64,000 nt of DNA from NCBI RefSeq assembly GCF_004402215.1, contig NZ_SOEZ01000054.1, positions 1 through 64,000 on the forward strand. Reading direction: 5' to 3'. Source of the DNA: Cryobacterium tagatosivorans (GTDB taxonomy: Bacteria; Actinomycetota; Actinomycetes; Actinomycetales; Microbacteriaceae). The notes beneath the pieces are model-generated. The model was given only the letters and a program-made list of their open reading frames with translations. It ran no database searches and was not told the origin of the DNA. A program made the position numbers and the translations under genes. This document shows, in pieces, positions 1 through 64,000 of this stretch; the first letter of the stretch is position 1; every line of letters begins with the position of its first letter.

Positions 1-302
1 GGCACGGGCGCGGCGGCCGGCACGGGCGCGGCGGCCGGCACGGCGGCGGCGTCCGCGGCCTGGTCCGAGTGGATCGTGATGATCGCCGTCCCGACGTCCA
101 CCGTGCTCCCGGCCGGGACCAGGATCTCGCCGACGACGCCGACGAACGGGGACGGCAACTCGACGAGCGACTTGGCGGTCTCGATCTCGACGAGGACCTG
201 GTTGATGGTCACCGTGTCGCCGGGAGCCACCTTCCACTCGACGATCTCGGCTTCGGTGAGCCCTTCGCCGACATCCGGGAGGGTGAACTTCGACACGGTC
301 AT
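1..302 (-). CDS. bkdC: 2-oxoacid dehydrogenase E2 (dihydrolipoamide acyltransferase), N-terminal part, cut by window edge
   Basis: E2 core subunit of a 2-oxoacid dehydrogenase complex, which carries the acyl group on a lipoyl arm. About 100 residues are visible. They form a lipoyl domain beginning [20 protein letters not shown], with the lipoylated lysine at about residue 44 in the ETAKS motif. An Ala/Pro linker follows, encoded in part by two exact 18-bp direct repeats at 1-36. The catalytic domain lies outside the window. A good ribosome site (AAGGAAGG) precedes the ATG. It is the last visible gene of an operon behind E1 beta, 29 bp downstream. The substrate (branched-chain 2-oxoacids or pyruvate) cannot be decided here, so the bkd symbol is a best guess. 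Confidence 0.88.
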
Positions 303-331
303 GCTGTGCCTTCCTTGAGACGAATCATGGG

Positions 332-1363
332 TCAGTAGGCGAGGGCGCGGTCGATGGCCTCGAGGACGCGGTCGGGGCTCGGCAGGAAGTGGGTCTCCAC
401 GGCCGCCGGCGGGAACGGGGTGTCGAAGGACGAGACCCGCAGCACGGGGGCCTCGAGCGTGTAAAACGCCTTCTCGGCGACGGTCGCGGCGATTTCGGAG
501 CCGACGCTGACGTTGCCGTGCGCCTCCTGGGCGACGACCAGGTGGCCGGTCTTCTCCACGGAGGCGAGGATCGGTCCGTAGTCGATCGGCGAGAGCGAGC
601 GGAGGTCGACGACCTCGATGCTGATGCCCTCCGCCTGGGCGATGTCGGCGGCCTGGAGCAGCACGCTGACCATGGCGCCGTGGCCGACCACCGTGACATC
701 CGTCCCGGTGCGCACGACGCGGCTGGCGTGCAGCGGGGCGCCGCTCTCACCGAAGTGCACCTCGCCCTTGGGCCAGTACCGGCTTTTCGGTTCGAAGAAG
801 ATCACCGGGTCGTCGGAGGCGATGGCCTCCTGCATCATCCAGTAGGCGTCGTGCGGGTTCGACGGGCTGACCACGCGGAGACCCGGCGTGTGCGCGAAGT
901 ACGCCTCCGGGCTTTCCTGGTGGTGCTCGATCGAGCCGATGTGGCCGCCGTAGGGGATGCGGATGACGACGGGCATGATCAGCCCGCCTTCGTGGCGGTT
1001 GCGCATGCGCGCCAGCTGGCTGGTGATCTGGTCGAAGCCGGGGAAGACGAAGCCGTCGAACTGGATCTCGCAGACCGGGCGGAAGCCGCGCATCGCCAGG
1101 CCGATCGCCGTGCCGATGATCCCGGATTCGGCCAGCGGGGTGTCCAGGACGCGCTTGTCACCGAACTCGGCGAAGAGTCCCTCGGTCACGCGGAAGACGC
1201 CGCCGAGCGGGCCGATGTCCTCGCCCATCAGCAGGACCTTCGGGTCGGCCAGCATGGCCTGCCGGAGCCCGGCGTTCAGGGCCTTCGTCATGGGCAGGTT
1301 CGCGGATGCCGCGGCGGCGCCGGCGCTCGCGGTCGAGCCCGGGGTCACGGCCTCGCCGTTCAT
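332..1363 (-). CDS. bkdB: 2-oxoacid dehydrogenase E1 component, beta subunit
   Basis: Beta subunit (343 aa) of the thiamine-diphosphate E1 heterotetramer, which decarboxylates 2-oxoacids and passes the acyl group to the E2 lipoyl arm. The sequence has the family's conserved N-terminal block ([17 protein letters not shown]) and a transketolase pyrimidine-binding domain, followed by the C-terminal domain ([18 protein letters not shown] region). Length is normal. Its start overlaps the E1 alpha stop by 4 bp (ATGA), so the two subunits are translationally coupled. It could serve a branched-chain or a pyruvate complex; families of this type in actinobacteria are annotated both ways. Confidence 0.93.
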
Positions 1364-2490
1364 GCCTGGCCACCTTCGAAGGATGCCTCGTAGCGTTCGA
1401 GCCAGGTCTTCTGCTCGGCGATCAGCGGGTGGGGCTCGGCGTACACGTTGTCGAAGATGACCGAGCGTTCCGGCGCGCGGATCTCCAGCGCCCGGCGGCG
1501 CACATCGGAGGCGTAGTCGGCGGCTTCCTCATCCACGGAGTCGAGGAATTCCTGCTCCACGCCGAGTCCCTGCAGGTAGGTGCGGAATCGCACGATCGGG
1601 TCGCGGGCGACCCAGTGGGCCAGTTCCTCCGGGTCCCGGTACTTCGTCGGGTCGTCGGCCGTGGTGTGGGCGCCGACGCGGTAGGTCAGCGCCTCGATCA
1701 GGGCCGGGCCGCGACCGGCGCGCGCGTCATCCATCGACTTCGCGGTCACCGCGTAGCTGGCGAGTACGTCGTTGCCGTCGACCTGGGTTCCCGGCATGCC
1801 GAAGCCGCCCGCCCGCAGGTAGAGCGGCGAGCGTGACTGGCGGGAGACCGGGACCGAAATCGCCCAGTGGTTGTTCTGCAGGAAGAAGACCTGCGGGGTC
1901 TGGTAGCTGGCGGCGAAGACGAGGGCCTCGTTGGCGTCGCCCTGCGAGGATGCGCCGTCGCCGTAGTAGACGATGACCGCCTGGTCGGTCTCCGGGTTGC
2001 CGGTGGCGGTCGAGCCGTCCAGCTGCATGCCCATCGCGTAGCCGGTGGCGTGCAGGGTCTGCGAGGCGAGCACCAGGGTGTAGAGGTGGAAGTTGCCGTG
2101 GTCTTCCGGGTTCCAGCCGCCGAGCGTGACGCCGCGCAGCATCCGGAGGATGTCGACGAGGTCGAGCCCCCGGATCATGCCGACGACATGCTCGCGGTAC
2201 GACGGGAAGACGTGGTCCTGCGATCGTGTGGCGTAGGCGGAGCCGACCTGGGCCGCCTCCTGTCCGTGGCTGGGCACCCAGAGGGCGAGCTGGCCCTGGC
2301 GCTGCAGGTTGGCCGCCTCGGTGTCGAACTTCCGCACGACGACCATGTCGCGGTAGAACCGGCGGTAGTCGTCCTCGGTCAGTCGATCGAGGTAGGGCAG
2401 GAACTCGGCCGCGGCGTCGTTCGGCCGAAACACACCCTCCGTGGAGAGCAGCTGCACGGTCGGGAGTGCGTCATTGGGGGTGGCTGGCAC
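1360..2490 (-). CDS. bkdA: 2-oxoacid dehydrogenase E1 component, alpha subunit
   Basis: Alpha subunit (376 aa) of the E1 decarboxylase. The thiamine-diphosphate/Mg motif is visible: GDG at about residues 177-179 and the closing NN at 206-207. An LQRQGQLALWVPSHGQEA block near residue 61 is typical of the BkdA/PdhA-like branch of actinobacteria. It lies only 4 bp downstream of the aminotransferase gene and overlaps the beta-subunit gene. The grouping of an aminotransferase with an oxoacid dehydrogenase suggests amino-acid catabolism, where deamination would be followed by oxidative decarboxylation. That pathway assignment is inferred from gene order alone. Confidence 0.93.
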   Translation of the reverse strand: MPATPNDALPTVQLLSTEGVFRPNDAAAEFLPYLDRLTEDDYRRFYRDMVVVRKFDTEAANLQRQGQLALWVPSHGQEAAQVGSAYATRSQDHVFPSYREHVVGMIRGLDLVDILRMLRGVTLGGWNPEDHGNFHLYTLVLASQTLHATGYAMGMQLDGSTATGNPETDQAVIVYYGDGASSQGDANEALVFAASYQTPQVFFLQNNHWAISVPVSRQSRSPLYLRAGGFGMPGTQVDGNDVLASYAVTAKSMDDARAGRGPALIEALTYRVGAHTTADDPTKYRDPEELAHWVARDPIVRFRTYLQGLGVEQEFLDSVDEEAADYASDVRRRALEIRAPERSVIFDNVYAEPHPLIAEQKTWLERYEASFEGGQA

Positions 2491-2494
2491 GGTT

Positions 2495-3601
2495 CTAACC
2501 TAACCGGCGTGCCGGGTTGCCCGCCGGTAGATCTCCAACAATGTCAGCCGCGATCCGTAGGAGTTTCTCCACAGCCTCTCCCTCGCCGATCGACACCCGG
2601 ATGCCGTCCGGCTGGAAGGCGCGCACGACGAGTCCGGCGGCGAAGAGCCGGTCGGCGACCTCGGTCGTCTGCTCGCCGGTGGGCAGCCAGAGGAAGTTGC
2701 CCTGGGGGTTCGGAATGTTCCAGCCCTGGCTGGTGAGCGCCTGCCAGGCCGCGTCGCGTCGCTCGGCGATGACCTCGACCCGGGCGAGCAGCTCGCGTTC
2801 GACGTCGAGGGAGGCGATCGCAGCGGCGCCGGCCGGCCCGGTCACGGACAGCGGGATCGCCGTGGAGCGGGCGGCGTCCAGGATCGGGACGGGGCCGAGG
2901 GCGTAGCCGACCCGGAGCCCGGCGAGCCCGTAGGCCTTGGAGAAGGTGCGCAGCACGACCAGGTTGGGGTACCGGGCGAGCAGCGGTGGGCCCTTGACCG
3001 CGTCCGGGGCGGTCACGAACTCGGCGTATGCCTCGTCGAGAATGACCAGGAGATCCTTCGGGACGACGGCCATGAACGCGTCGAATTCCTCGGCCGTGAC
3101 GATCGTCCCGGTCGGGTTGTTCGGGCTGCAGACGATGACGACGCGGGTGCGGTCGTTGATGGCGGCGGCCATTTCGGGCAGGTCGTGCCCGTGGTTGGCG
3201 CGGTTCGGCACCTGCACGCTGGTCGCGCCGCTGACCGTGACCAGGCCGGGGTAGGCCTCGAACGAGCGCCAGGAGTACAGCACCTCATCGCCGGGTCCGG
3301 CCGCGGCGAGGATCAGCTGGGCCAGCAGGGCCACCGACCCGGAGCCCACGTGCACCTCGTCGGAGCTGACACCGAACCTGGCGGCGAGCCGTTCCCGGAG
3401 CGCGAGGGCGGAGGCATCCGGGTAGCGGTTGAACGCGGTGGCGGCGTTGACCGCCTCGATGACGCTGGGCAGCGGGTCGAACGGGTTCTCATTGCTCGAG
3501 AGCTTGAACGCCGCCGCGTCGGCCGGTTTGCCCTGGCGGTAGGCAGGCAGGGCAACGATCTCGGGACGCAGACGGACTGATGGCAGGTCAGAGGGGCTCA
3601 C
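2495..3601 (-). CDS. hisC: histidinol-phosphate / aromatic aminotransferase (HisC/Pat family)
   Basis: PLP-dependent fold-type I aminotransferase of 368 aa. Visible motifs are SSNENPF near residue 35, CSPNNPTGT at about 158-166, the aspartate in DEAYAEF at 189, and the PLP lysine in [14 protein letters not shown] (about K222). The start is a GTG. No other histidine genes are nearby and the gene heads the E1-E2 operon. It may therefore be the actinobacterial aromatic aminotransferase (Pat), a HisC paralogue, rather than the biosynthetic HisC. Automated annotation usually calls both histidinol-phosphate transaminase. It is divergent from the holin-like gene, with 73 bp between starts. Confidence 0.85.
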
Positions 3602-3674
3602 TCGGCGAGTCTACGCCGCGGCATATTCACCTGACCGCATGCGCGATGCCCCGGTCCGGTGCCATAGTGGAGCC

Positions 3675-4067
3675 ATGGGCAGATTCCTGATCAAGCTGAT
3701 CGTCAACGCCGTCGCGCTGTGGCTGACAACCCTGGTCGTCACCGGCGTGCACGTGGTGCCGTACGCGGACGACTCGACGGCCGTCTTCGTCACCTTCCTG
3801 CTCGTCGCCCTGATCTTCGGCCTGGTCAACACGTTCATCGGCACGGTCGTGCACATCATCGCGCTGCCGCTGTACATCCTCACCCTCGGCCTGCTCGCGC
3901 TCGTCGTGAACGGCCTGCTCCTGATGCTCGCCGCCTGGATCTCCAGCCTGATGGGCTTCGGCCTCGTCGTCGACGACCTCTGGTCCGGCGTGCTGGGCGC
4001 GCTCGTGCTGGGCATCATCAGCTGGCTGCTCGGGCTGCTCACGCGTCCGCTCACTTCGAGGCGATAG
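3675..4067 (+). CDS. phage holin family (PF04020-like) four-helix membrane protein
   Basis: A 130-residue, very hydrophobic protein with about four membrane segments (MGRFLIKLIVNAVALWLTTL start; LIFGLVNTFIGTVV; LYILTLGLLALVVNGLLLML; GVLGALVLGIISWLLGLL). This matches the small membrane family labelled phage holin 4 superfamily, which is common on bacterial chromosomes and has no established lytic role there. The start was placed at MGRFLIK because a GGAG lies just upstream; a start 12 codons earlier has no support. The last 17 bp overlap the convergent hydrolase gene. No phage genes are nearby. Confidence 0.8.
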   Translation: MGRFLIKLIVNAVALWLTTLVVTGVHVVPYADDSTAVFVTFLLVALIFGLVNTFIGTVVHIIALPLYILTLGLLALVVNGLLLMLAAWISSLMGFGLVVDDLWSGVLGALVLGIISWLLGLLTRPLTSRR

Positions 4068-5631
4068 CGCCCGATCGGGAGCCCCGCCAGCGCGTGGCAA
4101 CGCCCGGTGCCGTGCCCACGGTCGCCGCGAGGAGCGAGCGGAGATCGACCAGCGCCGGAGCCGGCGAGGCGTCCACCAGGCGGGCCGTCTCCCGGTAGTT
4201 GACCAGCCCGTGAGCCGGAAGCGGCGAGGCCGGCACCGCCGCGTCGGCGTACAGCTCCCGGCGCACGGTGAGGCGCGCGGGCGCATCGCCGGCGGATCCG
4301 CCGAACGCGGGCACAAGGTCCTCGGCGTGCTCGACCGCGACCGTGGGCAGCCCGGGCGGCACCGGAACCTGGGCGACCGGCGCGCCGAAGGTGGCCACCG
4401 CGACGGTGTGGAACTCCCCGGCCGCGGCCAGCTGCGCCGCGACGAGGCCACCCTGGGAATGGCCGACCGGGATCACCGCGTCGGTGGGGCGGATGCCGGC
4501 CTCGCGCATCGCCTGGACGACGGCCCGGTACGAGCCGGCACCCTGCTCGGCGACGGCGGTGATGTTGGAGGTCATGTCCCACGGTTCGCCGGCCGAGACC
4601 GGGCTCCACTCGGCGGTGCCCCCGATATAGACCAGCCAGGCGGCGTCTTCGGCGCCGCCGTAGCGCTCGATGCGCACCTGCGGGCCGCCCCGGGAGACCG
4701 CGGGGATCCGGGCGGCGAGGTCCGCGAACCCGGCCGGCGGTGCGGCCGGCCGCGGCCGGCCGACACGGGCCACCGTGACCGGCGTCTCCCGGAGCATCCC
4801 GATCGAGCGCGCCACGGCGAGCGTGCCGGCGGCCGAGGTCGTCACCCCGAGCAGCGCGGCCCCCTCGTCGCCGAGCGCGGCGGACACCGGGAAGGGCAGG
4901 CCGAGGGCGCCGGCCGCGGCGTCATCGACCGAGGACACCAGCAGCCGCACCAGCGCCACCACGGCCGGGTTCGTGAGTAAGCGGGGGTCCGGACGGAGGG
5001 CGCCGCGTTCGTCGCGGCGTTCGTCGCCGTGTTCGCCGCCGTGTTCGCCGTCGTGTTCGTCGCCGTGTTCGTCGCCGTGTTCGTCGCCGTGTTCGCCGCC
5101 GCGTTCGCCGCCGCGTTCGCCGCCGCGTTCGTCGCCGCGTTCGTCGTCGTGCCGGCCGTCGTGCGGCAGCAGGCCGGCAAGCAGCCAGGCCACCGTGCCG
5201 GCCGTGGCGGCCGGGATCGCGGCGGCGAGGATCAACGGAGCCAGGCGTCCCAGGGTGTGCCCCACCCAGGCTCCCGCGAAGCGGGCGAGCATCTCTGCGG
5301 TCCGCTCTGCCTGCCCGTACGCCTCCGCGGCCGCCACGAGCGATTCGGCCAGTTCCCCGCTCCGGGTTTCGATCGCGTCGATGCTCTGCCGGGCCGCGAA
5401 GACCATCAGGCCGGGCTCGCCGGCCGACCACATCGGCGCCGGCTTGTCCTCCAGCGTGCGGATGCGTTCGAGTCGCGCCCGCCAGTCCGTCGCGTCGGCG
5501 TGCAGGAGCGCCAGCCGCGCCGCCTGCGCGAGCAGCGCGTCGGTGGCGACCATCGTGGTGCCGCCGCCGGAGAGCACGAGCGCGCCCGGGTCGTCGCGTC
5601 CGTTTCTTCCGCTGCCGGCCGGCCCGGTCAT
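4051..5631 (-). CDS. alpha/beta-hydrolase (lipase-like) with internal charged repeat
   Basis: A 526-residue protein with three recognisable parts. Residues 30-150 are helical, like a WXG-type bundle, and end in a hydrophobic stretch (LAPLILAAAIPAATAGTVAWLLAG). Residues 159-210 are a low-complexity run of Asp, Glu, His, Arg and Gly. Residues 320-480 look like an alpha/beta hydrolase, with nucleophile Ser392 in GHSQGG, a candidate acid Asp438 and a candidate His474. The start ATG overlaps the stop of the small WXG-like gene (ATGA), so the pair is co-translated. The substrate is unknown. The pairing resembles polymorphic surface or secreted hydrolases with helical-hairpin partners, but no type VII secretion ATPase is visible. 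Confidence 0.75.
   Translation of the reverse strand: MTGPAGSGRNGRDDPGALVLSGGGTTMVATDALLAQAARLALLHADATDWRARLERIRTLEDKPAPMWSAGEPGLMVFAARQSIDAIETRSGELAESLVAAAEAYGQAERTAEMLARFAGAWVGHTLGRLAPLILAAAIPAATAGTVAWLLAGLLPHDGRHDDERGDERGGERGGERGGEHGDEHGDEHGDEHDGEHGGEHGDERRDERGALRPDPRLLTNPAVVALVRLLVSSVDDAAAGALGLPFPVSAALGDEGAALLGVTTSAAGTLAVARSIGMLRETPVTVARVGRPRPAAPPAGFADLAARIPAVSRGGPQVRIERYGGAEDAAWLVYIGGTAEWSPVSAGEPWDMTSNITAVAEQGAGSYRAVVQAMREAGIRPTDAVIPVGHSQGGLVAAQLAAAGEFHTVAVATFGAPVAQVPVPPGLPTVAVEHAEDLVPAFGGSAGDAPARLTVRRELYADAAVPASPLPAHGLVNYRETARLVDASPAPALVDLRSLLAATVGTAPGVATRWRGSRSGAIASK
5002..5157 (-). repeat. 12-bp-type coding repeat (His/Asp/Glu/Arg/Gly) inside the hydrolase gene
   Basis: A stretch of about 156 bp built from variants of a 12-bp unit (gttcgtcgccgt / gttcgccgccgc on the plus strand). 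It encodes repeated E-R/H-G-D/G tetrapeptides at residues 159-210 of the hydrolase. The copies are imperfect but strongly periodic, so copy number is likely to vary between strains. Confidence 0.85.
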
Positions 5632-5927
5632 CCGGCCGTGAGCCTCGAGATAGCGGTGTGCACGGCGTCGAGGGCGTCGTCGAGCTGCCGGCCGGCCCGG
5701 CAGAGGTCGCCGGCCAGGTCGCCGAGGCGTGCGGCGTAGTCCCGGTGCGCCGCCGACTGCCACGAGTCGCCGAGGTCGGCCGCCGCCACCGCGGCCGAGG
5801 CCAGGCCGACCTCGTCCCGGAGGCCGTGCAGCAGCATCCGTTGCTCGCGCAGGGCCGAAAGGCGCTCGGCGCGCCGTTCGGCGTCCGTCGGGTCGCCGAA
5901 CAGGCCAGCGGGCGGCAGTCCCTGCAC
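5628..5927 (-). CDS. small WXG-like helical protein, partner of the hydrolase
   Basis: A 99-residue protein, predicted almost entirely helical, with a W-Q-S turn near the middle (DLGDSWQSAAHRDYAARL) and an aromatic residue about nine positions later. This spacing resembles WXG100-type helical hairpins. The GTG start was chosen because AGGAGGT sits 4 nt upstream; a longer reading to an ATG at 5999 would add an Arg-rich tail with no ribosome site. Its stop overlaps the hydrolase start. The role is unknown; it may act as a chaperone or secretion partner of the hydrolase. Confidence 0.6.
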   Translation of the reverse strand: MQGLPPAGLFGDPTDAERRAERLSALREQRMLLHGLRDEVGLASAAVAAADLGDSWQSAAHRDYAARLGDLAGDLCRAGRQLDDALDAVHTAISRLTAG

Positions 5928-6053
5928 GGCACCTCCTCGATCGATTCGAGGGTGCCAGCGCCTGCGGCGCCTCGCCCGGACGCGCCGATGTTCGTTCACT
6001 GTTCAGGAAATGGGCGGGTGTGCAGGACGGGAAACGGGGGCCACAATGGGGGG

Positions 6054-6581
6054 ATGAGTTTCGCCGCCCTCAACCCCGATGAGGCGACACCCTTCCGCAT
6101 AATTTTCGTGTGCACCGGCAACATCTGCCGCTCCCCGATGGCGGAGGTGATGTTGCGCGACCTGATCACGCGCTCCGGGTTGAGCCGGCTGATCACCACG
6201 AGCTCCGCGGGCACCGGCGACTGGCATGTGGGCGAGCAGGCCGACGGCCGCACGATCACCGCCCTGGCCAAGCGCGGCTACGACGGCAGCCACCACCGCG
6301 CGCGCCAGTTCGACCCGGCCTGGTTCACCGACCTGGACCTCGTCGTCGTCCTCGACCGGTCGCAGGAGCGCATCCTGCGCAACTGGGCCGGCACCGATCA
6401 TGACCGCAGCAAGGTCCGCCTGCTGCTCAGTTTCGACCCCGACCAGGCGGTCCTGCAGGACGTTCCCGACCCGTATTACTCCGACGATGCTTTGTTTGAC
6501 TCGGTTTTAGGCATGATTGATAGTGCGAACCAGGCGCTCTTCAAGCAGCTCGCACCCGCAATCAGACAGGGAGTCCGATGA
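6054..6581 (+). CDS. low-molecular-weight protein-tyrosine phosphatase
   Basis: A 175-residue phosphatase of the LMW-PTP family, which removes phosphate from tyrosines by a cysteinyl-phosphate intermediate. The P-loop CX5R is visible as C20-TGNIC-R26-S, and the general-acid loop as DPYYSD near the C-terminus. The start ATG at 6054 has only G-rich sequence upstream. The stop overlaps purB by 4 bp (ATGA). Linkage to purB does not indicate its substrate. Confidence 0.9.
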   Translation: MSFAALNPDEATPFRIIFVCTGNICRSPMAEVMLRDLITRSGLSRLITTSSAGTGDWHVGEQADGRTITALAKRGYDGSHHRARQFDPAWFTDLDLVVVLDRSQERILRNWAGTDHDRSKVRLLLSFDPDQAVLQDVPDPYYSDDALFDSVLGMIDSANQALFKQLAPAIRQGVR

Positions 6582-7960
6582 GTCCACTACCCCCCCAGGT
6601 CCTCAGCCCGCTCGACGGCCGCTACCGTGCCGCCGTCACCGAACTGGGCGAGTACCTGTCAGAGGCGGGACTCAACCGCGCACGCGTGCAGGTCGAGGTC
6701 GAATGGCTGATCACGCTGACGGACCACAAACTGTTTGGTTCCGCCCCGCTTGACGCGGAGCAGAAGGCCGCCCTGCGCCGGATCGTCACCTCCTTCGGCC
6801 AGGCCGAAATCGACGAGCTCGCCGTGCTCGAGGCCACCACCCGGCATGATGTCAAGGCCGTCGAGTACCTCGTGCGCCGCCGCCTGGCGTCCCTCGGCCT
6901 CGAGCAGATCAGCGAACTGACCCACTTCGCGGCCACCAGCGAGGACATCAACAACCTCGCCTACGCGCTGACCGTGCGGGAGGCCGTGCGCGACGTCTGG
7001 CTGCCCAAGCTTCGTGCCGTGATCGGTGCCCTGCGCGGCCGGGCCGAGGAGTACCGGGCCGACGCCATGCTCGCCCGCACCCACGGCCAGCCGGCGACAC
7101 CGACGACCATGGGCAAGGAAATCGCCGTCTTCGTTTACCGCCTGGAGCGGATCGCCGGCCAGGTCGAAGCCAACGACTACCTCGGCAAGTTCAGCGGCGC
7201 CACCGGCACGTTCGCCGCCCACGTCGCGGCAGAGCCGTCCGTCGACTGGCCGGCCATCTCGCGTGAGTTCGTCGAGGGCCTCGGCCTCACCTGGAACCCG
7301 CTGACAACGCAGATCGAGTCCCACGATTGGCAGGCCGAGCTCTACGCGAAGGTCTCGCACGCCAACCGGGTGCTGCACAACCTGGCCACCGACATCTGGA
7401 GCTACATCTCGATCGGCTACTTCCGCCAGATCCCCCAGGCCGGGGCGACCGGTTCGTCGACCATGCCGCACAAGATCAACCCGATCCGGTTCGAGAACGC
7501 CGAGGCCAACCTGGAGCTCTCGAGCGCCATCCTCGACTCGCTCTCGGCCACCCTCGTCACCTCACGCCTGCAGCGCGACCTGACCGACTCGACCACGCAG
7601 CGCAACATCGGCGTGGGGTTCGGCCACTCCCTGCTCGCGCTCGACAACATCGTGCGGGGCCTCGGCGAGATCGACATCGACCGGGTGCTGCTCGCGGCCG
7701 ACCTCGATGCGAACTGGGAGATCCTCGGCGAGGCGATCCAGACCGTCATCCGCGCCGAGGTCACGGCCGGGCGCTCCACGATCGAGGACCCCTACGCGCT
7801 GCTCAAGGAGCTGACCCGCGGCAAGCGCATCGGGCAGGCCGACCTGGCCGCATTCGTCTCGGCCCTCGAGATCGGCGACGCCGCCAGGCAGCGCCTGCTG
7901 GCCCTCACCCCGGCCGGCTACGTCGGCCTGGCCGACCCGCTCATCGACCACCTGCGCTAA
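6578..7960 (+). CDS. purB: adenylosuccinate lyase
   Basis: Adenylosuccinate lyase (460 aa) of the fumarase/aspartase superfamily. It splits adenylosuccinate to AMP and fumarate and also acts on SAICAR in purine synthesis. The superfamily signature GSSTMPHKINPIRFENAE is present at about residues 288-305, and TSEDINNLAYAL and ARTHGQPATPTTMGKE are the other active-site blocks. Length is normal. It is coupled to the upstream phosphatase gene by a 4-bp overlap and ends just before a long perfect hairpin. Confidence 0.96.
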   Translation: MSPLPPQVLSPLDGRYRAAVTELGEYLSEAGLNRARVQVEVEWLITLTDHKLFGSAPLDAEQKAALRRIVTSFGQAEIDELAVLEATTRHDVKAVEYLVRRRLASLGLEQISELTHFAATSEDINNLAYALTVREAVRDVWLPKLRAVIGALRGRAEEYRADAMLARTHGQPATPTTMGKEIAVFVYRLERIAGQVEANDYLGKFSGATGTFAAHVAAEPSVDWPAISREFVEGLGLTWNPLTTQIESHDWQAELYAKVSHANRVLHNLATDIWSYISIGYFRQIPQAGATGSSTMPHKINPIRFENAEANLELSSAILDSLSATLVTSRLQRDLTDSTTQRNIGVGFGHSLLALDNIVRGLGEIDIDRVLLAADLDANWEILGEAIQTVIRAEVTAGRSTIEDPYALLKELTRGKRIGQADLAAFVSALEIGDAARQRLLALTPAGYVGLADPLIDHLR

Positions 7961-7988
7961 CCCCGCGCCCGGATCGCCCCCGCCCCTC

Positions 7989-8055
7989 TTCGCCGAACCG
8001 TGAGTTTGGCACCTTCCCACGCCGGGTTAAGGTGCCAAACTCACGGTTCGGCGAA
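7989..8055. repeat. perfect 27-bp inverted repeat, 13-nt loop (hairpin after purB)
   Basis: Arms 7989-8015 and 8029-8055 are exact reverse complements (left arm begins TTCGCCGAACCGTGAGTTTG). It lies between convergent genes (purB + and the small membrane gene -). It has no U-tract on either side, so it is an unusually long hairpin rather than a classic terminator, although it may stop both transcripts. It resembles the hairpin at 54038-54104. Confidence 0.9.
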
Positions 8056-8099
8056 TGTGGCGTGGCCGAAATGGGGCGCGCGGGTGACGAGGCGCGCGG

Positions 8100-8354
8100 T
8101 CAGGCGCCGTGGTTTTGTTCGTCGAGGTCGGACTTCTCGGCGTCGTTCGGCTTCATGTTCAGCGTGAACATGGCGACCGCGATGAGCACGACGATGAACG
8201 TGATGCCCAGGGAGATCACGGACAGCACGACCTGGCGCGTGGCCATGAGCACGACGAGTCCGACGACCAGGGCCAGCACGCCGGAGAATCCGACGAGTTC
8301 GGCCGGCCTCAGCCTCTCGGATCGGCTGGGCTGGTGCGGGGTGTTCTGGGTCAC
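8100..8354 (-). CDS. small two-helix membrane protein
   Basis: An 84-residue protein with two hydrophobic segments (LVGFSGVLALVVGLVVLMATRQ and LSVISLGITFIVVLIAVAMFTL), a charged N-terminus and an acidic C-terminus. I do not recognise a named family. It starts with GTG overlapping the stop of the upstream DUF308-like gene (GTGA), so the two membrane proteins are probably made together. Confidence 0.75.
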   Translation of the reverse strand: MTQNTPHQPSRSERLRPAELVGFSGVLALVVGLVVLMATRQVVLSVISLGITFIVVLIAVAMFTLNMKPNDAEKSDLDEQNHGA

Positions 8355-8983
8355 GAGGGGTCCGAATCATTGGTGGCGGATGCCGGGGCGGATGCCGGGG
8401 CCGGCTCGTCGCTCGGCGCCCACTTCAGGGAGAGGCCGGCAATGACGAGGTACACGCCCAGGATGACGAGGTAGGCGCCGAAGAGCCCGACGGCGACGAC
8501 GGCATTGGGCGGCAGGAGCAGGAAGGCGAGGGCGAGGGCGGCGGTCAGGCCGCCGACGAGCATCCAGTCCCGGGCGGATGCCGACCGCCCGCGCACGCGG
8601 ACGCCGCTGTACAGCTCGGTGAAGCCGGTCACGGCGGCCCAGACGCTGACGAGGTAGAGGAAGAAGCCGAGCCCTCCGCCGTTCAGGGCGAGGGCGAGCG
8701 CCCCGGCGAGGACGCCGACGGCGCCCTGCACGGCGAACAGCGTGCGTTCCCTCGGGTCGGCCAGCGTGCGCCGGCCCAGGCCGACGAGGAGCAGGCCGCT
8801 CAGCAGGGCGAACGCGCCGAAGACCAGGAGTCCGAATCGGGCGGCGTGATCGGGCGTGAAGGTGATGACGGCGGCCGGGACCAGGGCCAGGACCGCACGC
8901 AGGACGGGAACCGTCCAGTACCGTGCGCCGGGCCGGTCACCCAGCCGCGCACCCACGGTGGCAGCTGCCTGGGCTTTCGCCAC
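8351..8983 (-). CDS. HdeD/DUF308-like multi-pass membrane protein
   Basis: A 210-residue protein with about six hydrophobic helices arranged as three pairs (for example FGLLVFGAFALLSGLLLVGL and VAVGLFGAYLVILGVYLVIAGL). This is the layout of HdeD-like DUF308 proteins, whose role in actinobacteria is unknown. The GTG start at 8983 is preceded by AGAGG. The C-terminus is a short Pro/Ala/Ser tail. It is the first gene of a two-gene unit with the 84-residue membrane protein. Confidence 0.75.
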   Translation of the reverse strand: MAKAQAAATVGARLGDRPGARYWTVPVLRAVLALVPAAVITFTPDHAARFGLLVFGAFALLSGLLLVGLGRRTLADPRERTLFAVQGAVGVLAGALALALNGGGLGFFLYLVSVWAAVTGFTELYSGVRVRGRSASARDWMLVGGLTAALALAFLLLPPNAVVAVGLFGAYLVILGVYLVIAGLSLKWAPSDEPAPASAPASATNDSDPS

Positions 8984-9158
8984 GCGAACCTCTTTCGTTA
9001 CGGAATCTCGTACCAGCCCAGTCTACGCGCGGGCGGTGCGAGCCCCGGAGCGAGGGGCGCGGGAGGAGGGCGCAGAGTGCGTTGCGGTGGAGGGCCGCGC
9101 GTCAGGGCCCTCACGTGCCACGGTCGCGCGCCAGAGCCCGCGCGCCCACGGCCGCGCG

Positions 9159-10532
9159 TCAGAGTGCGTTGACGGCCCCCAGCACCTTGGTCAGTGAGTC
9201 CTTCGCGTCGCCGAAGAGCAGCGAGGTCTTCGGGTCGTAGAGCAGCTCGTTCTCGATCCCGGCGAAGCCGGGGCGCATGGAGCGCTTCAGGAAGATCACC
9301 TGGCGCGCCTGCCCGACCTCGAGGATCGGCATCCCGTAGATGGGCGAGCCGGGTGACGACTTGGCCGCCGGGTTGACGACGTCGTTGGCACCGACGACGA
9401 GGGCGACATCCGCGTGCTTGAATTCCGGGTTGACCTCCGCCATCTCCTTGAGCGACTCGTAGGGCACGTTGGCCTCCGCGAGCAGCACGTTCATGTGGCC
9501 CGGCATCCGACCGGCCACCGGGTGGATGGCGAAGTCGACCTCGACGCCGCGGGCGGCGAGGGTTGTGGCGAGTTCGGCGATGGTGTGCTGGCCCTGGGCG
9601 ACGGCGAGGCCGTACCCGGGCACGATCACGACGCGCTGGGCGTAGGCGAGGAGCACGGCGACGTCCTCCGGCCCCGACGAGCGGACCGGCCGGTCGCTCT
9701 GCGCGGTCGACCCGGCGGTCGATCCGCCGCGGAACGCACCGAACATGATCCCGCTCACTCCGCGGCCCATCGCGGACGCCATCGCGCGGGTCAGGATGGT
9801 ACCGCTCGCGCCGACGAGGGTGCCGGCGACCACGAGGAGCAGGTTGCCCAGCACGATTCCGGATGCCGCGACCGCGAGCCCCGTGAACGCGTTCAGCAGC
9901 GAGATGACGATGGGGACGTCGGCCCCGCCGACCGGCAGCACGAGCAGGAGCCCGGCGGCGAGGCCGAGCAGCAGCAGGGCGATGGCCCAGCCGGCCGAGC
10001 CGGTGGCGACGACAAACCCGCCGGCCACGATCGAGGCCAGGAGCACCGCCGTCATCACCCAGCGCATGCCCGGGAAGATGACCGGGCGCGTGGTGATCAG
10101 TTCCTGCAGCTTGGCCACCGTCACGGCCGAACCGGAGAACGAGACCGCGCCGATGAGCATCGTGAAGACCACGGCCACCCGCACCCATGCGTCCAGGCTG
10201 TGGCCGAGTTCCAGCACGGCGACGAGCGCCGCGGCACCGCCGCCGACCCCGTTGAACAGCGCCACCAGTTGCGGCATCTGCGTCATCTGCACGCGCCGCG
10301 CGATCGGCGCCGCGATGGCCGAGCCGACCGCGATCGCCACGAGGATGAGCGGGATGTTCTCGAGCCGCGACGACAGGAACACCGTCACGACCGCCAGCAG
10401 TGCACCGGCCGCTCCGATCAGGTTGCCGCGGCGGGCGGTGCGCGGGGAGTTGAGTCCCTTGAGCGCGAGGATGAAGCAGACGGCCGCGATCAGGTAGAGG
10501 ATCGCGGTCCACTCGGGAGCGAGCAGGCTCAT
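9159..10532 (-). CDS. pntB: NAD(P) transhydrogenase, beta subunit
   Basis: Membrane subunit (457 aa) of proton-translocating transhydrogenase, which uses the proton gradient to drive NADPH formation from NADH. About eight to nine membrane helices are followed by the soluble NADP(H)-binding domain III, whose conserved block (VVIVPGYGLAVAQGQHTIAELA) is visible around residue 305. The start overlaps the pntAB stop by 4 bp. Only partial copies of its own 3' end lie downstream (8984-9158). Confidence 0.95.
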   Translation of the reverse strand: MSLLAPEWTAILYLIAAVCFILALKGLNSPRTARRGNLIGAAGALLAVVTVFLSSRLENIPLILVAIAVGSAIAAPIARRVQMTQMPQLVALFNGVGGGAAALVAVLELGHSLDAWVRVAVVFTMLIGAVSFSGSAVTVAKLQELITTRPVIFPGMRWVMTAVLLASIVAGGFVVATGSAGWAIALLLLGLAAGLLLVLPVGGADVPIVISLLNAFTGLAVAASGIVLGNLLLVVAGTLVGASGTILTRAMASAMGRGVSGIMFGAFRGGSTAGSTAQSDRPVRSSGPEDVAVLLAYAQRVVIVPGYGLAVAQGQHTIAELATTLAARGVEVDFAIHPVAGRMPGHMNVLLAEANVPYESLKEMAEVNPEFKHADVALVVGANDVVNPAAKSSPGSPIYGMPILEVGQARQVIFLKRSMRPGFAGIENELLYDPKTSLLFGDAKDSLTKVLGAVNAL

Positions 10533-10837
10533 TTGGTGCCTTCCCCGGCGTCGGTCGCGGGCTTTCGGCCGCGGAACATTCCCAGCATCCGGTCGGTCAC
10601 GACGAAGCCACCCACGAGGTTCGCGGTTGCGAGGACGACGGCGATCAGCGCGACCACGAGCAGGCCGGTCTCGGTCGTCTGTCCGGCGACGATGATGGCG
10701 CCGATCAGGATGATGCCGTGGATCGCGTTGGCGCCCGACATCAGCGGGGTGTGCAGCGTGCTCGACACCTTCGAGACGACCTCGAAGCCGACGAAGACGG
10801 CCAGCACGACCACGGTCAGGAGGGTGATCGGGTCCAT
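10529..10837 (-). CDS. pntAB: NAD(P) transhydrogenase, alpha subunit part 2 (membrane)
   Basis: A 102-residue membrane protein with three helices (ITLLTVVVLAVFVGFEVV; LMSGANAIHGIILIGAIIVA; TGLLVVALIAVVLATANLVGGF). It matches the split C-terminal part of the transhydrogenase alpha subunit. The conserved VSSTLHTPLMSGANAIHGI segment is clear. It overlaps pntAA by 1 bp and pntB by 4 bp, a tightly coupled three-gene operon. The split alpha subunit follows the Rhodospirillum-type arrangement. Confidence 0.94.
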   Translation of the reverse strand: MDPITLLTVVVLAVFVGFEVVSKVSSTLHTPLMSGANAIHGIILIGAIIVAGQTTETGLLVVALIAVVLATANLVGGFVVTDRMLGMFRGRKPATDAGEGTK

Positions 10838-11982
10838 CAGTTTGCTCCTTCGAGGGCGGCGGCGGTCGGTGCGTGCGTGACCTTCCCGTCGTGGGTCAGG
10901 CAGGCCCCGGCGAGGACCTCATCAGCGAAATCAGGGGCGACGATGCCGTCGGCGGTCATCAGGGCAAGCAGGTTGGCGACGTTCTTCGCGTAGAGCCGCG
11001 ACGCGTCGGCGGGCATGGCGGATGCCGCGTCCTTCATTCCGACGAGGGTCACCACCCCGTCACCGGCCGTCGTGGGCACCGGGACATCCCGGCCGGCGAC
11101 GACACCCTCGACGTTTCCGCCGGATTCCGCGGCCAGGTCCACGACGATGGATCCGGCCCGCATGCCCGCGACCATGTCGCTCGTGACGAGCAGCGGCGCC
11201 GGTCGCCCGGGGATGGCAGCGGTCGTGATCAGCACATCCGCGGCGGCGACGTGCGGCGCCAGCAGCTCGCGCTGCCGGACGGCGCGGTCTTCGCTGAGTT
11301 CGCGGGCGTAGCCGCCGGTCCCCTCCACGGCGTCGAGGTCCAGGTGGACGAACGTCCCGCCCATCGAGGTCACCTCGTCGGCGGATGCCGGACGGACGTC
11401 GTACGCGGAGACGCGGGCGCCGAGACGCTTCGCGGTGCCGATGGCCTGCAGTCCGGCCACCCCGGCGCCGAGCACGAGCACGCGCGCCGGCGGGATCGTG
11501 CCGGCGGCGGTCATGTAGAGCGGGAAGAAACGAGGGAACCGGATGGCCGCCTCGAGGACGATCCGGTAGCCGGCCACGAGCGCCTGGGAGGTGAGGGCGT
11601 CCATCGACTGGGCCCGGGAGATCCGGGGCACGAGCTCGAGCGCGAAGGCCGTCACGCCGGCCGCGGCGAGGGCGGAAACCGTCTCCAGCTCGGCCGCCGG
11701 CGAGGCGAGGCCGATCGTGATCGTGCCGGATCGGAGCGAGGAGGCCTGTGCGGGTGTGAGCGGGCGCACATGGCAGAGGACGTCGAGTTCGCCGACGGCC
11801 AGGTGCGGCACGACACTGGCGCCGGCATCCGCGTAGGCGCCGTCGGAGTAGCCCGATTCCGTCCCGGCTCCGGCCTCGACCAGCACCTCGACTCCCAACG
11901 CGACCAGCTGGCCCGCCGTCTCCGGCGTTGCCGCGACCCGGCGCTCGCCCTCGCGCAGCTCTCGCCCTATGCCTACCTTCAC
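10837..11982 (-). CDS. pntAA: NAD(P) transhydrogenase, alpha subunit part 1 (NAD-binding)
   Basis: Soluble NAD(H)-binding domain I (381 aa) of transhydrogenase, related to alanine dehydrogenase. Visible features are the N-terminal GRELREGERRVAATPETAGQL motif and a Rossmann nucleotide loop (RVLVLGAGVAGLQAIGTAKRLGARV). The GTG start has AAGGAG eight bases upstream, which decides it. First gene of the pntAA-pntAB-pntB operon. Confidence 0.95.
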   Translation of the reverse strand: MKVGIGRELREGERRVAATPETAGQLVALGVEVLVEAGAGTESGYSDGAYADAGASVVPHLAVGELDVLCHVRPLTPAQASSLRSGTITIGLASPAAELETVSALAAAGVTAFALELVPRISRAQSMDALTSQALVAGYRIVLEAAIRFPRFFPLYMTAAGTIPPARVLVLGAGVAGLQAIGTAKRLGARVSAYDVRPASADEVTSMGGTFVHLDLDAVEGTGGYARELSEDRAVRQRELLAPHVAAADVLITTAAIPGRPAPLLVTSDMVAGMRAGSIVVDLAAESGGNVEGVVAGRDVPVPTTAGDGVVTLVGMKDAASAMPADASRLYAKNVANLLALMTADGIVAPDFADEVLAGACLTHDGKVTHAPTAAALEGAN

Positions 11983-12121
11983 GCACGACTCCTTATTCCT
12001 GGCGCTACGCCGCGGGGAGCCGGGACCCTGGACGGATCCGAACGCGTGCGCCGCAGTGCTGCACTGATTTTCTCAACCTAGCTTTAGGACGGCCGAAACA
12101 TCTAATTGATCATTGCGACAA

Positions 12122-12799
12122 ATGTCAGGGGCGGTGGGCAGGCGCGCCCTGAACCCGCCGGCGAGCGCGTTCGCGGCACAGGCATCCCCGGATGTCATCA
12201 CGGCGTTTTCGTCGGACCCGGACGAATACCTCGCCTTCTGCGGCACGCAGGGGCTCGGCCGGCTCGTTCTCGACCCCGCCCGGCGCGCGTTCGCGCTCGG
12301 CGCCCTCGAGGCCGCGGCCCCCGATTCGCGCTGGCGTATCCGCGAAGCCGTGGCCCGGGCGTTCCAGTCGGTCGGAGATGCGGACCCCGGCCTGCTGGAC
12401 ACGATCATCGAGGCCTGGTCGCGCTCGAGCGATCCGCTGGTGCTGCGTGCGGCGATCGCGGCCGTCTGTGAGCCGTGGCTGCTGGGCTCACCGGAGGCGC
12501 AGGAGCTCGCCCTCCGGGCCTGCGAGCGCGCGACCGAGTGGGTGCTCGGGGACGAGCGGACGCCGTCGTCGGCCGCTCACAAGACGCTGCGGCAGGCGCT
12601 GGGTTACTGCTGGAGCGTCGCCATCGGGGCGAACCCGGCTCGGGGAATCGGCCCGTTCACGGCGCTGGCGGCGAACCCGTCGCCGGACGCCCAGTGGATC
12701 GTGCGGACGAACCTGACGAAGGCCCGGCTGCAGCGCGCGCTGGCGGAGCACAACCTGTCGGTCACCCCGCTGGGGCGGCCGGGCGTTCGGCGGCGATGA
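12122..12799 (+). CDS. HEAT-like helical-repeat protein of unknown function
   Basis: A 225-residue protein, mostly helical, with repeated alanine-rich amphipathic helices (WRIREAVARAFQSVG; PLVLRAAIAAVCEP; PEAQELALRACERATEWVL). The pattern is reminiscent of HEAT-type scaffolds. No catalytic motif is evident. The ATG has no strong ribosome site, and a TTG three codons earlier is an alternative. The last 38 bp overlap the convergent amine oxidase gene. It is divergent from the transhydrogenase operon. Confidence 0.65.
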   Translation: MSGAVGRRALNPPASAFAAQASPDVITAFSSDPDEYLAFCGTQGLGRLVLDPARRAFALGALEAAAPDSRWRIREAVARAFQSVGDADPGLLDTIIEAWSRSSDPLVLRAAIAAVCEPWLLGSPEAQELALRACERATEWVLGDERTPSSAAHKTLRQALGYCWSVAIGANPARGIGPFTALAANPSPDAQWIVRTNLTKARLQRALAEHNLSVTPLGRPGVRRR

Positions 12800-14135
12800 T
12801 CGCCGCCGCCGTTTCGCGCCCCACCCGGATGGCGCCGTCGACGTGCTGGTAGCCCTTGCCCGCGATGTCGCTGCAGGAGAAGGAGATCGGGCCGACGGGG
12901 CTGCGCAGCTCCGCGCCGTAGCGGGCCAGACCGCCCATGTCGAAGCTGGCCGCGTAGGCGCCGCGCGTCCATTCCTCTGAGCCCCAGTCGCTTTCGTAGT
13001 AGACGACGGGCTCGAGCGCCCGCGGCCCGTAGTAGCGCGCGAGCGAGGTGAGGATCCGGAGCCGGCGCTCCTCCGCCGAGAGGGCGAAGACCGCGTCGGC
13101 CTCCTCGTCGGCGACGAAGCCGACGAGGGTGCCGCGCTCGTCGTCGAAGTTGGTGTTGTCGTAGGCCTCGTGCACCAGCTCGTACGGGCTGAAGGCGGTG
13201 CCGGAGAGTCCATCCGCGCGCCAGAACGGCGTCTCGTAGACGGCGTGGACCTTGATCACGAAACCCATCGACAGGTGTTGGTGCAGCTGCTGCTGGCGAC
13301 GAGGCAGCGCCGGTTCGAAAGAGATCCGGCTGATCAGGACGGGTGGGACGGCGAGGATGGCCCGGCGGGCGTGCACCTGGAGTTCGTCGGTGACGGCGCC
13401 GACGCCGGCGTCGTTCCAGCGAAGGGTGCGCACCGGCCGGCCGAGGTGCACGTCGTCGCCGAGGCGTTCGGCGAGGAGCAGGGGGACCTGTTGCAGGCCG
13501 CCGACCACCCTCTCGTCGAGGATGTAGTCCGCGTCGACGAGGTTGCTGAAGGAGCCGGCGCTGGCGGCCATGAGCAGGGCCTGCAGCGCGGAGAAGGCGT
13601 GCGCCGGCTTGGTCAGCATGGCCCCGGCGATGAACATGCTGATGTTGTCGTGCGCCTCGCGGTCATCCGTCTGCGTCTCGAGCCAGCGGCTGAAGGAGAT
13701 CTCGTCGAGTTCGGCCGCGCGCGGGTGCGCCCAGGGGCGGTCGGGGTCGATCTCGGCGACGAGGGCATCCAGCTTGTCGATCAGGCTGACCAGTTCGTGC
13801 TCCGTGGTCGCCGATACCGGGAAAATCTCGCCCTGGAAGCGGCTGACCTCGCCGGCGGCCTTGATGTAGACGTTGTCGCCGGTGCGGTGGCGCGGGTAGG
13901 TTTCCAGGCCGAGCTCGGCCAGGGTGCTCTTCAGCGCATCCTGGTCGGGGGAGACCCACTGGCCGCCGATCTCGAGCATCGCGCCCTCGATGATGTCGGT
14001 CCAGAGCCGGCCGCCGACCCGGTTCCTGGCCTCGAGCACGGCAACGCTGAGGCCCGCCTTGCGGAGCTCGGTCGCCGCCGTGAGGCCGGATGCCCCGGCG
14101 CCGATGATGACGACATCACGCTCGATCGTGGCCAT
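12762..14135 (-). CDS. flavin monoamine oxidase family protein
   Basis: An FAD-dependent amine oxidase of 457 aa. The N-terminal dinucleotide-binding fold is clear (VVIIGAGASGLTAATELRKAG, then LEARNRVGGRLW). The C-terminal FAD-closing region (GGLARYGAELRSPVGPISFSC, then HVDGAIRVGRETA) is typical of the MAO/polyamine-oxidase family. The ATG at 14135 is fixed by GGGAGG upstream; longer readings lack one. The substrate is not deducible. It sits alone downstream of dnaB, with 77 bp between them. Confidence 0.9.
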   Translation of the reverse strand: MATIERDVVIIGAGASGLTAATELRKAGLSVAVLEARNRVGGRLWTDIIEGAMLEIGGQWVSPDQDALKSTLAELGLETYPRHRTGDNVYIKAAGEVSRFQGEIFPVSATTEHELVSLIDKLDALVAEIDPDRPWAHPRAAELDEISFSRWLETQTDDREAHDNISMFIAGAMLTKPAHAFSALQALLMAASAGSFSNLVDADYILDERVVGGLQQVPLLLAERLGDDVHLGRPVRTLRWNDAGVGAVTDELQVHARRAILAVPPVLISRISFEPALPRRQQQLHQHLSMGFVIKVHAVYETPFWRADGLSGTAFSPYELVHEAYDNTNFDDERGTLVGFVADEEADAVFALSAEERRLRILTSLARYYGPRALEPVVYYESDWGSEEWTRGAYAASFDMGGLARYGAELRSPVGPISFSCSDIAGKGYQHVDGAIRVGRETAAAIIAAERPAAPAG

Positions 14136-14212
14136 GGTTCCTCCCGCACTGTTGGTCAGCACAGTACAACCGGTCAGCACGGTACCGCCGATCGGCGCGC
14201 GACAACGGCGGG

Positions 14213-15598
14213 CTACGCCCCGGGAACCATGTCCGCGAAGCGCGAGTAGTGCCCGTGGAACGCGACCGTGACGGTGCGCGTGGGGCCGTTACGGTGCTTG
14301 GCCACGATGAGGTCGGCCTCGCCGGCGCGCGGGTTGTCTTTTTCGTAGGCGCTCTCGCGGTGCAGCAGGATGACCATGTCGGCATCCTGCTCGAGGGAGC
14401 CGGACTCGCGGAGGTCGGAGATGGCGGGCATCTTGTCGGCGCGCTGCTCCGGACCACGGTTCAGCTGCGAGAGCGCGATGACGGGAACCTGGAGTTCCTT
14501 GGCGAGCAGCTTGAGCGCTCGGGAGAACTCACTGACTTCCTGCTGGCGGGACTCGACGCGCTTGCCGGAGGTCATCAGCTGCAGGTAGTCGATGATGACC
14601 ATCTTGAGCCCGACGCGCTGCTTGAGCCGACGGCACTTGGCGCGGATCTCGACGAGGGTCATGTTGGGGCTGTCGTCGATGTAGAGCGGGGCGTCATTGA
14701 TGCGGCCGCGGGTCTGTGCGATCGTCGTCCAGTCGCGGGCGTCGACGGTTCCCTTGCGCATGCTCTGCAGCGGCACGGATGCCTCGGCGGCGAGCAGGCG
14801 CATCGCGATCTCGCTGCGTCCCATTTCGAGGGAGAAGAAGATGCTGGGCATGTCGTGGTGGATCGAGGCGGACCGGGCGAAGTCGAGCGCCAGCGTCGAC
14901 TTGCCGAGGGCCGGACGGGCCGCGACGATGATCAGCTGCCCGCCGTGGAACCCGTTGGTGAGTTCATCGAGGTCGGCGAACCCGGTGGGGACGCCGCTCA
15001 TCTGGCCGTCTTTGAGCTTGGCGGCCTCGATCTCGTCGATCGCGGCGGTGACCGCGTCGGTGAGGGGAACGTAGTCCTCGGTCTGGGTGCCGCCCGTGAC
15101 GGAGTAGATCTCGGCCTGCGCGGTGTTGACCAGGTCGAGCACTTCGCCCTCGCCGGAGTAGCCCATCTGGGCGATGCGGGTGCCGGCCTCGACGAGGCGA
15201 CGCAGCAGCGCCCGCTCGGCGACGATCGTCGAGTAGAACCCGGCGTTGGCCGCGGTGGGAACGAGGCTGGTAAGCGTGTGCAGGTATTCGACGCCACCGG
15301 CCCGGGAGAGTTCGCCGATCTTGGTGAGCTCGTCGGTGACGGTGATGACATCGGTCGGTTCGCCGTGCGAGTAGAGCGAGAGGATCGCGTCGAAGATGAT
15401 CTCGTGCTTGGGGATGTAGAAGTCCGTCGAGCGGACCGTCTCCACGACGTCGGCGACGGCATCCTTGCTCAGCATCATCCCGCCGAGGGCGCTCTGTTCG
15501 GCGAGGAGGTCGTGCGGCGGGGTGCGCTCACGGTATTCGGTGGCACCACGTGAATCCGCGGTGCGCTGGTCGGCCAGACCCAGGTGAGCGATCGACAC
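14213..15598 (-). CDS. dnaB: replicative DNA helicase DnaB
   Basis: Hexameric 5'-3' helicase of the replication fork (461 aa). The N-terminal domain begins ERTPPHDLLAEQSALGGMML; the RecA-like motor carries the Walker A variant ARPALGKST and a Walker B region ending VIIDYLQLM. The GTG start at 15598 is fixed by AAAGGAGG upstream; longer readings run into a non-coding leader. No intein is present. The loader candidate DciA is encoded near 45 kb. Confidence 0.96.
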   Translation of the reverse strand: MSIAHLGLADQRTADSRGATEYRERTPPHDLLAEQSALGGMMLSKDAVADVVETVRSTDFYIPKHEIIFDAILSLYSHGEPTDVITVTDELTKIGELSRAGGVEYLHTLTSLVPTAANAGFYSTIVAERALLRRLVEAGTRIAQMGYSGEGEVLDLVNTAQAEIYSVTGGTQTEDYVPLTDAVTAAIDEIEAAKLKDGQMSGVPTGFADLDELTNGFHGGQLIIVAARPALGKSTLALDFARSASIHHDMPSIFFSLEMGRSEIAMRLLAAEASVPLQSMRKGTVDARDWTTIAQTRGRINDAPLYIDDSPNMTLVEIRAKCRRLKQRVGLKMVIIDYLQLMTSGKRVESRQQEVSEFSRALKLLAKELQVPVIALSQLNRGPEQRADKMPAISDLRESGSLEQDADMVILLHRESAYEKDNPRAGEADLIVAKHRNGPTRTVTVAFHGHYSRFADMVPGA

Positions 15599-16061
15599 TC
15601 CGCGCCTCCTTTGTATATTTGTTACCGGTCTATCAGGACCCGCTGACAGTCGCGGCCCGACGCGCGCACGCTCCGTGAGATGCCGCTTGCCCACACTAGG
15701 GAGCGCCTACCACCGGACCAAACGCCCCTGTGGATAAACCTGTGGGGAAACTGCGCGAAACGCCGGTGGCGTTGTGCACAACCTGTGGACTGAGCTGGGG
15801 ATAACTTAAGAGCATTTCGACGAAAAATCCTTCTGACCAGCTATAAAAACAATTCACAGCTGTGTGTAAATACTTGTCTAAAGTGCCCCTTGAACGTTGC
15901 CGGAACTGGCGCCTCCTGTGTATAAACGCCGGTAGGCGACGGGCGAAATCACCCCCGGACTGGGCGGGCCGAAGGCGCTATCAAGGGCTAGCGGCCGACC
16001 TTAAACAGGTGTAGCGACGAACCCCCGAAGGGACCCGCCGCTACACCGCGGAGATCGTCGC
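15599..16061. promoter_or_regulatory. dnaB upstream region with DnaA-box-like cluster
   Basis: A 463-bp gene-free stretch between rplI and dnaB. It holds one consensus DnaA box in reverse orientation (TGTGGATAA, 15729-15737) and near-matches TGTGGGGAA (15741-15749), TGTGTGTAA (15861-15869) and TGTGTATAA (15917-15925). A 9-bp inverted repeat (GGTGTAGCG 16008-16016 with 16039-16047) lies just beyond the rplI stop and may be its terminator. The AT-rich part at 15605-15640 probably holds the dnaB promoter; I could not fix its hexamers. Confidence 0.55.
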
Positions 16062-16511
16062 TTACTTAGCGGCGACCACCAGGAGGGTGATGGTGGCGCT
16101 GAGCTCGTCGCGGAGACGAACGGTCGCCGTGTGCTCACCGGTCATCTTGATCGGGCTGAGCTCGATCTTGCGCTTGTCGATCGCACCGAGACCCGCAGCC
16201 GCGACTGCGTCGGCGACATCGGTGGTCTTGACGGAGCCGAAGAGGCGTCCGCCCTGGCCGGCCGTGACGACGAGCTTGACCTTGGTGTTCTCGAGGGCAG
16301 CCTTGAGGGCCTGCGCCTCTTCCAGGGTGGCGTGCTCGCGGGCTACGCGGGCTGCCTTGATCTGGTTGATCTGCTTCTCGCCACCGCGGGTCCACGCAAC
16401 AGCGAAGCCCTGGGGAACGAGATAGTTGCGGGCGAAGCCGTTCTTAACTTCAACGACGTCGCCGGGTGCGCCGAGTCCGGAGACCTCGTGCGTCAGAATC
16501 AATTTTGACAT
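16062..16511 (-). CDS. rplI: 50S ribosomal protein L9
   Basis: Ribosomal protein L9 (149 aa), which binds 23S rRNA through its N-terminal domain. The signature region ([28 protein letters not shown]) is at residues 10-37, followed by the long helix and the C-terminal domain. It is the last gene of the rpsF-ssb-rpsR-rplI operon, 9 bp after rpsR. Length is normal. Confidence 0.97.
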
Positions 16512-16520
16512 GAGGGCTCC

Positions 16521-16784
16521 TTACCTGCCTGAGCCTGCGTAGGGCAGCAAGGCCATTTCGCGGGCGTTCTTGACGGCACGGGCGATGAGGCGCTGCTCCT
16601 GGACGGAGACGCCGGTGATGCGGCGGGCACGGATCTTTCCGCGCTCGGAGATGAACTTCCGGAGAGTGGGGACATCTTTGTAATCGATGACACCAACCCG
16701 GATCGACTTCGCGGGAGCGGCGTTCTTGCCACCCTTAGCTCCGCGAAGCGGCTTGCGGCGGTCGCCGCTCGACTTTCCAGCCAT
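16521..16784 (-). CDS. rpsR: 30S ribosomal protein S18
   Basis: Ribosomal protein S18 (87 aa), which pairs with S6 on the small-subunit platform. The conserved core [48 protein letters not shown] is complete. It has no cysteines, so it is the zinc-independent form. The N-terminus is Lys/Arg-rich. It lies 53 bp after ssb. Confidence 0.97.
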
Positions 16785-16837
16785 GATTTCCTAACTTTCT
16801 AAAAAGTGTGATTCAGCCAACAACCGTGAGGCTGGGC

Positions 16838-17341
16838 TTAGAAGGGGGTCTCGTCACTGAAGTTCCCCGGGCTGTTCCAGACGTCTCCGCCTGAAGCTGC
16901 TGCCGGTGCGGCGGGAGCGCTGGCTGCCCAGGGCTCGTCGCCGCCACTCGAGGCGGGTGCGCCGCCGCGAGAAGAAGACTGCGCGCGGGTGAGCGAGGCG
17001 GTTGCGTAGCGCAGCGAAGGACCAATTTCGTCGATCTCGAGCTCCATGCTCGTGCGCTTCTCACCTTCCTTCGTCTCATACGAACGCTGCTTGAGACGCC
17101 CGGTAGCGATGACACGGGAACCCTTGGTCAATGATCCGGCGACGTGCTCGGCGAATTCACGCCAAACGCTCGCGCGCAGGAACAATGCGTCGCCATCTTT
17201 CCACTCGTTGGCCGCGCGATCGAAATTGCGCGGAGTGGATGCGATGGTGAAGTTGGCAACCGCCAGCCCGTTCTGCGTGTAACGCAGTTCCGGATCGCTG
17301 GTGAGGTTGCCCACCACGGTGATTACGGTCTCGCCGGCCAC
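16838..17341 (-). CDS. ssb: single-stranded DNA-binding protein
   Basis: SSB (167 aa) with an N-terminal OB fold ([33 protein letters not shown]) to about residue 110. A Gly/Ser/Ala-rich linker follows, then an acidic protein-interaction tip ending SDETPF. The tip is a variant of the usual DDDIPF. It lies 3 bp after rpsF, the standard position for the house-keeping SSB. Confidence 0.96.
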
Positions 17342-17344
17342 GGG

Positions 17345-17941
17345 CTACTTGTCGCTTGCCTTGTCGGCGTCTGCCTTGGCAGCTGCCGGCTTTGCCGCGG
17401 GAACCTTGGCTTCGGCTTCGACCTTGGCCGGAGCCTCGGTCTTTACCGGAGCAGCCTTGGCGGGCGCCTCGGCCTTGGCCGGAGCCTCGGTCGAGTCGGC
17501 CTTGGCAGCAGCAGCGGGCTTGACCGCAGCGGCAACCTTGGCGGCCGGGGCAGCAGCCGCGGCTTCAGCCTTGGCAGCGATGACCTTCGGGTTGGCAGCC
17601 TTGCGGGCTGCCTTCTCTGCGGCCAGCTTGGTGGCGACGACGACCTGGGCGATGCCCTCTTCGGCGCGGAGCACCTTGGTGCGCATGACGGCTTCGGAAA
17701 GCTTCAGCTGACGGTCGAGCTCGGCCGTCGCGGATGCGTTCGCGGTGAAGTCGACGACGGCGTAGATGCCTTCGCTCTTCTTGTTGATCTCGTATGCGAG
17801 ACGACGACGACCCCAGACATCAACCTTGTCAATGGTTCCACCATCGTTGCGAACAACGTTGAGGAACTTGTCAAGGCTGGGAGCTACGGTGCGCTCATCG
17901 ATCTCGGGATCGAGGATTACCATAAGTTCGTACTGATGCAT
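17345..17941 (-). CDS. rpsF: 30S ribosomal protein S6 with long Ala/Lys-rich C-terminal extension
   Basis: Ribosomal protein S6. Residues 1-96 are the normal S6 fold ([19 protein letters not shown] start; [20 protein letters not shown]). Residues from about 105 to 198 are a low-complexity tail of Ala, Lys, Pro and Glu, unlike the short tails of most S6 proteins. The ribosome site is strong (AAGGAGGTGG). A small palindrome (TGCAGA...TCTGCA at 17972-17986) followed by CCG lies in the leader. It could be an S6:S18 autoregulatory element, but this is weak. First gene of the operon. Confidence 0.96.
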
Positions 17942-18117
17942 GACTAACCCACCTCCTTCGGACTAAACGGCTGCAGAATCTCTGCAACAGGAGGGTTGTG
18001 CATGTGTTGAACGCGGAGGCCGGGAATCCGGCGCACAGACAACCTGCCCAGACTACCGGAAGCGGCGGCCCTCCGCCACCACGCCCGCCTTTCCGTTCTC
18101 CCGGCCGGCCCGCCCGA

Positions 18118-18204
18118 CGAGAGTCGCCGATTCTGCCGAGAGTCGCCACTGCACCGGCGATTCTCGGCGCATTCGGCGATTCTCGGCGCATTCGGCGACT
18201 CTCG
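18118..18204. repeat. palindromic repeat block, core CGAGAGTCGCCG (left flank)
   Basis: Outer arms CGAGAGTCGCCGA (18118-18130) and its exact complement (18192-18204) enclose further degenerate copies of the same core (GAGAGTCGCCA, GGCGATTCTCGG twice). The same core forms a hairpin at 19338-19386 on the other side of the next gene. Confidence 0.85.
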
Positions 18205-18237
18205 GCTGCACATCCGCAGATTCGCAGGAGCGGGCGC

Positions 18238-19236
18238 TCATCGCTCGGGACGCAATCCCGCACCGATAAGCAGCGCGCGCAGTCGGTCGGCGTGAAGCGC
18301 GACGTCCCAGGTCCATCGCGCCATCCCGTTGCCCTGGGCTCGAAGACGGTCTTCCCGGATCTTCTCGGCCCAGACGACCTGCTCGATCGACTTGCCCGCA
18401 GTGAACTGGCTGCGGGTGTATTTCACTAGTCCGTCAAACTCCCCCACGAGGCTGAGAGTGCGCGATTCCTGCCTCTGCCTCCAGCGAAAGTCGACTATGT
18501 CCTTCTGGCCCGCGGCGGCGATGAAAACCACCTGGAGCTCCGGCGCGGGGAATCCGCAGAGGTGGATCTGGCCGCGACTCAGGGACTCCCCGGGGGATCC
18601 CGAGCGATTGTCGCTGAACAGCACAGCCTTCAACGCCGTTCGGGCACCCCGCCTCGGACCCTCACTGGCCAGGCGCTCGAGCACTTCCTCGCGGCTGATT
18701 CCTTCGACCGGCCGGCCCGCCGCCGTGACCAGCGTGCGGCCCGTGCCACGGTCCAGGGTCGCGACGGCCGAGAGGAACGATGTCGTGCAGGCGAGGTCGA
18801 CGAGGGTGCGAATGAGACTCGTCACAAGCATCCCGTCGATCTCGACGACGTCGTCGTCGCGGAGGCGATCGTGGTGCCAGATCACGCCGTTCTTAGAGTG
18901 CACTCCTGCGCGTCCGGCGGCCATGAGGTGCACGGGATCGGGCCACCGGCCAATGATGGGCAGCCCCCAGATGACCGCTGCCGACTGGTGTGAGAACACC
19001 GGCGCCGATTTGCGAGTGGCCGCAACCGCACGGACGCGCAGCAGGTACCTGGCATCGTCGGCCACATCGGCCCAGTTTCCCGCGTCAACAACGACGCCGC
19101 GGCGGAGACGCACCGACTCACCGGAGGCGACCGACCGCTGAAGGCGGCGCCCGTCCGCGCCGACTCTGGCGAGGTCCCGGGTGAGGCGCAGCGGCCGCCA
19201 GCCGGCCAGCGGGTCAGGTGTTGGGTCTGCGGTCAT
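18238..19236 (-). CDS. AbiEi/endonuclease-fold-like protein (type IV antitoxin-like)
   Basis: A 332-residue protein resembling the actinobacterial family often labelled type IV toxin-antitoxin AbiEi-like or DUF559-domain protein. The N-terminal half has a winged-helix-like region (LTRDLARVGADGRRLQRSVASGESVRLRRGVVV) and a HQSAAVIWGLPII block. The C-terminal half has a Vsr/DUF559-like pattern (GQKDIVDFRWRQ, LVGEFDGLVKY, EKIREDRLRAQG), which would be a nuclease fold. No toxin partner is adjacent. The start MTADPTPDPL was preferred to an upstream one but lacks a strong ribosome site. It is flanked on both sides by related palindromes. Members are common as orphans, and function is unproven. Confidence 0.7.
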   Translation of the reverse strand: MTADPTPDPLAGWRPLRLTRDLARVGADGRRLQRSVASGESVRLRRGVVVDAGNWADVADDARYLLRVRAVAATRKSAPVFSHQSAAVIWGLPIIGRWPDPVHLMAAGRAGVHSKNGVIWHHDRLRDDDVVEIDGMLVTSLIRTLVDLACTTSFLSAVATLDRGTGRTLVTAAGRPVEGISREEVLERLASEGPRRGARTALKAVLFSDNRSGSPGESLSRGQIHLCGFPAPELQVVFIAAAGQKDIVDFRWRQRQESRTLSLVGEFDGLVKYTRSQFTAGKSIEQVVWAEKIREDRLRAQGNGMARWTWDVALHADRLRALLIGAGLRPER

Positions 19237-19337
19237 GCCACCATGCTCGGGCCGAGGTGGCTCGCGGCGTGGTGCGCGGGCCACCTCTGCGGACAACGCC
19301 GTCCGACCGCCGACTGTGGAGGAGGTTGAACATTCAG

Positions 19338-19408
19338 CGAGAGTCGCCGTTCCTGCCCAGAATCGCCGTTGGAACGGCGACTCTCGGAAGGAAGGGCGAC
19401 TCTCGGCG
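19338..19408. repeat. palindromic repeat, core CGAGAGTCGCCG (right flank)
   Basis: A perfect 16-bp inverted repeat (CGAGAGTCGCCGTTCC at 19338-19353 with 19371-19386). Another half copy (GGCGACTCTCGGCGG) continues to about 19408. It lies between the ABC binding-protein stop and the AbiEi-like start. Confidence 0.85.
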
Positions 19409-19422
19409 GGAGGGGCGGCGGG

Positions 19423-20757
19423 CTACTTCGTTACGGCGGCGTTCGCCGCGTCCTGGGCCGCGCGCACGCCCTCGGCCACGGGGGTGCGCCCGAGGAAGAC
19501 CTCCTGGAGCAGCGGCCGCATGGCGTTGTCGGCGGCGGGCCAGCCGGATCCCTTCGGTGCCGGGGCCGTGCCGTTCTCCAGAACGTCATAGAACGGGCTG
19601 ATGTCGACGTCCAGCGACGCCCAGAAGTCCGAGTAGTCCTTCTGCGCGGCCAGCACGGCCGGCGAGGCCGACCCGCTGGCGCCGATGAAGCTCGACCCCT
19701 TCGCGCTGCCCAGCCAGGCCAGCACGCGCTTCACTTCGGCGGGGTGCTCGGATGCCGCGCTGCCGGCCGCGACGATGCCGTCGACGCCGCTGATCGCGCC
19801 GCCCGGCCCGGCGGGGAGGCGCGCGACGCCCCAGTCGAAGTCCGCGCCCTCGTTGACGTTGGCGAGGTTGTAGACCCCGCTCTGGAACAGCGCCATCTTG
19901 CCCTGCAGGAACTGGTCGCGGCTGAAGTCGCCGTTCGTGTTCGTGTCCGCGGCCGACGGCGACACGTGGTGCTTGTTGATCAGGTCGACCATGTACTGGA
20001 AGGCCTCGACGCCCTTCGGCGACGCGAAGGCGTATTCCTCGCCGTCCTGGAAGTCCGCTTCGTTCGAGGCCAGGTAGTTCAGCAGCATCGCCTGCACGTC
20101 GTAGGCCGAGTTGTAGCCGTACTGGGCCAGGCTCGTCCCGTCGAAACCGGCGCTGTCGGCCGTCTTCCCGCCGCTGTCCCTGGTCAGTTTCTTCAGGACG
20201 GGCAGGAGCGTGTCATCCGCGCCGGTCGGGTCCCAGCGGAGGTCGTCGAGGTCCGCCGCGGTGAGGCCGGCATCCGCCAGCAGCTCGGCGTTGTAGTACA
20301 CGGCGATGCCGGGGTCGGCCAGCTGCGGCACGCCCCAGAGCACCCCGTCGCGGGTGTACTGGTCGACGACGGCCGGCGCCCACTTGGCGGAGGCATCCGC
20401 TCCCAGCGTCTTGTCGATGTCGAGCAGCGCCCCCGCGTCCGCGTAGACCGGGTAGTTGCCGCCGTCGACCCAGAAGATGTCGTCGACGCTGTCGCCGGCG
20501 ACATCCGTGCGCAGCTTCTCCCAGTAGTCCGCCCAGGGGATGACGCTCAGCTCGACGTTGACGTCGGGGTTGTCCTTCTCGAACTCGGCGAAGGATGCCT
20601 TGTAGGCCTTGGCGACCTGGTCATCCCAGAGCCGCACGGTCACCGTGGTCTGGTCGGCCGGACCCTGGCCCGACACGGTCAACGCGGTGACGACCCCGGC
20701 AATGACGAGAACGACGGCCGCGGCACCCGCGGCAAGGACTGTAGAACGCTTGGGCAT
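19423..20757 (-). CDS. sugar ABC transporter, extracellular substrate-binding protein
   Basis: A family-1 extracellular solute-binding protein (444 aa), which captures a sugar or oligosaccharide for an ABC importer. After an N-terminal hydrophobic segment (AAAVVLVIAGVVTALTV), the mature region shows typical elements (VTVRLWDDQVAKAYKASFAEFEK; DDIFWVDGGNYPVYADAGALLDI). There is no cysteine after the hydrophobic segment, so no lipobox is visible. It would be held by an uncleaved anchor or released. Third gene of the importer operon. No ATPase gene is present, so a shared MsiK-type ATPase elsewhere is likely. Confidence 0.9.
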   Translation of the reverse strand: MPKRSTVLAAGAAAVVLVIAGVVTALTVSGQGPADQTTVTVRLWDDQVAKAYKASFAEFEKDNPDVNVELSVIPWADYWEKLRTDVAGDSVDDIFWVDGGNYPVYADAGALLDIDKTLGADASAKWAPAVVDQYTRDGVLWGVPQLADPGIAVYYNAELLADAGLTAADLDDLRWDPTGADDTLLPVLKKLTRDSGGKTADSAGFDGTSLAQYGYNSAYDVQAMLLNYLASNEADFQDGEEYAFASPKGVEAFQYMVDLINKHHVSPSAADTNTNGDFSRDQFLQGKMALFQSGVYNLANVNEGADFDWGVARLPAGPGGAISGVDGIVAAGSAASEHPAEVKRVLAWLGSAKGSSFIGASGSASPAVLAAQKDYSDFWASLDVDISPFYDVLENGTAPAPKGSGWPAADNAMRPLLQEVFLGRTPVAEGVRAAQDAANAAVTK

Positions 20758-20803
20758 AGTTTCCTCTGGTGCGCTCCGGCGAACGGCCGGGAATCCCCTC
20801 AGA

Positions 20804-21631
20804 TTACTTGAACCCGGAGAAGGTGATTGAACGCACGAACTGCCGCTGGAAGACGAGGAAGAGTACGAGCAGTGGCACGAGGGCCAGCGTCGTCGCCGCC
20901 ATCACGAGTGTCCAGTTGCCGTTGAACTGGCTTTGCAGGGATGCCGTCGCGACCGTGACAACGCGCCATTCGCTGCCGCTGGTGACCACGAGCGGCCACA
21001 TGAAACTGTTCCAGTGGCTCACGATCGTGATCAGCGTCAGGGTGGCGATGATCGGCCTGGACAGCGGCACGACGATTTCGACCAGCACGTCGAGGGTGCT
21101 CGCCCCGTCGAGCCGGGCCGCGTCGATGAGCTCCTGCGGGATGCCGCGGAAATACTCGCGGAGCAGGAAGATCGCGTACGGCGACGCGAACGCGAACGGC
21201 AGCACGAGGCTCCAGAAGCTGTTGCGCAGCCCGGCCTCGGTCATCATCAGGTAGAGCGGCACGACGAGCACCACCGGCGGAATCATCAGCGTCGACAGGT
21301 AAACCCAGAACAGCGCGTTGCGGCCGGGGAAGTCGACGCGCGCGAACGCGTAGGCGGCCAGGATCGACGAGATCAGCTGGCCGATCAGGATGAGCGTGGC
21401 CGCGAGCAGGGTGACCAGGATGGCCCGGCCGAACTCCGCGGGACCGGTGAGTAGGGCCACGATGTTGCCCGGCGTGAGCGGATCGGGCCAGGCGAGCGTC
21501 GACTCCCGGGCGAACTGCTCCCGCGACTTGAAGGCGGTCAGGATGCTCAGCAGGAACGGCCCGAGGGTGAATACGGCACCGGCCAGCAGCACGAGGTAGA
21601 CGGCGGCCGGCCGCGCCCGGCGCATCAGCAC
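20804..21631 (-). CDS. carbohydrate ABC transporter permease (MalG type)
   Basis: Inner-membrane permease (275 aa) with six helices and the EAA loop (ELIDAARLDGASTLDVLVEIVVPLSRP) that contacts the ATPase. The GTG start directly abuts the stop of the upstream permease (TGAGTG), so translation is coupled. The C-terminus ends RSITFSGFK, typical of MalG-like permeases. The substrate is unknown. Confidence 0.93.
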   Translation of the reverse strand: MLMRRARPAAVYLVLLAGAVFTLGPFLLSILTAFKSREQFARESTLAWPDPLTPGNIVALLTGPAEFGRAILVTLLAATLILIGQLISSILAAYAFARVDFPGRNALFWVYLSTLMIPPVVLVVPLYLMMTEAGLRNSFWSLVLPFAFASPYAIFLLREYFRGIPQELIDAARLDGASTLDVLVEIVVPLSRPIIATLTLITIVSHWNSFMWPLVVTSGSEWRVVTVATASLQSQFNGNWTLVMAATTLALVPLLVLFLVFQRQFVRSITFSGFK

Positions 21632-22528
21632 TCACTCCAGCTCATAGGTGACCCTCCGCCGGAAGTAGAGCTGCTGGGCGAGCGTGATTGTGACGAGGAT
21701 GACGAGCAGGACGACGGCCATCACCGCGGCGCGGCCCAGGTCGAACGCGCCGAAGGCCTCGTAGTAGATCCGCGCGGCCACGACATCCGTCGTGCGGGCC
21801 GGCCCGCCCTGGGTCAGCGCGTACACCTGGTCGAAGACCTGGAAGGCCGAGATGACGGTCGTCACCAGCACGAAGAACATGGTCGGCCTGAGCAACGGCA
21901 GCTTGATCTGCCAGAACAGCGCCAGCCCGCCGGCGCCGTCGATCCTGGCCGCCTCGAGCACCTGGTCCGGGATGTTCAGCAGTCCGGCCATGAAGAAGAG
22001 GGTCACGTAGCCGACGTTGGTCCAGATCACCACGGCGGCCACCGCCGGCAGCGCGAGCGAGGGGTCGCTCAGCCACTCGACCCGTTGCCCGATGAGCGCG
22101 TTCAGCGCCCCGTCGGTCGGCGCGAGGATCCATTTCCAGACGACGCCGAGGGCGAGCGGGGCGGCGATCCAGGGGAGCACGTAGATGGTGCGGAACCAGG
22201 CTGAGCCCGGCAGTCCGCGGGTCAGGAGGGTGGCGGCCCACAGGCCGATGGCGGTCTGGATCGGTACGACCAGCGCCACGAAGACCAGCGTGACCAGGAG
22301 CGAGTTTCCGAACACGCCGTCGGTCAGCACCGACCGGTAGTTGTCGAGGCCGACGAAGGAGACCGGTCCGATCAGGTCCCAGCTCTGGAAGCTGAGCCAC
22401 ACGACGATGAGCACCGGAAGGAGGAGGAAGCAGGCGACGCCGAACAGGCTCGGCGCGAGCAGGGAGTACCCGGTGATGGCGTTGCGGCGCCGAAGCGCAC
22501 CGCGGCGGGCGACGCTGCTACTGGCCAC
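21632..22528 (-). CDS. carbohydrate ABC transporter permease (MalF type)
   Basis: Inner-membrane permease (298 aa), partner of the MalG-type protein. Six helices are predicted, with an EAA loop (QVLEAARIDGAGGLALFWQIKLPLLRPT). The GTG start lies inside the last codons of the CCA-adding enzyme gene (11-bp overlap). No promoter can fit between them, so the importer is probably co-transcribed with cca or uses a promoter inside it. Confidence 0.93.
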   Translation of the reverse strand: MASSSVARRGALRRRNAITGYSLLAPSLFGVACFLLLPVLIVVWLSFQSWDLIGPVSFVGLDNYRSVLTDGVFGNSLLVTLVFVALVVPIQTAIGLWAATLLTRGLPGSAWFRTIYVLPWIAAPLALGVVWKWILAPTDGALNALIGQRVEWLSDPSLALPAVAAVVIWTNVGYVTLFFMAGLLNIPDQVLEAARIDGAGGLALFWQIKLPLLRPTMFFVLVTTVISAFQVFDQVYALTQGGPARTTDVVAARIYYEAFGAFDLGRAAVMAVVLLVILVTITLAQQLYFRRRVTYELE

Positions 22529-23957
22529 GCCCCGCCCACCAGGCCTGCAACCGCGCGGTGGCCTCTTCCTCGCCGAGCGGCCCGTCGTCGAGGCGCTGCT
22601 CGAGCAGGTACCGGTACGCCTCGCCCACCTCGCGTCCGGGCGTCACACCGAGGATGGCCATGATCTGTTCGCCGTCGAGGTCGGGCCGGACCGCCGCCAT
22701 CTCCTCCTGCTCGGCCAGCTCACTGATCCGCTGCTCGAGGTCGTCGTAGGCGAAGCCGAGGCGGTCGGCCTTGCGACGGTTGCGGGTGGTCACGTCGGCT
22801 CGGGTCAGGATGTGCAGGCGCTCGAGCTGGTCTCCCGCGTCGCGCACATAGCGGCGCACGGCCGAGTCGGTCCAGGCGCCCTCGGTATAGCCGAAGAAAC
22901 GCAGGTGCAGCTCGACCAGGCGCCCGACGGCGTTGATCGTCTCGTTGTCGAAGCGCAGGGCGCGCAGGCGCTTCCTGGCGAGCTTCGAGCCGACGACGTC
23001 GTGGTGGTAGAAACTGACCACTCCGCCCGGCTCCAGCCGGCGCGTGGCCGGCTTGCCGATGTCGTGCAGCAGGGCGGCCAGGCGCACGACCAGGTCGGGC
23101 ACGGGGAGGTTGCCGCGCGAGCGTTCGTAGTCGATGGCCTGGTCGAGCACGGTCAGGGTGTGCTGGTAGACATCCTTGTGATGGTGGTGCTCGTCGATCT
23201 CGAGCCGGAGGGCCGGGATCTCGGGCAGGACGATCTCGGCCAGTCCGGATTCCACCAGCAGTTCGATCCCGGCGCGCGGACGGTCGGACTTGAGCAGCTT
23301 CGACAGCTCCTCGCAGACACGTTCGGCCGAGATGATCCGGATGCTGTCGGCCATCGCCGTCATCGCCGCCTGGGTGCCCGGGTCGAGGGCGAATCCCAGC
23401 TGGGCGCTGAACCGGGCGGCCCGCATCATGCGCAGCGGGTCGTCGCCGAAGGACACCTCGGGCGCGGCGGGGGTGCGCAGGATCCCGGCGAGCATGTCGT
23501 CGATTCCTCCGGCCGGGTCGACGAGCTTCACCTCCGGCAGGCGCAGCGCCAGCGCGTTCACCGTGAAATCACGGCGGATCAGGTCGTCTTCGAGGCTCGC
23601 ACCGAAGACCACGTCCGGCCGGCGCGTTTGTCCGTCGTAGCTGTCGGCCCGATAGGTCGTGATCTCGACCGTGTCGTCGCCGACCTTCGCGCCGATGGTG
23701 CCGAACGCCCGGCCGATGTCCCAATGGGCGTCGGCGATGGGCTTCACGATCTTCAGGATCTGGTCCGGCGAGGCATCCGTCGTGAAGTCGAGGTCGTTGG
23801 TCGCCCGGTCGAGGAAGGCGTCGCGCACCGGTCCGCCGACGAGGGCAAGCTCGTGTCCCGCCGCGGCGAATGCGTTCGCCAGGCGGGATACCGTGGGGGA
23901 GGCAGCCAGTTCGCCCAGCCGCGCGAGGGCTGCCGCGACGCTCTGCATGTCCCCCAT
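22518..23957 (-). CDS. cca: CCA tRNA nucleotidyltransferase
   Basis: Class II CCA-adding enzyme (479 aa), which completes tRNA 3' ends. The nucleotidyltransferase motif LVGGPVRDAFLDRATNDLDFTT is at residues 39-60. A polymerase-beta head and an RNA-binding region follow. An HD domain (VVRLAALLHDIGKPATRR) lies near residue 290. It is read divergently from the DUF6049 gene, with 73 bp between starts. A second ATG three codons downstream (MQSVAAAL) is a possible start. Confidence 0.94.
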   Translation of the reverse strand: MGDMQSVAAALARLGELAASPTVSRLANAFAAAGHELALVGGPVRDAFLDRATNDLDFTTDASPDQILKIVKPIADAHWDIGRAFGTIGAKVGDDTVEITTYRADSYDGQTRRPDVVFGASLEDDLIRRDFTVNALALRLPEVKLVDPAGGIDDMLAGILRTPAAPEVSFGDDPLRMMRAARFSAQLGFALDPGTQAAMTAMADSIRIISAERVCEELSKLLKSDRPRAGIELLVESGLAEIVLPEIPALRLEIDEHHHHKDVYQHTLTVLDQAIDYERSRGNLPVPDLVVRLAALLHDIGKPATRRLEPGGVVSFYHHDVVGSKLARKRLRALRFDNETINAVGRLVELHLRFFGYTEGAWTDSAVRRYVRDAGDQLERLHILTRADVTTRNRRKADRLGFAYDDLEQRISELAEQEEMAAVRPDLDGEQIMAILGVTPGREVGEAYRYLLEQRLDDGPLGEEEATARLQAWWAGRGQ

Positions 23958-24017
23958 GTTAGTTGCTGGACGGCGCGGCTGGCTGCCCGTCGCAGGCTTC
24001 TCCCGGCGAGCACGCCG

Positions 24018-24023
24018 TAGAAT
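24018..24023 (+). promoter_or_regulatory. candidate -10 hexamer TAGAAT for leaderless DUF6049/murJ transcript
   Basis: TAGAAT ends 7 bp before the ATG at 24031. The transcript would start at or next to the start codon, and no ribosome site is visible. No clear -35 hexamer is seen. Confidence 0.4.
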
Positions 24024-24030
24024 CGCCTAC

Positions 24031-26397
24031 ATGGAGGCCGAGACTAGTCGCGCGCGTCGGCCTGTGCACCGGATGATCGTGCGCAGCCCGGCCTCCCGAC
24101 TGCGGATGCCGCTTTCGGTGCTGATCGTCACCCTCCTCCTCTCCCTGACCGGCCTCTTCGGCGGCACGTTCCCCGCGGCCTCTCCGGCCCACGCCGCCAC
24201 TCCCGCACCGGACGCGGTCAGCGTCGACGTGTCGCCGACCGGCGCGCCGGTCCTGCGCCCGGGCCAGCCGCTGCCGGTCACCGTGCGCATCACCAACGGC
24301 ACGGCGGACACGGTTCCGGTCGGCACGATCAAGCTCTACCTGGCCACGCGCGCCCTCACCTCGCGGACGGCTCTCGGCAACTGGCTCCGGCCCGAGAAGC
24401 TCGGTGCTCCGGGCGACCTGATGCTGAGCCAGCCGACGACGGCGGCCATCCAGCCCGGCGGCACGGCAATCTACAAGCTCAGCGTGCCGGCACCCTCCAT
24501 CGGCCTCGGCGCCGCCAATGCGTGGGGCGCCCGCGGAATGGCGGCGACCCTGACCGGTGACGGGGATGTCCTTGCGCAGGGCCGCGGCACGTTCGTCTGG
24601 TATTCCGGCGAACCCGTCACCCCGGTGAAACTGGCCGTCGCGATGCCGATCACGACCCCCGCGTCATCCGCGGGCCTGATCCCGGCCGAGGAGCTGGAGG
24701 CGTACACCCAACCGTCCGGCCTGCTCACCCGCCAGCTCGACGGCGTGATCGACCGCCCGGTTGCGATCGCGATCGATCCGATGATCATCGCCTCGATCCG
24801 CATCCTGGGCAGCTCGGCGCCTCCGGGCGCAACCGTCTGGCTTTCGCGCCTCGCGGAGGCCACCAACGATATATTCCCTCTCGGCTATGCAGACGCGGAC
24901 ATCGCCCTGCAGGCCCAGGCCGGTTCGAAAACGGCGCTCGCCCCGATCTCGTTCGAGTGGCTGATCGACCCGGAACTCTTCACCGAGGCCCCGCCGACAC
25001 CGGAGCCGACAGCCGGCACCGCCCCACCGACCCCTGGCGAGTCGGCCACCCCCTCGCCGTCGCCGACGCCGGGCGAGCTGACGCCGCCGACGAGCGCGGG
25101 GCTGCTCGACTGGGACTACACGATGACGGATATCGGCTGGCCCGCCGCCGGAGTCGTCGCCAAGGGCGACCTCGACGTGTTCGCCGCCAGCGGCCTCACC
25201 ACGACGATCCTCAGCGGCAGCAACGTCACCCAATCCACGGATGCCACGGATGAGCCCACCCCGAACACCGTCCTCTCCCTCGGCAGCGGGCGCGGCCTGG
25301 CCACCGACGACGCCATCTCGCGGGCGTTGCGGGACGCCGCGCGCGCAACCACCGAAGACGCCTGGCGCGGGGCAGTGGCGGAGGCGTCCTCCCAGCTGGC
25401 CGTGGTGTCGGCGGAACGACCGGGCACGGCGCGCACCCTGCTGGCGACCTTCGACCGGGGCCGGCAGGCGAACCCCGACCGGCTCGTCCAGACGCTCGAC
25501 TCGCTCTCGGCGCTCCCCTGGCAGACCCCCGCCACACTGAGGGAGGCCCGCTCCGCCCCCCAGGCCGTGGGCGTGGCCTTCGAGCCGCAGGCCGAAACCG
25601 ACGCCCGGGTCGACCTGGCCCGCCGGCTCCTCCGACGCGAGGCCGAGGTCGGTGCGTTTTCGACGGCCCTCGAGGACCCCGTGCGCGTCACGGGCGCACA
25701 CCGGCTCGAACTCCTGGCGCTGCTCGGCACGGCCTGGGCCGACGATCCCGCCGCCTGGCGGGAGGCGACCGACGCGAGCTTCGTCGCCTCCGCCGACCTC
25801 CTGCGGTCGGTCACCGTCACGACCAAGGGTCCGGTCAACGTCGTGGGCAGCAAGGTGGACATTCCGGTCACGCTGAGCAATTCCCTCGGCCAGGCCGTGA
25901 CGGTCAGTGTGCAGGTCGTACCCTCCAACGGACGCCTGGTGGTGGGCAATGACGTCGAGGCAACCATCGACGCGGATTCCGCGCGAACCGTCAAGGTGCC
26001 GGTCACCGCCGCGGTGGGAAACGGTGATGTGACCCTCCGCGTCTCGCTGTACACCCCGGACGGGACCCGGATCGACCGGCCGACGGAGATCGCCGTGAGC
26101 GTGCACGCCGACTGGGAGGGCCTCGGCGCCCTGATCTTCGCCGTCATCGTCGTGCTCTTCTTCGGCTTCGGCGTCTGGCGGAACATCCTGCGCCGCCGCC
26201 GGGAACGCGCGGCATTGGAGGCCGAGGAGTCCGGGGAGTCCGGGGCTGGGGAGTCCGAGGCCGAGGCCGATACCGCTGTCGGCGCCACTGCGGCCACCGA
26301 GGCAGGGTCAGAGTCAGGTCCGGGGTCAGGCCCGGGGTCAGGAACGGGGACGGGAAGCGATGACGTCAGAACACCCGCCACGGATCCGCGTGGTTAG
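24031..26397 (+). CDS. DUF6049 family secreted membrane-anchored protein
   Basis: A 788-residue surface protein of the family found upstream of murJ in actinobacteria (DUF6049). It has a signal peptide (hydrophobic LSVLIVTLLLSLTGLFGG, cleavage near AHA-ATP). A large extracellular region follows, containing a Pro/Thr/Ser linker near residue 330 and a beta-rich, Ig-like segment (PVNVVGSKVDIPVTLSNSL onward). Near the end is a transmembrane helix (ALIFAVIVVLFFGFGVW), then a cytosolic tail rich in Glu/Ser/Gly. Its 3' end overlaps murJ by 38 bp, suggesting a role in envelope assembly. The biochemical function is unknown. Confidence 0.85.
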   Translation: MEAETSRARRPVHRMIVRSPASRLRMPLSVLIVTLLLSLTGLFGGTFPAASPAHAATPAPDAVSVDVSPTGAPVLRPGQPLPVTVRITNGTADTVPVGTIKLYLATRALTSRTALGNWLRPEKLGAPGDLMLSQPTTAAIQPGGTAIYKLSVPAPSIGLGAANAWGARGMAATLTGDGDVLAQGRGTFVWYSGEPVTPVKLAVAMPITTPASSAGLIPAEELEAYTQPSGLLTRQLDGVIDRPVAIAIDPMIIASIRILGSSAPPGATVWLSRLAEATNDIFPLGYADADIALQAQAGSKTALAPISFEWLIDPELFTEAPPTPEPTAGTAPPTPGESATPSPSPTPGELTPPTSAGLLDWDYTMTDIGWPAAGVVAKGDLDVFAASGLTTTILSGSNVTQSTDATDEPTPNTVLSLGSGRGLATDDAISRALRDAARATTEDAWRGAVAEASSQLAVVSAERPGTARTLLATFDRGRQANPDRLVQTLDSLSALPWQTPATLREARSAPQAVGVAFEPQAETDARVDLARRLLRREAEVGAFSTALEDPVRVTGAHRLELLALLGTAWADDPAAWREATDASFVASADLLRSVTVTTKGPVNVVGSKVDIPVTLSNSLGQAVTVSVQVVPSNGRLVVGNDVEATIDADSARTVKVPVTAAVGNGDVTLRVSLYTPDGTRIDRPTEIAVSVHADWEGLGALIFAVIVVLFFGFGVWRNILRRRRERAALEAEESGESGAGESEAEADTAVGATAATEAGSESGPGSGPGSGTGTGSDDVRTPATDPRG

Positions 26398-28021
26398 CTC
26401 CGCCAAGGCCGCCGACACCGGCGGAATCGGCCGGGCGAGTGCCCTGCTCGCCTCCGGCACGATCGTTTCCCGGATCCTGGGCTTCGTGAAACTGATTGTT
26501 CTGGCCGGGATGATCGGCGCCATCGGCAACGGCGCCGACGCCTTCGCCCTGGCGAACCAGCTGCCCAACACCGTCTACGTCATCGTCGCGGGCGGCATCC
26601 TCACCGCGGTGCTCGTGCCGCAGATCGTCCGCGCGAGCCTGAACGCCGACGGCGGCGCCGCCTACATCAACAAGTTGCTGACCCTGGCCCTGCTGATCCT
26701 CGGTGCGACGACGATTGTGGCCACCCTGCTGGCCCCGGCCATCACGGGGTTCATCGGGCTCCCCCTGAAGGGCGACCAACTCGGCCTCGCCATCGCGTTC
26801 GCCTATTGGTGCCTCCCCCAGATCTTCTTCTACGGGCTGTACACGCTGCTGGGCGAGGTGCTGAACGCCCGCAAGTCGTTCGGTCCCTCCACCTGGGTCC
26901 CGGTGCTCAACAACATCGTCGCGATCGCGGGCCTCGTCGTTTTCGGCCTGCTCTTCGGCGCCGACCCTAACGGCCAGCGATCCGCCGGGGCCTTCACCCC
27001 CGCGATGATCGCCGTCCTCGCGGGCAGCGCCACCCTCGGTGTCGCGGCGCAGGCGGTCGTGCTGTTCTACTTCTGGCGGCGAACCGGCCTGCGCTACCGT
27101 CCGGACTTCCACTTCCGCGGCGTCGGCCTCGGAACGGCGGGCAAGATGGCCGGCTGGACCTTCGGAATGCTGATCCTGAGCACGGCCGCCGGGATCGTCG
27201 AGACGCAGGTCGCCCTCGTGGCCACCGGCAAGGCATCCGTCTTCGTGCTCGCCACCGCCTGGCTCATCTTCATGCTCCCGCATTCGGTGATCACCGTCTC
27301 GGTTGCCACGGCCTACTTCACCCGGATGAGCGAACATGCCTCGCGAGGCATGTTCGACCTGGTGCGCACGGATGCCTCCTCCGCCATCCGCGGAACGACC
27401 CTGATGATCGTGCTCGCGTCGGCCGTGATCGCCGTCTGCGCCTATCCTTTCGCGGCCGTGTTCGTCCGCCCGTTCGAGCAAGTGCAGGGCATCGGCAACG
27501 TCATCGTTGCCTTCATCCTCGGCCTCGTTGCCTTCTGCATCCTGTTCGTGCTCCAGCGCACGTTCTATGCCCTGGGCGACACCCGCACGCCGTTCTTCTT
27601 CACCCTGTTCCAGGTCGTGCTCATCGTGGCCGGGGTGCTCGGCTGCACGCTGCTGCCGAAGGAGTGGATCGCGGTCGGCATCGCCCTCGTCGTGACGCTG
27701 TCCGGCATCGCCCAGACCGTGCTCGCGGCCGTGCTGCTGCACCGTCGCCTGGGCGGGATAGACGGACGCCGCATCCTGGGCAGCCTGGCCAGGTACCTCG
27801 TCGCCGTGCTGCTTCCGCTCGCGCTCGGGCTCGCCCTGCTCTGGCTGCTCGGCGGCGCCAGGGAAGGCGGCTTCGCCGTCTCCGGCCGGCTTCCGGCGAT
27901 CCTGTCGATGATCCTCATCGGAGTGGTCATGTCGGCGGCCTACTTCGGGATGCTGCTGCTCATGCGCAGCGCCGAGCTCCGGGCCGTCGTCGACCCGCTG
28001 CGCGCCCGCCTCCGCCGTTAG
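26360..28021 (+). CDS. murJ: lipid II flippase MurJ
   Basis: Multi-pass MATE-like flippase (553 aa) that moves lipid II across the membrane for peptidoglycan synthesis. It begins ASGTIVSRILGFVKLIVLAGMIG, typical of MurJ/MviN, and has about fourteen helices. It ends at RLRR without the long pseudokinase tail seen in mycobacterial MurJ. The start overlaps the DUF6049 gene by 38 bp. A 26-bp perfect palindrome lies inside the coding sequence at 27331-27356. Confidence 0.93.
   Translation: MTSEHPPRIRVVSSAKAADTGGIGRASALLASGTIVSRILGFVKLIVLAGMIGAIGNGADAFALANQLPNTVYVIVAGGILTAVLVPQIVRASLNADGGAAYINKLLTLALLILGATTIVATLLAPAITGFIGLPLKGDQLGLAIAFAYWCLPQIFFYGLYTLLGEVLNARKSFGPSTWVPVLNNIVAIAGLVVFGLLFGADPNGQRSAGAFTPAMIAVLAGSATLGVAAQAVVLFYFWRRTGLRYRPDFHFRGVGLGTAGKMAGWTFGMLILSTAAGIVETQVALVATGKASVFVLATAWLIFMLPHSVITVSVATAYFTRMSEHASRGMFDLVRTDASSAIRGTTLMIVLASAVIAVCAYPFAAVFVRPFEQVQGIGNVIVAFILGLVAFCILFVLQRTFYALGDTRTPFFFTLFQVVLIVAGVLGCTLLPKEWIAVGIALVVTLSGIAQTVLAAVLLHRRLGGIDGRRILGSLARYLVAVLLPLALGLALLWLLGGAREGGFAVSGRLPAILSMILIGVVMSAAYFGMLLLMRSAELRAVVDPLRARLRR
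27331..27356. repeat. 26-bp perfect palindrome inside murJ
   Basis: The half-site CGAACATGCCTCG is followed directly by its reverse complement, with TCGCGA at the centre. It encodes SEHASRGMF of MurJ, so it may be coincidental codon usage. Confidence 0.9.
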
Positions 28022-28083
28022 ACCAAACCGACGGCTGGCCCGCTCCGAACATCCTGTACGCCAGCCTCCCGGTGGGAGGGCGC

Positions 28084-28109
28084 GGAATAGCATCCGATTA
28101 GGATGTGTT
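28084..28109 (+). promoter_or_regulatory. SigR/SigH-type oxidative-stress promoter of trxB
   Basis: GGAAT (28084-28088) and GTT (28107-28109) are separated by 18 bp, matching the actinobacterial SigR/SigH pattern GGGAAT-N18/19-GTT. In Streptomyces and mycobacteria the trxBA operon is a known target of this disulfide-stress sigma factor. The match here is seen in sequence; the sigma factor and its anti-sigma gene are not in the window. Confidence 0.6.
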
Positions 28110-28180
28110 GTACCGGGCAGTGAGCGACAATCCCGATCGCTTCTACCCGCTTTTCCCCAGAATTCAAGGAGTGTGCCCGC

Positions 28181-29155
28181 GTGCGCCAGATCATCATCAT
28201 CGGCTCCGGCCCCGCCGGTTACACGGCAGCGATCTACGCCGCCAGGGCGAACCTTCAGCCGCTGCTGATCGCCAGCTCGGTCGAGGCCGGCGGTGAGCTG
28301 ATGAACACCACGGACGTGGAGAACTTCCCCGGTTTCCCCGAGGGAGTGCAGGGCCCCGACCTGATGACCAAGATGCAGGAGCAGGCCGAACGCTTCGGCA
28401 CCGAGGTCGTCTACGACGACGTCTCGGCGGTTGACCTCACCGGCCCGATCAAGACCGTCACCCTGGGCTCCGGCGAGACGCACGAGGCGCTTGCCGTGAT
28501 CGTCGCCACCGGCTCGGCGTACCGCAAGCTCGGCCTGAGCGACGAAGAGCGCCTGTCCGGCCACGGCGTCTCCTGGTGCGCCACCTGCGACGGCTTCTTC
28601 TTCAAGGGCAAGACCATCGCCGTTGTCGGCGGCGGGGACTCCGCGATGGAGGAGGCGACCTTCCTCACCCGTTTCGCCAGCAAGGTTTATGTCATTCACC
28701 GCAAGGACACCCTCCGAGCCTCCAAGATCATGCAGGAGCGCGCCTTCGCCAACGACAAGATCGAGTTCATCTGGAACTCCGAGGTCGCGGGCATCCTGGG
28801 CGCGGATGCCGTCGAAGGCGTCCAGCTGCGCGACACCGTGACCGGCGTCGAGAGCACCCTCGAGCTGGGCGGGCTGTTCGTCGCGATCGGCAACGACCCG
28901 CGGACCCACCTCGTGCACGGCCAGCTGGACCTCACCCCCGACGGCACCATCTCCGTCGGCGGCCGGTCCTCGAAGACCAGCCAGGCCGGGGTGTTCGCGG
29001 CGGGCGACGTTGTCGACCCGACCTACCGCCAGGCCGTCACCGCCGCGGCATCCGGTTGTGTCTCGGCCCTGGACGCCGAGCACTACCTCTCCACACTTCC
29101 CCAGGATCTGCTGGCGAAGGCCAGCGAAACCGAACTTGCAAGCGTTACCAACTAA
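28181..29155 (+). CDS. trxB: thioredoxin reductase
   Basis: NADPH-dependent flavoenzyme (324 aa) that reduces thioredoxin. It has the FAD loop IGSGPAGYTAAIYAARA at residues 6-22, the redox pair CATC at about residue 134 (SWCATCDGFFFKGK), an NADPH loop (VVGGGDSAMEEA), and the C-terminal GVFAAGDVVDPTYRQAVTAAASG. The GTG start has AAGGAG upstream. trxA follows after 10 bp. Confidence 0.96.
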   Translation: MRQIIIIGSGPAGYTAAIYAARANLQPLLIASSVEAGGELMNTTDVENFPGFPEGVQGPDLMTKMQEQAERFGTEVVYDDVSAVDLTGPIKTVTLGSGETHEALAVIVATGSAYRKLGLSDEERLSGHGVSWCATCDGFFFKGKTIAVVGGGDSAMEEATFLTRFASKVYVIHRKDTLRASKIMQERAFANDKIEFIWNSEVAGILGADAVEGVQLRDTVTGVESTLELGGLFVAIGNDPRTHLVHGQLDLTPDGTISVGGRSSKTSQAGVFAAGDVVDPTYRQAVTAAASGCVSALDAEHYLSTLPQDLLAKASETELASVTN

Positions 29156-29165
29156 GGAGAATGAC

Positions 29166-29489
29166 ATGACTGCACGTGCCGTCACCGAGGCAACCTTCGA
29201 CCAGGAAGTCATCAACAACGAGAAGACCGTTCTGGTGGACTTCTGGGCCGAGTGGTGTGGCCCCTGTCGCGCCGTCAGCCCGATCCTGGACCAGATCGCG
29301 CATGAGCACGCCGACAAGCTCGACATCGTCAAGCTGAACGTCGACGACCACCCTGGCCTGGCCGCGAAGTACCAGATCACCTCCATCCCCGCGATGAAGG
29401 TGTTCCAGAAGGGCGAGGTCGTCAAGACCGTCATCGGCGCCAAGCCCAAGCCCGCCCTCGAAGCCGACCTGGCCGCCTACCTCGCGTAG
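29166..29489 (+). CDS. trxA: thioredoxin
   Basis: Thioredoxin (107 aa) with the active site WCGPC (DFWAEWCGPCRAVSP) and the cis-proline region SIPAMKVF. The ribosome site AAGGAG overlaps the trxB stop, so the pair is translated together. A strong terminator follows. Confidence 0.96.
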   Translation: MTARAVTEATFDQEVINNEKTVLVDFWAEWCGPCRAVSPILDQIAHEHADKLDIVKLNVDDHPGLAAKYQITSIPAMKVFQKGEVVKTVIGAKPKPALEADLAAYLA

Positions 29490-29516
29490 CCGACCGGCCA
29501 GTTCCTGAGGAACGAC

Positions 29517-29552
29517 AGACCCGTCCGGCTCACGCCGGGCGGGTCTTTTCTT
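29517..29552 (+). terminator. rho-independent terminator after trxA
   Basis: A 13-bp stem (AGACCCGTCCGGC with GCCGGGCGGGTCT, one imperfect pair) and a TCAC loop are followed by TTTCTT. Confidence 0.85.
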
Positions 29553-29640
29553 GTGCTCCCGGCGGGTCCCGCACTGGACACATTTCGAAGGGGCCGGAGA
29601 ACACCCCATACGATGAAGAGCACACCAGATCGGACGTGAC

Positions 29641-30960
29641 GTGACAGAACAGGGCTCCTCCCAGGCCGGAAACAATCTCGACCCGTGGTACCACCACTAC
29701 GCGGACCGAGCCGCCGGCTTGCGCGCTTCCGAGGTGCGCGCCCTGTTCGCCGTGGCCTCCCGCCCCGAGGTCGTCTCGTTGGCCGGCGGGATGCCCTATG
29801 TGGCGGCCCTGCCGCAGGACCTTGTCATCGACGCCATGGAGCGTGTCATGCGCGAGCGGGGTGCCGTCGCGCTCCAGTACGGCTCCGGTCAGGGTATCCC
29901 CCTGCTCCGCGAGCAGATCCTCGACGTGATGGCGCTGGAAGGCATCCGTGCCAACGCCGATGATGTCGTCGTTACGACCGGATCGCAGCACGCCCTGGAA
30001 CTGGTCAGCAAGCTGTTCCTCGACCCCGGCGACGTCGTTCTCTCCGAGGGACCGAGCTATGTCACGGCCCTCGTGATCTTCAAGTCGTACCAGGCCGAGG
30101 TCGAGCACGTCCCGATGGACAAGAACGGCCTCATCCCGGAAGCGCTTCGCGAGCATATCGCCCGGCTCAAGTCCGCGGGCAAGAGGATCAAGTTCCTGTA
30201 CACGATCCCGAGCTTCCACAACCCGGCCGGCGTCACCCTGAGCTGGGAGCGGCGGCTCGAAATCCTCCAGATCGCGCGGCAGAACGACATCCTCGTGCTG
30301 GAGGACAACCCGTACGGATTGTTGTACTTCGATCAACCGGCGCCGGATGCCATGCGCTCCGTCGAAGAGGACGGCGTCGTGTACCTCGGCACCTTCTCGA
30401 AGACCCTGGCCCCGGGCTTCCGCGTGGGCTGGGCGCTTGCCCCGCACGCCATCCGGGAGAAGCTCGTGCTGGCCAACGAGGCCGCCGTGCTCTCGCCCAG
30501 TTCGTTCACCCAGTCGGTCATCTCCGAATACCTGTCCACCGCCGACTGGAAGGGACAGATCAACACGTTCCGCGGCGTTTACCACGAGCGCAAGAACGCC
30601 CTCGTCGGCGCGCTGGAGGAATACCTGCCGGAACTGACCTGGACGAACCCCAATGGCGGCTTCTATGTCTGGGTCACCCTCCCGGATGAGCTCGATTCCA
30701 AGGCGATGCTGCCTCGGGCGGTCACCGAGCTCGTCGCGTACACGCCGGGGACGGCCTTCTTCGGCAATGGCGACGGGCGCCAGAACATGCGGCTGTCATT
30801 CTGCTACCCGACCCCCGAGCATATTCGGATCGGTGTGCGACGGCTGGCCACGGTCATCAGGGACGAACTGGACCTCCTGGACACCTTCGCCGGTACCGGC
30901 TCGCTGCACGCGCCGAGCGCCGACTCGCGCTTCGGCTCCCCGCCGCCCGACGCCTCCTGA
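29641..30960 (+). CDS. PLP-dependent class I/II aminotransferase (2-aminoadipate/MocR-core type)
   Basis: Fold-type I aminotransferase (439 aa) of the group that includes 2-aminoadipate aminotransferases and the catalytic half of MocR regulators. It has no DNA-binding domain. Motifs are the GGMPYVAALP block near residue 42, YGSGQGIPLLREQI, NPAGVTLS, and the PLP lysine in FSKTLAPGFRVGW at about residue 250. The GTG start at 29641 has no good ribosome site and may be leaderless. The substrate is unknown. It lies 39 bp upstream of the ATP-grasp ligase gene. Confidence 0.88.
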   Translation: MTEQGSSQAGNNLDPWYHHYADRAAGLRASEVRALFAVASRPEVVSLAGGMPYVAALPQDLVIDAMERVMRERGAVALQYGSGQGIPLLREQILDVMALEGIRANADDVVVTTGSQHALELVSKLFLDPGDVVLSEGPSYVTALVIFKSYQAEVEHVPMDKNGLIPEALREHIARLKSAGKRIKFLYTIPSFHNPAGVTLSWERRLEILQIARQNDILVLEDNPYGLLYFDQPAPDAMRSVEEDGVVYLGTFSKTLAPGFRVGWALAPHAIREKLVLANEAAVLSPSSFTQSVISEYLSTADWKGQINTFRGVYHERKNALVGALEEYLPELTWTNPNGGFYVWVTLPDELDSKAMLPRAVTELVAYTPGTAFFGNGDGRQNMRLSFCYPTPEHIRIGVRRLATVIRDELDLLDTFAGTGSLHAPSADSRFGSPPPDAS

Positions 30961-30999
30961 TCTCGTCCGTCCCAGCTAGAGCAAGGAAACCTCACGATC

Positions 31000-31956
31000 A
31001 TGACAAAATTCGCAGCCCTCGACATCGTTGTGCTCGCTGGCGGGATCTCGCACGAGCGTGAGGTCTCGCTTCGTTCGGGGCGCCGCCTGGCGGACGCCCT
31101 GGCTGGGCTGGGCCACAAGGTCACCGTGATCGACCCGCACGCCGGGCTGCTCTCCGAGCTCATCGGTCACAACCCGGATGTCATCTGGCCGACGCTGCAC
31201 GGCGCGACCGGCGAGGACGGGGCGCTCCTCGCCCTGATCGCGACCACCGGGATCCCCCACATCGGTTCGCGCGGAGAAGCGGCCGCCCTGGCCTGGTCGA
31301 AGCCCACGGCCAAGGAGCTCGTGCGTCGCGCCGGCTACGCGACGCCGGCATCCATCGCCCTATCCAAGGAGACCTTCCGCGACCTCGGCGCGACGAGCGT
31401 GCTGGAACGGCTCCTGGCCGCGCTCCCCTCCCCGCTGGTGGTCAAGCCCGCGCAGGGCGGGTCCGCGCAGGGCGTGACGATCGTCACAGCGCCCGCCGGC
31501 CTGCCGCGCGCCATGGTCGACGCCTACGCCTACGCCGATGTGGCCCTCGTCGAGGCACGAATCACCGGGACCGAGGTCGCGGTGACCGTCGTCGACAAGG
31601 GCGACGGCCCGACCGCGCTCCCGGCGGTCGAAATCGTTCCGGTCAGCGGCGTGTACAGCTTCGAGGCTCGCTACAACGCCGGCGAGACCCTGTTCTACGC
31701 CCCCGCGCGCATGGCGCCGGAGGTGACCGCGGTGGTCGAGGAGACCGCAGTGGCCATCCACTCCCTCCTTGGGCTGCGCCACCTCTCCCGGATCGACCTC
31801 ATCGTCGATGCCGCGGGGACGCCGTGGTTCCTCGAGGCGAATGCGCTGCCCGGCCTCACCGAGACCTCCCTCGTCCCGCAGGCGATCGAGGCATCCGGCG
31901 AGTCCCTGGGCGCGGTATACGACGCGCTCGCCCGTGCGGCCCTCGCCGGGGCCTGA
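31000..31956 (+). CDS. D-alanine--D-alanine ligase family ATP-grasp protein
   Basis: A 318-residue ATP-grasp ligase resembling Ddl, which joins two D-alanines for peptidoglycan precursors. Visible elements are VVLAGGISHEREVSLRSGR at the N-terminus, the grasp loop VKPAQGGSAQGVTIV, and metal-binding residues in IDLIVDAAGTPWFLEANALPGLTETS. The last block matches the Ddl signature NTLPGMT with A for T. It is shorter than many Ddl proteins (about 350). It may be the main Ddl or a specialised paralogue; the rest of the genome would show which. Confidence 0.82.
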   Translation: MTKFAALDIVVLAGGISHEREVSLRSGRRLADALAGLGHKVTVIDPHAGLLSELIGHNPDVIWPTLHGATGEDGALLALIATTGIPHIGSRGEAAALAWSKPTAKELVRRAGYATPASIALSKETFRDLGATSVLERLLAALPSPLVVKPAQGGSAQGVTIVTAPAGLPRAMVDAYAYADVALVEARITGTEVAVTVVDKGDGPTALPAVEIVPVSGVYSFEARYNAGETLFYAPARMAPEVTAVVEETAVAIHSLLGLRHLSRIDLIVDAAGTPWFLEANALPGLTETSLVPQAIEASGESLGAVYDALARAALAGA

Positions 31957-32063
31957 GTTCGCAGGGGTGTCCTGAGCCTCCGTAGTGCTGGACTCCTCAA
32001 GGCTCCCCTCCCCCGCTCCCGCGCAGGTCGTCTCGGCCACGGCGGGGCCCTGGCGGCTTGCGA

Positions 32064-32079
32064 TGTTTCACGTGAAACG
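32064..32079. promoter_or_regulatory. parS site 1
   Basis: TGTTTCACGTGAAACG, one base from the consensus TGTTTCACGTGAAACA bound by ParB. Confidence 0.95.
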
Positions 32080-32183
32080 CTCGGGCGTTGGCCCGGCCGG
32101 CCCGCTGCGTTCGCCGGGACTTCAGCCCACGTTCTGCGCGCGCTGAACTCGCGGTCCGCCCGCGATGCCGGCGCGATCCGGGA

Positions 32184-32199
32184 TGTTTCACGTGAAACG
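32184..32199. promoter_or_regulatory. parS site 2
   Basis: TGTTTCACGTGAAACG, identical to site 1 and 120 bp from it. Confidence 0.95.
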
Positions 32200-32571
32200 C
32201 GGCCAGTCGACGGCGAGCAGGTGATGTCATGTCCAATAAAATACCTGATCAAGCGCAATTTTCTGACGTCACGCCAAATCCCATGGATCCGGATCGATGC
32301 ACGCGCGGCGCGGCGCGACCGAGCCTGCCTGGGTCGGCGTGCCTGCAGTCGAGCCGGAGTCCGCCAGCGCCTCCGAGCCTGCCGACCCACCCACCCGTCG
32401 GCCCCGGGCCGAGCTGGTGTGCGGCGAACTCAGCAGAGTCCGGCGGCACTGGCCGAATCGGCGCGCCAGGGCCGCCTCCTGTGCCTGATCTCCTGAGTTG
32501 CCCCCTCCCTCTCCTCCGCAAGTCATCCTCAACCGGTCCCGACCGGCGGTGCCGATGACTGGCTATCACTC

Positions 32572-32663
32572 TTCACTGGCGCCCTCTACTGGCGCCGTTC
32601 ACCGACGCCGTTCACCGGCGTCCTTCACCGGCGGCGTCCCTCACCGGCGACCCTCACCGGCGC
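32572..32663. repeat. imperfect 12-13 bp tandem repeat
   Basis: About seven degenerate copies of TTCACCGGCGCCG-like units. It is not adjacent to a parS site. Confidence 0.75.
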
Positions 32664-32820
32664 CGCAGGCTGTCGCATGAATTCACGCGAAACACGACTG
32701 CGGCTCCACGCAACGACCACGCGGACGCGTCCTACCAAGAAATCGACCCGCGAGCGGCAATTTCGGAGATTCCGGATACACCGGTGGGAATCCGCACTAC
32801 ATCGGCGTGCCTGCCCCGGA

Positions 32821-32973
32821 TCTCCTGAGTTGACCACGCGCGGAACTCACCGGCGGCTCCCGGTCACGAGTCGGGTCATGTTTCACGTGAAACCTGGCGG
32901 TTCCACTTCAGTGGCCCTCCCCCGAACCGGAGCCGGCGAGGGAGCGCCGACCGCAAGTGGTCAACTCAGGAGA
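32821..32973. repeat. 16-bp inverted repeat enclosing parS site 3
   Basis: TCTCCTGAGTTGACCA (32821-32836) and its exact complement (32958-32973) bracket the parS at 32879-32894. Related direct copies of TCTCCTGAGTT occur at about 32489 and 33024. Confidence 0.85.
32879..32894. promoter_or_regulatory. parS site 3
   Basis: TGTTTCACGTGAAACC; last base differs from consensus. Confidence 0.95.
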
Positions 32974-33078
32974 ACCGACCCGATTCAGGCCGAACAGTGC
33001 CAGACGAGGTGGAATGCGCACGAATCTCCTGAGTTCGCCACGGGGATCACCCCTTGCCCACCTGGGGCTAGCCCCGCG

Positions 33079-33218
33079 GCGGGCAGCGGGGAGCGAGGTC
33101 CGTGCAGCGGGCAGCGGGGAGCGGGCACCGGGCACCGGGGAGCGGGCGCCGGGCACCGGGCAGCGGACACCGGGCAGCGGACACCGGACAGCGGACAGCG
33201 GGCAGCGGGCAGCGGGCG
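33079..33218. repeat. 7-bp tandem array, about 20 units, abutting parS site 4
   Basis: Units are variants of (G/C)CGGGCA. The array stays in 7-bp phase from 33079 to 33218 and ends one base before the parS site at 33220. Confidence 0.9.
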
Positions 33219-33219
33219 A

Positions 33220-33235
33220 TGTTTCACGTGAAACC
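33220..33235. promoter_or_regulatory. parS site 4
   Basis: TGTTTCACGTGAAACC, immediately after the 7-bp tandem array. Confidence 0.95.
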
Positions 33236-33561
33236 CCGCGGTCCTGGACCGAGTTGACGGCGCAGACATTCCTCGGCCATCCGGAATTCCACGCTGCTGT
33301 TCTCGACTGCCGGCCCAGGTCGCCACAAGGGAGGAAATCCGGCCAATCCGGGCACGTATCGCTGCTAATGGACGCAATTCGGCGAAGGCCAGCGTGCTGG
33401 GGTCTAAAGTCGGCTCCGGAGCAGGCACCTGCAAGTGCAAGCGGCCCGCAGGACGGCCGTCACAGGGGACAGCTGACGACTAGTTCTTACACAGCCGAGC
33501 GCGCGATGCACGCAAATTCGAAGCCGCGTCTTGCACGCACGGAATCGGCTTCTGTGGGCCA

Positions 33562-33577
33562 TGTTTCACGTGAAACT
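33562..33577. promoter_or_regulatory. parS site 5
   Basis: TGTTTCACGTGAAACT; last base differs from consensus. Confidence 0.95.
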
Positions 33578-33758
33578 TGCCGAACGGCACTCATGGTCGT
33601 AGGGAAACGCCCTCGAAATCGAGCACGTGTCGCCGCATGCCATGTGTCCCGACCCCCGGGCTAATGCCTGGCTCTGCTTCCTTCTGTTGTGGCCGCCGAC
33701 CCTGACTGCCGGCGGCCGTCGGGCGACGGGGCAACCGAGACCTCGTCAGGTGTGGCAG

Positions 33759-33774
33759 TATTTCACGTGAAACA
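33759..33774. promoter_or_regulatory. parS site 6 (variant)
   Basis: TATTTCACGTGAAACA; the second base is A instead of G, so binding may be weaker. Confidence 0.85.
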
Positions 33775-33910
33775 CACCCTCCCCCACCAGTGGCGTCCGA
33801 AGGCGAAGCGCCATGCGACCGGGTTCGCTCGCTTCTCCTGCCTCGGGCCGGGAAATGACACAGGGCGCGAATCGCCTCTCGCCGCCGGCATCTCCTTATC
33901 CCAGCATCCG

Positions 33911-33950
33911 GCAGGCAGCAGGAGGCAGCAGGAGGCAGCAGGAGGCAGCA
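33911..33950. repeat. 10-bp tandem array abutting parS site 7
   Basis: Three perfect copies of GGAGGCAGCA (33921-33950) follow one imperfect copy. The array touches the parS site directly. Confidence 0.92.
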
Positions 33951-33966
33951 TGTTTCACGTGAAACA
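33951..33966. promoter_or_regulatory. parS site 7 (full consensus)
   Basis: TGTTTCACGTGAAACA, the complete 16-bp palindrome. Confidence 0.97.
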
Positions 33967-34031
33967 TGGGGCGCGGAATGTCGGCCGGCCAAGGGCGTGC
34001 CTCCCAATGGCTAGCGCGCCGGTGATTTTGA

Positions 34032-34080
34032 GCTACGCGGGCGATACGCCGCTGCGCGGGTGGCGCAACGCCCGCGTAGC
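34032..34080. repeat. 12-bp perfect inverted repeat downstream of parB
   Basis: GCTACGCGGGCG (34032-34043) pairs with 34069-34080. It lies 230 bp beyond the parB stop and could form a GC-rich hairpin. No T-run follows. Confidence 0.75.
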
Positions 34081-34309
34081 GGCGTGCGGCCCGCGCATCC
34101 TGCCCGCGCCACCGAACTCGGAGACACCCCCAGTCCGGCCATATCACCGTGGCTTGCCGAGCGACTCGCGCATTGACACGGCCACGCGCGAGGGGCAGAT
34201 TCCGGTCCCAGCAAGTGCGACTGCCGACCGTGCGCTCGACCAACGGGCGCTCGAACGCGGTCGATTCGGCAGTTTTCGCGCCGTCAGGAACGATCCTGCG
34301 GGTCGAAAG

Positions 34310-35287
34310 CTAGTTGGCGCCGAAGCCCGGCTCGCCCAGGACGACAAGGATACGATTGAGGTCACCGATCGTAGCAAAATCCACTGTGATCTGGCCTTTT
34401 CTTGCTCCGAGGTTGATCTTCACCCGCGTGTCGAGGCGGTCGCCGAGGCGGTCGGCGATCTCGTCGAGGTGACCCTGACGTTTCCCGGGTGCTGGGCGCG
34501 TCGATGGCGCCTTCGGCACAGCCGACGCTGCGGCCTCGGCCGCGCGAACCGAAAGATCCTCGTTGACGATCTTGTCGGCGAGCCGGAGCATCCCCTGGTA
34601 GTCCCCCACCGACAGGATCGCCCGCGCGTGGCCGGCGCTGAGTACCCCGGCTGCCACCCGGAGCTGAACCGGTTCCGGGAGCTTCAGCAGACGCAGGGTA
34701 TTGGTGATTTGCGGCCGCGACCGACCAATCCGCGTCGCGAGCTCGTCCTGGGTGATGCCGAAATCGGCCAGCAGCTGCTGGTACGCCGACGCCTCTTCCA
34801 GCGGATTGAGCTGGGCGCGGTGCAGGTTCTCGAGCAGGGCATCGCGAAGCATGTCGACATCCGCGGTCTCGCGAACCACGGCCGGGATGGTCGACAGTCC
34901 AATCGCCTTGCTCGCACGCAGGCGACGCTCTCCCATGACCAATTCATACTTGCCAGGCTGCTCCAGCAGCGGACGCACGACGATCGGCTGCAGCACGCCG
35001 ACTTCGCGGATGCTGTGGATCAGTTCCGAGAGGTCGCTCTCGTCGAACACGGTGCGGGGCTGCACCGCGTTCGGAACGATGTCGGCCGGATCGAGGTGTG
35101 CCAGGCGGGCACCGGGCACGGGGAGGAGATCCTCCAGGTCATCGACGATCGCCTCGGCCGGGGCCTTGTCCGGATCCTGTCCTTCCGCGTAGGGGAAGAA
35201 CACGTCCACCGGGCGCGACAGCCGAGCCGGGTCCTGGACGGGAATCAATGCGCCAATGCCGCGGCCGAGGCCAGTCCGTTTCGCCAT
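34310..35287 (-). CDS. parB: chromosome partitioning protein ParB
   Basis: CTP-dependent ParB clamp (325 aa) that loads at parS and spreads to form the origin partition complex. It has the N-terminal peptide KRTGLGRGIGALIP that would contact ParA, and the CTPase/ParB box GERR at about 119-122 with ENLHR at about 153-157. The parS-reading helix-turn-helix is ITQDELATRIGRSRPQITNTLRLL. A C-terminal dimerisation domain ends in KINLGARKGQITVDFA. The start overlaps the parA stop by 1 bp (TAATG). Confidence 0.96.
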   Translation of the reverse strand: MAKRTGLGRGIGALIPVQDPARLSRPVDVFFPYAEGQDPDKAPAEAIVDDLEDLLPVPGARLAHLDPADIVPNAVQPRTVFDESDLSELIHSIREVGVLQPIVVRPLLEQPGKYELVMGERRLRASKAIGLSTIPAVVRETADVDMLRDALLENLHRAQLNPLEEASAYQQLLADFGITQDELATRIGRSRPQITNTLRLLKLPEPVQLRVAAGVLSAGHARAILSVGDYQGMLRLADKIVNEDLSVRAAEAAASAVPKAPSTRPAPGKRQGHLDEIADRLGDRLDTRVKINLGARKGQITVDFATIGDLNRILVVLGEPGFGAN

Positions 35288-36216
35288 TATTGCTGTGCTC
35301 CTGTTTCTGGGGCGCCCCGCCGGGCGATTTCTGCCGCTGCTTCGAGGTAGGAGAGCGATCCTGCGGAATTCAGGTCGTAACTGATGACACTCTGGCCGTA
35401 GCTCGGAGCCTCAGAAACGCGCACGGAACGCGGAATGAGGGTCTCGAGCACCTGGTCGGGGAAGTGGTCGCGGACATCCTGGGCCACCTGGTTGGCCAGG
35501 TTGGTGCGGCTGTCGTACATCGTGAGCAGGATCGTCGAGACCGCGAGTTCCGGATTGAGGTGCTTCTCGATCAGCTCGATATTCTTGAGCAGCTGACTGA
35601 GGCCCTCGAGCGCGTAGTACTCGCACTGGATCGGGATCAAAACCTCCCTGGCGGCCACGAAAGCATTGATCGTGAGCAGGCCCAGCGACGGGGGACAGTC
35701 GATGAAAACGTAGTGGTACGGCTCGGTCATTTCGCGCAGGTGAAGGTCAAGTGCGCGGCGCAGCCGCTGCTCACGGGCGACCAGCGACACGAGCTCGATT
35801 TCCGCTCCAGCCAGGTGAATTGTCGCCGGTACACAGAACAACGCGCCGAATTCCGGGCTCTTCTGGACGACATCCGCGAGCGGCATGTCGTTGATGATGA
35901 CGTCGTAAACGCTCGGCGTTTCGGCACGGTGTTCGACTCCGAGGGCGGTGGATGCGTTCCCCTGCGGGTCGAGGTCGATCACGAGGACGCGGGCGCCCAT
36001 GCGGGCCAGTGCTGCGGCGAGATTGACGGCCGTGGTCGTCTTCCCGACCCCGCCCTTCTGGTTCGACACGGTCAGGACCCGCGTCTTTTCGGGCCGGGGG
36101 AGCCTCTCGGAGGCGATCGCCTGGCGTCGACGGGTCAGGTCGGAGATCTCATGGGCAAGCGGCGTGTCGAATCCCGCTGGGCTGCTGACTTGCTGGTCTT
36201 CACCAGGATGTTTCAC
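35287..36216 (-). CDS. parA: chromosome partitioning ATPase ParA
   Basis: Deviant-Walker ATPase (309 aa) that drives movement of ParB-parS complexes over the nucleoid. The P-loop KGGVGKTT is at about residues 54-61, with the signature lysine K54. VLVIDLDPQGNASTALG is the A' motif and YVFIDCPPSLGLLTINA the Walker B region. The GTG start lies inside a parS site (36209-36224). This would let ParB binding affect parAB expression. First gene of parAB. Confidence 0.95.
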   Translation of the reverse strand: MKHPGEDQQVSSPAGFDTPLAHEISDLTRRRQAIASERLPRPEKTRVLTVSNQKGGVGKTTTAVNLAAALARMGARVLVIDLDPQGNASTALGVEHRAETPSVYDVIINDMPLADVVQKSPEFGALFCVPATIHLAGAEIELVSLVAREQRLRRALDLHLREMTEPYHYVFIDCPPSLGLLTINAFVAAREVLIPIQCEYYALEGLSQLLKNIELIEKHLNPELAVSTILLTMYDSRTNLANQVAQDVRDHFPDQVLETLIPRSVRVSEAPSYGQSVISYDLNSAGSLSYLEAAAEIARRGAPETGAQQ

Positions 36217-36224
36217 GTGAAACC
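36209..36224. promoter_or_regulatory. parS site 8, covering the parA start codon
   Basis: TGTTTCACGTGAAACC. The reverse-strand GTG start of parA (36216-36214) is the central GTG of this site. Confidence 0.95.
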
Positions 36225-36305
36225 TTTACGTTCGACGGTCGATGAGCCACCCGAAAGTGAACCTCGGTCTGTCTCTCACCCACGAGCGAGCGACGGTACC
36301 CGGGA

Positions 36306-36935
36306 CTAATCAACTGTAGCCCTAATGACCCTCGTGACCTCTTGCAGCACGCCCTCTCCGAGCGTAATCACTTCAACATTGCTCAGTCTGTACTTGCGGA
36401 TCGCCTTGGCGGCCGCGTCGATTTCGCCCTGCGCGCCGGCGCCCTTCATGAGCACCATTTCGCCGCCCGGCCGAAGCAGGGGAGCGGTCAGCGGGATGAG
36501 GGTCCGGAAGGCACTGACCGCCCGGGCGGTGACTTGGTCCAGCGGCCGCTCGAGCCGGACATCCTCGGCGCGCGCCCTCAGCACCGTCGTGTTCTCGAGG
36601 CCGAGCGCGCCCACCTGGTCGTTCAGCCAGGCCACCCGGCGCTCCATAGGCTCGATCAGCACGAACGAAACGTCCGGACGCGCGATGGCGAGGACCAGGC
36701 CCGGAAGGCCGGCACCCGATCCCACGTCGCCGACCACGCCGGGACGCAACAGGGGCGCCACAATCGCGCAGTTGAGAATGTGCCGGCTCCACAAACGAGG
36801 GAGCTCCAGCGGCCCGATCAAGCCACGAATTTCGCCCTGATCAGCTAAATTGTGAGCAAAGGCGCGCGCAACGTCGATTCTGTCGCCGAAGAGGCCCGCC
36901 GCGGCGGCAGGTTCGACCTCGAGCTGCTCCGTCAT
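36306..36935 (-). CDS. rsmG: 16S rRNA (guanine527-N7)-methyltransferase RsmG
   Basis: SAM-dependent methyltransferase (209 aa) that modifies G527 of 16S rRNA. The SAM-binding loop VGDVGSGAGLPGLVLAIARP is clear, followed by FVLIEPMERRVAWL. Loss of this enzyme is known to give low-level streptomycin resistance in other bacteria. It is 14 bp downstream of khpB in the standard rpmH-to-parB gene order. Confidence 0.95.
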   Translation of the reverse strand: MTEQLEVEPAAAAGLFGDRIDVARAFAHNLADQGEIRGLIGPLELPRLWSRHILNCAIVAPLLRPGVVGDVGSGAGLPGLVLAIARPDVSFVLIEPMERRVAWLNDQVGALGLENTTVLRARAEDVRLERPLDQVTARAVSAFRTLIPLTAPLLRPGGEMVLMKGAGAQGEIDAAAKAIRKYRLSNVEVITLGEGVLQEVTRVIRATVD

Positions 36936-36949
36936 CGTGTCACGTGCTG

Positions 36950-37531
36950 TTAGGCGCGCGAGATGACCGTGTGGCGGTCGCGGCCTTCGCCATTGGACTC
37001 GGACACGAAGCCGCGCTCGGAGACGAGGTCGTGCACGAGCTTGCGCTCGTACGACGACATCGGCGGAAGGGCGGCATCGGCGGCGCCGGCCTCGATCCGC
37101 TCGATCGCGCGACCGACCAGGGCCGAGAGTTCGGCCTGGCGCGCCTCGCGGGATCCGCCGATGTCCAGGATCAGGCGCGAGAACGAACCCGTCTTGTTCT
37201 GAACGGCCAGTCGGGTGAGTTCCTGGAGCGCGTTGACGGTGTCCGGCTTCGACAGCACGCGCAGCGTGTCTCCTTCGGCGGCGTTGACCGACACATAGGC
37301 CCGGCCGTTTCGGGCATCGATGTCGATGTCACCGTCGAGGTCGCAGATATCCAGGAATTCCTCGATGTAATCCGCGGCGATGTCGCCTTCCCGCTCGAGC
37401 TGGTCGACGGTGGGGGAGTCTTCACCGTTGGCAGCGCTGCCCTCGGCCTCGGGGCCCACGGTCGCCTCGGGCGCGGTGGCTTCTGCAGCGTCGGCGGGCA
37501 CGGTCGAGTCGGTTTCAGTCACGTCAGTCAC
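36950..37531 (-). CDS. khpB: KhpB/Jag-type RNA-binding protein (KH and R3H domains)
   Basis: RNA-binding protein (193 aa). After an acidic Ala/Thr-rich N-terminus comes a KH region (DYIEEFLDICDLDGDIDIDARNGRAYVSV) and a C-terminal R3H domain (LPPMSSYERKLVHDLVSERG). It lacks the N-terminal Jag domain of firmicute homologues. The GTG at 37531 was chosen because earlier in-frame starts lie inside yidC; a second GTG three codons on is possible. Confidence 0.85.
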   Translation of the reverse strand: MTDVTETDSTVPADAAEATAPEATVGPEAEGSAANGEDSPTVDQLEREGDIAADYIEEFLDICDLDGDIDIDARNGRAYVSVNAAEGDTLRVLSKPDTVNALQELTRLAVQNKTGSFSRLILDIGGSREARQAELSALVGRAIERIEAGAADAALPPMSSYERKLVHDLVSERGFVSESNGEGRDRHTVISRA

Positions 37532-37544
37532 GTCGGTCTCTCGT

Positions 37545-38519
37545 CTACTTCTTCGGGCCGGTTTGCTTTTTTGAACGGTTCTTGCCGACCGGCTGCTGGC
37601 GCTGCGCGGGCTTCTTCGGTTCCTCGACCACGATGATGTCGCCGTCATTCGCGACGAGCTTGCCCTTGCGGGCGAGGCGCTCCTCGCGAGCCTTGGCGGC
37701 CTCGCTGCCGGGGGTGGGCATGTTGCGGATCACGATGAACTGCTGGACCATCGTCCAAATGTTGGAGGTGAGCCAGTAGAACATGACGCCGAGGGGGAAG
37801 GCGACACCCGAGAAGGCGAAGACCAGGGGGAGCAGGTACAACATGATCCGCTGCTGCTTGAACATCGGGCTCGCCTTGGTCTCCGGCGACATGTTCTTCG
37901 AGACGATCTGCAGCTGGGTGATGAACTGGGAAGCCGTCATCAGCACCACCATGGTGGCGGCGATGATCATCACAGCGAGGATGTACGGCTCGCCGGCGAC
38001 CATGTGGGTCCACTGGGTGGCAAACGAGTCGTGCAGCGGCGCCACACCGAACAGCGACGCCTGGCCGAAGCTCTCCGCCCGTGCCGCGTCGAGCGGGCCG
38101 ACGCCGGCCTTGCCGTGCTGCGCATCGTTGAGCACCGAGAACAGGGCGAAGAAGATGGGCATCTGCAGCAGCAGCGGCAGGCAGGAGCTCAGCGGATTGG
38201 TGCCGGTGCGCTTGTACAGCTCCATCGTCTCGCGGGACATGGCCTCGCGGGAGAATTGGTCCTTCTTGCCCTTGTACTTGTCCTGGATCTTCTTCAGCTG
38301 GGGCGCAACCTCGAGCATCTTGCGCTGGCTCTTGATCTGCCTGACGAAGATCGGGATCAGGGCGGCTCGCACCACGAGCACGAGGCCCACGATGGAGAGA
38401 ACCCAGGTGATGCCATCGTCGTAGCCGAGGCCCATGTTCGAAAACAGCCAGTGGAAGGCGACAAGAAGAAGCTCCACCGCCCACTTCAGTGGCCAGAGGA
38501 TGATTCCTAGGAGGTCCAT
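37545..38519 (-). CDS. yidC: membrane protein insertase YidC
   Basis: Oxa1/YidC insertase (324 aa), which folds and inserts membrane proteins with or without SecYEG. Five membrane helices are visible, starting LLGIILWPLKWAVELLLVAFHWLF. A cytosolic loop contains MLEVAPQLKKIQDKYKGKKDQ, and the helix pair includes NPLSSCLPLLLQMPIFFALFSVL. The tail is Lys/Arg-rich, suited to ribosome contact. Confidence 0.95.
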   Translation of the reverse strand: MDLLGIILWPLKWAVELLLVAFHWLFSNMGLGYDDGITWVLSIVGLVLVVRAALIPIFVRQIKSQRKMLEVAPQLKKIQDKYKGKKDQFSREAMSRETMELYKRTGTNPLSSCLPLLLQMPIFFALFSVLNDAQHGKAGVGPLDAARAESFGQASLFGVAPLHDSFATQWTHMVAGEPYILAVMIIAATMVVLMTASQFITQLQIVSKNMSPETKASPMFKQQRIMLYLLPLVFAFSGVAFPLGVMFYWLTSNIWTMVQQFIVIRNMPTPGSEAAKAREERLARKGKLVANDGDIIVVEEPKKPAQRQQPVGKNRSKKQTGPKK

Positions 38520-38527
38520 ACTTCGGG

Positions 38528-38839
38528 TCAGCCCTTTCCATGGCTTGGTGCGACTACAAATCCAAAGGATGTCACGCGATAGCGACGTGTGCGCTTGAGC
38601 GGGACATCATCCACTCCGCCGGCGGCCCACGGATGACACCGGGCGAGGCGCCTGGCGGCCAGGCCCGATCCAATGACGAGGCCGTGTTCCTGAACCGCGG
38701 TCAGGGCGTAGGCCGAGCACGAGGGATAGTACCGGCAGACGTCCCCGTAGAGGGGCGAAATCACCGCGCGATACACGCGAAGCAGGAGAACCCCCACATT
38801 GCGGGGAAACAGCAGGACAGTCGCAACCACCCTGTTCAC
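38528..38839 (-). CDS. yidD: membrane protein insertion efficiency factor YidD
   Basis: Small membrane-associated protein (103 aa) with the YidD core (YRAVISPLYGDVCRYYPSCSAYALTAVQEHG) and the conserved CHPWAAGGVDDVP block. It is the usual neighbour of rnpA and yidC. The GTG start overlaps the rnpA stop by 4 bp (GTGA). Confidence 0.93.
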   Translation of the reverse strand: MNRVVATVLLFPRNVGVLLLRVYRAVISPLYGDVCRYYPSCSAYALTAVQEHGLVIGSGLAARRLARCHPWAAGGVDDVPLKRTRRYRVTSFGFVVAPSHGKG

Positions 38840-39192
38840 GTCTGGTCAACCATCTGCCGGGCGCCGCCCTTGATGAGCGCCTCTGAGAGTTCGGCCCGGA
38901 GAACCGGCCAGCTTGCATCCAGCGCCGAGGGCAAAGCGCGCACCACGACATCCGTTCCCGGTCGGACCGAGGCCAGGATCTCGTAGCCGGCCGCCTTCAG
39001 CCGTCGACGAACGCGATTGCGGCTCACTGCGCCACCCACATTCTTTGCGACGATGAAACCAAAACGCGCCGGGGCATCCTCACGGCTCTTGCGAACGTAC
39101 GTGACCGTATGGGGTGCGACAAAGCGCAATCCCCGTCGAACAACGGCTTTGTAGTCGCTCCCGCTCGTGATGCGATTGGCCCCGGCGAGCAT
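38836..39192 (-). CDS. rnpA: ribonuclease P protein component
   Basis: Protein subunit (118 aa) of RNase P, which matures tRNA 5' ends. The RNR signature region VSRNRVRRRLKAAG is clear. The start MLAGANRITSG was preferred because a longer reading would run into rpmH; the ribosome site is weak. It begins 8 bp after rpmH. Confidence 0.93.
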   Translation of the reverse strand: MLAGANRITSGSDYKAVVRRGLRFVAPHTVTYVRKSREDAPARFGFIVAKNVGGAVSRNRVRRRLKAAGYEILASVRPGTDVVVRALPSALDASWPVLRAELSEALIKGGARQMVDQT

Positions 39193-39199
39193 CGGAGGC

Positions 39200-39337
39200 T
39201 TAAGCGGAGAGTTCGGTGCGACCCTTGCGACGGCGGGCACCGAGGATTGCGCGGCCGGCGCGGGTGCGCATACGCAAACGGAAGCCGTGCACCTTCGCGC
39301 GACGACGGTTGTTCGGCTGGAACGTTCTCTTGCTCAT
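39200..39337 (-). CDS. rpmH: 50S ribosomal protein L34
   Basis: Ribosomal protein L34 (45 aa), beginning [20 protein letters not shown] and ending GRTELSA, a full-length match to the family. It heads the leftward rpmH-rnpA-yidD-yidC cluster and is divergent from dnaA. Confidence 0.96.
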
Positions 39338-39803
39338 TGCTCAATCTCCACGTGTTGGTATCCGCAGGCCAGGACAATGGCCGGGAAAAAAAATAGCTAG
39401 CCCTCGGGCTGGGGTCAACCTACTAAAACTACGGCCTCGCCCTGTTTTGGTCAAACCCAGCAGGCCCAAACGACCGATTCTGCATAAGAATCCCGGTAAT
39501 CCTCGGAGTGACACGCGGCAAGATCACAGCTAATTTGGACTGACTCTTGGCGATTGACTACCGTGAGGACAAGTTATCCACAGGTTCGGGCAGGAAACCT
39601 GTGAGTTCGGCCGGATTTACACACAGGCAGTGGATAACTTTGTGGATGCTTTGTTCGGCGATTAAATCGATGTCCAGAGCGATGTCCGAAGCACAAGTGC
39701 GACCCAGCACCAACCCAGCACCAACCCAGCACCAACCCAGCACCAACCCAGCACCAACCCAGCGGCTTCCGGCCCGAGCGGAATTTTCAGAGATTAGGAA
39801 ACC
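39338..39803. promoter_or_regulatory. rpmH-dnaA intergenic region with DnaA boxes
   Basis: 466 bp between divergent genes. It holds a consensus DnaA box TTATCCACA (39574-39582) and variants AGTGGATAA (39629-39637) and TGTGGATGC (39641-39649). A five-copy 11-bp tandem repeat ends 40 bp before dnaA. The promoters of rpmH and dnaA must lie here, but I cannot fix their hexamers. The boxes suggest DnaA autoregulation. Confidence 0.7.
39703..39763. repeat. 11-bp tandem repeat, five full units, upstream of dnaA
   Basis: CCCAGCACCAA is repeated exactly five times (39703-39757), then a partial unit. The 11-bp period is about one helical turn. Confidence 0.95.
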
Positions 39804-41237
39804 ATGGCAGACGGAGAACAGCCGATAACGGACACCTGGCGGTCGGTGCTGACCACCCTGGAGTCCGACGACAGCATCACTCCAATGCTCTATGGCTTTC
39901 TTACCCTGGTCGAACCCAAGGGAATCGCCGCCGGCACCTTCTACCTTGAGGTGCCCAACGAATTCACGGCAAGCATGCTCAACCAGCGCATGCGCGTTCC
40001 GCTGCTGATGGCGATGGGCCAGCTCGACGAAGCCAGCGCGGTCTCCAGTTTCTACGTCGTGGTGAATCCCGAACTCGAGCAGGAATCGTTGCGGCCCCAG
40101 CAACACCAGCAGCAAAACGAGCCAGCCTCGCGAGCGAGTGTCGAAACGCCGGCGGCACCGCTGTCGGTCTTCGAGACCACCTCACCCGAGCGGCCGCACG
40201 ACACCCGGCTCAATTCGAAGTACAGCTTCGACAACTTCGTGATCGGCCAGTCCAACCGGTTCGCCCATGCCGCCGCGGTCGCGGTCGCGGAGGCTCCCGC
40301 GAAGGCCTACAACCCCCTGTTCATCTACGGCTCGAGTGGACTGGGGAAGACCCACCTCCTGCACGCCATCGGTCACTACGCGATGAGCCTGTACCCGGGC
40401 ATCCGCGTTCGTTATGTCAGTTCAGAGGAATTCACGAACGACTTCATCAACTCGATCGCCAACAACCGCGGGTCTGCCTTCCAGTCGCGGTACCGCAACA
40501 TCGACATCCTGATGATCGATGACATCCAGTTCCTGCAAGGCAAGGCGGAGACGCAGGAAGCCTTCTTCCACACCTTCAACACCCTGCACGACCACAACAA
40601 GCAGGTCGTCATCACCAGCGATCTGCCGCCCAAGCACCTGACCGGTTTCGAAGACCGGATGAGGTCGCGCTTCGAGTGGGGCCTGATCACGGATGTCCAG
40701 GCTCCCGACCTCGAGACCCGCATCGCCATCCTGCGCAAGAAGGCCCAGAGCGAGAAGCTCCAGGTCCCCGACGACATTCTCGAGTTCATGGCCTCCAAGG
40801 TCTCCTCGAACATCCGCGAGCTCGAAGGAACACTCATTCGCGTCACGGCCTTCGCGAGCCTGAACCGCACCCCGGTCGACATGGACCTCGTGCAGACGGT
40901 GCTCAAGGACCTGATCACCCTCGACGAGGACAATGTGATCGCCCCGGTCGACATCATCACCAACACGGCCGACTACTTCAAGCTGACCGTTGACGACCTC
41001 TACGGCTCCTCCCGGTCCCAGGCCGTGGCGACGGCCAGGCAGATCGCCATGTACCTGTGCCGGGAGCTGACCAACCTCTCCCTGCCCAAGATCGGCCAGC
41101 TGTTCGGCAACCGCGACCACACCACGGTGATGTACGCGAACAAGAAGATCAGTGAGCTCATGAAGGAGCGCCGGTCGATCTACAACCAGGTCACCGAGCT
41201 CACGAACCGCATCAAACAGAACCATCGCTACAAGTAA
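39804..41237 (+). CDS. dnaA: chromosomal replication initiator DnaA
   Basis: AAA+ initiator (477 aa) that binds DnaA boxes and opens oriC. Domain I covers residues 1-90. Domain II is a short Gln/Pro/Ser linker. Domain III has Walker A GSSGLGKT at about 176-183 and Walker B LMIDDIQFLQGK. Domain IV ends with the DNA-recognition signature GNRDHTTVMYANKKI. Domain II is short compared with Streptomyces DnaA. Confidence 0.97.
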   Translation: MADGEQPITDTWRSVLTTLESDDSITPMLYGFLTLVEPKGIAAGTFYLEVPNEFTASMLNQRMRVPLLMAMGQLDEASAVSSFYVVVNPELEQESLRPQQHQQQNEPASRASVETPAAPLSVFETTSPERPHDTRLNSKYSFDNFVIGQSNRFAHAAAVAVAEAPAKAYNPLFIYGSSGLGKTHLLHAIGHYAMSLYPGIRVRYVSSEEFTNDFINSIANNRGSAFQSRYRNIDILMIDDIQFLQGKAETQEAFFHTFNTLHDHNKQVVITSDLPPKHLTGFEDRMRSRFEWGLITDVQAPDLETRIAILRKKAQSEKLQVPDDILEFMASKVSSNIRELEGTLIRVTAFASLNRTPVDMDLVQTVLKDLITLDEDNVIAPVDIITNTADYFKLTVDDLYGSSRSQAVATARQIAMYLCRELTNLSLPKIGQLFGNRDHTTVMYANKKISELMKERRSIYNQVTELTNRIKQNHRYK

Positions 41238-41595
41238 CTGACAAATACTTCTAGTTTCCACCTGTGGAAACTCCTGTGGAAACTCGCTGAACAACAGGGC
41301 TCAATCTGTTGAAACTCGACGGCCGCCTGTGAAAACTCTTGTCATGGCTTCCGGGGGCTCCCAACTTCTTGTCATTTAATCCCACAGACCGCTAACAACT
41401 TACAAACGTGTAGTTCCCAACGATCAGGCTGTATCCACAGAGTTATCCACAGTTTCCACAGCGGTTAAGACCATTAACAAGAATTCTTATATCTCTCCAT
41501 CCGACAACCTTTACTGCCCAGCGGCGCTGGTCACCGGCTCGCTGCGGAACACGACTAGCATTGAGCCACCCACCGCCTTCGACAGGAGTAACTTC
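41238..41595. other. putative origin of replication (oriC), dnaA-dnaN interval
   Basis: The interval has eight DnaA-box-like 9-mers: GTTTCCACC 41254, TGTGGAAAC 41263 and 41275, TGTTGAAAC 41307, TGTGAAAAC 41328, GTATCCACA 41431, consensus TTATCCACA 41443, and GTTTCCACA 41452. An A/T-rich stretch (about 41466-41495, with AAGAATTCTT) follows the last cluster and is a candidate unwinding element. Its position matches known actinobacterial origins. Confidence 0.85.
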
Positions 41596-42744
41596 GTGAG
41601 ATTCCAGGCCAACCGGGACGTTTTCAGCGAAGCTGTATCGTTTGCGGTCAAGCTTCTCCCCCAGCGCACCACCCTGCCGATCCTCAGTGGCGTGCTGATT
41701 GAAGCGACCGAGACCGGGCTGATCCTCTCGTCGTTCGACTACGAAGTCTCGGCCCAGACCGAAATCGCCGCCGATGTCGAAGAAACCGGCAAGGTTCTCG
41801 TCTCCGGCCGGCTGCTGGCCGAGATCGCCAGCCGGATGCCCAACGCCCCGGTTCGGTTCTCGACCAATGAGTCGCGCATTTCGGTCAGCTGCGGCTCGGC
41901 GAACTTCACGCTCCTGTCCATGCCGGTCGAGGAATATCCCAGCATTCCTCAGGTTGGCGCCCAGTCCGGCCTCGTTCCCGCCGAAGAATTCGCCATGGCC
42001 GTCGGCCAGGTCGCCGTCGCCGCCTCCCGTGACGATGTCACCCCCGTGATCACGGGGGTCCAACTCGAAATAACCGAGAACAGCCTGAGCCTGGTGGCCA
42101 CGGACCGCTACCGCGTCGCCGTGCGTGAAATCGACTGGGACCGCGGCTCAAACGAAGGCCAGGGCACGATCACCGCGCTGGTCCCGGCCCGCACCCTGCA
42201 GGAGGTCGGCAAGACGTTCGGCCACAGCGGCACCATCTCGGTGGCCATCACCAGCACGGATGACCGCGAACTCATCGCCTTCACGGCGGAGAAGAAGACC
42301 GTGACGTCCTTGCTGATCAAGGGCAATTTCCCGCCCGTCCGGCGCTTGTTCCCCGAGACCGTTGACAACTACGCGGTGATCAACACCGCCGAACTGATCG
42401 AGGCGACCCGGCGCGTGCAGCTCGTCCTCGAGCGCGAAGCGGCCCTGCGCTTCACCTTCGCCGCCGACGGCCTGACCCTCGAGGCGATCGGTTCCGAGCA
42501 GGCCCAGGCCTCCGAGAAGATCGATGCGATCCTCTCCGGCACGGAGACCGTCGTCTCACTGAAGCCGCAGTTCCTGCTGGACGGCCTCGGCGCTGTTCAC
42601 TCCGAGTTCGTGCGGATCTCGTTCACGAAGACCGAGAACCCGAACAAGCCCGGCCCGGTTCTCATCACCAGCCAGAATTCGCGCGACCAGCCGGGAGCCG
42701 ACAGCTACAAGTACCTGCTGCAGCCCAACCTCCTCCTGCGCTAA
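41596..42744 (+). CDS. dnaN: DNA polymerase III sliding clamp, beta subunit
   Basis: Sliding clamp (382 aa) that tethers DNA polymerase III to DNA. Three clamp domains are present. The N-terminus reads FQANRDVFSEAVSFAVKLLPQRTTLPILSGVLIEA and the C-terminus ends in YKYLLQPNLLLR. The GTG start at 41596 is preceded by AGGAG. Confidence 0.97.
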   Translation: MRFQANRDVFSEAVSFAVKLLPQRTTLPILSGVLIEATETGLILSSFDYEVSAQTEIAADVEETGKVLVSGRLLAEIASRMPNAPVRFSTNESRISVSCGSANFTLLSMPVEEYPSIPQVGAQSGLVPAEEFAMAVGQVAVAASRDDVTPVITGVQLEITENSLSLVATDRYRVAVREIDWDRGSNEGQGTITALVPARTLQEVGKTFGHSGTISVAITSTDDRELIAFTAEKKTVTSLLIKGNFPPVRRLFPETVDNYAVINTAELIEATRRVQLVLEREAALRFTFAADGLTLEAIGSEQAQASEKIDAILSGTETVVSLKPQFLLDGLGAVHSEFVRISFTKTENPNKPGPVLITSQNSRDQPGADSYKYLLQPNLLLR

Positions 42745-42773
42745 GGCCCCGCGTTCTCGTCAAAGGATTTTCC

Positions 42774-43661
42774 ATGCACATTGGCATCATCGGCCTCGGC
42801 AAGATGGGCGCGAACATGCGCAGCCGGATGCGCGAAGCCGGCCTTGAGGTCACGGGGTACGACCGCAATCCCGACGTAACCGACGTGGCATCCACGGCCG
42901 ACCTCATCCAGGCACTTCCGGTTCCCCGGATCGTCTGGATCATGGTTCCGGCCGGCGCGATCACCGATTCGGTGGTTGAGGAACTCTCCGGGCTGCTGGC
43001 CGAAGGCGATCTCGTCATCGACGGCGGCAATTCACGCTTCACCGACGACTTCCGCCACGCGGAACTGCTCGAAAGGACCGGCGTGCACTATCTCGACGCC
43101 GGTGTGTCGGGCGGAATCTGGGGCCTGAAGAACGGCTACGGCCTGATGGTCGGCGGTGCGGCCGACCAGGTCGAGCGGGCGATGCCCATTTTCGACGCCC
43201 TGCGTCCGGAGGGACCGCGCGAAGAAGGCTTCGTTCACGCCGGAGCCGTCGGGGCGGGCCACTACGCGAAGATGGTGCACAACGGCATCGAATATGCCCT
43301 CATGCAGGCCTACGCCGAGGGATACGAACTCCTGGAAAAGCGCGACGACCTGATCCAGGACGTCCCGGCCATCTTCACCGCCTGGCAGCGCGGAACGGTC
43401 GTTCGGTCCTGGATGCTGGAGCTGCTCGTTCGCGCCCTCAAGGAAGATCCCGACCTGTCCGACATCGAGGGCTACGTCGAGGATTCCGGCGAAGGCCGGT
43501 GGACGATCGAGGAAGCGATTGCCAACGGGGTCCCTGTGCCAACGATCAGCGCATCGATTTTCGCTCGTTTCGTGTCCCGCCAGGACGACTCCCCCGCCAT
43601 GAAGGCCGTCGCCGCGCTGCGCAACCAGTTCGGCGGCCACGCCGTGAAGAAGGCAGACTGA
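42774..43661 (+). CDS. gnd: 6-phosphogluconate dehydrogenase (decarboxylating), short Gnd type
   Basis: Oxidative pentose-phosphate enzyme converting 6-phosphogluconate to ribulose 5-phosphate. This is the short form (295 aa). The Rossmann motif IGIIGLGKMGANMRSRM is at the N-terminus, then DGGNSRFTDD, and the catalytic region GAVGAGHYAKMVHNGIEYALMQAYAEG. Its place between dnaN and recF is usual in several actinobacterial groups and has no known mechanistic link to replication. Confidence 0.94.
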   Translation: MHIGIIGLGKMGANMRSRMREAGLEVTGYDRNPDVTDVASTADLIQALPVPRIVWIMVPAGAITDSVVEELSGLLAEGDLVIDGGNSRFTDDFRHAELLERTGVHYLDAGVSGGIWGLKNGYGLMVGGAADQVERAMPIFDALRPEGPREEGFVHAGAVGAGHYAKMVHNGIEYALMQAYAEGYELLEKRDDLIQDVPAIFTAWQRGTVVRSWMLELLVRALKEDPDLSDIEGYVEDSGEGRWTIEEAIANGVPVPTISASIFARFVSRQDDSPAMKAVAALRNQFGGHAVKKAD

Positions 43662-43667
43662 CCCGGC

Positions 43668-44843
43668 GTGAGGGTCACACACCTGTCACTCACCGACTTC
43701 CGCAACTATGCGCAGGTCGATGTGCCGTTCCTGCCGGGACCGAATCTGATCGTGGGACGCAACGGCCAGGGCAAGACGAACCTGATCGAGGCGCTCGGCT
43801 TCCTCAGCACGCTCGGGTCGCACCGGGTATCGACCACCGCGGCGATGATTCGTGCCGGCCAGGACGCGGCGATCATTCGCGCGCGGCTCGAATACAACGG
43901 CCGGGACATCCTCACCGAGGTGCAGATCAACAGGTCGGGGCTGAACCGGGCGCAGGTGAACCGGTCGGTGATCAAGACCCGGGAACTTCCGCGGTATTTC
44001 TCGAGCGTCCTGTTCGCACCGGAGGACCTTGCCCTGGTTCGAGGCGACCCGTCCGGAAGGCGGAGGTTCCTCGACCAGCTTCTGGTGCTGCGCACGCCGC
44101 GTATCTCCGGCGTGCTCGCAGACTACGAGCGGGTGCTGAAGCAGCGCAACACGCTGTTGAAGTCGGCGCGGGCATCCGGCGTTCGTGGGAACCAGCTCGG
44201 CACCCTGGACATTTGGGACGACCGGCTGGTCGAGCTGGGCTCGGAGATCATCGACGAGCGCGCCGAACTCGTTCGCCTGCTCGGTGAACCGCTGCGGGCG
44301 GCGTATCAGTCGGTTGCCGGCGAAGACCACGGGCCGGCGTTGATTGCCACGCTGAGCATCCTCGGTGCGGATGAGGATTCGGTGGTCGAGACGGCGGCGA
44401 CGCGGGTCTCGATAGGCTCGACCACCGGGGCAGGCTCGACCACCGGTACCCGGGAGCTGTTTCGGGCGGCGCTGGCGAACCTGCGCCCGAAGGAACTCGA
44501 TCGCGGGTTGACCCTGGCCGGTCCGCACCGGGACGACCTCGTCTTCATGCTCAATGCCCTGCCGGCGAAGGGGTACGCCAGCCACGGGGAATCGTGGTCG
44601 TTCGCCCTGGCCCTCAAGCTCGCCTCGGCCGAGCTGCTGCGGCGCGATTCCACGAGCGGTGACCCCGTCCTGATCCTCGACGACGTGTTCGCCGAACTCG
44701 ACCAGTCCCGGCGACGGCGCCTGGCCGATGCCGTTGCCGGCTTCGAACAGGTGATCATCACGGCCGCCGTATTCGAGGATGTCCCGGAGGCCCTCGCGGC
44801 ACACACCGTCCACATTCGAGCGGGGGCGGTCGTCGATGGCTGA
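43668..44843 (+). CDS. recF: DNA replication and repair protein RecF
   Basis: SMC-like ATPase (391 aa) for gap repair, helping RecA load at single-strand gaps. Walker A GRNGQGKT is at about residues 30-37, with FRNY at 11-14. The C-terminal Walker B is DDVFAELDQSRRRRLADAV. Residues about 247-261 (SIGSTTGAGSTTGT) come from a duplicated GGCTCGACCACCGG sequence that looks like an inserted repeat. The GTG start follows gnd by 6 bp. Confidence 0.94.
   Translation: MRVTHLSLTDFRNYAQVDVPFLPGPNLIVGRNGQGKTNLIEALGFLSTLGSHRVSTTAAMIRAGQDAAIIRARLEYNGRDILTEVQINRSGLNRAQVNRSVIKTRELPRYFSSVLFAPEDLALVRGDPSGRRRFLDQLLVLRTPRISGVLADYERVLKQRNTLLKSARASGVRGNQLGTLDIWDDRLVELGSEIIDERAELVRLLGEPLRAAYQSVAGEDHGPALIATLSILGADEDSVVETAATRVSIGSTTGAGSTTGTRELFRAALANLRPKELDRGLTLAGPHRDDLVFMLNALPAKGYASHGESWSFALALKLASAELLRRDSTSGDPVLILDDVFAELDQSRRRRLADAVAGFEQVIITAAVFEDVPEALAAHTVHIRAGAVVDG
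44406..44448. repeat. REP-like direct repeat inserted in recF
   Basis: GGCTCGACCACCGG occurs twice, 18 bp apart (44415-44428 and 44433-44446); the first is preceded by GTCTCGATA. The insert keeps the recF frame. Confidence 0.75.
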
Positions 44844-44851
44844 GCACGTCC

Positions 44852-45340
44852 ATGGCTGAGCAGAGCGAAGCGGGCCGCGTCTACCTCCGTTTCAAGGACG
44901 TCTTCGGCGATCCGAATGCCAAACGATCAAGGAGCAAGCGCCGGACCAGGGACGAGGCCGGTTCCAGCGTGCCGTTCGGGGTCGGCCGAGACCCCCGCGG
45001 GCTCGGCGACGCGATCAGCTCGCTCACCATGCAACTCGGCTGGAACTCCCCCCTGGCCCAGTCCGAGCTCCTCGCCTCCTGGATCGAACTGGCCGGGGAA
45101 GAGACCGCGAAACACTCCACCCCGGCCGGAATCGACGAGGGCATTTTGACCGTGCACTGCGAGTCGACCGCGTGGTCAACGCAGCTGCGGATGATGCGCG
45201 TCGAGATCATGAATCACATCGCCGTGAAATATCCGGATGCCGGCATCGCGTCGATCCGTTTCCAGGGACCCAACGCCCCCTCCTGGAAAAAGGGCCCCAG
45301 ATCAATTCCAGGGCGGGGTCCACGCGATACCTACGGGTAA
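44852..45340 (+). CDS. dciA: DciA/DUF721 family protein, likely helicase loader
   Basis: A 162-residue protein of the DUF721/DciA family, the ancestral loader of DnaB in bacteria without DnaC or DnaI. The DUF721 domain covers about residues 55-140 (SPLAQSELLASWIELAGEETAKHSTPAGIDEG, LTVHCESTAWSTQLRMMRVEIMNHI). The N-terminus is basic and disordered. It is encoded 8 bp after recF. Confidence 0.88.
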   Translation: MAEQSEAGRVYLRFKDVFGDPNAKRSRSKRRTRDEAGSSVPFGVGRDPRGLGDAISSLTMQLGWNSPLAQSELLASWIELAGEETAKHSTPAGIDEGILTVHCESTAWSTQLRMMRVEIMNHIAVKYPDAGIASIRFQGPNAPSWKKGPRSIPGRGPRDTYG

Positions 45341-45462
45341 CCGGCCAAATTCGGTCACCCTCGCAAATAAAGCGCGCCAGATGCCCGTATGTGGCCGGGA
45401 CGACTCGCCCCGTTTGGTAGACTGAATGGTCGCCCGTGCGACGGTCAGGAGCCCAATTTCAG

Positions 45463-47439
45463 ATGTCAGTTGAACCAAAGACAGAGCCGGCGCACGAATA
45501 CGGCGCAGACGATATCCAGGTTCTCGAAGGACTTGAAGCCGTACGCAAACGACCCGGAATGTACATCGGTTCGACGGGTCCCCGCGGGCTGCACCACCTG
45601 GTCTACGAGATCGTCGACAACTCCGTCGACGAGGCCCTCGCCGGCTACTGCGACACCATCGGCATCCGCATTCTCGCCGACGGCGCCGTTCGGGTCGAGG
45701 ACAACGGCCGCGGCATCCCGGTCGACATCCACAAGGCTGAAGGCCGCTCGACCGTCGAGGTCGTGCTCACGGTCCTCCACGCCGGCGGAAAGTTCGGCGG
45801 CGGCGGCTACTCCGTCTCCGGCGGGCTGCACGGAGTCGGAAGCTCGGTCGTGAACGCGCTGTCGTCCCGCCTCGAGGTCGAGGTGCGCCGACAGGGACAC
45901 GTCTGGCGCCAGAGCTTCGCCAACGGCGTGCCCAACGCTCCCCTGGAAAAGGGCGAGGCGTCCGACGAGACCGGCACCACCATCACCTTCTGGCCGAGCG
46001 CCGAAACGTTCGAGACCATCGAGTTCGACTACGAGACGCTCCGCGCACGGTTCCAGCAGATGGCCTTCCTCAACAAGGGACTGCGCCTCACGCTCGCCGA
46101 CGAGCGGCCGGAGCACGCCGACGACGAGGGCAACGCCGTCACCAATACCTTCATGTACGAGCAGGGCCTCGTCGACTACGTCGCCTACCTGAACCGGGCC
46201 AAGAAGGCCGACCTCGTCAACGACGAGATCATCTCCTTCGAGTTCGAAGACAAAGAGCGCAAGATCGCGCTCGAGGTGGCGATGCAGTGGACCACCGCGT
46301 ACACCGAAAGCGTGCACACCTACGCGAACACCATCAACACCCACGAGGGCGGCACCCACGAAGAGGGTTTCCGGGCCGCGCTCACCACGCTGGTGAACAA
46401 GTACGCCAGGGAGAAGGGCATCCTCAAGGAAAAGGATGACAACCTCACCGGCGACGACGTGCGCGAGGGCCTGACCGCGGTCGTGTCGATCAAACTCGCC
46501 GAACCGCAGTTCGAAGGCCAGACGAAGACCAAGCTGGGCAACACCGAGGCCAAGGCCTTCGTGCAGCGCGTCGCCGGCGACCAGCTGTCCGACTGGTTCA
46601 ACCGCAACCCGAACCCGGCGCGCGAGATCATTCGCAAGGCCCTCCAGGCCTCGAACGCCCGGATGGCCGCGCGCAAGGCCCGTGAAACGGCCCGCCGCAA
46701 GGGCCTGCTCGAGGGCGGCGGCATGCCCGGCAAGCTGAAGGACTGCCAGAGCAAGGACCCCTCGCTCTCCGAGATCTTCATCGTCGAGGGTGACTCGGCC
46801 GGCGGGTCCGCCGTGCAGGGACGCAACCCGGAGACCCAGGCGATCCTCCCGCTCCGCGGCAAGATCCTCAACGTCGAAAAGGCGCGCCTCGACCGGGCCC
46901 TCGGCAACAACGAGGTCCAGGCGATGATCACGGCGTTCGGCGCCGGCATCGGCGAGGAATTCAACCCGGATAAGGTGCGGTACCACAAGATCGTTTTGAT
47001 GGCCGACGCCGACGTCGACGGCCAGCACATCACGACCCTGCTGCTTACATTGCTGTTCCGGTATATGCGTCCGCTGATCGACCTCGGCTACGTCTATCTC
47101 GCCCAGCCGCCGCTGTACCGCCTCAAGTGGGCCAACTCCGCGCACGAGTACGTGTACTCCGACCGCGAGCGGGACGCCCTGCTTGCCGACGGCGCCGCCG
47201 CCGGCAAGCGCATCCCCAAGGACAACGGCATCCAGCGCTACAAGGGTCTCGGCGAGATGGACTACAAGGAACTGTGGGAAACCACCATGGCTCCCGAGTC
47301 CCGCACGCTGCTGCAGGTCACTCTCGATGACGCGGCCGCCGCCGATGAGATCTTCTCCACCCTGATGGGCGAGGACGTCGAGTCCCGCCGCAACTTCATC
47401 CAAAAGAACGCGAAGGACGTGCGTTTCCTTGACATCTAA
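45463..47439 (+). CDS. gyrB: DNA gyrase subunit B
   Basis: ATPase subunit (658 aa) of gyrase. The GHKL ATPase region includes [16 protein letters not shown] and [17 protein letters not shown]; the TOPRIM metal motif includes [33 protein letters not shown] and DADVDGQHI. The ATG of [12 protein letters not shown] was chosen because AGGAG lies upstream; a start nine codons earlier has none. A TAGACT hexamer at 45418 may be its -10. Confidence 0.97.
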
Positions 47440-50017
47440 CGACACCCCCGACACCCCCGGTGAGAACACGGTCGAGGCCGCGGACGCCGCGGCCGCGGCC
47501 AAGTACCTGATCCAGCACGGCAAGATCGACCAGGTCGACCTGCAGCTGGAAATGCAGCGGTCCTACCTCGACTACGCGATGAGCGTCATCGTCGGGCGCG
47601 CCCTGCCCGACGTGCGCGACGGCATGAAGCCGGTGCACCGCCGCGTGATCTACGCGATGTTCGACGGCGGCTACCGCCCCGACAAGGCGTTCTCGAAGTG
47701 CGCCCGCGTGGTCGGCGACGTGATGGGCCAGTTCCACCCGCACGGCGACTCCTCGATCTACGACGCCCTCGTTCGCCTCGTCCAGCCGTGGAGCCTGCGC
47801 TACCCGCTGGCCCTCGGCCAGGGCAACTTCGGCTCCCCCGGAAACGACGGCGCCGCCGCCCCCCGGTACACCGAAACGAAGATGGCCCCGCTCGCCCTCG
47901 AGATGGTGCGGGACATCGACGAAGACACCGTCGACTTCCAGGACAACTACGACGGCCGCACGCTCGAGCCGACCGTGCTCCCCGCCCGCTTCCCGAACCT
48001 GCTGGTCAACGGCTCGGTCGGCATCGCGGTCGGCATGGCCACGAACATCCCGCCGCACAACCTGCGCGAGGTGGCATCCGGCGCCCTCTGGTACCTCGAG
48101 CACCCCGAGGCAACCCGCGAGGAGCTGCTCGAGGCCCTGATCCAGCGGATCAAGGGCCCCGACTTCCCCACCGGCGCCCAGATCCTCGGCATCAAGGGCA
48201 TCCAGGATGCCTACCGCACCGGCCGCGGATCGATCACGATGCGCGCCGTGGTCAACATCGAGGAACTCCAGGGTCGCACCTGCCTGGTCATCACCGAGCT
48301 GCCCTACCAGGTGAACCCGGACAACCTCGCGATCAAGATCGCGGACCTCGTCAAGGATGCCAAGATCACCGGCATCGCCGACATCCGTGACGAGACCTCC
48401 GGCCGCACCGGCCAGCGCCTCGTCATCGTGCTCAAGCGCGACGCGGTCGCGAAGGTCGTGCTGAACAACCTGTACAAGCACACCCAGCTGCAGGACAACT
48501 TCGGCGCGAACATGCTCGCCATCGTCGACGGCATCCCGCGCACGCTCGCCCTGGACGGCTTCATCACCGCCTGGGTAGCGCACCAGATCGAGGTCATCGT
48601 TCGGCGCACCCAGTTCCGCCTGAACAAGGCCGAGGCCGACGCGCACATCCTGCGCGGCTACCTCAAGGCCCTCGACGCCCTCGACGAGGTCATCGCGCTG
48701 ATCCGCCGCTCGGCGACCGTCGACGACGCCCGCGAAGGACTGATGGCCCTGCTCGAGGTCGACAAGCTCCAGGCCGACGCGATCCTCACCATGCAGCTGC
48801 GTCGCCTGGCCGCCCTGGAACGACAGAAGATCATCGACCAGGCCGCCGAACTCGAGCTGCAGATCGCCGAGTTCAAGTCGATCCTGGCCAGCCCGGAGCG
48901 CCAGCGCACGATCATCAGCGAGGAACTCGGTGAGATCACCGCCAAGTTCGGCGACGACCGGCGCACCGAGATCATGTTCGGCTTCGACGGCGACATGTCG
49001 ATCGAGGACCTCATCCCCGAAGAGGAGATGGTGGTCACCGTCACCCGCGGCGGCTACATCAAGCGCACGCGCAGCGACAACTACCGCAACCAGCACCGCG
49101 GCGGCAAGGGTGTCAAGGGCGCCCAGCTCCGCGCTGATGACGTCGTGGAGCACTTCTTCGTCACCACGACGCACCACTGGCTGCTGTTCTTCACCAACAC
49201 CGGCCGGGTCTACCGCGCCAAGGCGTACGAGGCCGTCGAATCCGGCCGCGACGCGAAGGGCCAGCACGTCGCCAACCTGCTGGCGCTGCAGCCGGGCGAG
49301 GAGATCGCGCAGATCCTCGACATCCGCGACTACGGGGTGGCGCAGTACCTCACCCTGGCCACGCGAGACGGCCTGATCAAGAAGACCGCCCTCAGCGAGT
49401 ACGACACCAACCGCACCGGCGGCATCATCGCGATCAAGCTGCGCGAGGGCGACGAGCTCGTGTCCGCGCTGCTGGTCGACGAGGACTCCGACCTGCTGCT
49501 CGTGTCCCGCAAGGGCATGTCCATCCGGTTCACCGCGACGGACGAGGCGCTTCGCCCGATGGGCCGCAGCACCTCCGGCGTGATCGGCATGCACTTCCGC
49601 GGCGAGGACAAGCTGCTCGACGCATCCGTCGTCTCGGATGACGGCTACGTCTTCGTGGTGACGGAGGGCGGCTACGCCAAGCGCACCGCGGCGGACCAGT
49701 ACCGCCTGCAGAACCGCGGCGGGCTCGGCATCAAGGTGGCCAAGCTCAACGAGGACCGGGGCGACCTGGTGGGCGCCCTGATCGTCGACGAGGGCGACGA
49801 GGTGCTCGTGGTCCTCGCCAGCGGCAAGGTGGTACGCTCTGACGTCGCTGAAGTCCCCGCCAAGGGACGCGACACGATGGGCGTGGTCTTCGCGAAATTT
49901 GCGGAGCAGGACAGGATCATTGCCATAGCAAAGAACACCGAACGCAATCTGGTGGCCGAACTGGTTGACGCCGCCCCGGAGAGCGACTCGGAGAAAGCAG
50001 AGTCAGTAGATGAGTAG
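47429..50017 (+). CDS. gyrA: DNA gyrase subunit A
   Basis: Cleavage subunit (862 aa) of gyrase. The active-site tyrosine is in [12 protein letters not shown]. The quinolone-resistance region reads [15 protein letters not shown], with serine and aspartate at the two usual resistance positions, so no classical resistance change is seen. C-terminal beta-pinwheel repeats include the GyrA box QHRGGKG. The TTG start overlaps gyrB by 11 bp. Confidence 0.97.
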
Positions 50018-50414
50018 CGTCGCAGAGAAGCTTGCCAAGAAGTCCACCCGCAGGACGTCCACGAAGCAGGTGCGCCTCAAGCTGGTGTACATCGACTTCT
50101 GGTCGAGCGTGAAGCTGTCGTTCCTCGTCGCGGTCTGCCTGGCCATTGTCACGATCGTCGCCACGTTCCTGATCTTCACGGTCCTCAACCAGACCATGAT
50201 CTTCGACACGGTCGACGACCTGTACACCTCGATCGCCGGCGACTCGTCCGACCTGGCGAGCATCCTCTCGCTCGGGAACGTCATGGGCTTCGCCACTGTC
50301 GTGGCCGTGCTCAACACGGTCGTCACCACGGCCCTGGGGGCCATTTTCGCCCTGCTGTACAACCTCAGCGTCAAGATGACCGGCGGCCTGCTCGTCGGTT
50401 TCACGAACAACTAG
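50010..50414 (+). CDS. DUF3566 domain membrane protein
   Basis: A 134-residue protein with a basic N-terminus and two membrane helices ([24 protein letters not shown] and [24 protein letters not shown]). It matches DUF3566, always found next to gyrA in actinobacteria (Rv0007 position in M. tuberculosis). The function is unknown. It overlaps the gyrA 3' end by 8 bp. Confidence 0.88.
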
Positions 50415-50510
50415 TTCCAGAAACACAGTTTCACGTGGAACCAGTCGGATTTCTCCCCTCTCGATTGGGAGAAACCGGCTGGTTCCGGTAGTCTCAAATC
50501 TGCCCAATAG

Positions 50511-50584
50511 GGGGATATAGCTCAGTTGGTTAGAGCGCTTCACTGATAATGAAGAGGTCCCAGGTTCAAATCCCGGTATCCCCA
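50511..50584 (+). tRNA. tRNA-Ile (GAT)
   Basis: 74 nt, cloverleaf complete: acceptor GGGGATA/TATCCCC, anticodon loop CTGATAA with GAT at 50545-50547, discriminator A, no encoded CCA. The T-stem CCAGG/CCCGG has one A-C mismatch. Confidence 0.95.
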
Positions 50585-50621
50585 CGTGCGTCCTCAAGGT
50601 GACTAGTCACCTCAGATTCGC

Positions 50622-50694
50622 GGGGCCATAGCTCAATTGGTAGAGCGCCTGCTTTGCAAGCAGGAGGTCCGGGGTTCGATTCCCCGTGGCTCCA
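50622..50694 (+). tRNA. tRNA-Ala (TGC)
   Basis: 73 nt: acceptor GGGGCCA/TGGCTCC, anticodon loop TTTGCAA with TGC at 50655-50657, T-stem CGGGG/CCCCG. No encoded CCA. It lies 37 bp after tRNA-Ile, as in other actinobacteria. Confidence 0.96.
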
Positions 50695-50701
50695 CAAGAT
50701 A

Positions 50702-50739
50702 GAAAGCCCCGCCCCCGTATTTCCGGGGCGGGGCTTTCC
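50702..50739 (+). terminator. terminator after tRNA-Ala
   Basis: GAAAGCCCCGCCCC pairs with GGGGCGGGGCTTTC, closing a short loop; the base-paired A and T ends give a T-run in either direction. Confidence 0.85.
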
Positions 50740-50777
50740 TCTATTAACCGGGAACCGGCGAATCGGGCGGTTAACGA

Positions 50778-50812
50778 ACCAGGGCCCGTATCCGGAAGAT
50801 ACGGGCCCTGGT
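50778..50812. terminator. 15-bp perfect hairpin downstream of the CwsA-position gene
   Basis: ACCAGGGCCCGTATC (50778-50792), loop CGGAA, and the exact complement (50798-50812). It lies 15 bp beyond the minus-strand gene stop and probably ends that transcript. The T-run is weak. Confidence 0.65.
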
Positions 50813-50826
50813 CAAGCTTCGGAGGG

Positions 50827-51351
50827 TTAGTCCTCGTTCGGCACCCGTTCGGGCTCGTCCGCGGCAACCCAGAGCTCGTCGTCGGCACGGAACGTCTGCC
50901 AGACGGCGTACGCGACGCCGGCTGCGGCGGCCAGGCCGACGCCGATGGCAATGTACGTGCCGGCGCCCAGGCCCTGCTTCGGGGCGACCACGGGCTTCTG
51001 GAAGCGGATCCGGTTCATCGCGGCGCGCACCCGGGCATCCTTCGCCACGTCCCCGACCGACATGACCGTGCCGATGGCGGTGCCGATGCCGGGCAGCACG
51101 TCCTCGACCAGGCGGCGGCGAACGCCTTCCGCTACTTCCTGGCCGGCGTGAACCCCGGGGCGCAGGTAGTGTTCGTATCCCTCGCGCACGCGGGGGACGA
51201 CTTCCTCGCGAGTCAGGCTCCCCGCCTGGCGTGCGGCCTCGCGTGCGATCTCATTCGCGCGGTCGAGAACCTCTTGCTGGTGGTTCCACAGTTCGTCTGC
51301 GCTCTTGCGCAGCCGGTCAAGTTCCTTGCGGCGCTTGCGTGACAGGCTCAT
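50827..51351 (-). CDS. membrane-anchored helical protein at the CwsA (Rv0008c) position
   Basis: A 174-residue protein. A charged, helical N-terminal part (SRKRRKELDRLRKSADELWNHQQEVLDRANEIA) may be a coiled coil. It is followed by a single membrane helix (TYIAIGVGLAAAAGVAYAVW) and an acidic tail. The ATG at 51351 has GGAGGG upstream. Position and layout match mycobacterial CwsA, which works with CrgA and Wag31 in polar growth. Sequence similarity is not obvious, so this is an inference. Confidence 0.7.
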   Translation of the reverse strand: MSLSRKRRKELDRLRKSADELWNHQQEVLDRANEIAREAARQAGSLTREEVVPRVREGYEHYLRPGVHAGQEVAEGVRRRLVEDVLPGIGTAIGTVMSVGDVAKDARVRAAMNRIRFQKPVVAPKQGLGAGTYIAIGVGLAAAAGVAYAVWQTFRADDELWVAADEPERVPNED

Positions 51352-51473
51352 CTGGACCCTCCATCGATGTCGTGTGGCGAACACACCCATCTTGCCACTG
51401 AATCGGCTGGGAGCGCTCTGGGTATCGGATCCGCGTCAGGAGACGCTTATAGTGCTGTGCAAGAATTGCCGTT

Positions 51474-52013
51474 ATGTCTAAGCACACCGCAGTCGCCACC
51501 CTGAACACGACCCTCGGACCGATCAAGGTTAACCTCTACGGCAATCACGCGCCGAAGACGGTCAAGAACTTCGTCGGCCTCGCCACCGGCGAGATCGAAT
51601 GGAAGCACCCGGCCACCGGCCAGACCTCGAAGACCCCTCTCTATGACGGCACCGTCTTCCACCGCATTATCAAGGACTTCATGATCCAGGCCGGCGACCC
51701 GCTGGGCCAGGGCACCGGTGGACCCGGTTACCAGTTCGACGATGAAATCAACCCGGAGCTCGACTTCACCCAGCCCTACGTGCTCGCCATGGCGAACGCG
51801 GGCATCCAGGGCGGCCGCGGCACCAACGGTTCGCAGTTCTTCATCACCGTCGTTCCGACCACCTGGCTGCAGGGCAAGCACACCATCTTCGGCGCCGTCG
51901 AGGACGCCGATTCCCGCGCCATCGTCGAGAAGCTGGCCACGGTCCCCACCGATGGCCGCGACCGCCCGCTCTCCGATGTTCTCATCGAGAGCGTCACCGT
52001 CGAACAGGTCTAG
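51474..52013 (+). CDS. ppiA: peptidyl-prolyl cis-trans isomerase, cyclophilin type
   Basis: Cytosolic cyclophilin (179 aa) that speeds proline isomerisation during folding. The core FHRIIKDFMIQAGDPLGQGTGGPGY and the active-site block MANAGIQGGRGTNGSQFFIT are complete. It has no signal peptide. It is followed after 12 bp by a rhomboid protease gene. Confidence 0.95.
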   Translation: MSKHTAVATLNTTLGPIKVNLYGNHAPKTVKNFVGLATGEIEWKHPATGQTSKTPLYDGTVFHRIIKDFMIQAGDPLGQGTGGPGYQFDDEINPELDFTQPYVLAMANAGIQGGRGTNGSQFFITVVPTTWLQGKHTIFGAVEDADSRAIVEKLATVPTDGRDRPLSDVLIESVTVEQV

Positions 52014-52025
52014 GCACCACCCCAG

Positions 52026-52865
52026 ATGACCGACCTGCCCGGACCCGCCGCGAACTACTGCTACCGGCATCCGGGCAGGCAGAGTTTCATCCTCTGCCAG
52101 CGCTGCGGGCGCACGATCTGCCCCGAGTGCCAGACCCAGGCCGCCGTGGGCGTGGTCTGCCCCGAGTGCATGAAGGAGCAGCGCCGCAACGCCCCGCGCA
52201 CGAAGCCGGCCGTGTTGACCCGGCTGACGGGCAGCGGTGCCCCGGTCGTCATGTACAGCCTGATCGGCGTCACGCTCTTCGTCTTCGTGCTGCAGCTCAT
52301 TCCGGGCCTGGGCCTCACCGACCGGTTCTTCTACGCCGGGATCTTCTCCTACCCGGGCTTCTTCGAGCCCTGGCGGATGCTCACCAGCGTCTTCCTGCAC
52401 TCGACCGGCTTCATCTTCCATGTCCTGCTGAACATGTACATGCTGTGGATCTTCGGCCCGCAGCTGGAGGCGATGCTCGGACGCTGGCGCTTCCTCGTGC
52501 TCTACCTGCTCGGCGGGCTGGCCGGGTCCCTGGGGGTGCTGTTCCTCGCCGACCCGCGCGTCGGCGTCGTGGGGGCATCCGGGGCCATCTTCGGGCTGGT
52601 GGGCGCCATGCTCGTCATCCAGCGCCGCCTCGGCGGCAACACCACGCAACTGCTGGTGCTCCTGGGCATCAACTTCGTCATCGGGTTCCTGCCGGGGGTC
52701 AACATCGCCTGGCAGGCGCACCTCGGCGGCCTGGTCGGCGGCGCGATCCTGGGACTGATCTTCGTGCAGACCCGGCAGCGCTCCCAGGCAAAACTGCAGA
52801 TCGCGCTGGTCGTGCTCTTCGCCGCGGTCCTGATCGCCCTCAGCTGCGTGAAACTACTGGCCTAG
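52026..52865 (+). CDS. rhomboid family intramembrane serine protease
   Basis: A 279-residue membrane protease. The N-terminus has a zinc-ribbon-like Cys/His cluster (CYRHPGRQSFILCQRCGRTICPEC, then CPECMKE). Six helices follow, with the catalytic serine in GASGAIFG near residue 182 and the catalytic histidine in WQAHLGGLVGG. The tail after the last helix is short. Substrates are unknown. Confidence 0.93.
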   Translation: MTDLPGPAANYCYRHPGRQSFILCQRCGRTICPECQTQAAVGVVCPECMKEQRRNAPRTKPAVLTRLTGSGAPVVMYSLIGVTLFVFVLQLIPGLGLTDRFFYAGIFSYPGFFEPWRMLTSVFLHSTGFIFHVLLNMYMLWIFGPQLEAMLGRWRFLVLYLLGGLAGSLGVLFLADPRVGVVGASGAIFGLVGAMLVIQRRLGGNTTQLLVLLGINFVIGFLPGVNIAWQAHLGGLVGGAILGLIFVQTRQRSQAKLQIALVVLFAAVLIALSCVKLLA

Positions 52866-52880
52866 AGGCCCGCGGAAAAG

Positions 52881-52926
52881 TTATCCACAGGACTTTCCAC
52901 ATGGGGATAATTACACCGGTGTAATT
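52881..52926. promoter_or_regulatory. DnaA box plus 18-bp palindrome between rhomboid and crgA genes
   Basis: TTATCCACA (52881-52889) is a consensus DnaA box. The perfect palindrome AATTACACCGGTGTAATT (52909-52926) follows 19 bp later. Both genes end here, so the palindrome may be a terminator or a protein-binding site. Confidence 0.65.
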
Positions 52927-52947
52927 GGTCCGCAAAAATGGGGACAG

Positions 52948-53190
52948 TCAGCGCCAGCGAGTGGTCATCAGGAAGCCGATGAAGGCGATCCCGAAGCCGA
53001 CCAGGATGTTCCACGAGCCGAGCGCCGGCACCGGGAATCCGCCCTGGCTCACGTAGAAGACGATGATCCAGGCGAGGCCGAGGAGCATGAAGCCGAACAT
53101 GACCGGCTTGAACCAGACCGGGTTCGGGGCGTCTTCGGAGCGGGTAACCACGTCGCGTGCGGGCTTGGTGCGGGGGTTTGTGCGAGCCAT
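52948..53190 (-). CDS. crgA: cell division protein CrgA
   Basis: An 80-residue two-helix membrane protein of the CrgA/UPF0233 family, which recruits division and cell-wall enzymes to the septum in actinobacteria. The N-terminus is basic; the helices are FKPVMFGFMLLGLAWIIVFYV and WNILVGFGIAFIGFLM, ending in TTRWR, as is typical. Confidence 0.94.
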   Translation of the reverse strand: MARTNPRTKPARDVVTRSEDAPNPVWFKPVMFGFMLLGLAWIIVFYVSQGGFPVPALGSWNILVGFGIAFIGFLMTTRWR

Positions 53191-53275
53191 GCCTGAGATT
53201 CTATCGTCACCGGCTGGGCGGGCCCAGCTCCGCCGTTCGGGGAATGCGCGGCGGGGGCCCGATTAGAATTGCATC

Positions 53276-53359
53276 ATGACCGAATCGGCAGAGCCTGCCG
53301 CCCTGCCCGCCGTGGCGGAGGCGGTCATCAACAACCAGGAAGCGACGGTGGGCGGCTGA
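53276..53359 (+). CDS. 27-residue leader-like ORF coupled to trpG
   Basis: A short reading frame MTESAEPAALPAVAEAV-INNQEATVGG whose TGA overlaps the trpG ATG (TGATG). TAGAAT at 53264-53269 would make it leaderless. It may only carry ribosomes into trpG. Another possibility is the remnant of a gene such as the class E sortase that lies here in some relatives; neither is proven. Confidence 0.4.
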   Translation: MTESAEPAALPAVAEAVINNQEATVGG

Positions 53360-53997
53360 TGACCCGCATTCTTGTCCTCGACAACTACGACAGTTTCGTT
53401 TACACCCTCAACGGGTACCTGATGGAGCTCGGCGCGGAGACAGAGGTGCTGCGAAACGACGCGTTCGACGCGTCGGAGGCGGCCGAGCGGCTCTCCCACT
53501 TCGACGGCGTGCTCGTCTCGCCCGGGCCCGGGAAGCCGTCCAACGCGGGCGTCTCCATCCCGATTGTCGAGGCCGCGTTCGCGTCCGGCACGCCCCTGCT
53601 CGGGGTCTGCCTGGGCCACCAGGCGATCGCTGAGGCCTTCGGGGCCACGGTGACCAATGCCGACGAGCTCATGCACGGCAAGACGTCGCTGATCACGCAC
53701 GATGACAGCGACTTCTACGAGGGAGTTCCGCAGCCGTTCACGGCGACCCGGTACCACTCGCTCGCCGTGGTCGATTCGACGGTGCCGCCCGAGCTCATCG
53801 TCACCTCGCGCACGCAGGGCGGCGTGATCATGGGACTGCGGCACGAGTCGGCGCCGATCTTCGGCGTGCAGTTCCACCCCGAGTCCGTGCTGACCGAGGG
53901 TGGCTACCGGATGATCGGCAACTGGCTGGCCCTCGCCGGCCTGCCTGAGGCCCGCGAGACCGCCAAGGGCCTCACCCCGCTCGTCAAGCTCAGCTGA
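53359..53997 (+). CDS. trpG: anthranilate/aminodeoxychorismate synthase glutamine amidotransferase
   Basis: Class I glutamine amidotransferase (212 aa), component II, which supplies ammonia to chorismate for tryptophan or folate synthesis. The start is MTRILVLDNYDSFVYTLNGYL. The nucleophile is in GVCLGHQAIAEAFG, and the His-Glu pair is in FHPESVLTEGG. At this position in M. tuberculosis the gene is named trpG; pabA is an equal possibility. It is convergent with pknB. Confidence 0.92.
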   Translation: MTRILVLDNYDSFVYTLNGYLMELGAETEVLRNDAFDASEAAERLSHFDGVLVSPGPGKPSNAGVSIPIVEAAFASGTPLLGVCLGHQAIAEAFGATVTNADELMHGKTSLITHDDSDFYEGVPQPFTATRYHSLAVVDSTVPPELIVTSRTQGGVIMGLRHESAPIFGVQFHPESVLTEGGYRMIGNWLALAGLPEARETAKGLTPLVKLS

Positions 53998-54037
53998 CCC
54001 CTCCGCGCGCCTCCGCGCCTCTCCCCCGCCCCGCACA

Positions 54038-54104
54038 TCCCGCGAAACCGCAGTTGTGCGCGCTAAACAGCAGGTTTAACGCGCACAACTGCGGTTTCGC
54101 GGGA
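54038..54104. repeat. 31-bp near-perfect inverted repeat between trpG and pknB
   Basis: Arms 54038-54068 and 54074-54104 (left begins TCCCGCGAAACCGCAGTTGT) match except for one base; the loop is AGCAG. It sits between convergent genes, 3 bp from the pknB stop, like the hairpin after purB. Confidence 0.9.
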
Positions 54105-54106
54105 GT

Positions 54107-55804
54107 TTAGCCGGCGCAGTAGGTGAGCGCGACCTCGGACTTCTGGGGCACGTCACCGGCGGCCAGGGACTGCTTGATGACCGGGGAGCCATCCTCCTGG
54201 GCGCAGGTCTTGTCCGGCGTCGGGACGGGCACCAGCTGAAGGTCCTGTGAGGTGAGCAGGTCGCTCGCCGCGCTGAGCGACTGGCCGGTGAGGTCCATGA
54301 GCGTCACGAGTCCGCTGGAGACGACATAGTTGACCGTGGAGCCGGCCTGGACCGTGCTCTCGGCTTCGGGGTCGGTGTTCAGCACGATGCCGGCGGCCAC
54401 CGTCGGCGAATTCTCCTTGGTGACCGAGCCTGATTCGAGCCCGGCCGCCTTGATGGCGGCTTCCGCGGCCTCGACGGCCTGGTTGGTGACATCCGGGATC
54501 TCGACTGGCTGGGCGCCCGTCGATACGTAGACCTTGATCACCTCGGCCGGCTGGACGATTGTGCCGGCGGGCGGGTCGGTGCGAATGACCTCGTCCTTCG
54601 GAACGGTGGCGCTGGCCTCCTCGGCCTTCGTGGCGGCCAGATCCAGGTCGAGCAGCGTGTTCTGCGCCGCGTCGTAGTCCTGCCCGGCCAGGGCGGGCAC
54701 CTTGCGCGAGCTGTCCGGGATGTCGGCGCTGGGCGTGAGGCTGAACACCCAGAACATCACCGAGATCACGATGACGATCACGGCGACGATTCCGGCCCAG
54801 ATCCAGCTGACCGGCGGGCGGCGCTGGGTGCGCACCATCGTCTGGTCCTCGGCGAGCTGCTTGAGGGCCAGCTCCGAGCTGGAGGCGACGACCGGCGCCG
54901 GGCCGAACAGGCCGGCGGCCGTCTCGTCGAGCGGCCGGTGGACCGGGACGTGCCCGGCGGCGGCGGTTTCGACATCCGTGCGGAACTCGACGGCGCTCTG
55001 GTACCGGGCGAAACGGTCCTTGGCCAGCGCGCGCAGCACGACGGCGTCGAGGGCCGGCGAGACCTTCGGGTTGACCGAGCTCGGCTTGACCGGGATCTCG
55101 CTGACGTGCTGGTACGCGACGGCGACGGGGGTGTCGCCATGGAACGGCGGTCGTCCGGTGAGCATCTCGAACAGGACGACGCCGGTGGAGTACAGGTCGG
55201 TCCGGGCGTCGACCGATTCGCCCTTGGCCTGCTCCGGGGAGAAGTAGGCGGCCGTGCCGAGGATCGCCGTGGTCTGGGCGACAGTGGTCGCCGAGCTGGA
55301 GATAGCCCGGGCAATGCCGAAGTCCATCACCTTGACCTGGCCGGTCCTGGTGATCATGATGTTGCCTGGCTTGATGTCGCGGTGCACCACGCCGGCCCGG
55401 TGCGAGTACTCGAGCGCCGTGAGGACGCCCTCGATGATGCGCACGGCCTCGGCGGATTCGACCGGGCCCTCGCGGATGATGTCCTTGAGCAGGCGCCCGT
55501 CCACGTGCTCCATGACGATGAACGGAACCTGGGCCTCGTGGCCGCCCGGCTCGGTCACCGTCTCCTCCCCGGCGTCGAAGACGCGCACGATGGTGGGGTG
55601 GGCCATCCGGGCGGCGGCCTGGGCCTCCTGCCGGAAGCGGGTGCGGAACGCGGGGTCGGTGGCCAGGGTCGACTTGAGGAGCTTGATCGCCACGGTGCGC
55701 CCGAGGCGCGAATCCGTGCCGACGTGCACATCCGCCATACCGCCGCGGCCGATGAGCGCGCCTACGCGGTAGCGTCCAGCGAGCAAACGGCCAACCTCAG
55801 TCAA
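54107..55804 (-). CDS. pknB: PASTA-domain serine/threonine kinase PknB
   Basis: Transmembrane Ser/Thr kinase (565 aa) that senses muropeptides or lipid II through PASTA domains and controls cell-wall growth. The kinase domain has the glycine loop IGRGGMADV, catalytic HRDIKPGN and DFG. A membrane helix (WAGIVAVIVIVISVMFWVF) and three PASTA domains follow, ending ALTYCAG. The TTG start at 55804 is preceded by GGGAG, which decides it. Mycobacterial PknB has four PASTA domains. Confidence 0.94.
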   Translation of the reverse strand: MTEVGRLLAGRYRVGALIGRGGMADVHVGTDSRLGRTVAIKLLKSTLATDPAFRTRFRQEAQAAARMAHPTIVRVFDAGEETVTEPGGHEAQVPFIVMEHVDGRLLKDIIREGPVESAEAVRIIEGVLTALEYSHRAGVVHRDIKPGNIMITRTGQVKVMDFGIARAISSSATTVAQTTAILGTAAYFSPEQAKGESVDARTDLYSTGVVLFEMLTGRPPFHGDTPVAVAYQHVSEIPVKPSSVNPKVSPALDAVVLRALAKDRFARYQSAVEFRTDVETAAAGHVPVHRPLDETAAGLFGPAPVVASSSELALKQLAEDQTMVRTQRRPPVSWIWAGIVAVIVIVISVMFWVFSLTPSADIPDSSRKVPALAGQDYDAAQNTLLDLDLAATKAEEASATVPKDEVIRTDPPAGTIVQPAEVIKVYVSTGAQPVEIPDVTNQAVEAAEAAIKAAGLESGSVTKENSPTVAAGIVLNTDPEAESTVQAGSTVNYVVSSGLVTLMDLTGQSLSAASDLLTSQDLQLVPVPTPDKTCAQEDGSPVIKQSLAAGDVPQKSEVALTYCAG

Positions 55805-55862
55805 TGCAGCACTCCCAGCTCCCGAACACAATCCCGCCTATGTTACCCGCACCGCGCACGCG

Positions 55863-57557
55863 CTACGGCGCGGCCGTGACGTCCACCTTGTTCGACGCCG
55901 TGGAGTACTCGGACGGGAACCCACCGCAGAGGTAGCGGAACTTCACGGTGAACGTGCCCGCACCCGGACCCGTTGTGATGGTCGCCGTGGTGGCGTCCGG
56001 CGCGGACGGAGCCGGTGAGGTCGCGCCGGTTCCTTCGACGAGCACCTCATAGCCGGTCAGGGTCTGGCCGCTGGGGCAGGACTGGGCCGTCCAGGTCACG
56101 ACCACGTCGGTGCCGGCCACGGCCGTCGCCGGGGCAACGGTCGGCGCGGTGGTCGGCGCATCCGGCGAGGGGGCCGCGACGTAGTACTTGACCGTGATCT
56201 TCGTGCCCTTCTGCACCGTCCCGGTGGGGTTGACGTCGTAGACCCGGTCGACCTTGTCCGGGGCGTCGGCGATGTTCCCGGCAACCATGTCGGCGACGAG
56301 GCCCAGGCCGACGAGCTTGTCGCGTGCCTCGGCGCTGGTCAGGCCGACGAAGTCCTTCGACAGCACGCTGACGGCGGTGCTCGTGGGCGTCGGCGTGGGC
56401 GTCGGCGTCTTGCTCGGCGTCGGCTTCGGGCTGCTCGACGTCGACGTGGGCGTCGCCGGCGGGGTGTCATTGCCCTGCGTGAACAGGGCGATCAGCGTTC
56501 CGGTGAGCACGATGGCCAGCAGCGCGATGAGGGCGATGAGCGGCCACGTCCACGGGCTGCGCTTCTCCTTCTTCGTCGCGGCCGCCGCGGCGGCGGCTTC
56601 CGCTCGGGTTCCGGGCGCTCCCGTCGTCGGAAGCACGGTCGTGGCCTGGTCGGATCCGGCACCGGGCATGAGCATGGTCGCCGAGGTCGGCGTGATCCCG
56701 GCCATGACGGCGGGCACGGATGCCGCGGCGGCCGCGACATCCCCCCGGCGCAGCGCCGTCGCGGCGCGGGCCAGGTGCGCGGCGGAGGCCGGCCGGTCGG
56801 CGGGGTTCTTGGCCAGGCAGGAAATGACAAGGTTGCGCACCGGCTCGGACACGGTGGTCGGCAGGTCGGGCGCGGTCTCGTTGATCTGGGCCATGGCGAT
56901 GGCCACCTGCGACTCGCCCGTGAACGGGCGGCGGCCGGCGAGGCTTTCGTAGGCGACGATGCCGAGGGAGTAGATGTCGGTGGTCGGCGAGGCCGACTTG
57001 CCGCTGGCCTGCTCCGGGGAGAGGTACTGCACGGTGCCCATGACCTGGCCGGTCGCGGTGAGCGGAACCTGGTCGGCGATCCGGGCGATGCCGAAGTCGG
57101 TGATCTTGACGCGGCCGTCCGGGGTGATCAGCAGGTTGCCCGGCTTGATGTCGCGGTGCACCAGCCCGGCGGCGTGCGCGGCGTGCAACGCCGCCGCGGT
57201 CTGGGCGACGATGTCGAGCACCTTGTCGGTGGACAGCACATGCTCGCGTTCGAGGATGGTGGAGAGGGCCTCGCCGGGGACGAGCTCCATGACCAGGAAG
57301 GCGCTGCCTTCCTCTTCCCCGTAGTCGAAGACGTTGGCGATGCCCTCGTGGTTGACCAGCGCGGCGTGACGGGCCTCGGCGCGGAAACGTTCGAGGAAGC
57401 CCGGGTCGCCGAGGTATTCGTCCTTGAGGATTTTGATCGCCACGGTGCGGCCGATGACGAGGTCGGTGGACTGCCACACCTCGCCCATGCCGCCGATGGC
57501 GATCCTGGACTGCAGCTCGTATCGTCCCCCGAAGGTGAGCCCTGCTGTGGGTCTCAT
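55863..57557 (-). CDS. pknA: serine/threonine kinase PknA with PASTA and Ig/FN3-like tail
   Basis: Transmembrane kinase (564 aa). The catalytic part has IAIGGMGEVW, HRDIKPGN and DFG, and Thr/Pro-rich juxtamembrane sequence. The membrane helix is WPLIALIALLAIVLTGTLIALF. Outside there is a Thr/Pro/Ser linker, one PASTA domain (FVGLTSAEARDKLVGLGLVADMV), then about 100 residues resembling an Ig or FN3 fold with two cysteines. Mycobacterial PknA lacks PASTA domains, so this version is extended. It overlaps pbpA by 4 bp. Confidence 0.92.
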   Translation of the reverse strand: MRPTAGLTFGGRYELQSRIAIGGMGEVWQSTDLVIGRTVAIKILKDEYLGDPGFLERFRAEARHAALVNHEGIANVFDYGEEEGSAFLVMELVPGEALSTILEREHVLSTDKVLDIVAQTAAALHAAHAAGLVHRDIKPGNLLITPDGRVKITDFGIARIADQVPLTATGQVMGTVQYLSPEQASGKSASPTTDIYSLGIVAYESLAGRRPFTGESQVAIAMAQINETAPDLPTTVSEPVRNLVISCLAKNPADRPASAAHLARAATALRRGDVAAAAASVPAVMAGITPTSATMLMPGAGSDQATTVLPTTGAPGTRAEAAAAAAATKKEKRSPWTWPLIALIALLAIVLTGTLIALFTQGNDTPPATPTSTSSSPKPTPSKTPTPTPTPTSTAVSVLSKDFVGLTSAEARDKLVGLGLVADMVAGNIADAPDKVDRVYDVNPTGTVQKGTKITVKYYVAAPSPDAPTTAPTVAPATAVAGTDVVVTWTAQSCPSGQTLTGYEVLVEGTGATSPAPSAPDATTATITTGPGAGTFTVKFRYLCGGFPSEYSTASNKVDVTAAP

Positions 57558-59008
57558 TTCTCCAACACCGCCTCTAGTACCTTTTGTGCAACCGGTGCGG
57601 CAAGGAGATTGCCGTACCCTGCCTGGCCGAGCCCCCCGCCATCCTCGATCAGGACAGTGATGGCAAACTGCGGGTCTTCCGCGGGTGCAAATCCAGTGAA
57701 CCACAGGGTGTACGGCAGGTCCTTGCCGTTCTGTGCGGTTCCCGTCTTTCCGGCCACGTCAACCCCGTCTATTCTTGCATTGCTCGCGGCGCCGTCATTG
57801 ACTCCGTTGACCATCATTTGGGTCATGGTCGCGGCCGTTTCGGGGCTGATAACCGTGGCCATCTCCTTCGCCTGGAAACTCTCCAGCGGGCTCAGGTTCG
57901 GGGCCAGGATCTCGTCGACGAGGTTGGGTGCCATCGCGACGCCGCCGTTGGCGATGGTGGCCGAGACGATCGCCATCTGCATCGGGGTCGCGCGCACGTC
58001 GTACTGGCCGAAGGCGGACAGGGCCGTCTGCGCCTTGTCCAGGTTGCGGGGGTAGACGCTCTCGGCGACAGACATCGGGATCGCGTGGGTGGAGTTGAAG
58101 CCGAACTTCTCGGCCATCTGGCGAATCGCCTCGTCGCCCAGCTGCAGTCCCAGTTCGGCAAACGGGATGTTGCAGGAAAGCCGCAGCGCCGTGGCCAGGG
58201 TGACGGTGGCGCCGCCGCCGCAGGTGCCCCGGCTGGAGTTCGTGACCACGGCCGTGGAGCCCGGCAGGGTGAGCGCCGCGGGGTTGGGGAACGTGCTTTC
58301 GGGGGTGTACTTGCCGGACTCGAGCGCGGCGGCCGTCACCACGAGCTTGAACACGGAGCCCGGAGGGTTGAGGTCGCCGCCGATCGCCCGGTTGAACAGC
58401 GGATCCTTGGGGTCGTCGAGCAGCGCCTGGTAGGTCTCGGTGACCTGCTTGTTGTCGTGCACGGCGAGCGTGTTGGGGTCGTAGCCGGGCTTGGAGACCA
58501 TGGCGAGGATGCGGCCGGTCTTCGGTTCGGTCACGACGACCGCCCCGGTCAGGTCGCCGAGGGCGTCCCAGGCGGCCTGCTGCGCCACTGGGTCGATCGT
58601 GGTGCCCACGGCCGCGCCGCGGGGCTTCTGCCCGGTGATGATCGAGCTGAGCTTGTCGAAGAACTGCGAGTTGGACGTGCCGGTGAGTTCCGCGTTGAGG
58701 GAGTGCTCCAGGCCCGTCGGCGAGCCGTTGATCGGGATGAACCCGGTCACCGGCGCGTACAGCGGACCGTTGCTGTAGGTGCGGAGGAATTTGTAGTCGT
58801 CGTCGACCGGCACCGACTCGGCGACGGGCTTGCCGTCGACGAGGATGGCGCCGCGTTCAACCTGGAAGCTGTCGTAGAGCGTGCGGGTGTTGCGGGCGTC
58901 CGCGGCGAGGTTGTCGGCCTGGAAGGCCTGCACCACCGTGGTCGACGTGAGCAGGGCGATGAACATGAGCAGCACAACAAGGCTCACGCGCTTGAGTTCG
59001 CGATTCAT
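57554..59008 (-). CDS. pbpA: penicillin-binding protein 2 / class B transpeptidase PbpA
   Basis: Class B PBP (484 aa), a transpeptidase partner of RodA. A short N-terminal membrane helix (RVSLVVLLMFIALLTSTTVV) precedes the domain. The active-site motifs are SVFK (GDLNPPGSVFKLV), SCN and KTG (VAGKTGTAQNG). The ATG at 59008 overlaps the rodA stop by 1 bp (TGATG). Confidence 0.94.
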   Translation of the reverse strand: MNRELKRVSLVVLLMFIALLTSTTVVQAFQADNLAADARNTRTLYDSFQVERGAILVDGKPVAESVPVDDDYKFLRTYSNGPLYAPVTGFIPINGSPTGLEHSLNAELTGTSNSQFFDKLSSIITGQKPRGAAVGTTIDPVAQQAAWDALGDLTGAVVVTEPKTGRILAMVSKPGYDPNTLAVHDNKQVTETYQALLDDPKDPLFNRAIGGDLNPPGSVFKLVVTAAALESGKYTPESTFPNPAALTLPGSTAVVTNSSRGTCGGGATVTLATALRLSCNIPFAELGLQLGDEAIRQMAEKFGFNSTHAIPMSVAESVYPRNLDKAQTALSAFGQYDVRATPMQMAIVSATIANGGVAMAPNLVDEILAPNLSPLESFQAKEMATVISPETAATMTQMMVNGVNDGAASNARIDGVDVAGKTGTAQNGKDLPYTLWFTGFAPAEDPQFAITVLIEDGGGLGQAGYGNLLAAPVAQKVLEAVLEK

Positions 59009-60420
59009 CAGACCACCAGCCTGGGTTGGTTGCGCACCGTGTCGGACAGGCGGAGCAGGAGCGCCGCGATGATCCAGTTGGCGACGAGGGAGGACCCGCC
59101 GGCGGCCAGGAACGGGGTGGTCAGGCCGGTGAGCGGGATGATGCGGGTGACACCGCCGATGACGATGAAGCACTGCAGGGCGACGACGAAGGCGAGGCCC
59201 ACGCCGAGCAGCTTGCCGAAGTCGTCCTGGCCGGCGAAGCCGATGCGGAAACCGCGGGCGACGAAGAGCAGGTACAGGGCGAGGATCGCGAACAGGCCGG
59301 CGAGGCCGAGCTCTTCGCCGAGGCTGGCGATGATGTAGTCGCTCTGCGGAACCGGGGTGATGTCGGGTCGACCCTGGCCGAGGCCGGTGCCGATCAGGCC
59401 GCCCTTGGCGAGCCCGAACAGGCCCTGCACCAGCTGGTAGCTGCCGCCGGGCGCGGCGTAGACATCCGGGTTCATCGCGTCGAGCCAGTTGGTGAAGCGG
59501 CCGTTGACGTAGCTGAGGGTCTGGCTGGCGATGACCGCGCCGCCGATGAACAGGGCCAGGCCGAGGATGACCCAGCTGAGCCGCGCGGTGGCGAGGTAGA
59601 GCATGACGAGGAAGAGGCCGAAGTAGAGCAGCGCGGTGCCGAGGTCGTGCTGGAAGATGATGACCGACATCGACAGGGCCCAGACCACGAGGATCGGGCC
59701 GAGGTCGCGCAGGCGGGGGAAGTGCATGCCGAGGAACCGCTTGCCGACCATGGACAGGCTGTCCCGGTTGCGCACGAGGTAGCCGGCGAAGAAGATCGCG
59801 AGGGCGATCTTGGCGATTTCACCCGGCTGGAAGGTGGCGAACGAGCCGATGCCGATCCAGACGCGGGCGCCGCTGACCTCCCGGCCGAGGCCGGGAACGA
59901 GGGGTAGCAGGAGCAGGACCACGGCGGCGAACCCGGCGATGTAGGTGTACCGGAAGAGCACGCGGTGGTTGCGGATGACCAGCAGCACGGCGATCGCGCA
60001 GGCGATCGCCAGCGCACTCCAGATGGTCTGCCGCACCGAGGCGCTGTCGATGCCGCTCTGGTGGTTGGCCACGTCGATGCGGTAGATCATCGCGATCCCG
60101 ATGCCGTTGAGCAGGGTGACGATCGGGAGAATGAACGGGTCGGCCTGGGTCGCGACGATGCGCAGCACGATGTGCAGCGCGAAGACGAGGACGGACAGCC
60201 CGGCGCCGAACAGCACGAGCGAGGTGTCGATCCGGCCGAGCGCGCCGAGCTGCACGAGCACCACCGCGGCCCCGTTGATCGCGCAGGCGATGATCAGCAG
60301 GAAGAGTTCGAGGTTGCGCAGCTTCTGCGGGAGGTGCAGGCGCTTGAATGCGCCCGTCCGCGGTTGCGACCGCCGCGCGGACGTGTCCGCCGGGGCCGCC
60401 GGGTTACTTGTTGCTGGCAT
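59008..60420 (-). CDS. rodA: SEDS peptidoglycan glycosyltransferase RodA/FtsW type
   Basis: SEDS glycosyltransferase (470 aa) that polymerises lipid II with its PBP partner. About ten helices are visible, with the conserved blocks FQPGEIAKIALAIFFAGYL, LVVWALSMSVIIFQHDLGTALLYFG and DYIIASLGEELGLAGLF. The start MPATSNPAAPAD overlaps the pstP end by 17 bp; longer readings lie inside pstP. Confidence 0.94.
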   Translation of the reverse strand: MPATSNPAAPADTSARRSQPRTGAFKRLHLPQKLRNLELFLLIIACAINGAAVVLVQLGALGRIDTSLVLFGAGLSVLVFALHIVLRIVATQADPFILPIVTLLNGIGIAMIYRIDVANHQSGIDSASVRQTIWSALAIACAIAVLLVIRNHRVLFRYTYIAGFAAVVLLLLPLVPGLGREVSGARVWIGIGSFATFQPGEIAKIALAIFFAGYLVRNRDSLSMVGKRFLGMHFPRLRDLGPILVVWALSMSVIIFQHDLGTALLYFGLFLVMLYLATARLSWVILGLALFIGGAVIASQTLSYVNGRFTNWLDAMNPDVYAAPGGSYQLVQGLFGLAKGGLIGTGLGQGRPDITPVPQSDYIIASLGEELGLAGLFAILALYLLFVARGFRIGFAGQDDFGKLLGVGLAFVVALQCFIVIGGVTRIIPLTGLTTPFLAAGGSSLVANWIIAALLLRLSDTVRNQPRLVV

Positions 60421-61633
60421 TTTGGAGCCGTTCGACGATGAGTTTCGCGTCCTCGAGGGAGGATGCGCTGATGGTTTCCTCGACCTGTTCCCGGTCATAG
60501 ACCCGGAGTTCGGAGATTTCGAGGTTGGTGTCTTCGTAGACGCTGGAGAGCTGGATCGGGCCGAGGTCCTGGTTGACGCCCCGGTAGATGGCGACGGTGC
60601 TGCCCTCGACGCCGACGAAGTACCGGGTCTGGGTCCACTGGTAGCCGAGGAGGGCGGCACCGCCGATCGCGACGATAAGCAGGATGATCGCGGTCAGCCA
60701 GGTGATCTTGCGCCGGCGTGCTCGCCGTTCGTCTTCCTCGATCAGTTCGGACAGGTAATCCTGCGAGTCCGGTTCGAAGTGGGTCTCGCGCACGGGGTGC
60801 AGGCGCAGGGCGGGCAGACGCAGCGCCCGGCCCCTGGCCGGTTCCTCACCGAACGCGAGCGCCCCGGCCGCCGAGCCCACCACGACCGGGGCGTCGGTGC
60901 GCTCGTCCTCCGGCCCGATGTCGACGATGACGATCGTGACGTTGTCGGGGGCGCCGCCGTCGAGGCTTTCCTTGACCAGCCGGTCGGCGACGGCCTGGGC
61001 ATCCGCGCCGCTGGACAGGGCGGCGCCGATCGACGAGTGGGACACGACGCCGGTCAGCCCGTCGGAGCAGAGCAGCCAGCGGTCGCCGGTGCGGGTGGCG
61101 AGGATGGAGGTGTCGACCTCCGGCGCGGACTCGACGTCGCCGAGCACCCGCATGAGCACCGAGCGACGCGGATGCACCATGGCCTCCTGCTCGGTGATCC
61201 GGCCGCTGTCGACGAGGCGCTGCACGAAGGTGTGGTCGATCGTGATCTGCGACAGTTCGCCGTCCCGCAGCAGGTAGATGCGGGAGTCGCCGATGTGGGC
61301 GATCGCGACCTGGTCGTCGAGCACGACGAGCGCGCTGACGGTCGTGCCCATCCCGGTGAGTTCGGCGTGCTCGAACACCGTCTCGGCGATCTGTGAGTTG
61401 GCCGCGATGAGCGCCGCCTGCAGGGCGAATTCCGCTTCCGCGGCGGACTGGTAGGGCTTGTCCGCCTCGATGACGCGTTTCGTGGCGATGGCGGAGGCGA
61501 CGTCGCCGCCGGCGTGGCCGCCCATCCCGTCGGCGACAATGAACAGCGCGCGGCCGGCATAGCCGGAGTCCTGGTTGTTGGACCGGATCTTGCCAACATG
61601 GGACGCGGCTGCGCTGTGACTCACTGTCGCCAT
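60404..61633 (-). CDS. pstP: PP2C-type serine/threonine phosphatase PstP
   Basis: Metal-dependent PP2C phosphatase (409 aa) that reverses PknA/PknB phosphorylation. Motifs are VGKIRSNNQDSGY, FIVADGMGGHAGGDVASA, GDSRIYLLRDGELSQIT and GAPDNVTIVIVDI. A membrane helix (WLTAIILLIVAIGGAALLGY) and a short extracellular domain follow. It lies 4 bp after fhaB. Confidence 0.94.
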   Translation of the reverse strand: MATVSHSAAASHVGKIRSNNQDSGYAGRALFIVADGMGGHAGGDVASAIATKRVIEADKPYQSAAEAEFALQAALIAANSQIAETVFEHAELTGMGTTVSALVVLDDQVAIAHIGDSRIYLLRDGELSQITIDHTFVQRLVDSGRITEQEAMVHPRRSVLMRVLGDVESAPEVDTSILATRTGDRWLLCSDGLTGVVSHSSIGAALSSGADAQAVADRLVKESLDGGAPDNVTIVIVDIGPEDERTDAPVVVGSAAGALAFGEEPARGRALRLPALRLHPVRETHFEPDSQDYLSELIEEDERRARRRKITWLTAIILLIVAIGGAALLGYQWTQTRYFVGVEGSTVAIYRGVNQDLGPIQLSSVYEDTNLEISELRVYDREQVEETISASSLEDAKLIVERLQNASNK

Positions 61634-61637
61634 GGAC

Positions 61638-62186
61638 TTACCGCCGAAGCTCGAAGCTGGTTGCGCCAATCTTGACCGTGGTGTTCAGGGGAACGGGGGT
61701 GGGCACCGCAATGCGGCTCCCGGCCAGGAAGGTGCCGTTGGTCGAGTCGAGGTCCTGGATCATCCAGTCGTCATGCCACAGCATCAGCCTGGCGTGGTGG
61801 GTCGAGGTGTAGTCGTCACGGATGACGAGGCTGGAGTCGCCGGAGCGCCCGATCGTGATCGGCTCTCCGCCGAGCGGGAACTCGGTGCCCGCCTTCGGGC
61901 CGGAGGTGATCACGAGCCGGGTCGCGCTCTGCGCGGTCGCCTTCTCGGTTCCGCCGCTGTCGGGCGACACGACGGGCCGGGAGACGGCCTCGGTGGGCGC
62001 GGTCGCGGAGGCGGGGAAAACCGGGGACGGCGCGGGGGCCGCTGCCGCGGCATCCGGCTGCATCTTGCGCGCCCGCTGGCCGAACAGGTCGCTGCGGAGC
62101 GCGTAGACGATGCCGAAGATGAAGAGCCAGAGCAGGAGCAGGAAGCCCAGGCGCAGCACGAGGAGGGTGAGTTCGCTGACGCTCAT
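61638..62186 (-). CDS. fhaB: FHA-domain protein FhaB (FipA)
   Basis: A 182-residue protein with an N-terminal membrane helix (LTLLVLRLGFLLLLWLFIFGIVYAL) and a C-terminal FHA domain (ITIGRSGDSSLVIRDDYTSTHHARLMLWHDDWMIQDLDSTNGTFL) that binds phosphothreonine. The GRS, SxxH and NG residues are present. It overlaps the fhaA stop by 4 bp. Confidence 0.93.
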   Translation of the reverse strand: MSVSELTLLVLRLGFLLLLWLFIFGIVYALRSDLFGQRARKMQPDAAAAAPAPSPVFPASATAPTEAVSRPVVSPDSGGTEKATAQSATRLVITSGPKAGTEFPLGGEPITIGRSGDSSLVIRDDYTSTHHARLMLWHDDWMIQDLDSTNGTFLAGSRIAVPTPVPLNTTVKIGATSFELRR

Positions 62187-62890
62187 GCGCTGGGCCCCCA
62201 GAAGCCGGCGGCCTTGCCGGCCGGGCCGGCCTGCGCGACGACGCGGAAGACGATGCGGGTGCGCCCGATCGTGACGACCGAGTCGGGCTCGAGGGCGGCC
62301 TTCTTGACCGGCTCGCCGTTGAGCTGCGAGCCGTTGGTGGAATCGAGGTCGTGCACCTGGGCGCGGGAGCCGTCCCAGAGGATCTCGACGTGGCGGCGCG
62401 AGGTGCCGCTGTCATCGACGGTGATGTCGGCGTCGCTGCCGCGGCCGATGACGGTGCGGGCCTTGACGATCGGGTGGCGCTTGCCGTTGATCTCGAGCAC
62501 CGGCGTCCAGGCGATGTTGCCCTTGAGGTTGCTGGAGTCGATCTGCACCATGCCGACGCTGAGGCCGGAGTCCTCGGCGAGGGTGATCTCGACGGCGCCG
62601 GCGAACTGGTAGCGCTGCTCGCGGGCGTGCTGCTCGACCAGCTGGGTGAGTTCGTCGATGAGGGTCGGGCCGATCCCGGTCATCCGGGAGAAGTCGGCGC
62701 GCGCCAGCCGCACGGTGAAGCGGTTGGGCGCGAGGATGCGGTCGCGCGAGACGACGGCGGCCTTGGTGTCGAGCTCGCGCCGAAGCGCCGAGGTGATCTC
62801 CACCGGCTGCACGCCCGACTTGAAGGTCTTCGCGAAAGCGCCGTTGACGGCGCGCTCCAAGCCCTTTTCAAAGTTGTCCAGTATGCCCAC
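62183..62890 (-). CDS. fhaA: FHA-domain protein FhaA
   Basis: A 235-residue protein. The N-terminal half is the FhaA/DUF3662 domain (MGILDNFEKGLERAVNGAFAKTFKSGVQPVEIT), and the C-terminal half an FHA domain (VIGRGSDADITVDDSGTSRRHVEILWDGSRAQVHDLDSTNGSQLNG). It binds phosphorylated partners such as the MurJ tail in mycobacteria; that tail is missing from this MurJ. First gene of the leftward fha-pst-rod-pbp-pkn operon. It is shorter than mycobacterial FhaA, lacking the long middle region. Confidence 0.93.
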   Translation of the reverse strand: MGILDNFEKGLERAVNGAFAKTFKSGVQPVEITSALRRELDTKAAVVSRDRILAPNRFTVRLARADFSRMTGIGPTLIDELTQLVEQHAREQRYQFAGAVEITLAEDSGLSVGMVQIDSSNLKGNIAWTPVLEINGKRHPIVKARTVIGRGSDADITVDDSGTSRRHVEILWDGSRAQVHDLDSTNGSQLNGEPVKKAALEPDSVVTIGRTRIVFRVVAQAGPAGKAAGFWGPSA

Positions 62891-63336
62891 AGGTCTCCCG
62901 ATCCGATCCGTTTGGCTATGAGCATGTTACTTGGCTCACGTGTTAACTCGCCTGAAGGGCGGTTGAGCGCACGAAATGTCATCTTACGGGCGCGGTCGTT
63001 GCGCAGCCTATTTCGCCGCGGTCGCCACTGCCGTCCCGGTCGCCCTGCCGGGGGAGCCGGAGGTGGGTTCGGCCATCACCGGACACCCCCGAAGTGCGCC
63101 CGATGTTCTCCCACGCGCACAACTCCTCCAATTCGGTGCCGCCGCCGGGCAGGCCCCGCGGAATCACGCGGATCCTCGGAGTTGTCCGGTGATTCTGGAG
63201 GAGTTGTGCGCCCCAGGGTCGCATGTCGGGGTAGCGCGTCGGAAGCCCCCGGTGAGCGGTGGCGGAGGCCGGCGAACCGTGCAAGCGGGCCTCATGGCGA
63301 AAACAGGCATCTGAAAGTGCTAGCATTTCTAAGTTC
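62891..63336. other. fhaA-tRNA-Leu intergenic region with interlocked inverted repeats
   Basis: 446 bp without a convincing gene. Two inverted repeats interlock: ATCACCGGACA (63075-63085) with 63183-63193, and GCGCACAACTCCTCCA (63115-63130) with 63196-63211. The fhaA operon promoter should lie at 62891-63000. TAGCAT at 63321-63326 may be the -10 of the tRNA gene. Confidence 0.65.
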
Positions 63337-63420
63337 GCGCGAGTGGCGGAATTGGCAGACGCGCTGGCTTCAGGTGCCAGTGTTCGAAAGGACGTGGGGG
63401 TTCAAGTCCCCCCTCGCGCA
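63337..63420 (+). tRNA. tRNA-Leu (CAG)
   Basis: 84 nt with a long variable arm: acceptor GCGCGAG/CTCGCGC, anticodon stem CTGGC/GCCAG, loop TTCAGGT with CAG at 63371-63373, discriminator A, no encoded CCA. Confidence 0.96.
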
Positions 63421-63474
63421 CAGCGGGTTGATTGCTAAATAGGTTGAATCTATTTGCGAAACCCAGTCGGACAA

Positions 63475-63504
63475 GAAAGGCCCCCGAGCAATCGGGGGCC
63501 TTTC
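63475..63504 (+). terminator. terminator after tRNA-Leu
   Basis: GAAAGGCCCCCGA pairs with TCGGGGGCCTTTC across a GCAA loop, followed by GTTT. Confidence 0.88.
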
Positions 63505-63635
63505 GTTTACAGACTGCGATGTTCCTTCCGCAGGCAGTGCCCGCCGCGTGCCTGGCTGAGCCCCTCGAATGAGCGAACCGGGAACGACACGAGAAGCTGA
63601 CGTTGACGTCAGCTTCAAGTCCGGGGACGGATGGG

Positions 63636-63994
63636 TTAGGCCACGACGGCGACGGCCGTCCTGGACGCCGCGGCGATCACGTCGTCAAGCCGATCGCGGG
63701 CGGTCTGCAGCGCTCCGACTCGTTCATCGAGCCGCGCTCGTTCGTTCACGAGCATCTCGCGCTGCTCCTCGGTGGTCATCCCGGTGTCCATGCACGGCAG
63801 AAGGTCGGCGATCCGGCGGCTCGACAAACCGGCCGCGTACATCTGCTGGAAGAACACCACCTGGCCGACCGCGTCCTCCCGGTATTCCCGCTGACCGCCC
63901 GAGGTGCGCTCGCTGGCGAGCAGCCCCTTCTCTTCGTAGTAACGAAGCGCGCGAACGCTCACCCCGCCCGTCGCGCAAGCTCGCCGATCCTCAT
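63636..63994 (-). pseudogene. MerR family regulator, probable N-terminal frameshift
   Basis: A MerR-type repressor or activator. The frame ending at 63636 reads VSVRALRYYEEKGLLASERTSGGQREYRE, the second half of the MerR wing-helix DNA-binding domain. A dimerisation helix (RARLDERVGALQTARDRLDDVIAAA) follows. The first helix (MRIGELARRAG) is encoded from the ATG at 63994, but in another frame, which stops at 63959. One missing base in a G run (near 63962-63966) would restore a single frame. If real, the gene is broken; if a sequencing error, it is an intact MerR protein. A GTG at 63962 would give only a truncated protein. Confidence 0.55.
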
Positions 63995-64000
63995 CGCTGT

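Follow-up and report, generated by a model that had tools for sequence, protein, structure and literature searches.

The 64,000-nucleotide stretch of Cryobacterium tagatosivorans DNA analyzed here, referred to as the window, comprises an oriC-type region with dnaA and dnaN on the plus strand and yidC, jag (featuring an R3H domain), rsmG, parA, and parB on the minus strand (Table 1). The window harbors a chromosomal ParABS system, in that a deviant-Walker ParA (KGGVGKT) is encoded beside a ParB with both ParB_N and HTH_ParB domains, and parS palindromes are clustered near dnaA/dnaN. Among the best 80 of 594 matches of this ParA, the closest named one is found in Homoserinibacter gongjuensis (Microbacteriaceae), with 80% identity. 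Nine parS sites with up to three mismatches are present in the window, compared to 0.03 expected from shuffled sequences. The region from 32.0 to 36.2 kb contains eight of them, seven of which are located 2.2 to 4.2 kb from the one at the start of parA. The 2.35 kb between the D-Ala-D-Ala ligase gene and parB (31957-34309) hold these seven sites, together with several tandem repeats with units of 7, 10, 13, and 16 bp. An isolated, degenerate parS-like site with one mismatch to the 14-mer core (50427-50442) is found ~14 kb from the cluster, directly after a small ORF (50010-50414) that itself follows an ORF named gyrA-like by eye.

TABLE 1 Features of the parAB region and its surroundings in the window
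Feature	Position	Strand	Basis and remarks
parS	32064..32079	.	parS scan
parS	32184..32199	.	parS scan
parS	32879..32894	.	parS scan
parS	33220..33235	.	parS scan
parS	33562..33577	.	parS scan
parS, one core mismatch	33759..33774	.	parS scan
parS, perfect 16-mer	33951..33966	.	parS scan
parB, 325 aa	34310..35287	-	ParB_N, HTH_ParB; 1-nt overlap between its ATG and the parA stop
parA, 309 aa	35287..36216	-	ORF; AAA_31 6.4e-60 (Pfam); ParA/Soj structure matches (PDB)
parS	36209..36224	.	14-bp core 36210-36223 perfect; TGTTTCACGTGAAACC on the plus strand; 1 mismatch to the 16-mer
parA GTG start codon, within parS	36214..36216	-	Sequence and ORF call; onset of codon periodicity in relatives
SD-like AAAGG, 6 nt 5' of GTG	36223..36227	-	Sequence; both Gs are part of the 16-bp parS
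In-frame TAA stop 5' of GTG	36226..36228	-	Sequence; closes the frame
rsmG/gidB, next gene upstream of parA, same strand	36306..36935	-	GidB 3.3e-42
Candidate parAB -10 element TACAGT, inside the rsmG end	36313..36318	-	Conservation, Thr codon; promoter role putative
dnaA	39804-41237	+	ORF
dnaN	41596-42744	+	ORF

The earlier note on this DNA had claimed that the GTG of parA is the central GTG of a parS site, and this was borne out by the coordinates, which place the start codon (36216-36214 on the minus strand) inside a parS with a perfect core (36209-36224). Read on the minus strand, the parA start region is TAAAGGTTTCACGTGAAACATCC, featuring an in-frame TAA, AAAGG, six bases (TTTCAC), and GTG, so that the parA frame crosses the site as TAA-AGG-TTT-CAC-GTG-AAA-CAT. 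The sequence AAGGTTTCACGTGAAACATCC occurs as a single exact copy in the window, and five other parS sites match it with at most three mismatches, all of them needing three. From the TAA to KGGVGKT, only one other in-frame ATG, GTG, or TTG is found, 12 nt before KGGVGKT and inside TVSNQKGG, where it falls in the first strand of the ATPase core and is hence unusable. A real parA start far from parS, which the earlier note had named as the counter-case, is therefore not indicated: the window offers no usable alternative, and in relatives the codon periodicity begins at parS (see below). The Shine-Dalgarno-like (SD) sequence and the GTG are read from the window itself, and the onset of the coding signal is taken from relatives. 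ParB loading at this parS would cover the start region of parA.

To see how widespread this arrangement is, we turned to the Microbacteriaceae, for which 299 genomes were searched and 297 matched; 148 loci from the better-scoring half of the matches were used, G283 and G113 being excluded from the best 150 because their matches lie near a contig end. In 91 of the 148 loci, the nearest parS 5' of the ATPase motif lies inside the open frame with its GTG in the parA frame; the remaining loci have this parS inside the open frame in the VSRET frame (21 loci), upstream of the frame (28 loci), or not within 1 kb (8 loci). Of the 91 in-frame loci, 54 have an AGG immediately 5' of TTTCAC-GTG, versus 12 of 616 control flanks, which were taken from other parS sites in both orientations. 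The corresponding odds ratio of 73 (Fisher) ignores kinship, and we therefore also counted one locus per genus, where 17 of 30 carry the abutting AGG. At the position immediately flanking the 14-bp core, G is found in 58/91 in-frame loci and T in 153/281 other perfect-core sites, suggesting that the ribosome site has overwritten the edge base of parS. Altogether, the SD-abutting form is present in 61 of 148 loci and 19 of 47 genera, including each of the six genomes sampled from the genus of the window. Across these 61 loci, the distance from the GTG to the ATPase motif spans 49 to 239 amino acids and the register between parS and GTG stays constant; eight of them carry one-base core variants, all of which spare the GTG. 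Abutting SDs are missing in 30 of the 91 GTG-frame loci, and such loci, in some of which the SD follows parS, were not counted as starting in parS. Judged by these counts, the SD-abutting parS start is a conserved and common form in Microbacteriaceae.

Substitution patterns point to the same start. Among SD-abutting loci, 27 close pairs from eight genera were compared, with genomes shared between pairs. Downstream of parS, their substitutions are distributed over the three codon positions as 89/37/324, compared to 192/187/199 upstream of parS. With one pair per genus, the counts are 31/18/85 downstream versus 34/32/35 upstream, and the periodicity is already visible in the first 18 nt past parS (23/7/32). 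The 12 nt before the GTG show 16 changes in 324 comparisons, a near-invariance that is partly built in, since the loci were selected by their SD and parS letters. Given that reading frame, SD, and codon periodicity in relatives agree, we consider the parA start at the parS GTG to be real. The overlap, the reality of this start, and its conservation are all shown at the level of sequence. A different picture emerged for loci with an ATG, GTG, or TTG at the edge of parS: in the single genus that could be tested, the first 17 nt past parS are not periodic (6/4/6), suggesting that translation there probably starts farther on.

Other loci join parS and the parA start differently. A second way to build a start from parS is found in L238, L243, and L245 (one further genus) and in Microbacterium sp. 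MYb54 (L007), which feature AAAGGAG, a short spacer, and an ATG that takes its TG from the outer TG of parS. Of the 28 loci whose parS is located 5' of the parA frame, 16 have a start with an SD-like 4-mer 26 to 49 nt past the first base of parS. This spacing is exactly 35 nt in eight of the 28 (L122, L123, L124, L167, L190, L191, L202, and L204), where parS stays beside the translation start by another route. Over all forms, the interval from -10 to +60 relative to the first base of parS includes a start with an SD-like 4-mer in 100 of 148 loci, a raw count taken with no background control.

A search at the order level covered 149 genomes (148 matched), from which 85 loci were classed, 60 of them hand-picked, roughly one per genus. 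These comprise five Microbacteriaceae loci outside the 148, all with the GTG frame, and 80 loci from 19 other families; L233 to L235 are duplicates of genomes already counted. Among the 80, 42 have a VSRET-frame parS inside the open frame, one has a GTG-frame parS there, 14 have parS upstream of the frame, and 23 have none within 1 kb. In a metagenome-assembled genome titled Auritidibacter (Micrococcaceae, L019), AGG abuts an in-frame parS GTG, and the SD-abutting form is therefore not strictly bound to Microbacteriaceae. On a larger scale, 31 of 36 loci from Actinobacteria have a parS within 450 nt 5' of the ATPase motif, versus 3 of 44 loci from other phyla; L032, titled "uncultured bacterium," is counted with Actinobacteria, as are L036 (Brevibacterium) and L039 (Propionibacteriaceae), both assigned by hand. 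In these samples, parS as the parA start codon thus appears common in Microbacteriaceae and rare in the other families, and the location of parS near the 5' end of parA looks old in Actinobacteria. This location could also be compatible with selected regulation.

The parS sites of Microbacteriaceae favor gene junctions, namely, near the rsmG start, at the parA start, and after parB. A parS near the rsmG start was found in 81 of 124 loci, and in 43 of these 81 it overlaps an upstream TAG, which we read as the jag stop (e.g., L091 and L129). At the corresponding junction of the window (36936-36952, minus strand), the gap separating jag from rsmG has just a CACGTG (36941-36946) that resembles a decayed parS. 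The segments running from the ATPase motif to 1650 nt past it, 194.7 kb in total from 118 loci, contain no parS. Packing into gene junctions would thus explain the placement of parS without a control circuit.

Next, we asked where transcription of parAB might start. A scan of positions 35200 to 37000 for sigma-70 promoters and terminators returned nothing. A -10 element at a fixed distance from the GTG was not found either, TAnnnT sequences being scattered upstream, and this pointed to a motif in the end of rsmG. TAnAGT (mostly TACAGT) is present at this place in 107 of 124 Microbacteriaceae loci, in 96 of these 107 exactly 10 nt before the rsmG stop, and was not found in any of the 35 loci of other families in which rsmG was located (24/148 Microbacteriaceae and 25/60 order-level loci in which the rsmG motif was not found are outside these denominators). 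The Thr codon within the motif, ACA, makes up 4.9% of the Thr codons elsewhere in these loci. Split by form, the motif is carried by 52 of the 53 loci with an abutting SD and by 55 of the remaining 71. Such conservation at the DNA level fits a -10 element (TAnnnT), and TACAGT is likely part of a family-specific parAB promoter. In the window, TACAGT is located ~100 nt 5' of the GTG, its first base being 95 nt from the parS core; transcription would then start near 36306 and parS would be located at about +80 to +100. In 58 of the 61 loci with an abutting SD, the candidate -10 element and parS are 38 to 176 nt apart, so that parS tracks the start codon and not TACAGT. A leaderless start at the GTG was considered unlikely, because an SD abuts it.

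Taken together, we think it likely that a single stretch serves both as a ParB loading site and as the parA translation start, that it is kept mainly as a centromere, and that any effect on expression is secondary. As duplex DNA, it would be one of eight oriC-proximal parS sites on which ParB-CTP is expected, by analogy with the known system, to load and then slide away. As mRNA, it would provide the translation start of parA, consisting of AAAGG, the 6-nt spacer TTTCAC, and GTG. Most likely, the site is maintained chiefly for its centromere role and has been fitted into a compact operon junction, and any effect of ParB on parAB expression would be common to the other parS sites, probably with no dedicated circuit behind it.

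The earlier note had gone further and proposed a feedback between the size of the partition complex and parAB expression. ParB feedback on parAB is possible, yet we regard it as unlikely that a dedicated circuit exists in which ParB nucleating at the parA-start parS represses parAB through a promoter-proximal or early elongation block, such that parA output senses the size of the partition complex. Such a circuit would account for the actinobacterial preference for parS at most 450 nt 5' of the ATPase motif, which is kept in differing reading frames, and for the parS density upstream of this motif, which at 2.22 per kb is the highest of six zones in 118 Microbacteriaceae loci. There are precedents as well: for Mycobacterium bovis BCG, it was suggested in 2008 that ParB blocks the transcription of parA or the translation of its mRNA (PMC2346475), and in Pseudomonas aeruginosa ParB represses the genes adjoining the intergenic parS3 and parS4, with excess ParB lowering the mRNA of genes beside parS1 to parS4 (PMC5521831). 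However, seven further parS sites lie within 4.2 kb, from which spreading ParB could cover the region without the parA-start parS, and this site is therefore unlikely to set regional ParB occupancy alone. The variable distance between the -10-like motif and parS also speaks against a dedicated block, as does the finding that elongating RNA polymerase passes B. subtilis ParB complexes in vitro, being slowed by ~20% at the highest ParB level only, with any ParB repression suggested to act at initiation (PMC10681803). Moreover, according to a review passage, three genes are affected in the ParB1 zone of Vibrio cholerae and none beside B. subtilis parS (PMC7022226). It is tempting to speculate on a two-way homeostat, in which the Microbacteriaceae parA start was rebuilt on parS, ParB nucleation at about +80 to +100 throttles parAB, transcription displaces loading ParB, and the position of parS is selected relative to the ribosome start and not to the promoter, but we hold this to be rather improbable.

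Two further readings dispense with ParB or with the overlap itself. The palindrome might fold in the mRNA, hide the start codon, and tune parA translation independently of ParB, given that the 14-mer can pair with itself into a 5-bp hairpin that has the start codon partly in its loop and partly next to it. This fold is weak, with just -2.3 kcal/mol alone and -3.7 to -3.8 kcal/mol with flanks, and it leaves accessibility unaffected, the mean unpaired probability of the start codon in the 61 loci being 0.47 versus 0.49 when the parS letters are shuffled; in addition, the 156-nt leader region of the window folds no better than its shuffles (z 0.88). We therefore rejected hairpin control as very improbable. 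Alternatively, the start could be miscalled or the overlap due to chance, with translation beginning elsewhere and parS merely located in the leader. Some relatives do have an SD-supported start ~35 nt past the first base of parS (e.g., L122 and L190), but in the window no in-frame start other than the GTG is usable, the GTG has an abutting SD, and relatives with the SD-abutting form show periodicity starting at parS, so that we consider a miscall extremely unlikely.

If the site indeed combines centromere and translation start, one 21-bp stretch carries a centromere site and a gene start signal, which normally evolve apart. The arrangement also represents a clean natural test of ParB feedback on parAB: with the palindrome broken and the start signal kept, the two functions could become separable. 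For annotation, our results suggest that the parS GTG should in many cases be chosen as the start of Microbacteriaceae parA genes, which in the 61 SD-abutting loci places 49 to 239 residues N-terminal to the ATPase motif. In the titles, abstract openings, and passages of the open-licence literature, we found no report of a parA that starts inside parS.

Several known systems come close to this arrangement. Mycobacterium (M. bovis BCG and M. smegmatis) shares the jag-gidB-parA-parB region near oriC, and M. bovis BCG has one parS 5' of gidB and another within the coding region of parA (PMC2346475). There, however, the ParA has a long N terminus and its coding sequence encloses parS, whereas in the window, the start codon of parA and part of its SD fall within the parS itself. 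For Streptomyces coelicolor, a single parS is described in a 365-bp fragment of the parAB promoter region (PMC12511625). In the eight Streptomyces loci that we compared, parS is likewise found near the 5' end of parA, but encodes VSRET inside the ORF, 138 nt before KGG; since the sequence 5' of parS is codon periodic (31/27/90, in windows shifted by one codon, with the frame unaffected), parS in Streptomyces is internal coding sequence. P. aeruginosa parS3 and parS4 resemble the site as oriC-proximal, intergenic parS sites that influence neighboring genes, but they are not located at parA, and repression has been demonstrated there and is a candidate effect in the window (PMC5521831). Control by ParB via a parS within parA was already put forward for M. 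bovis BCG (PMC2346475), and what appears to be new, as far as the literature covered here goes, is a parS that forms the start codon of parA together with part of its SD.
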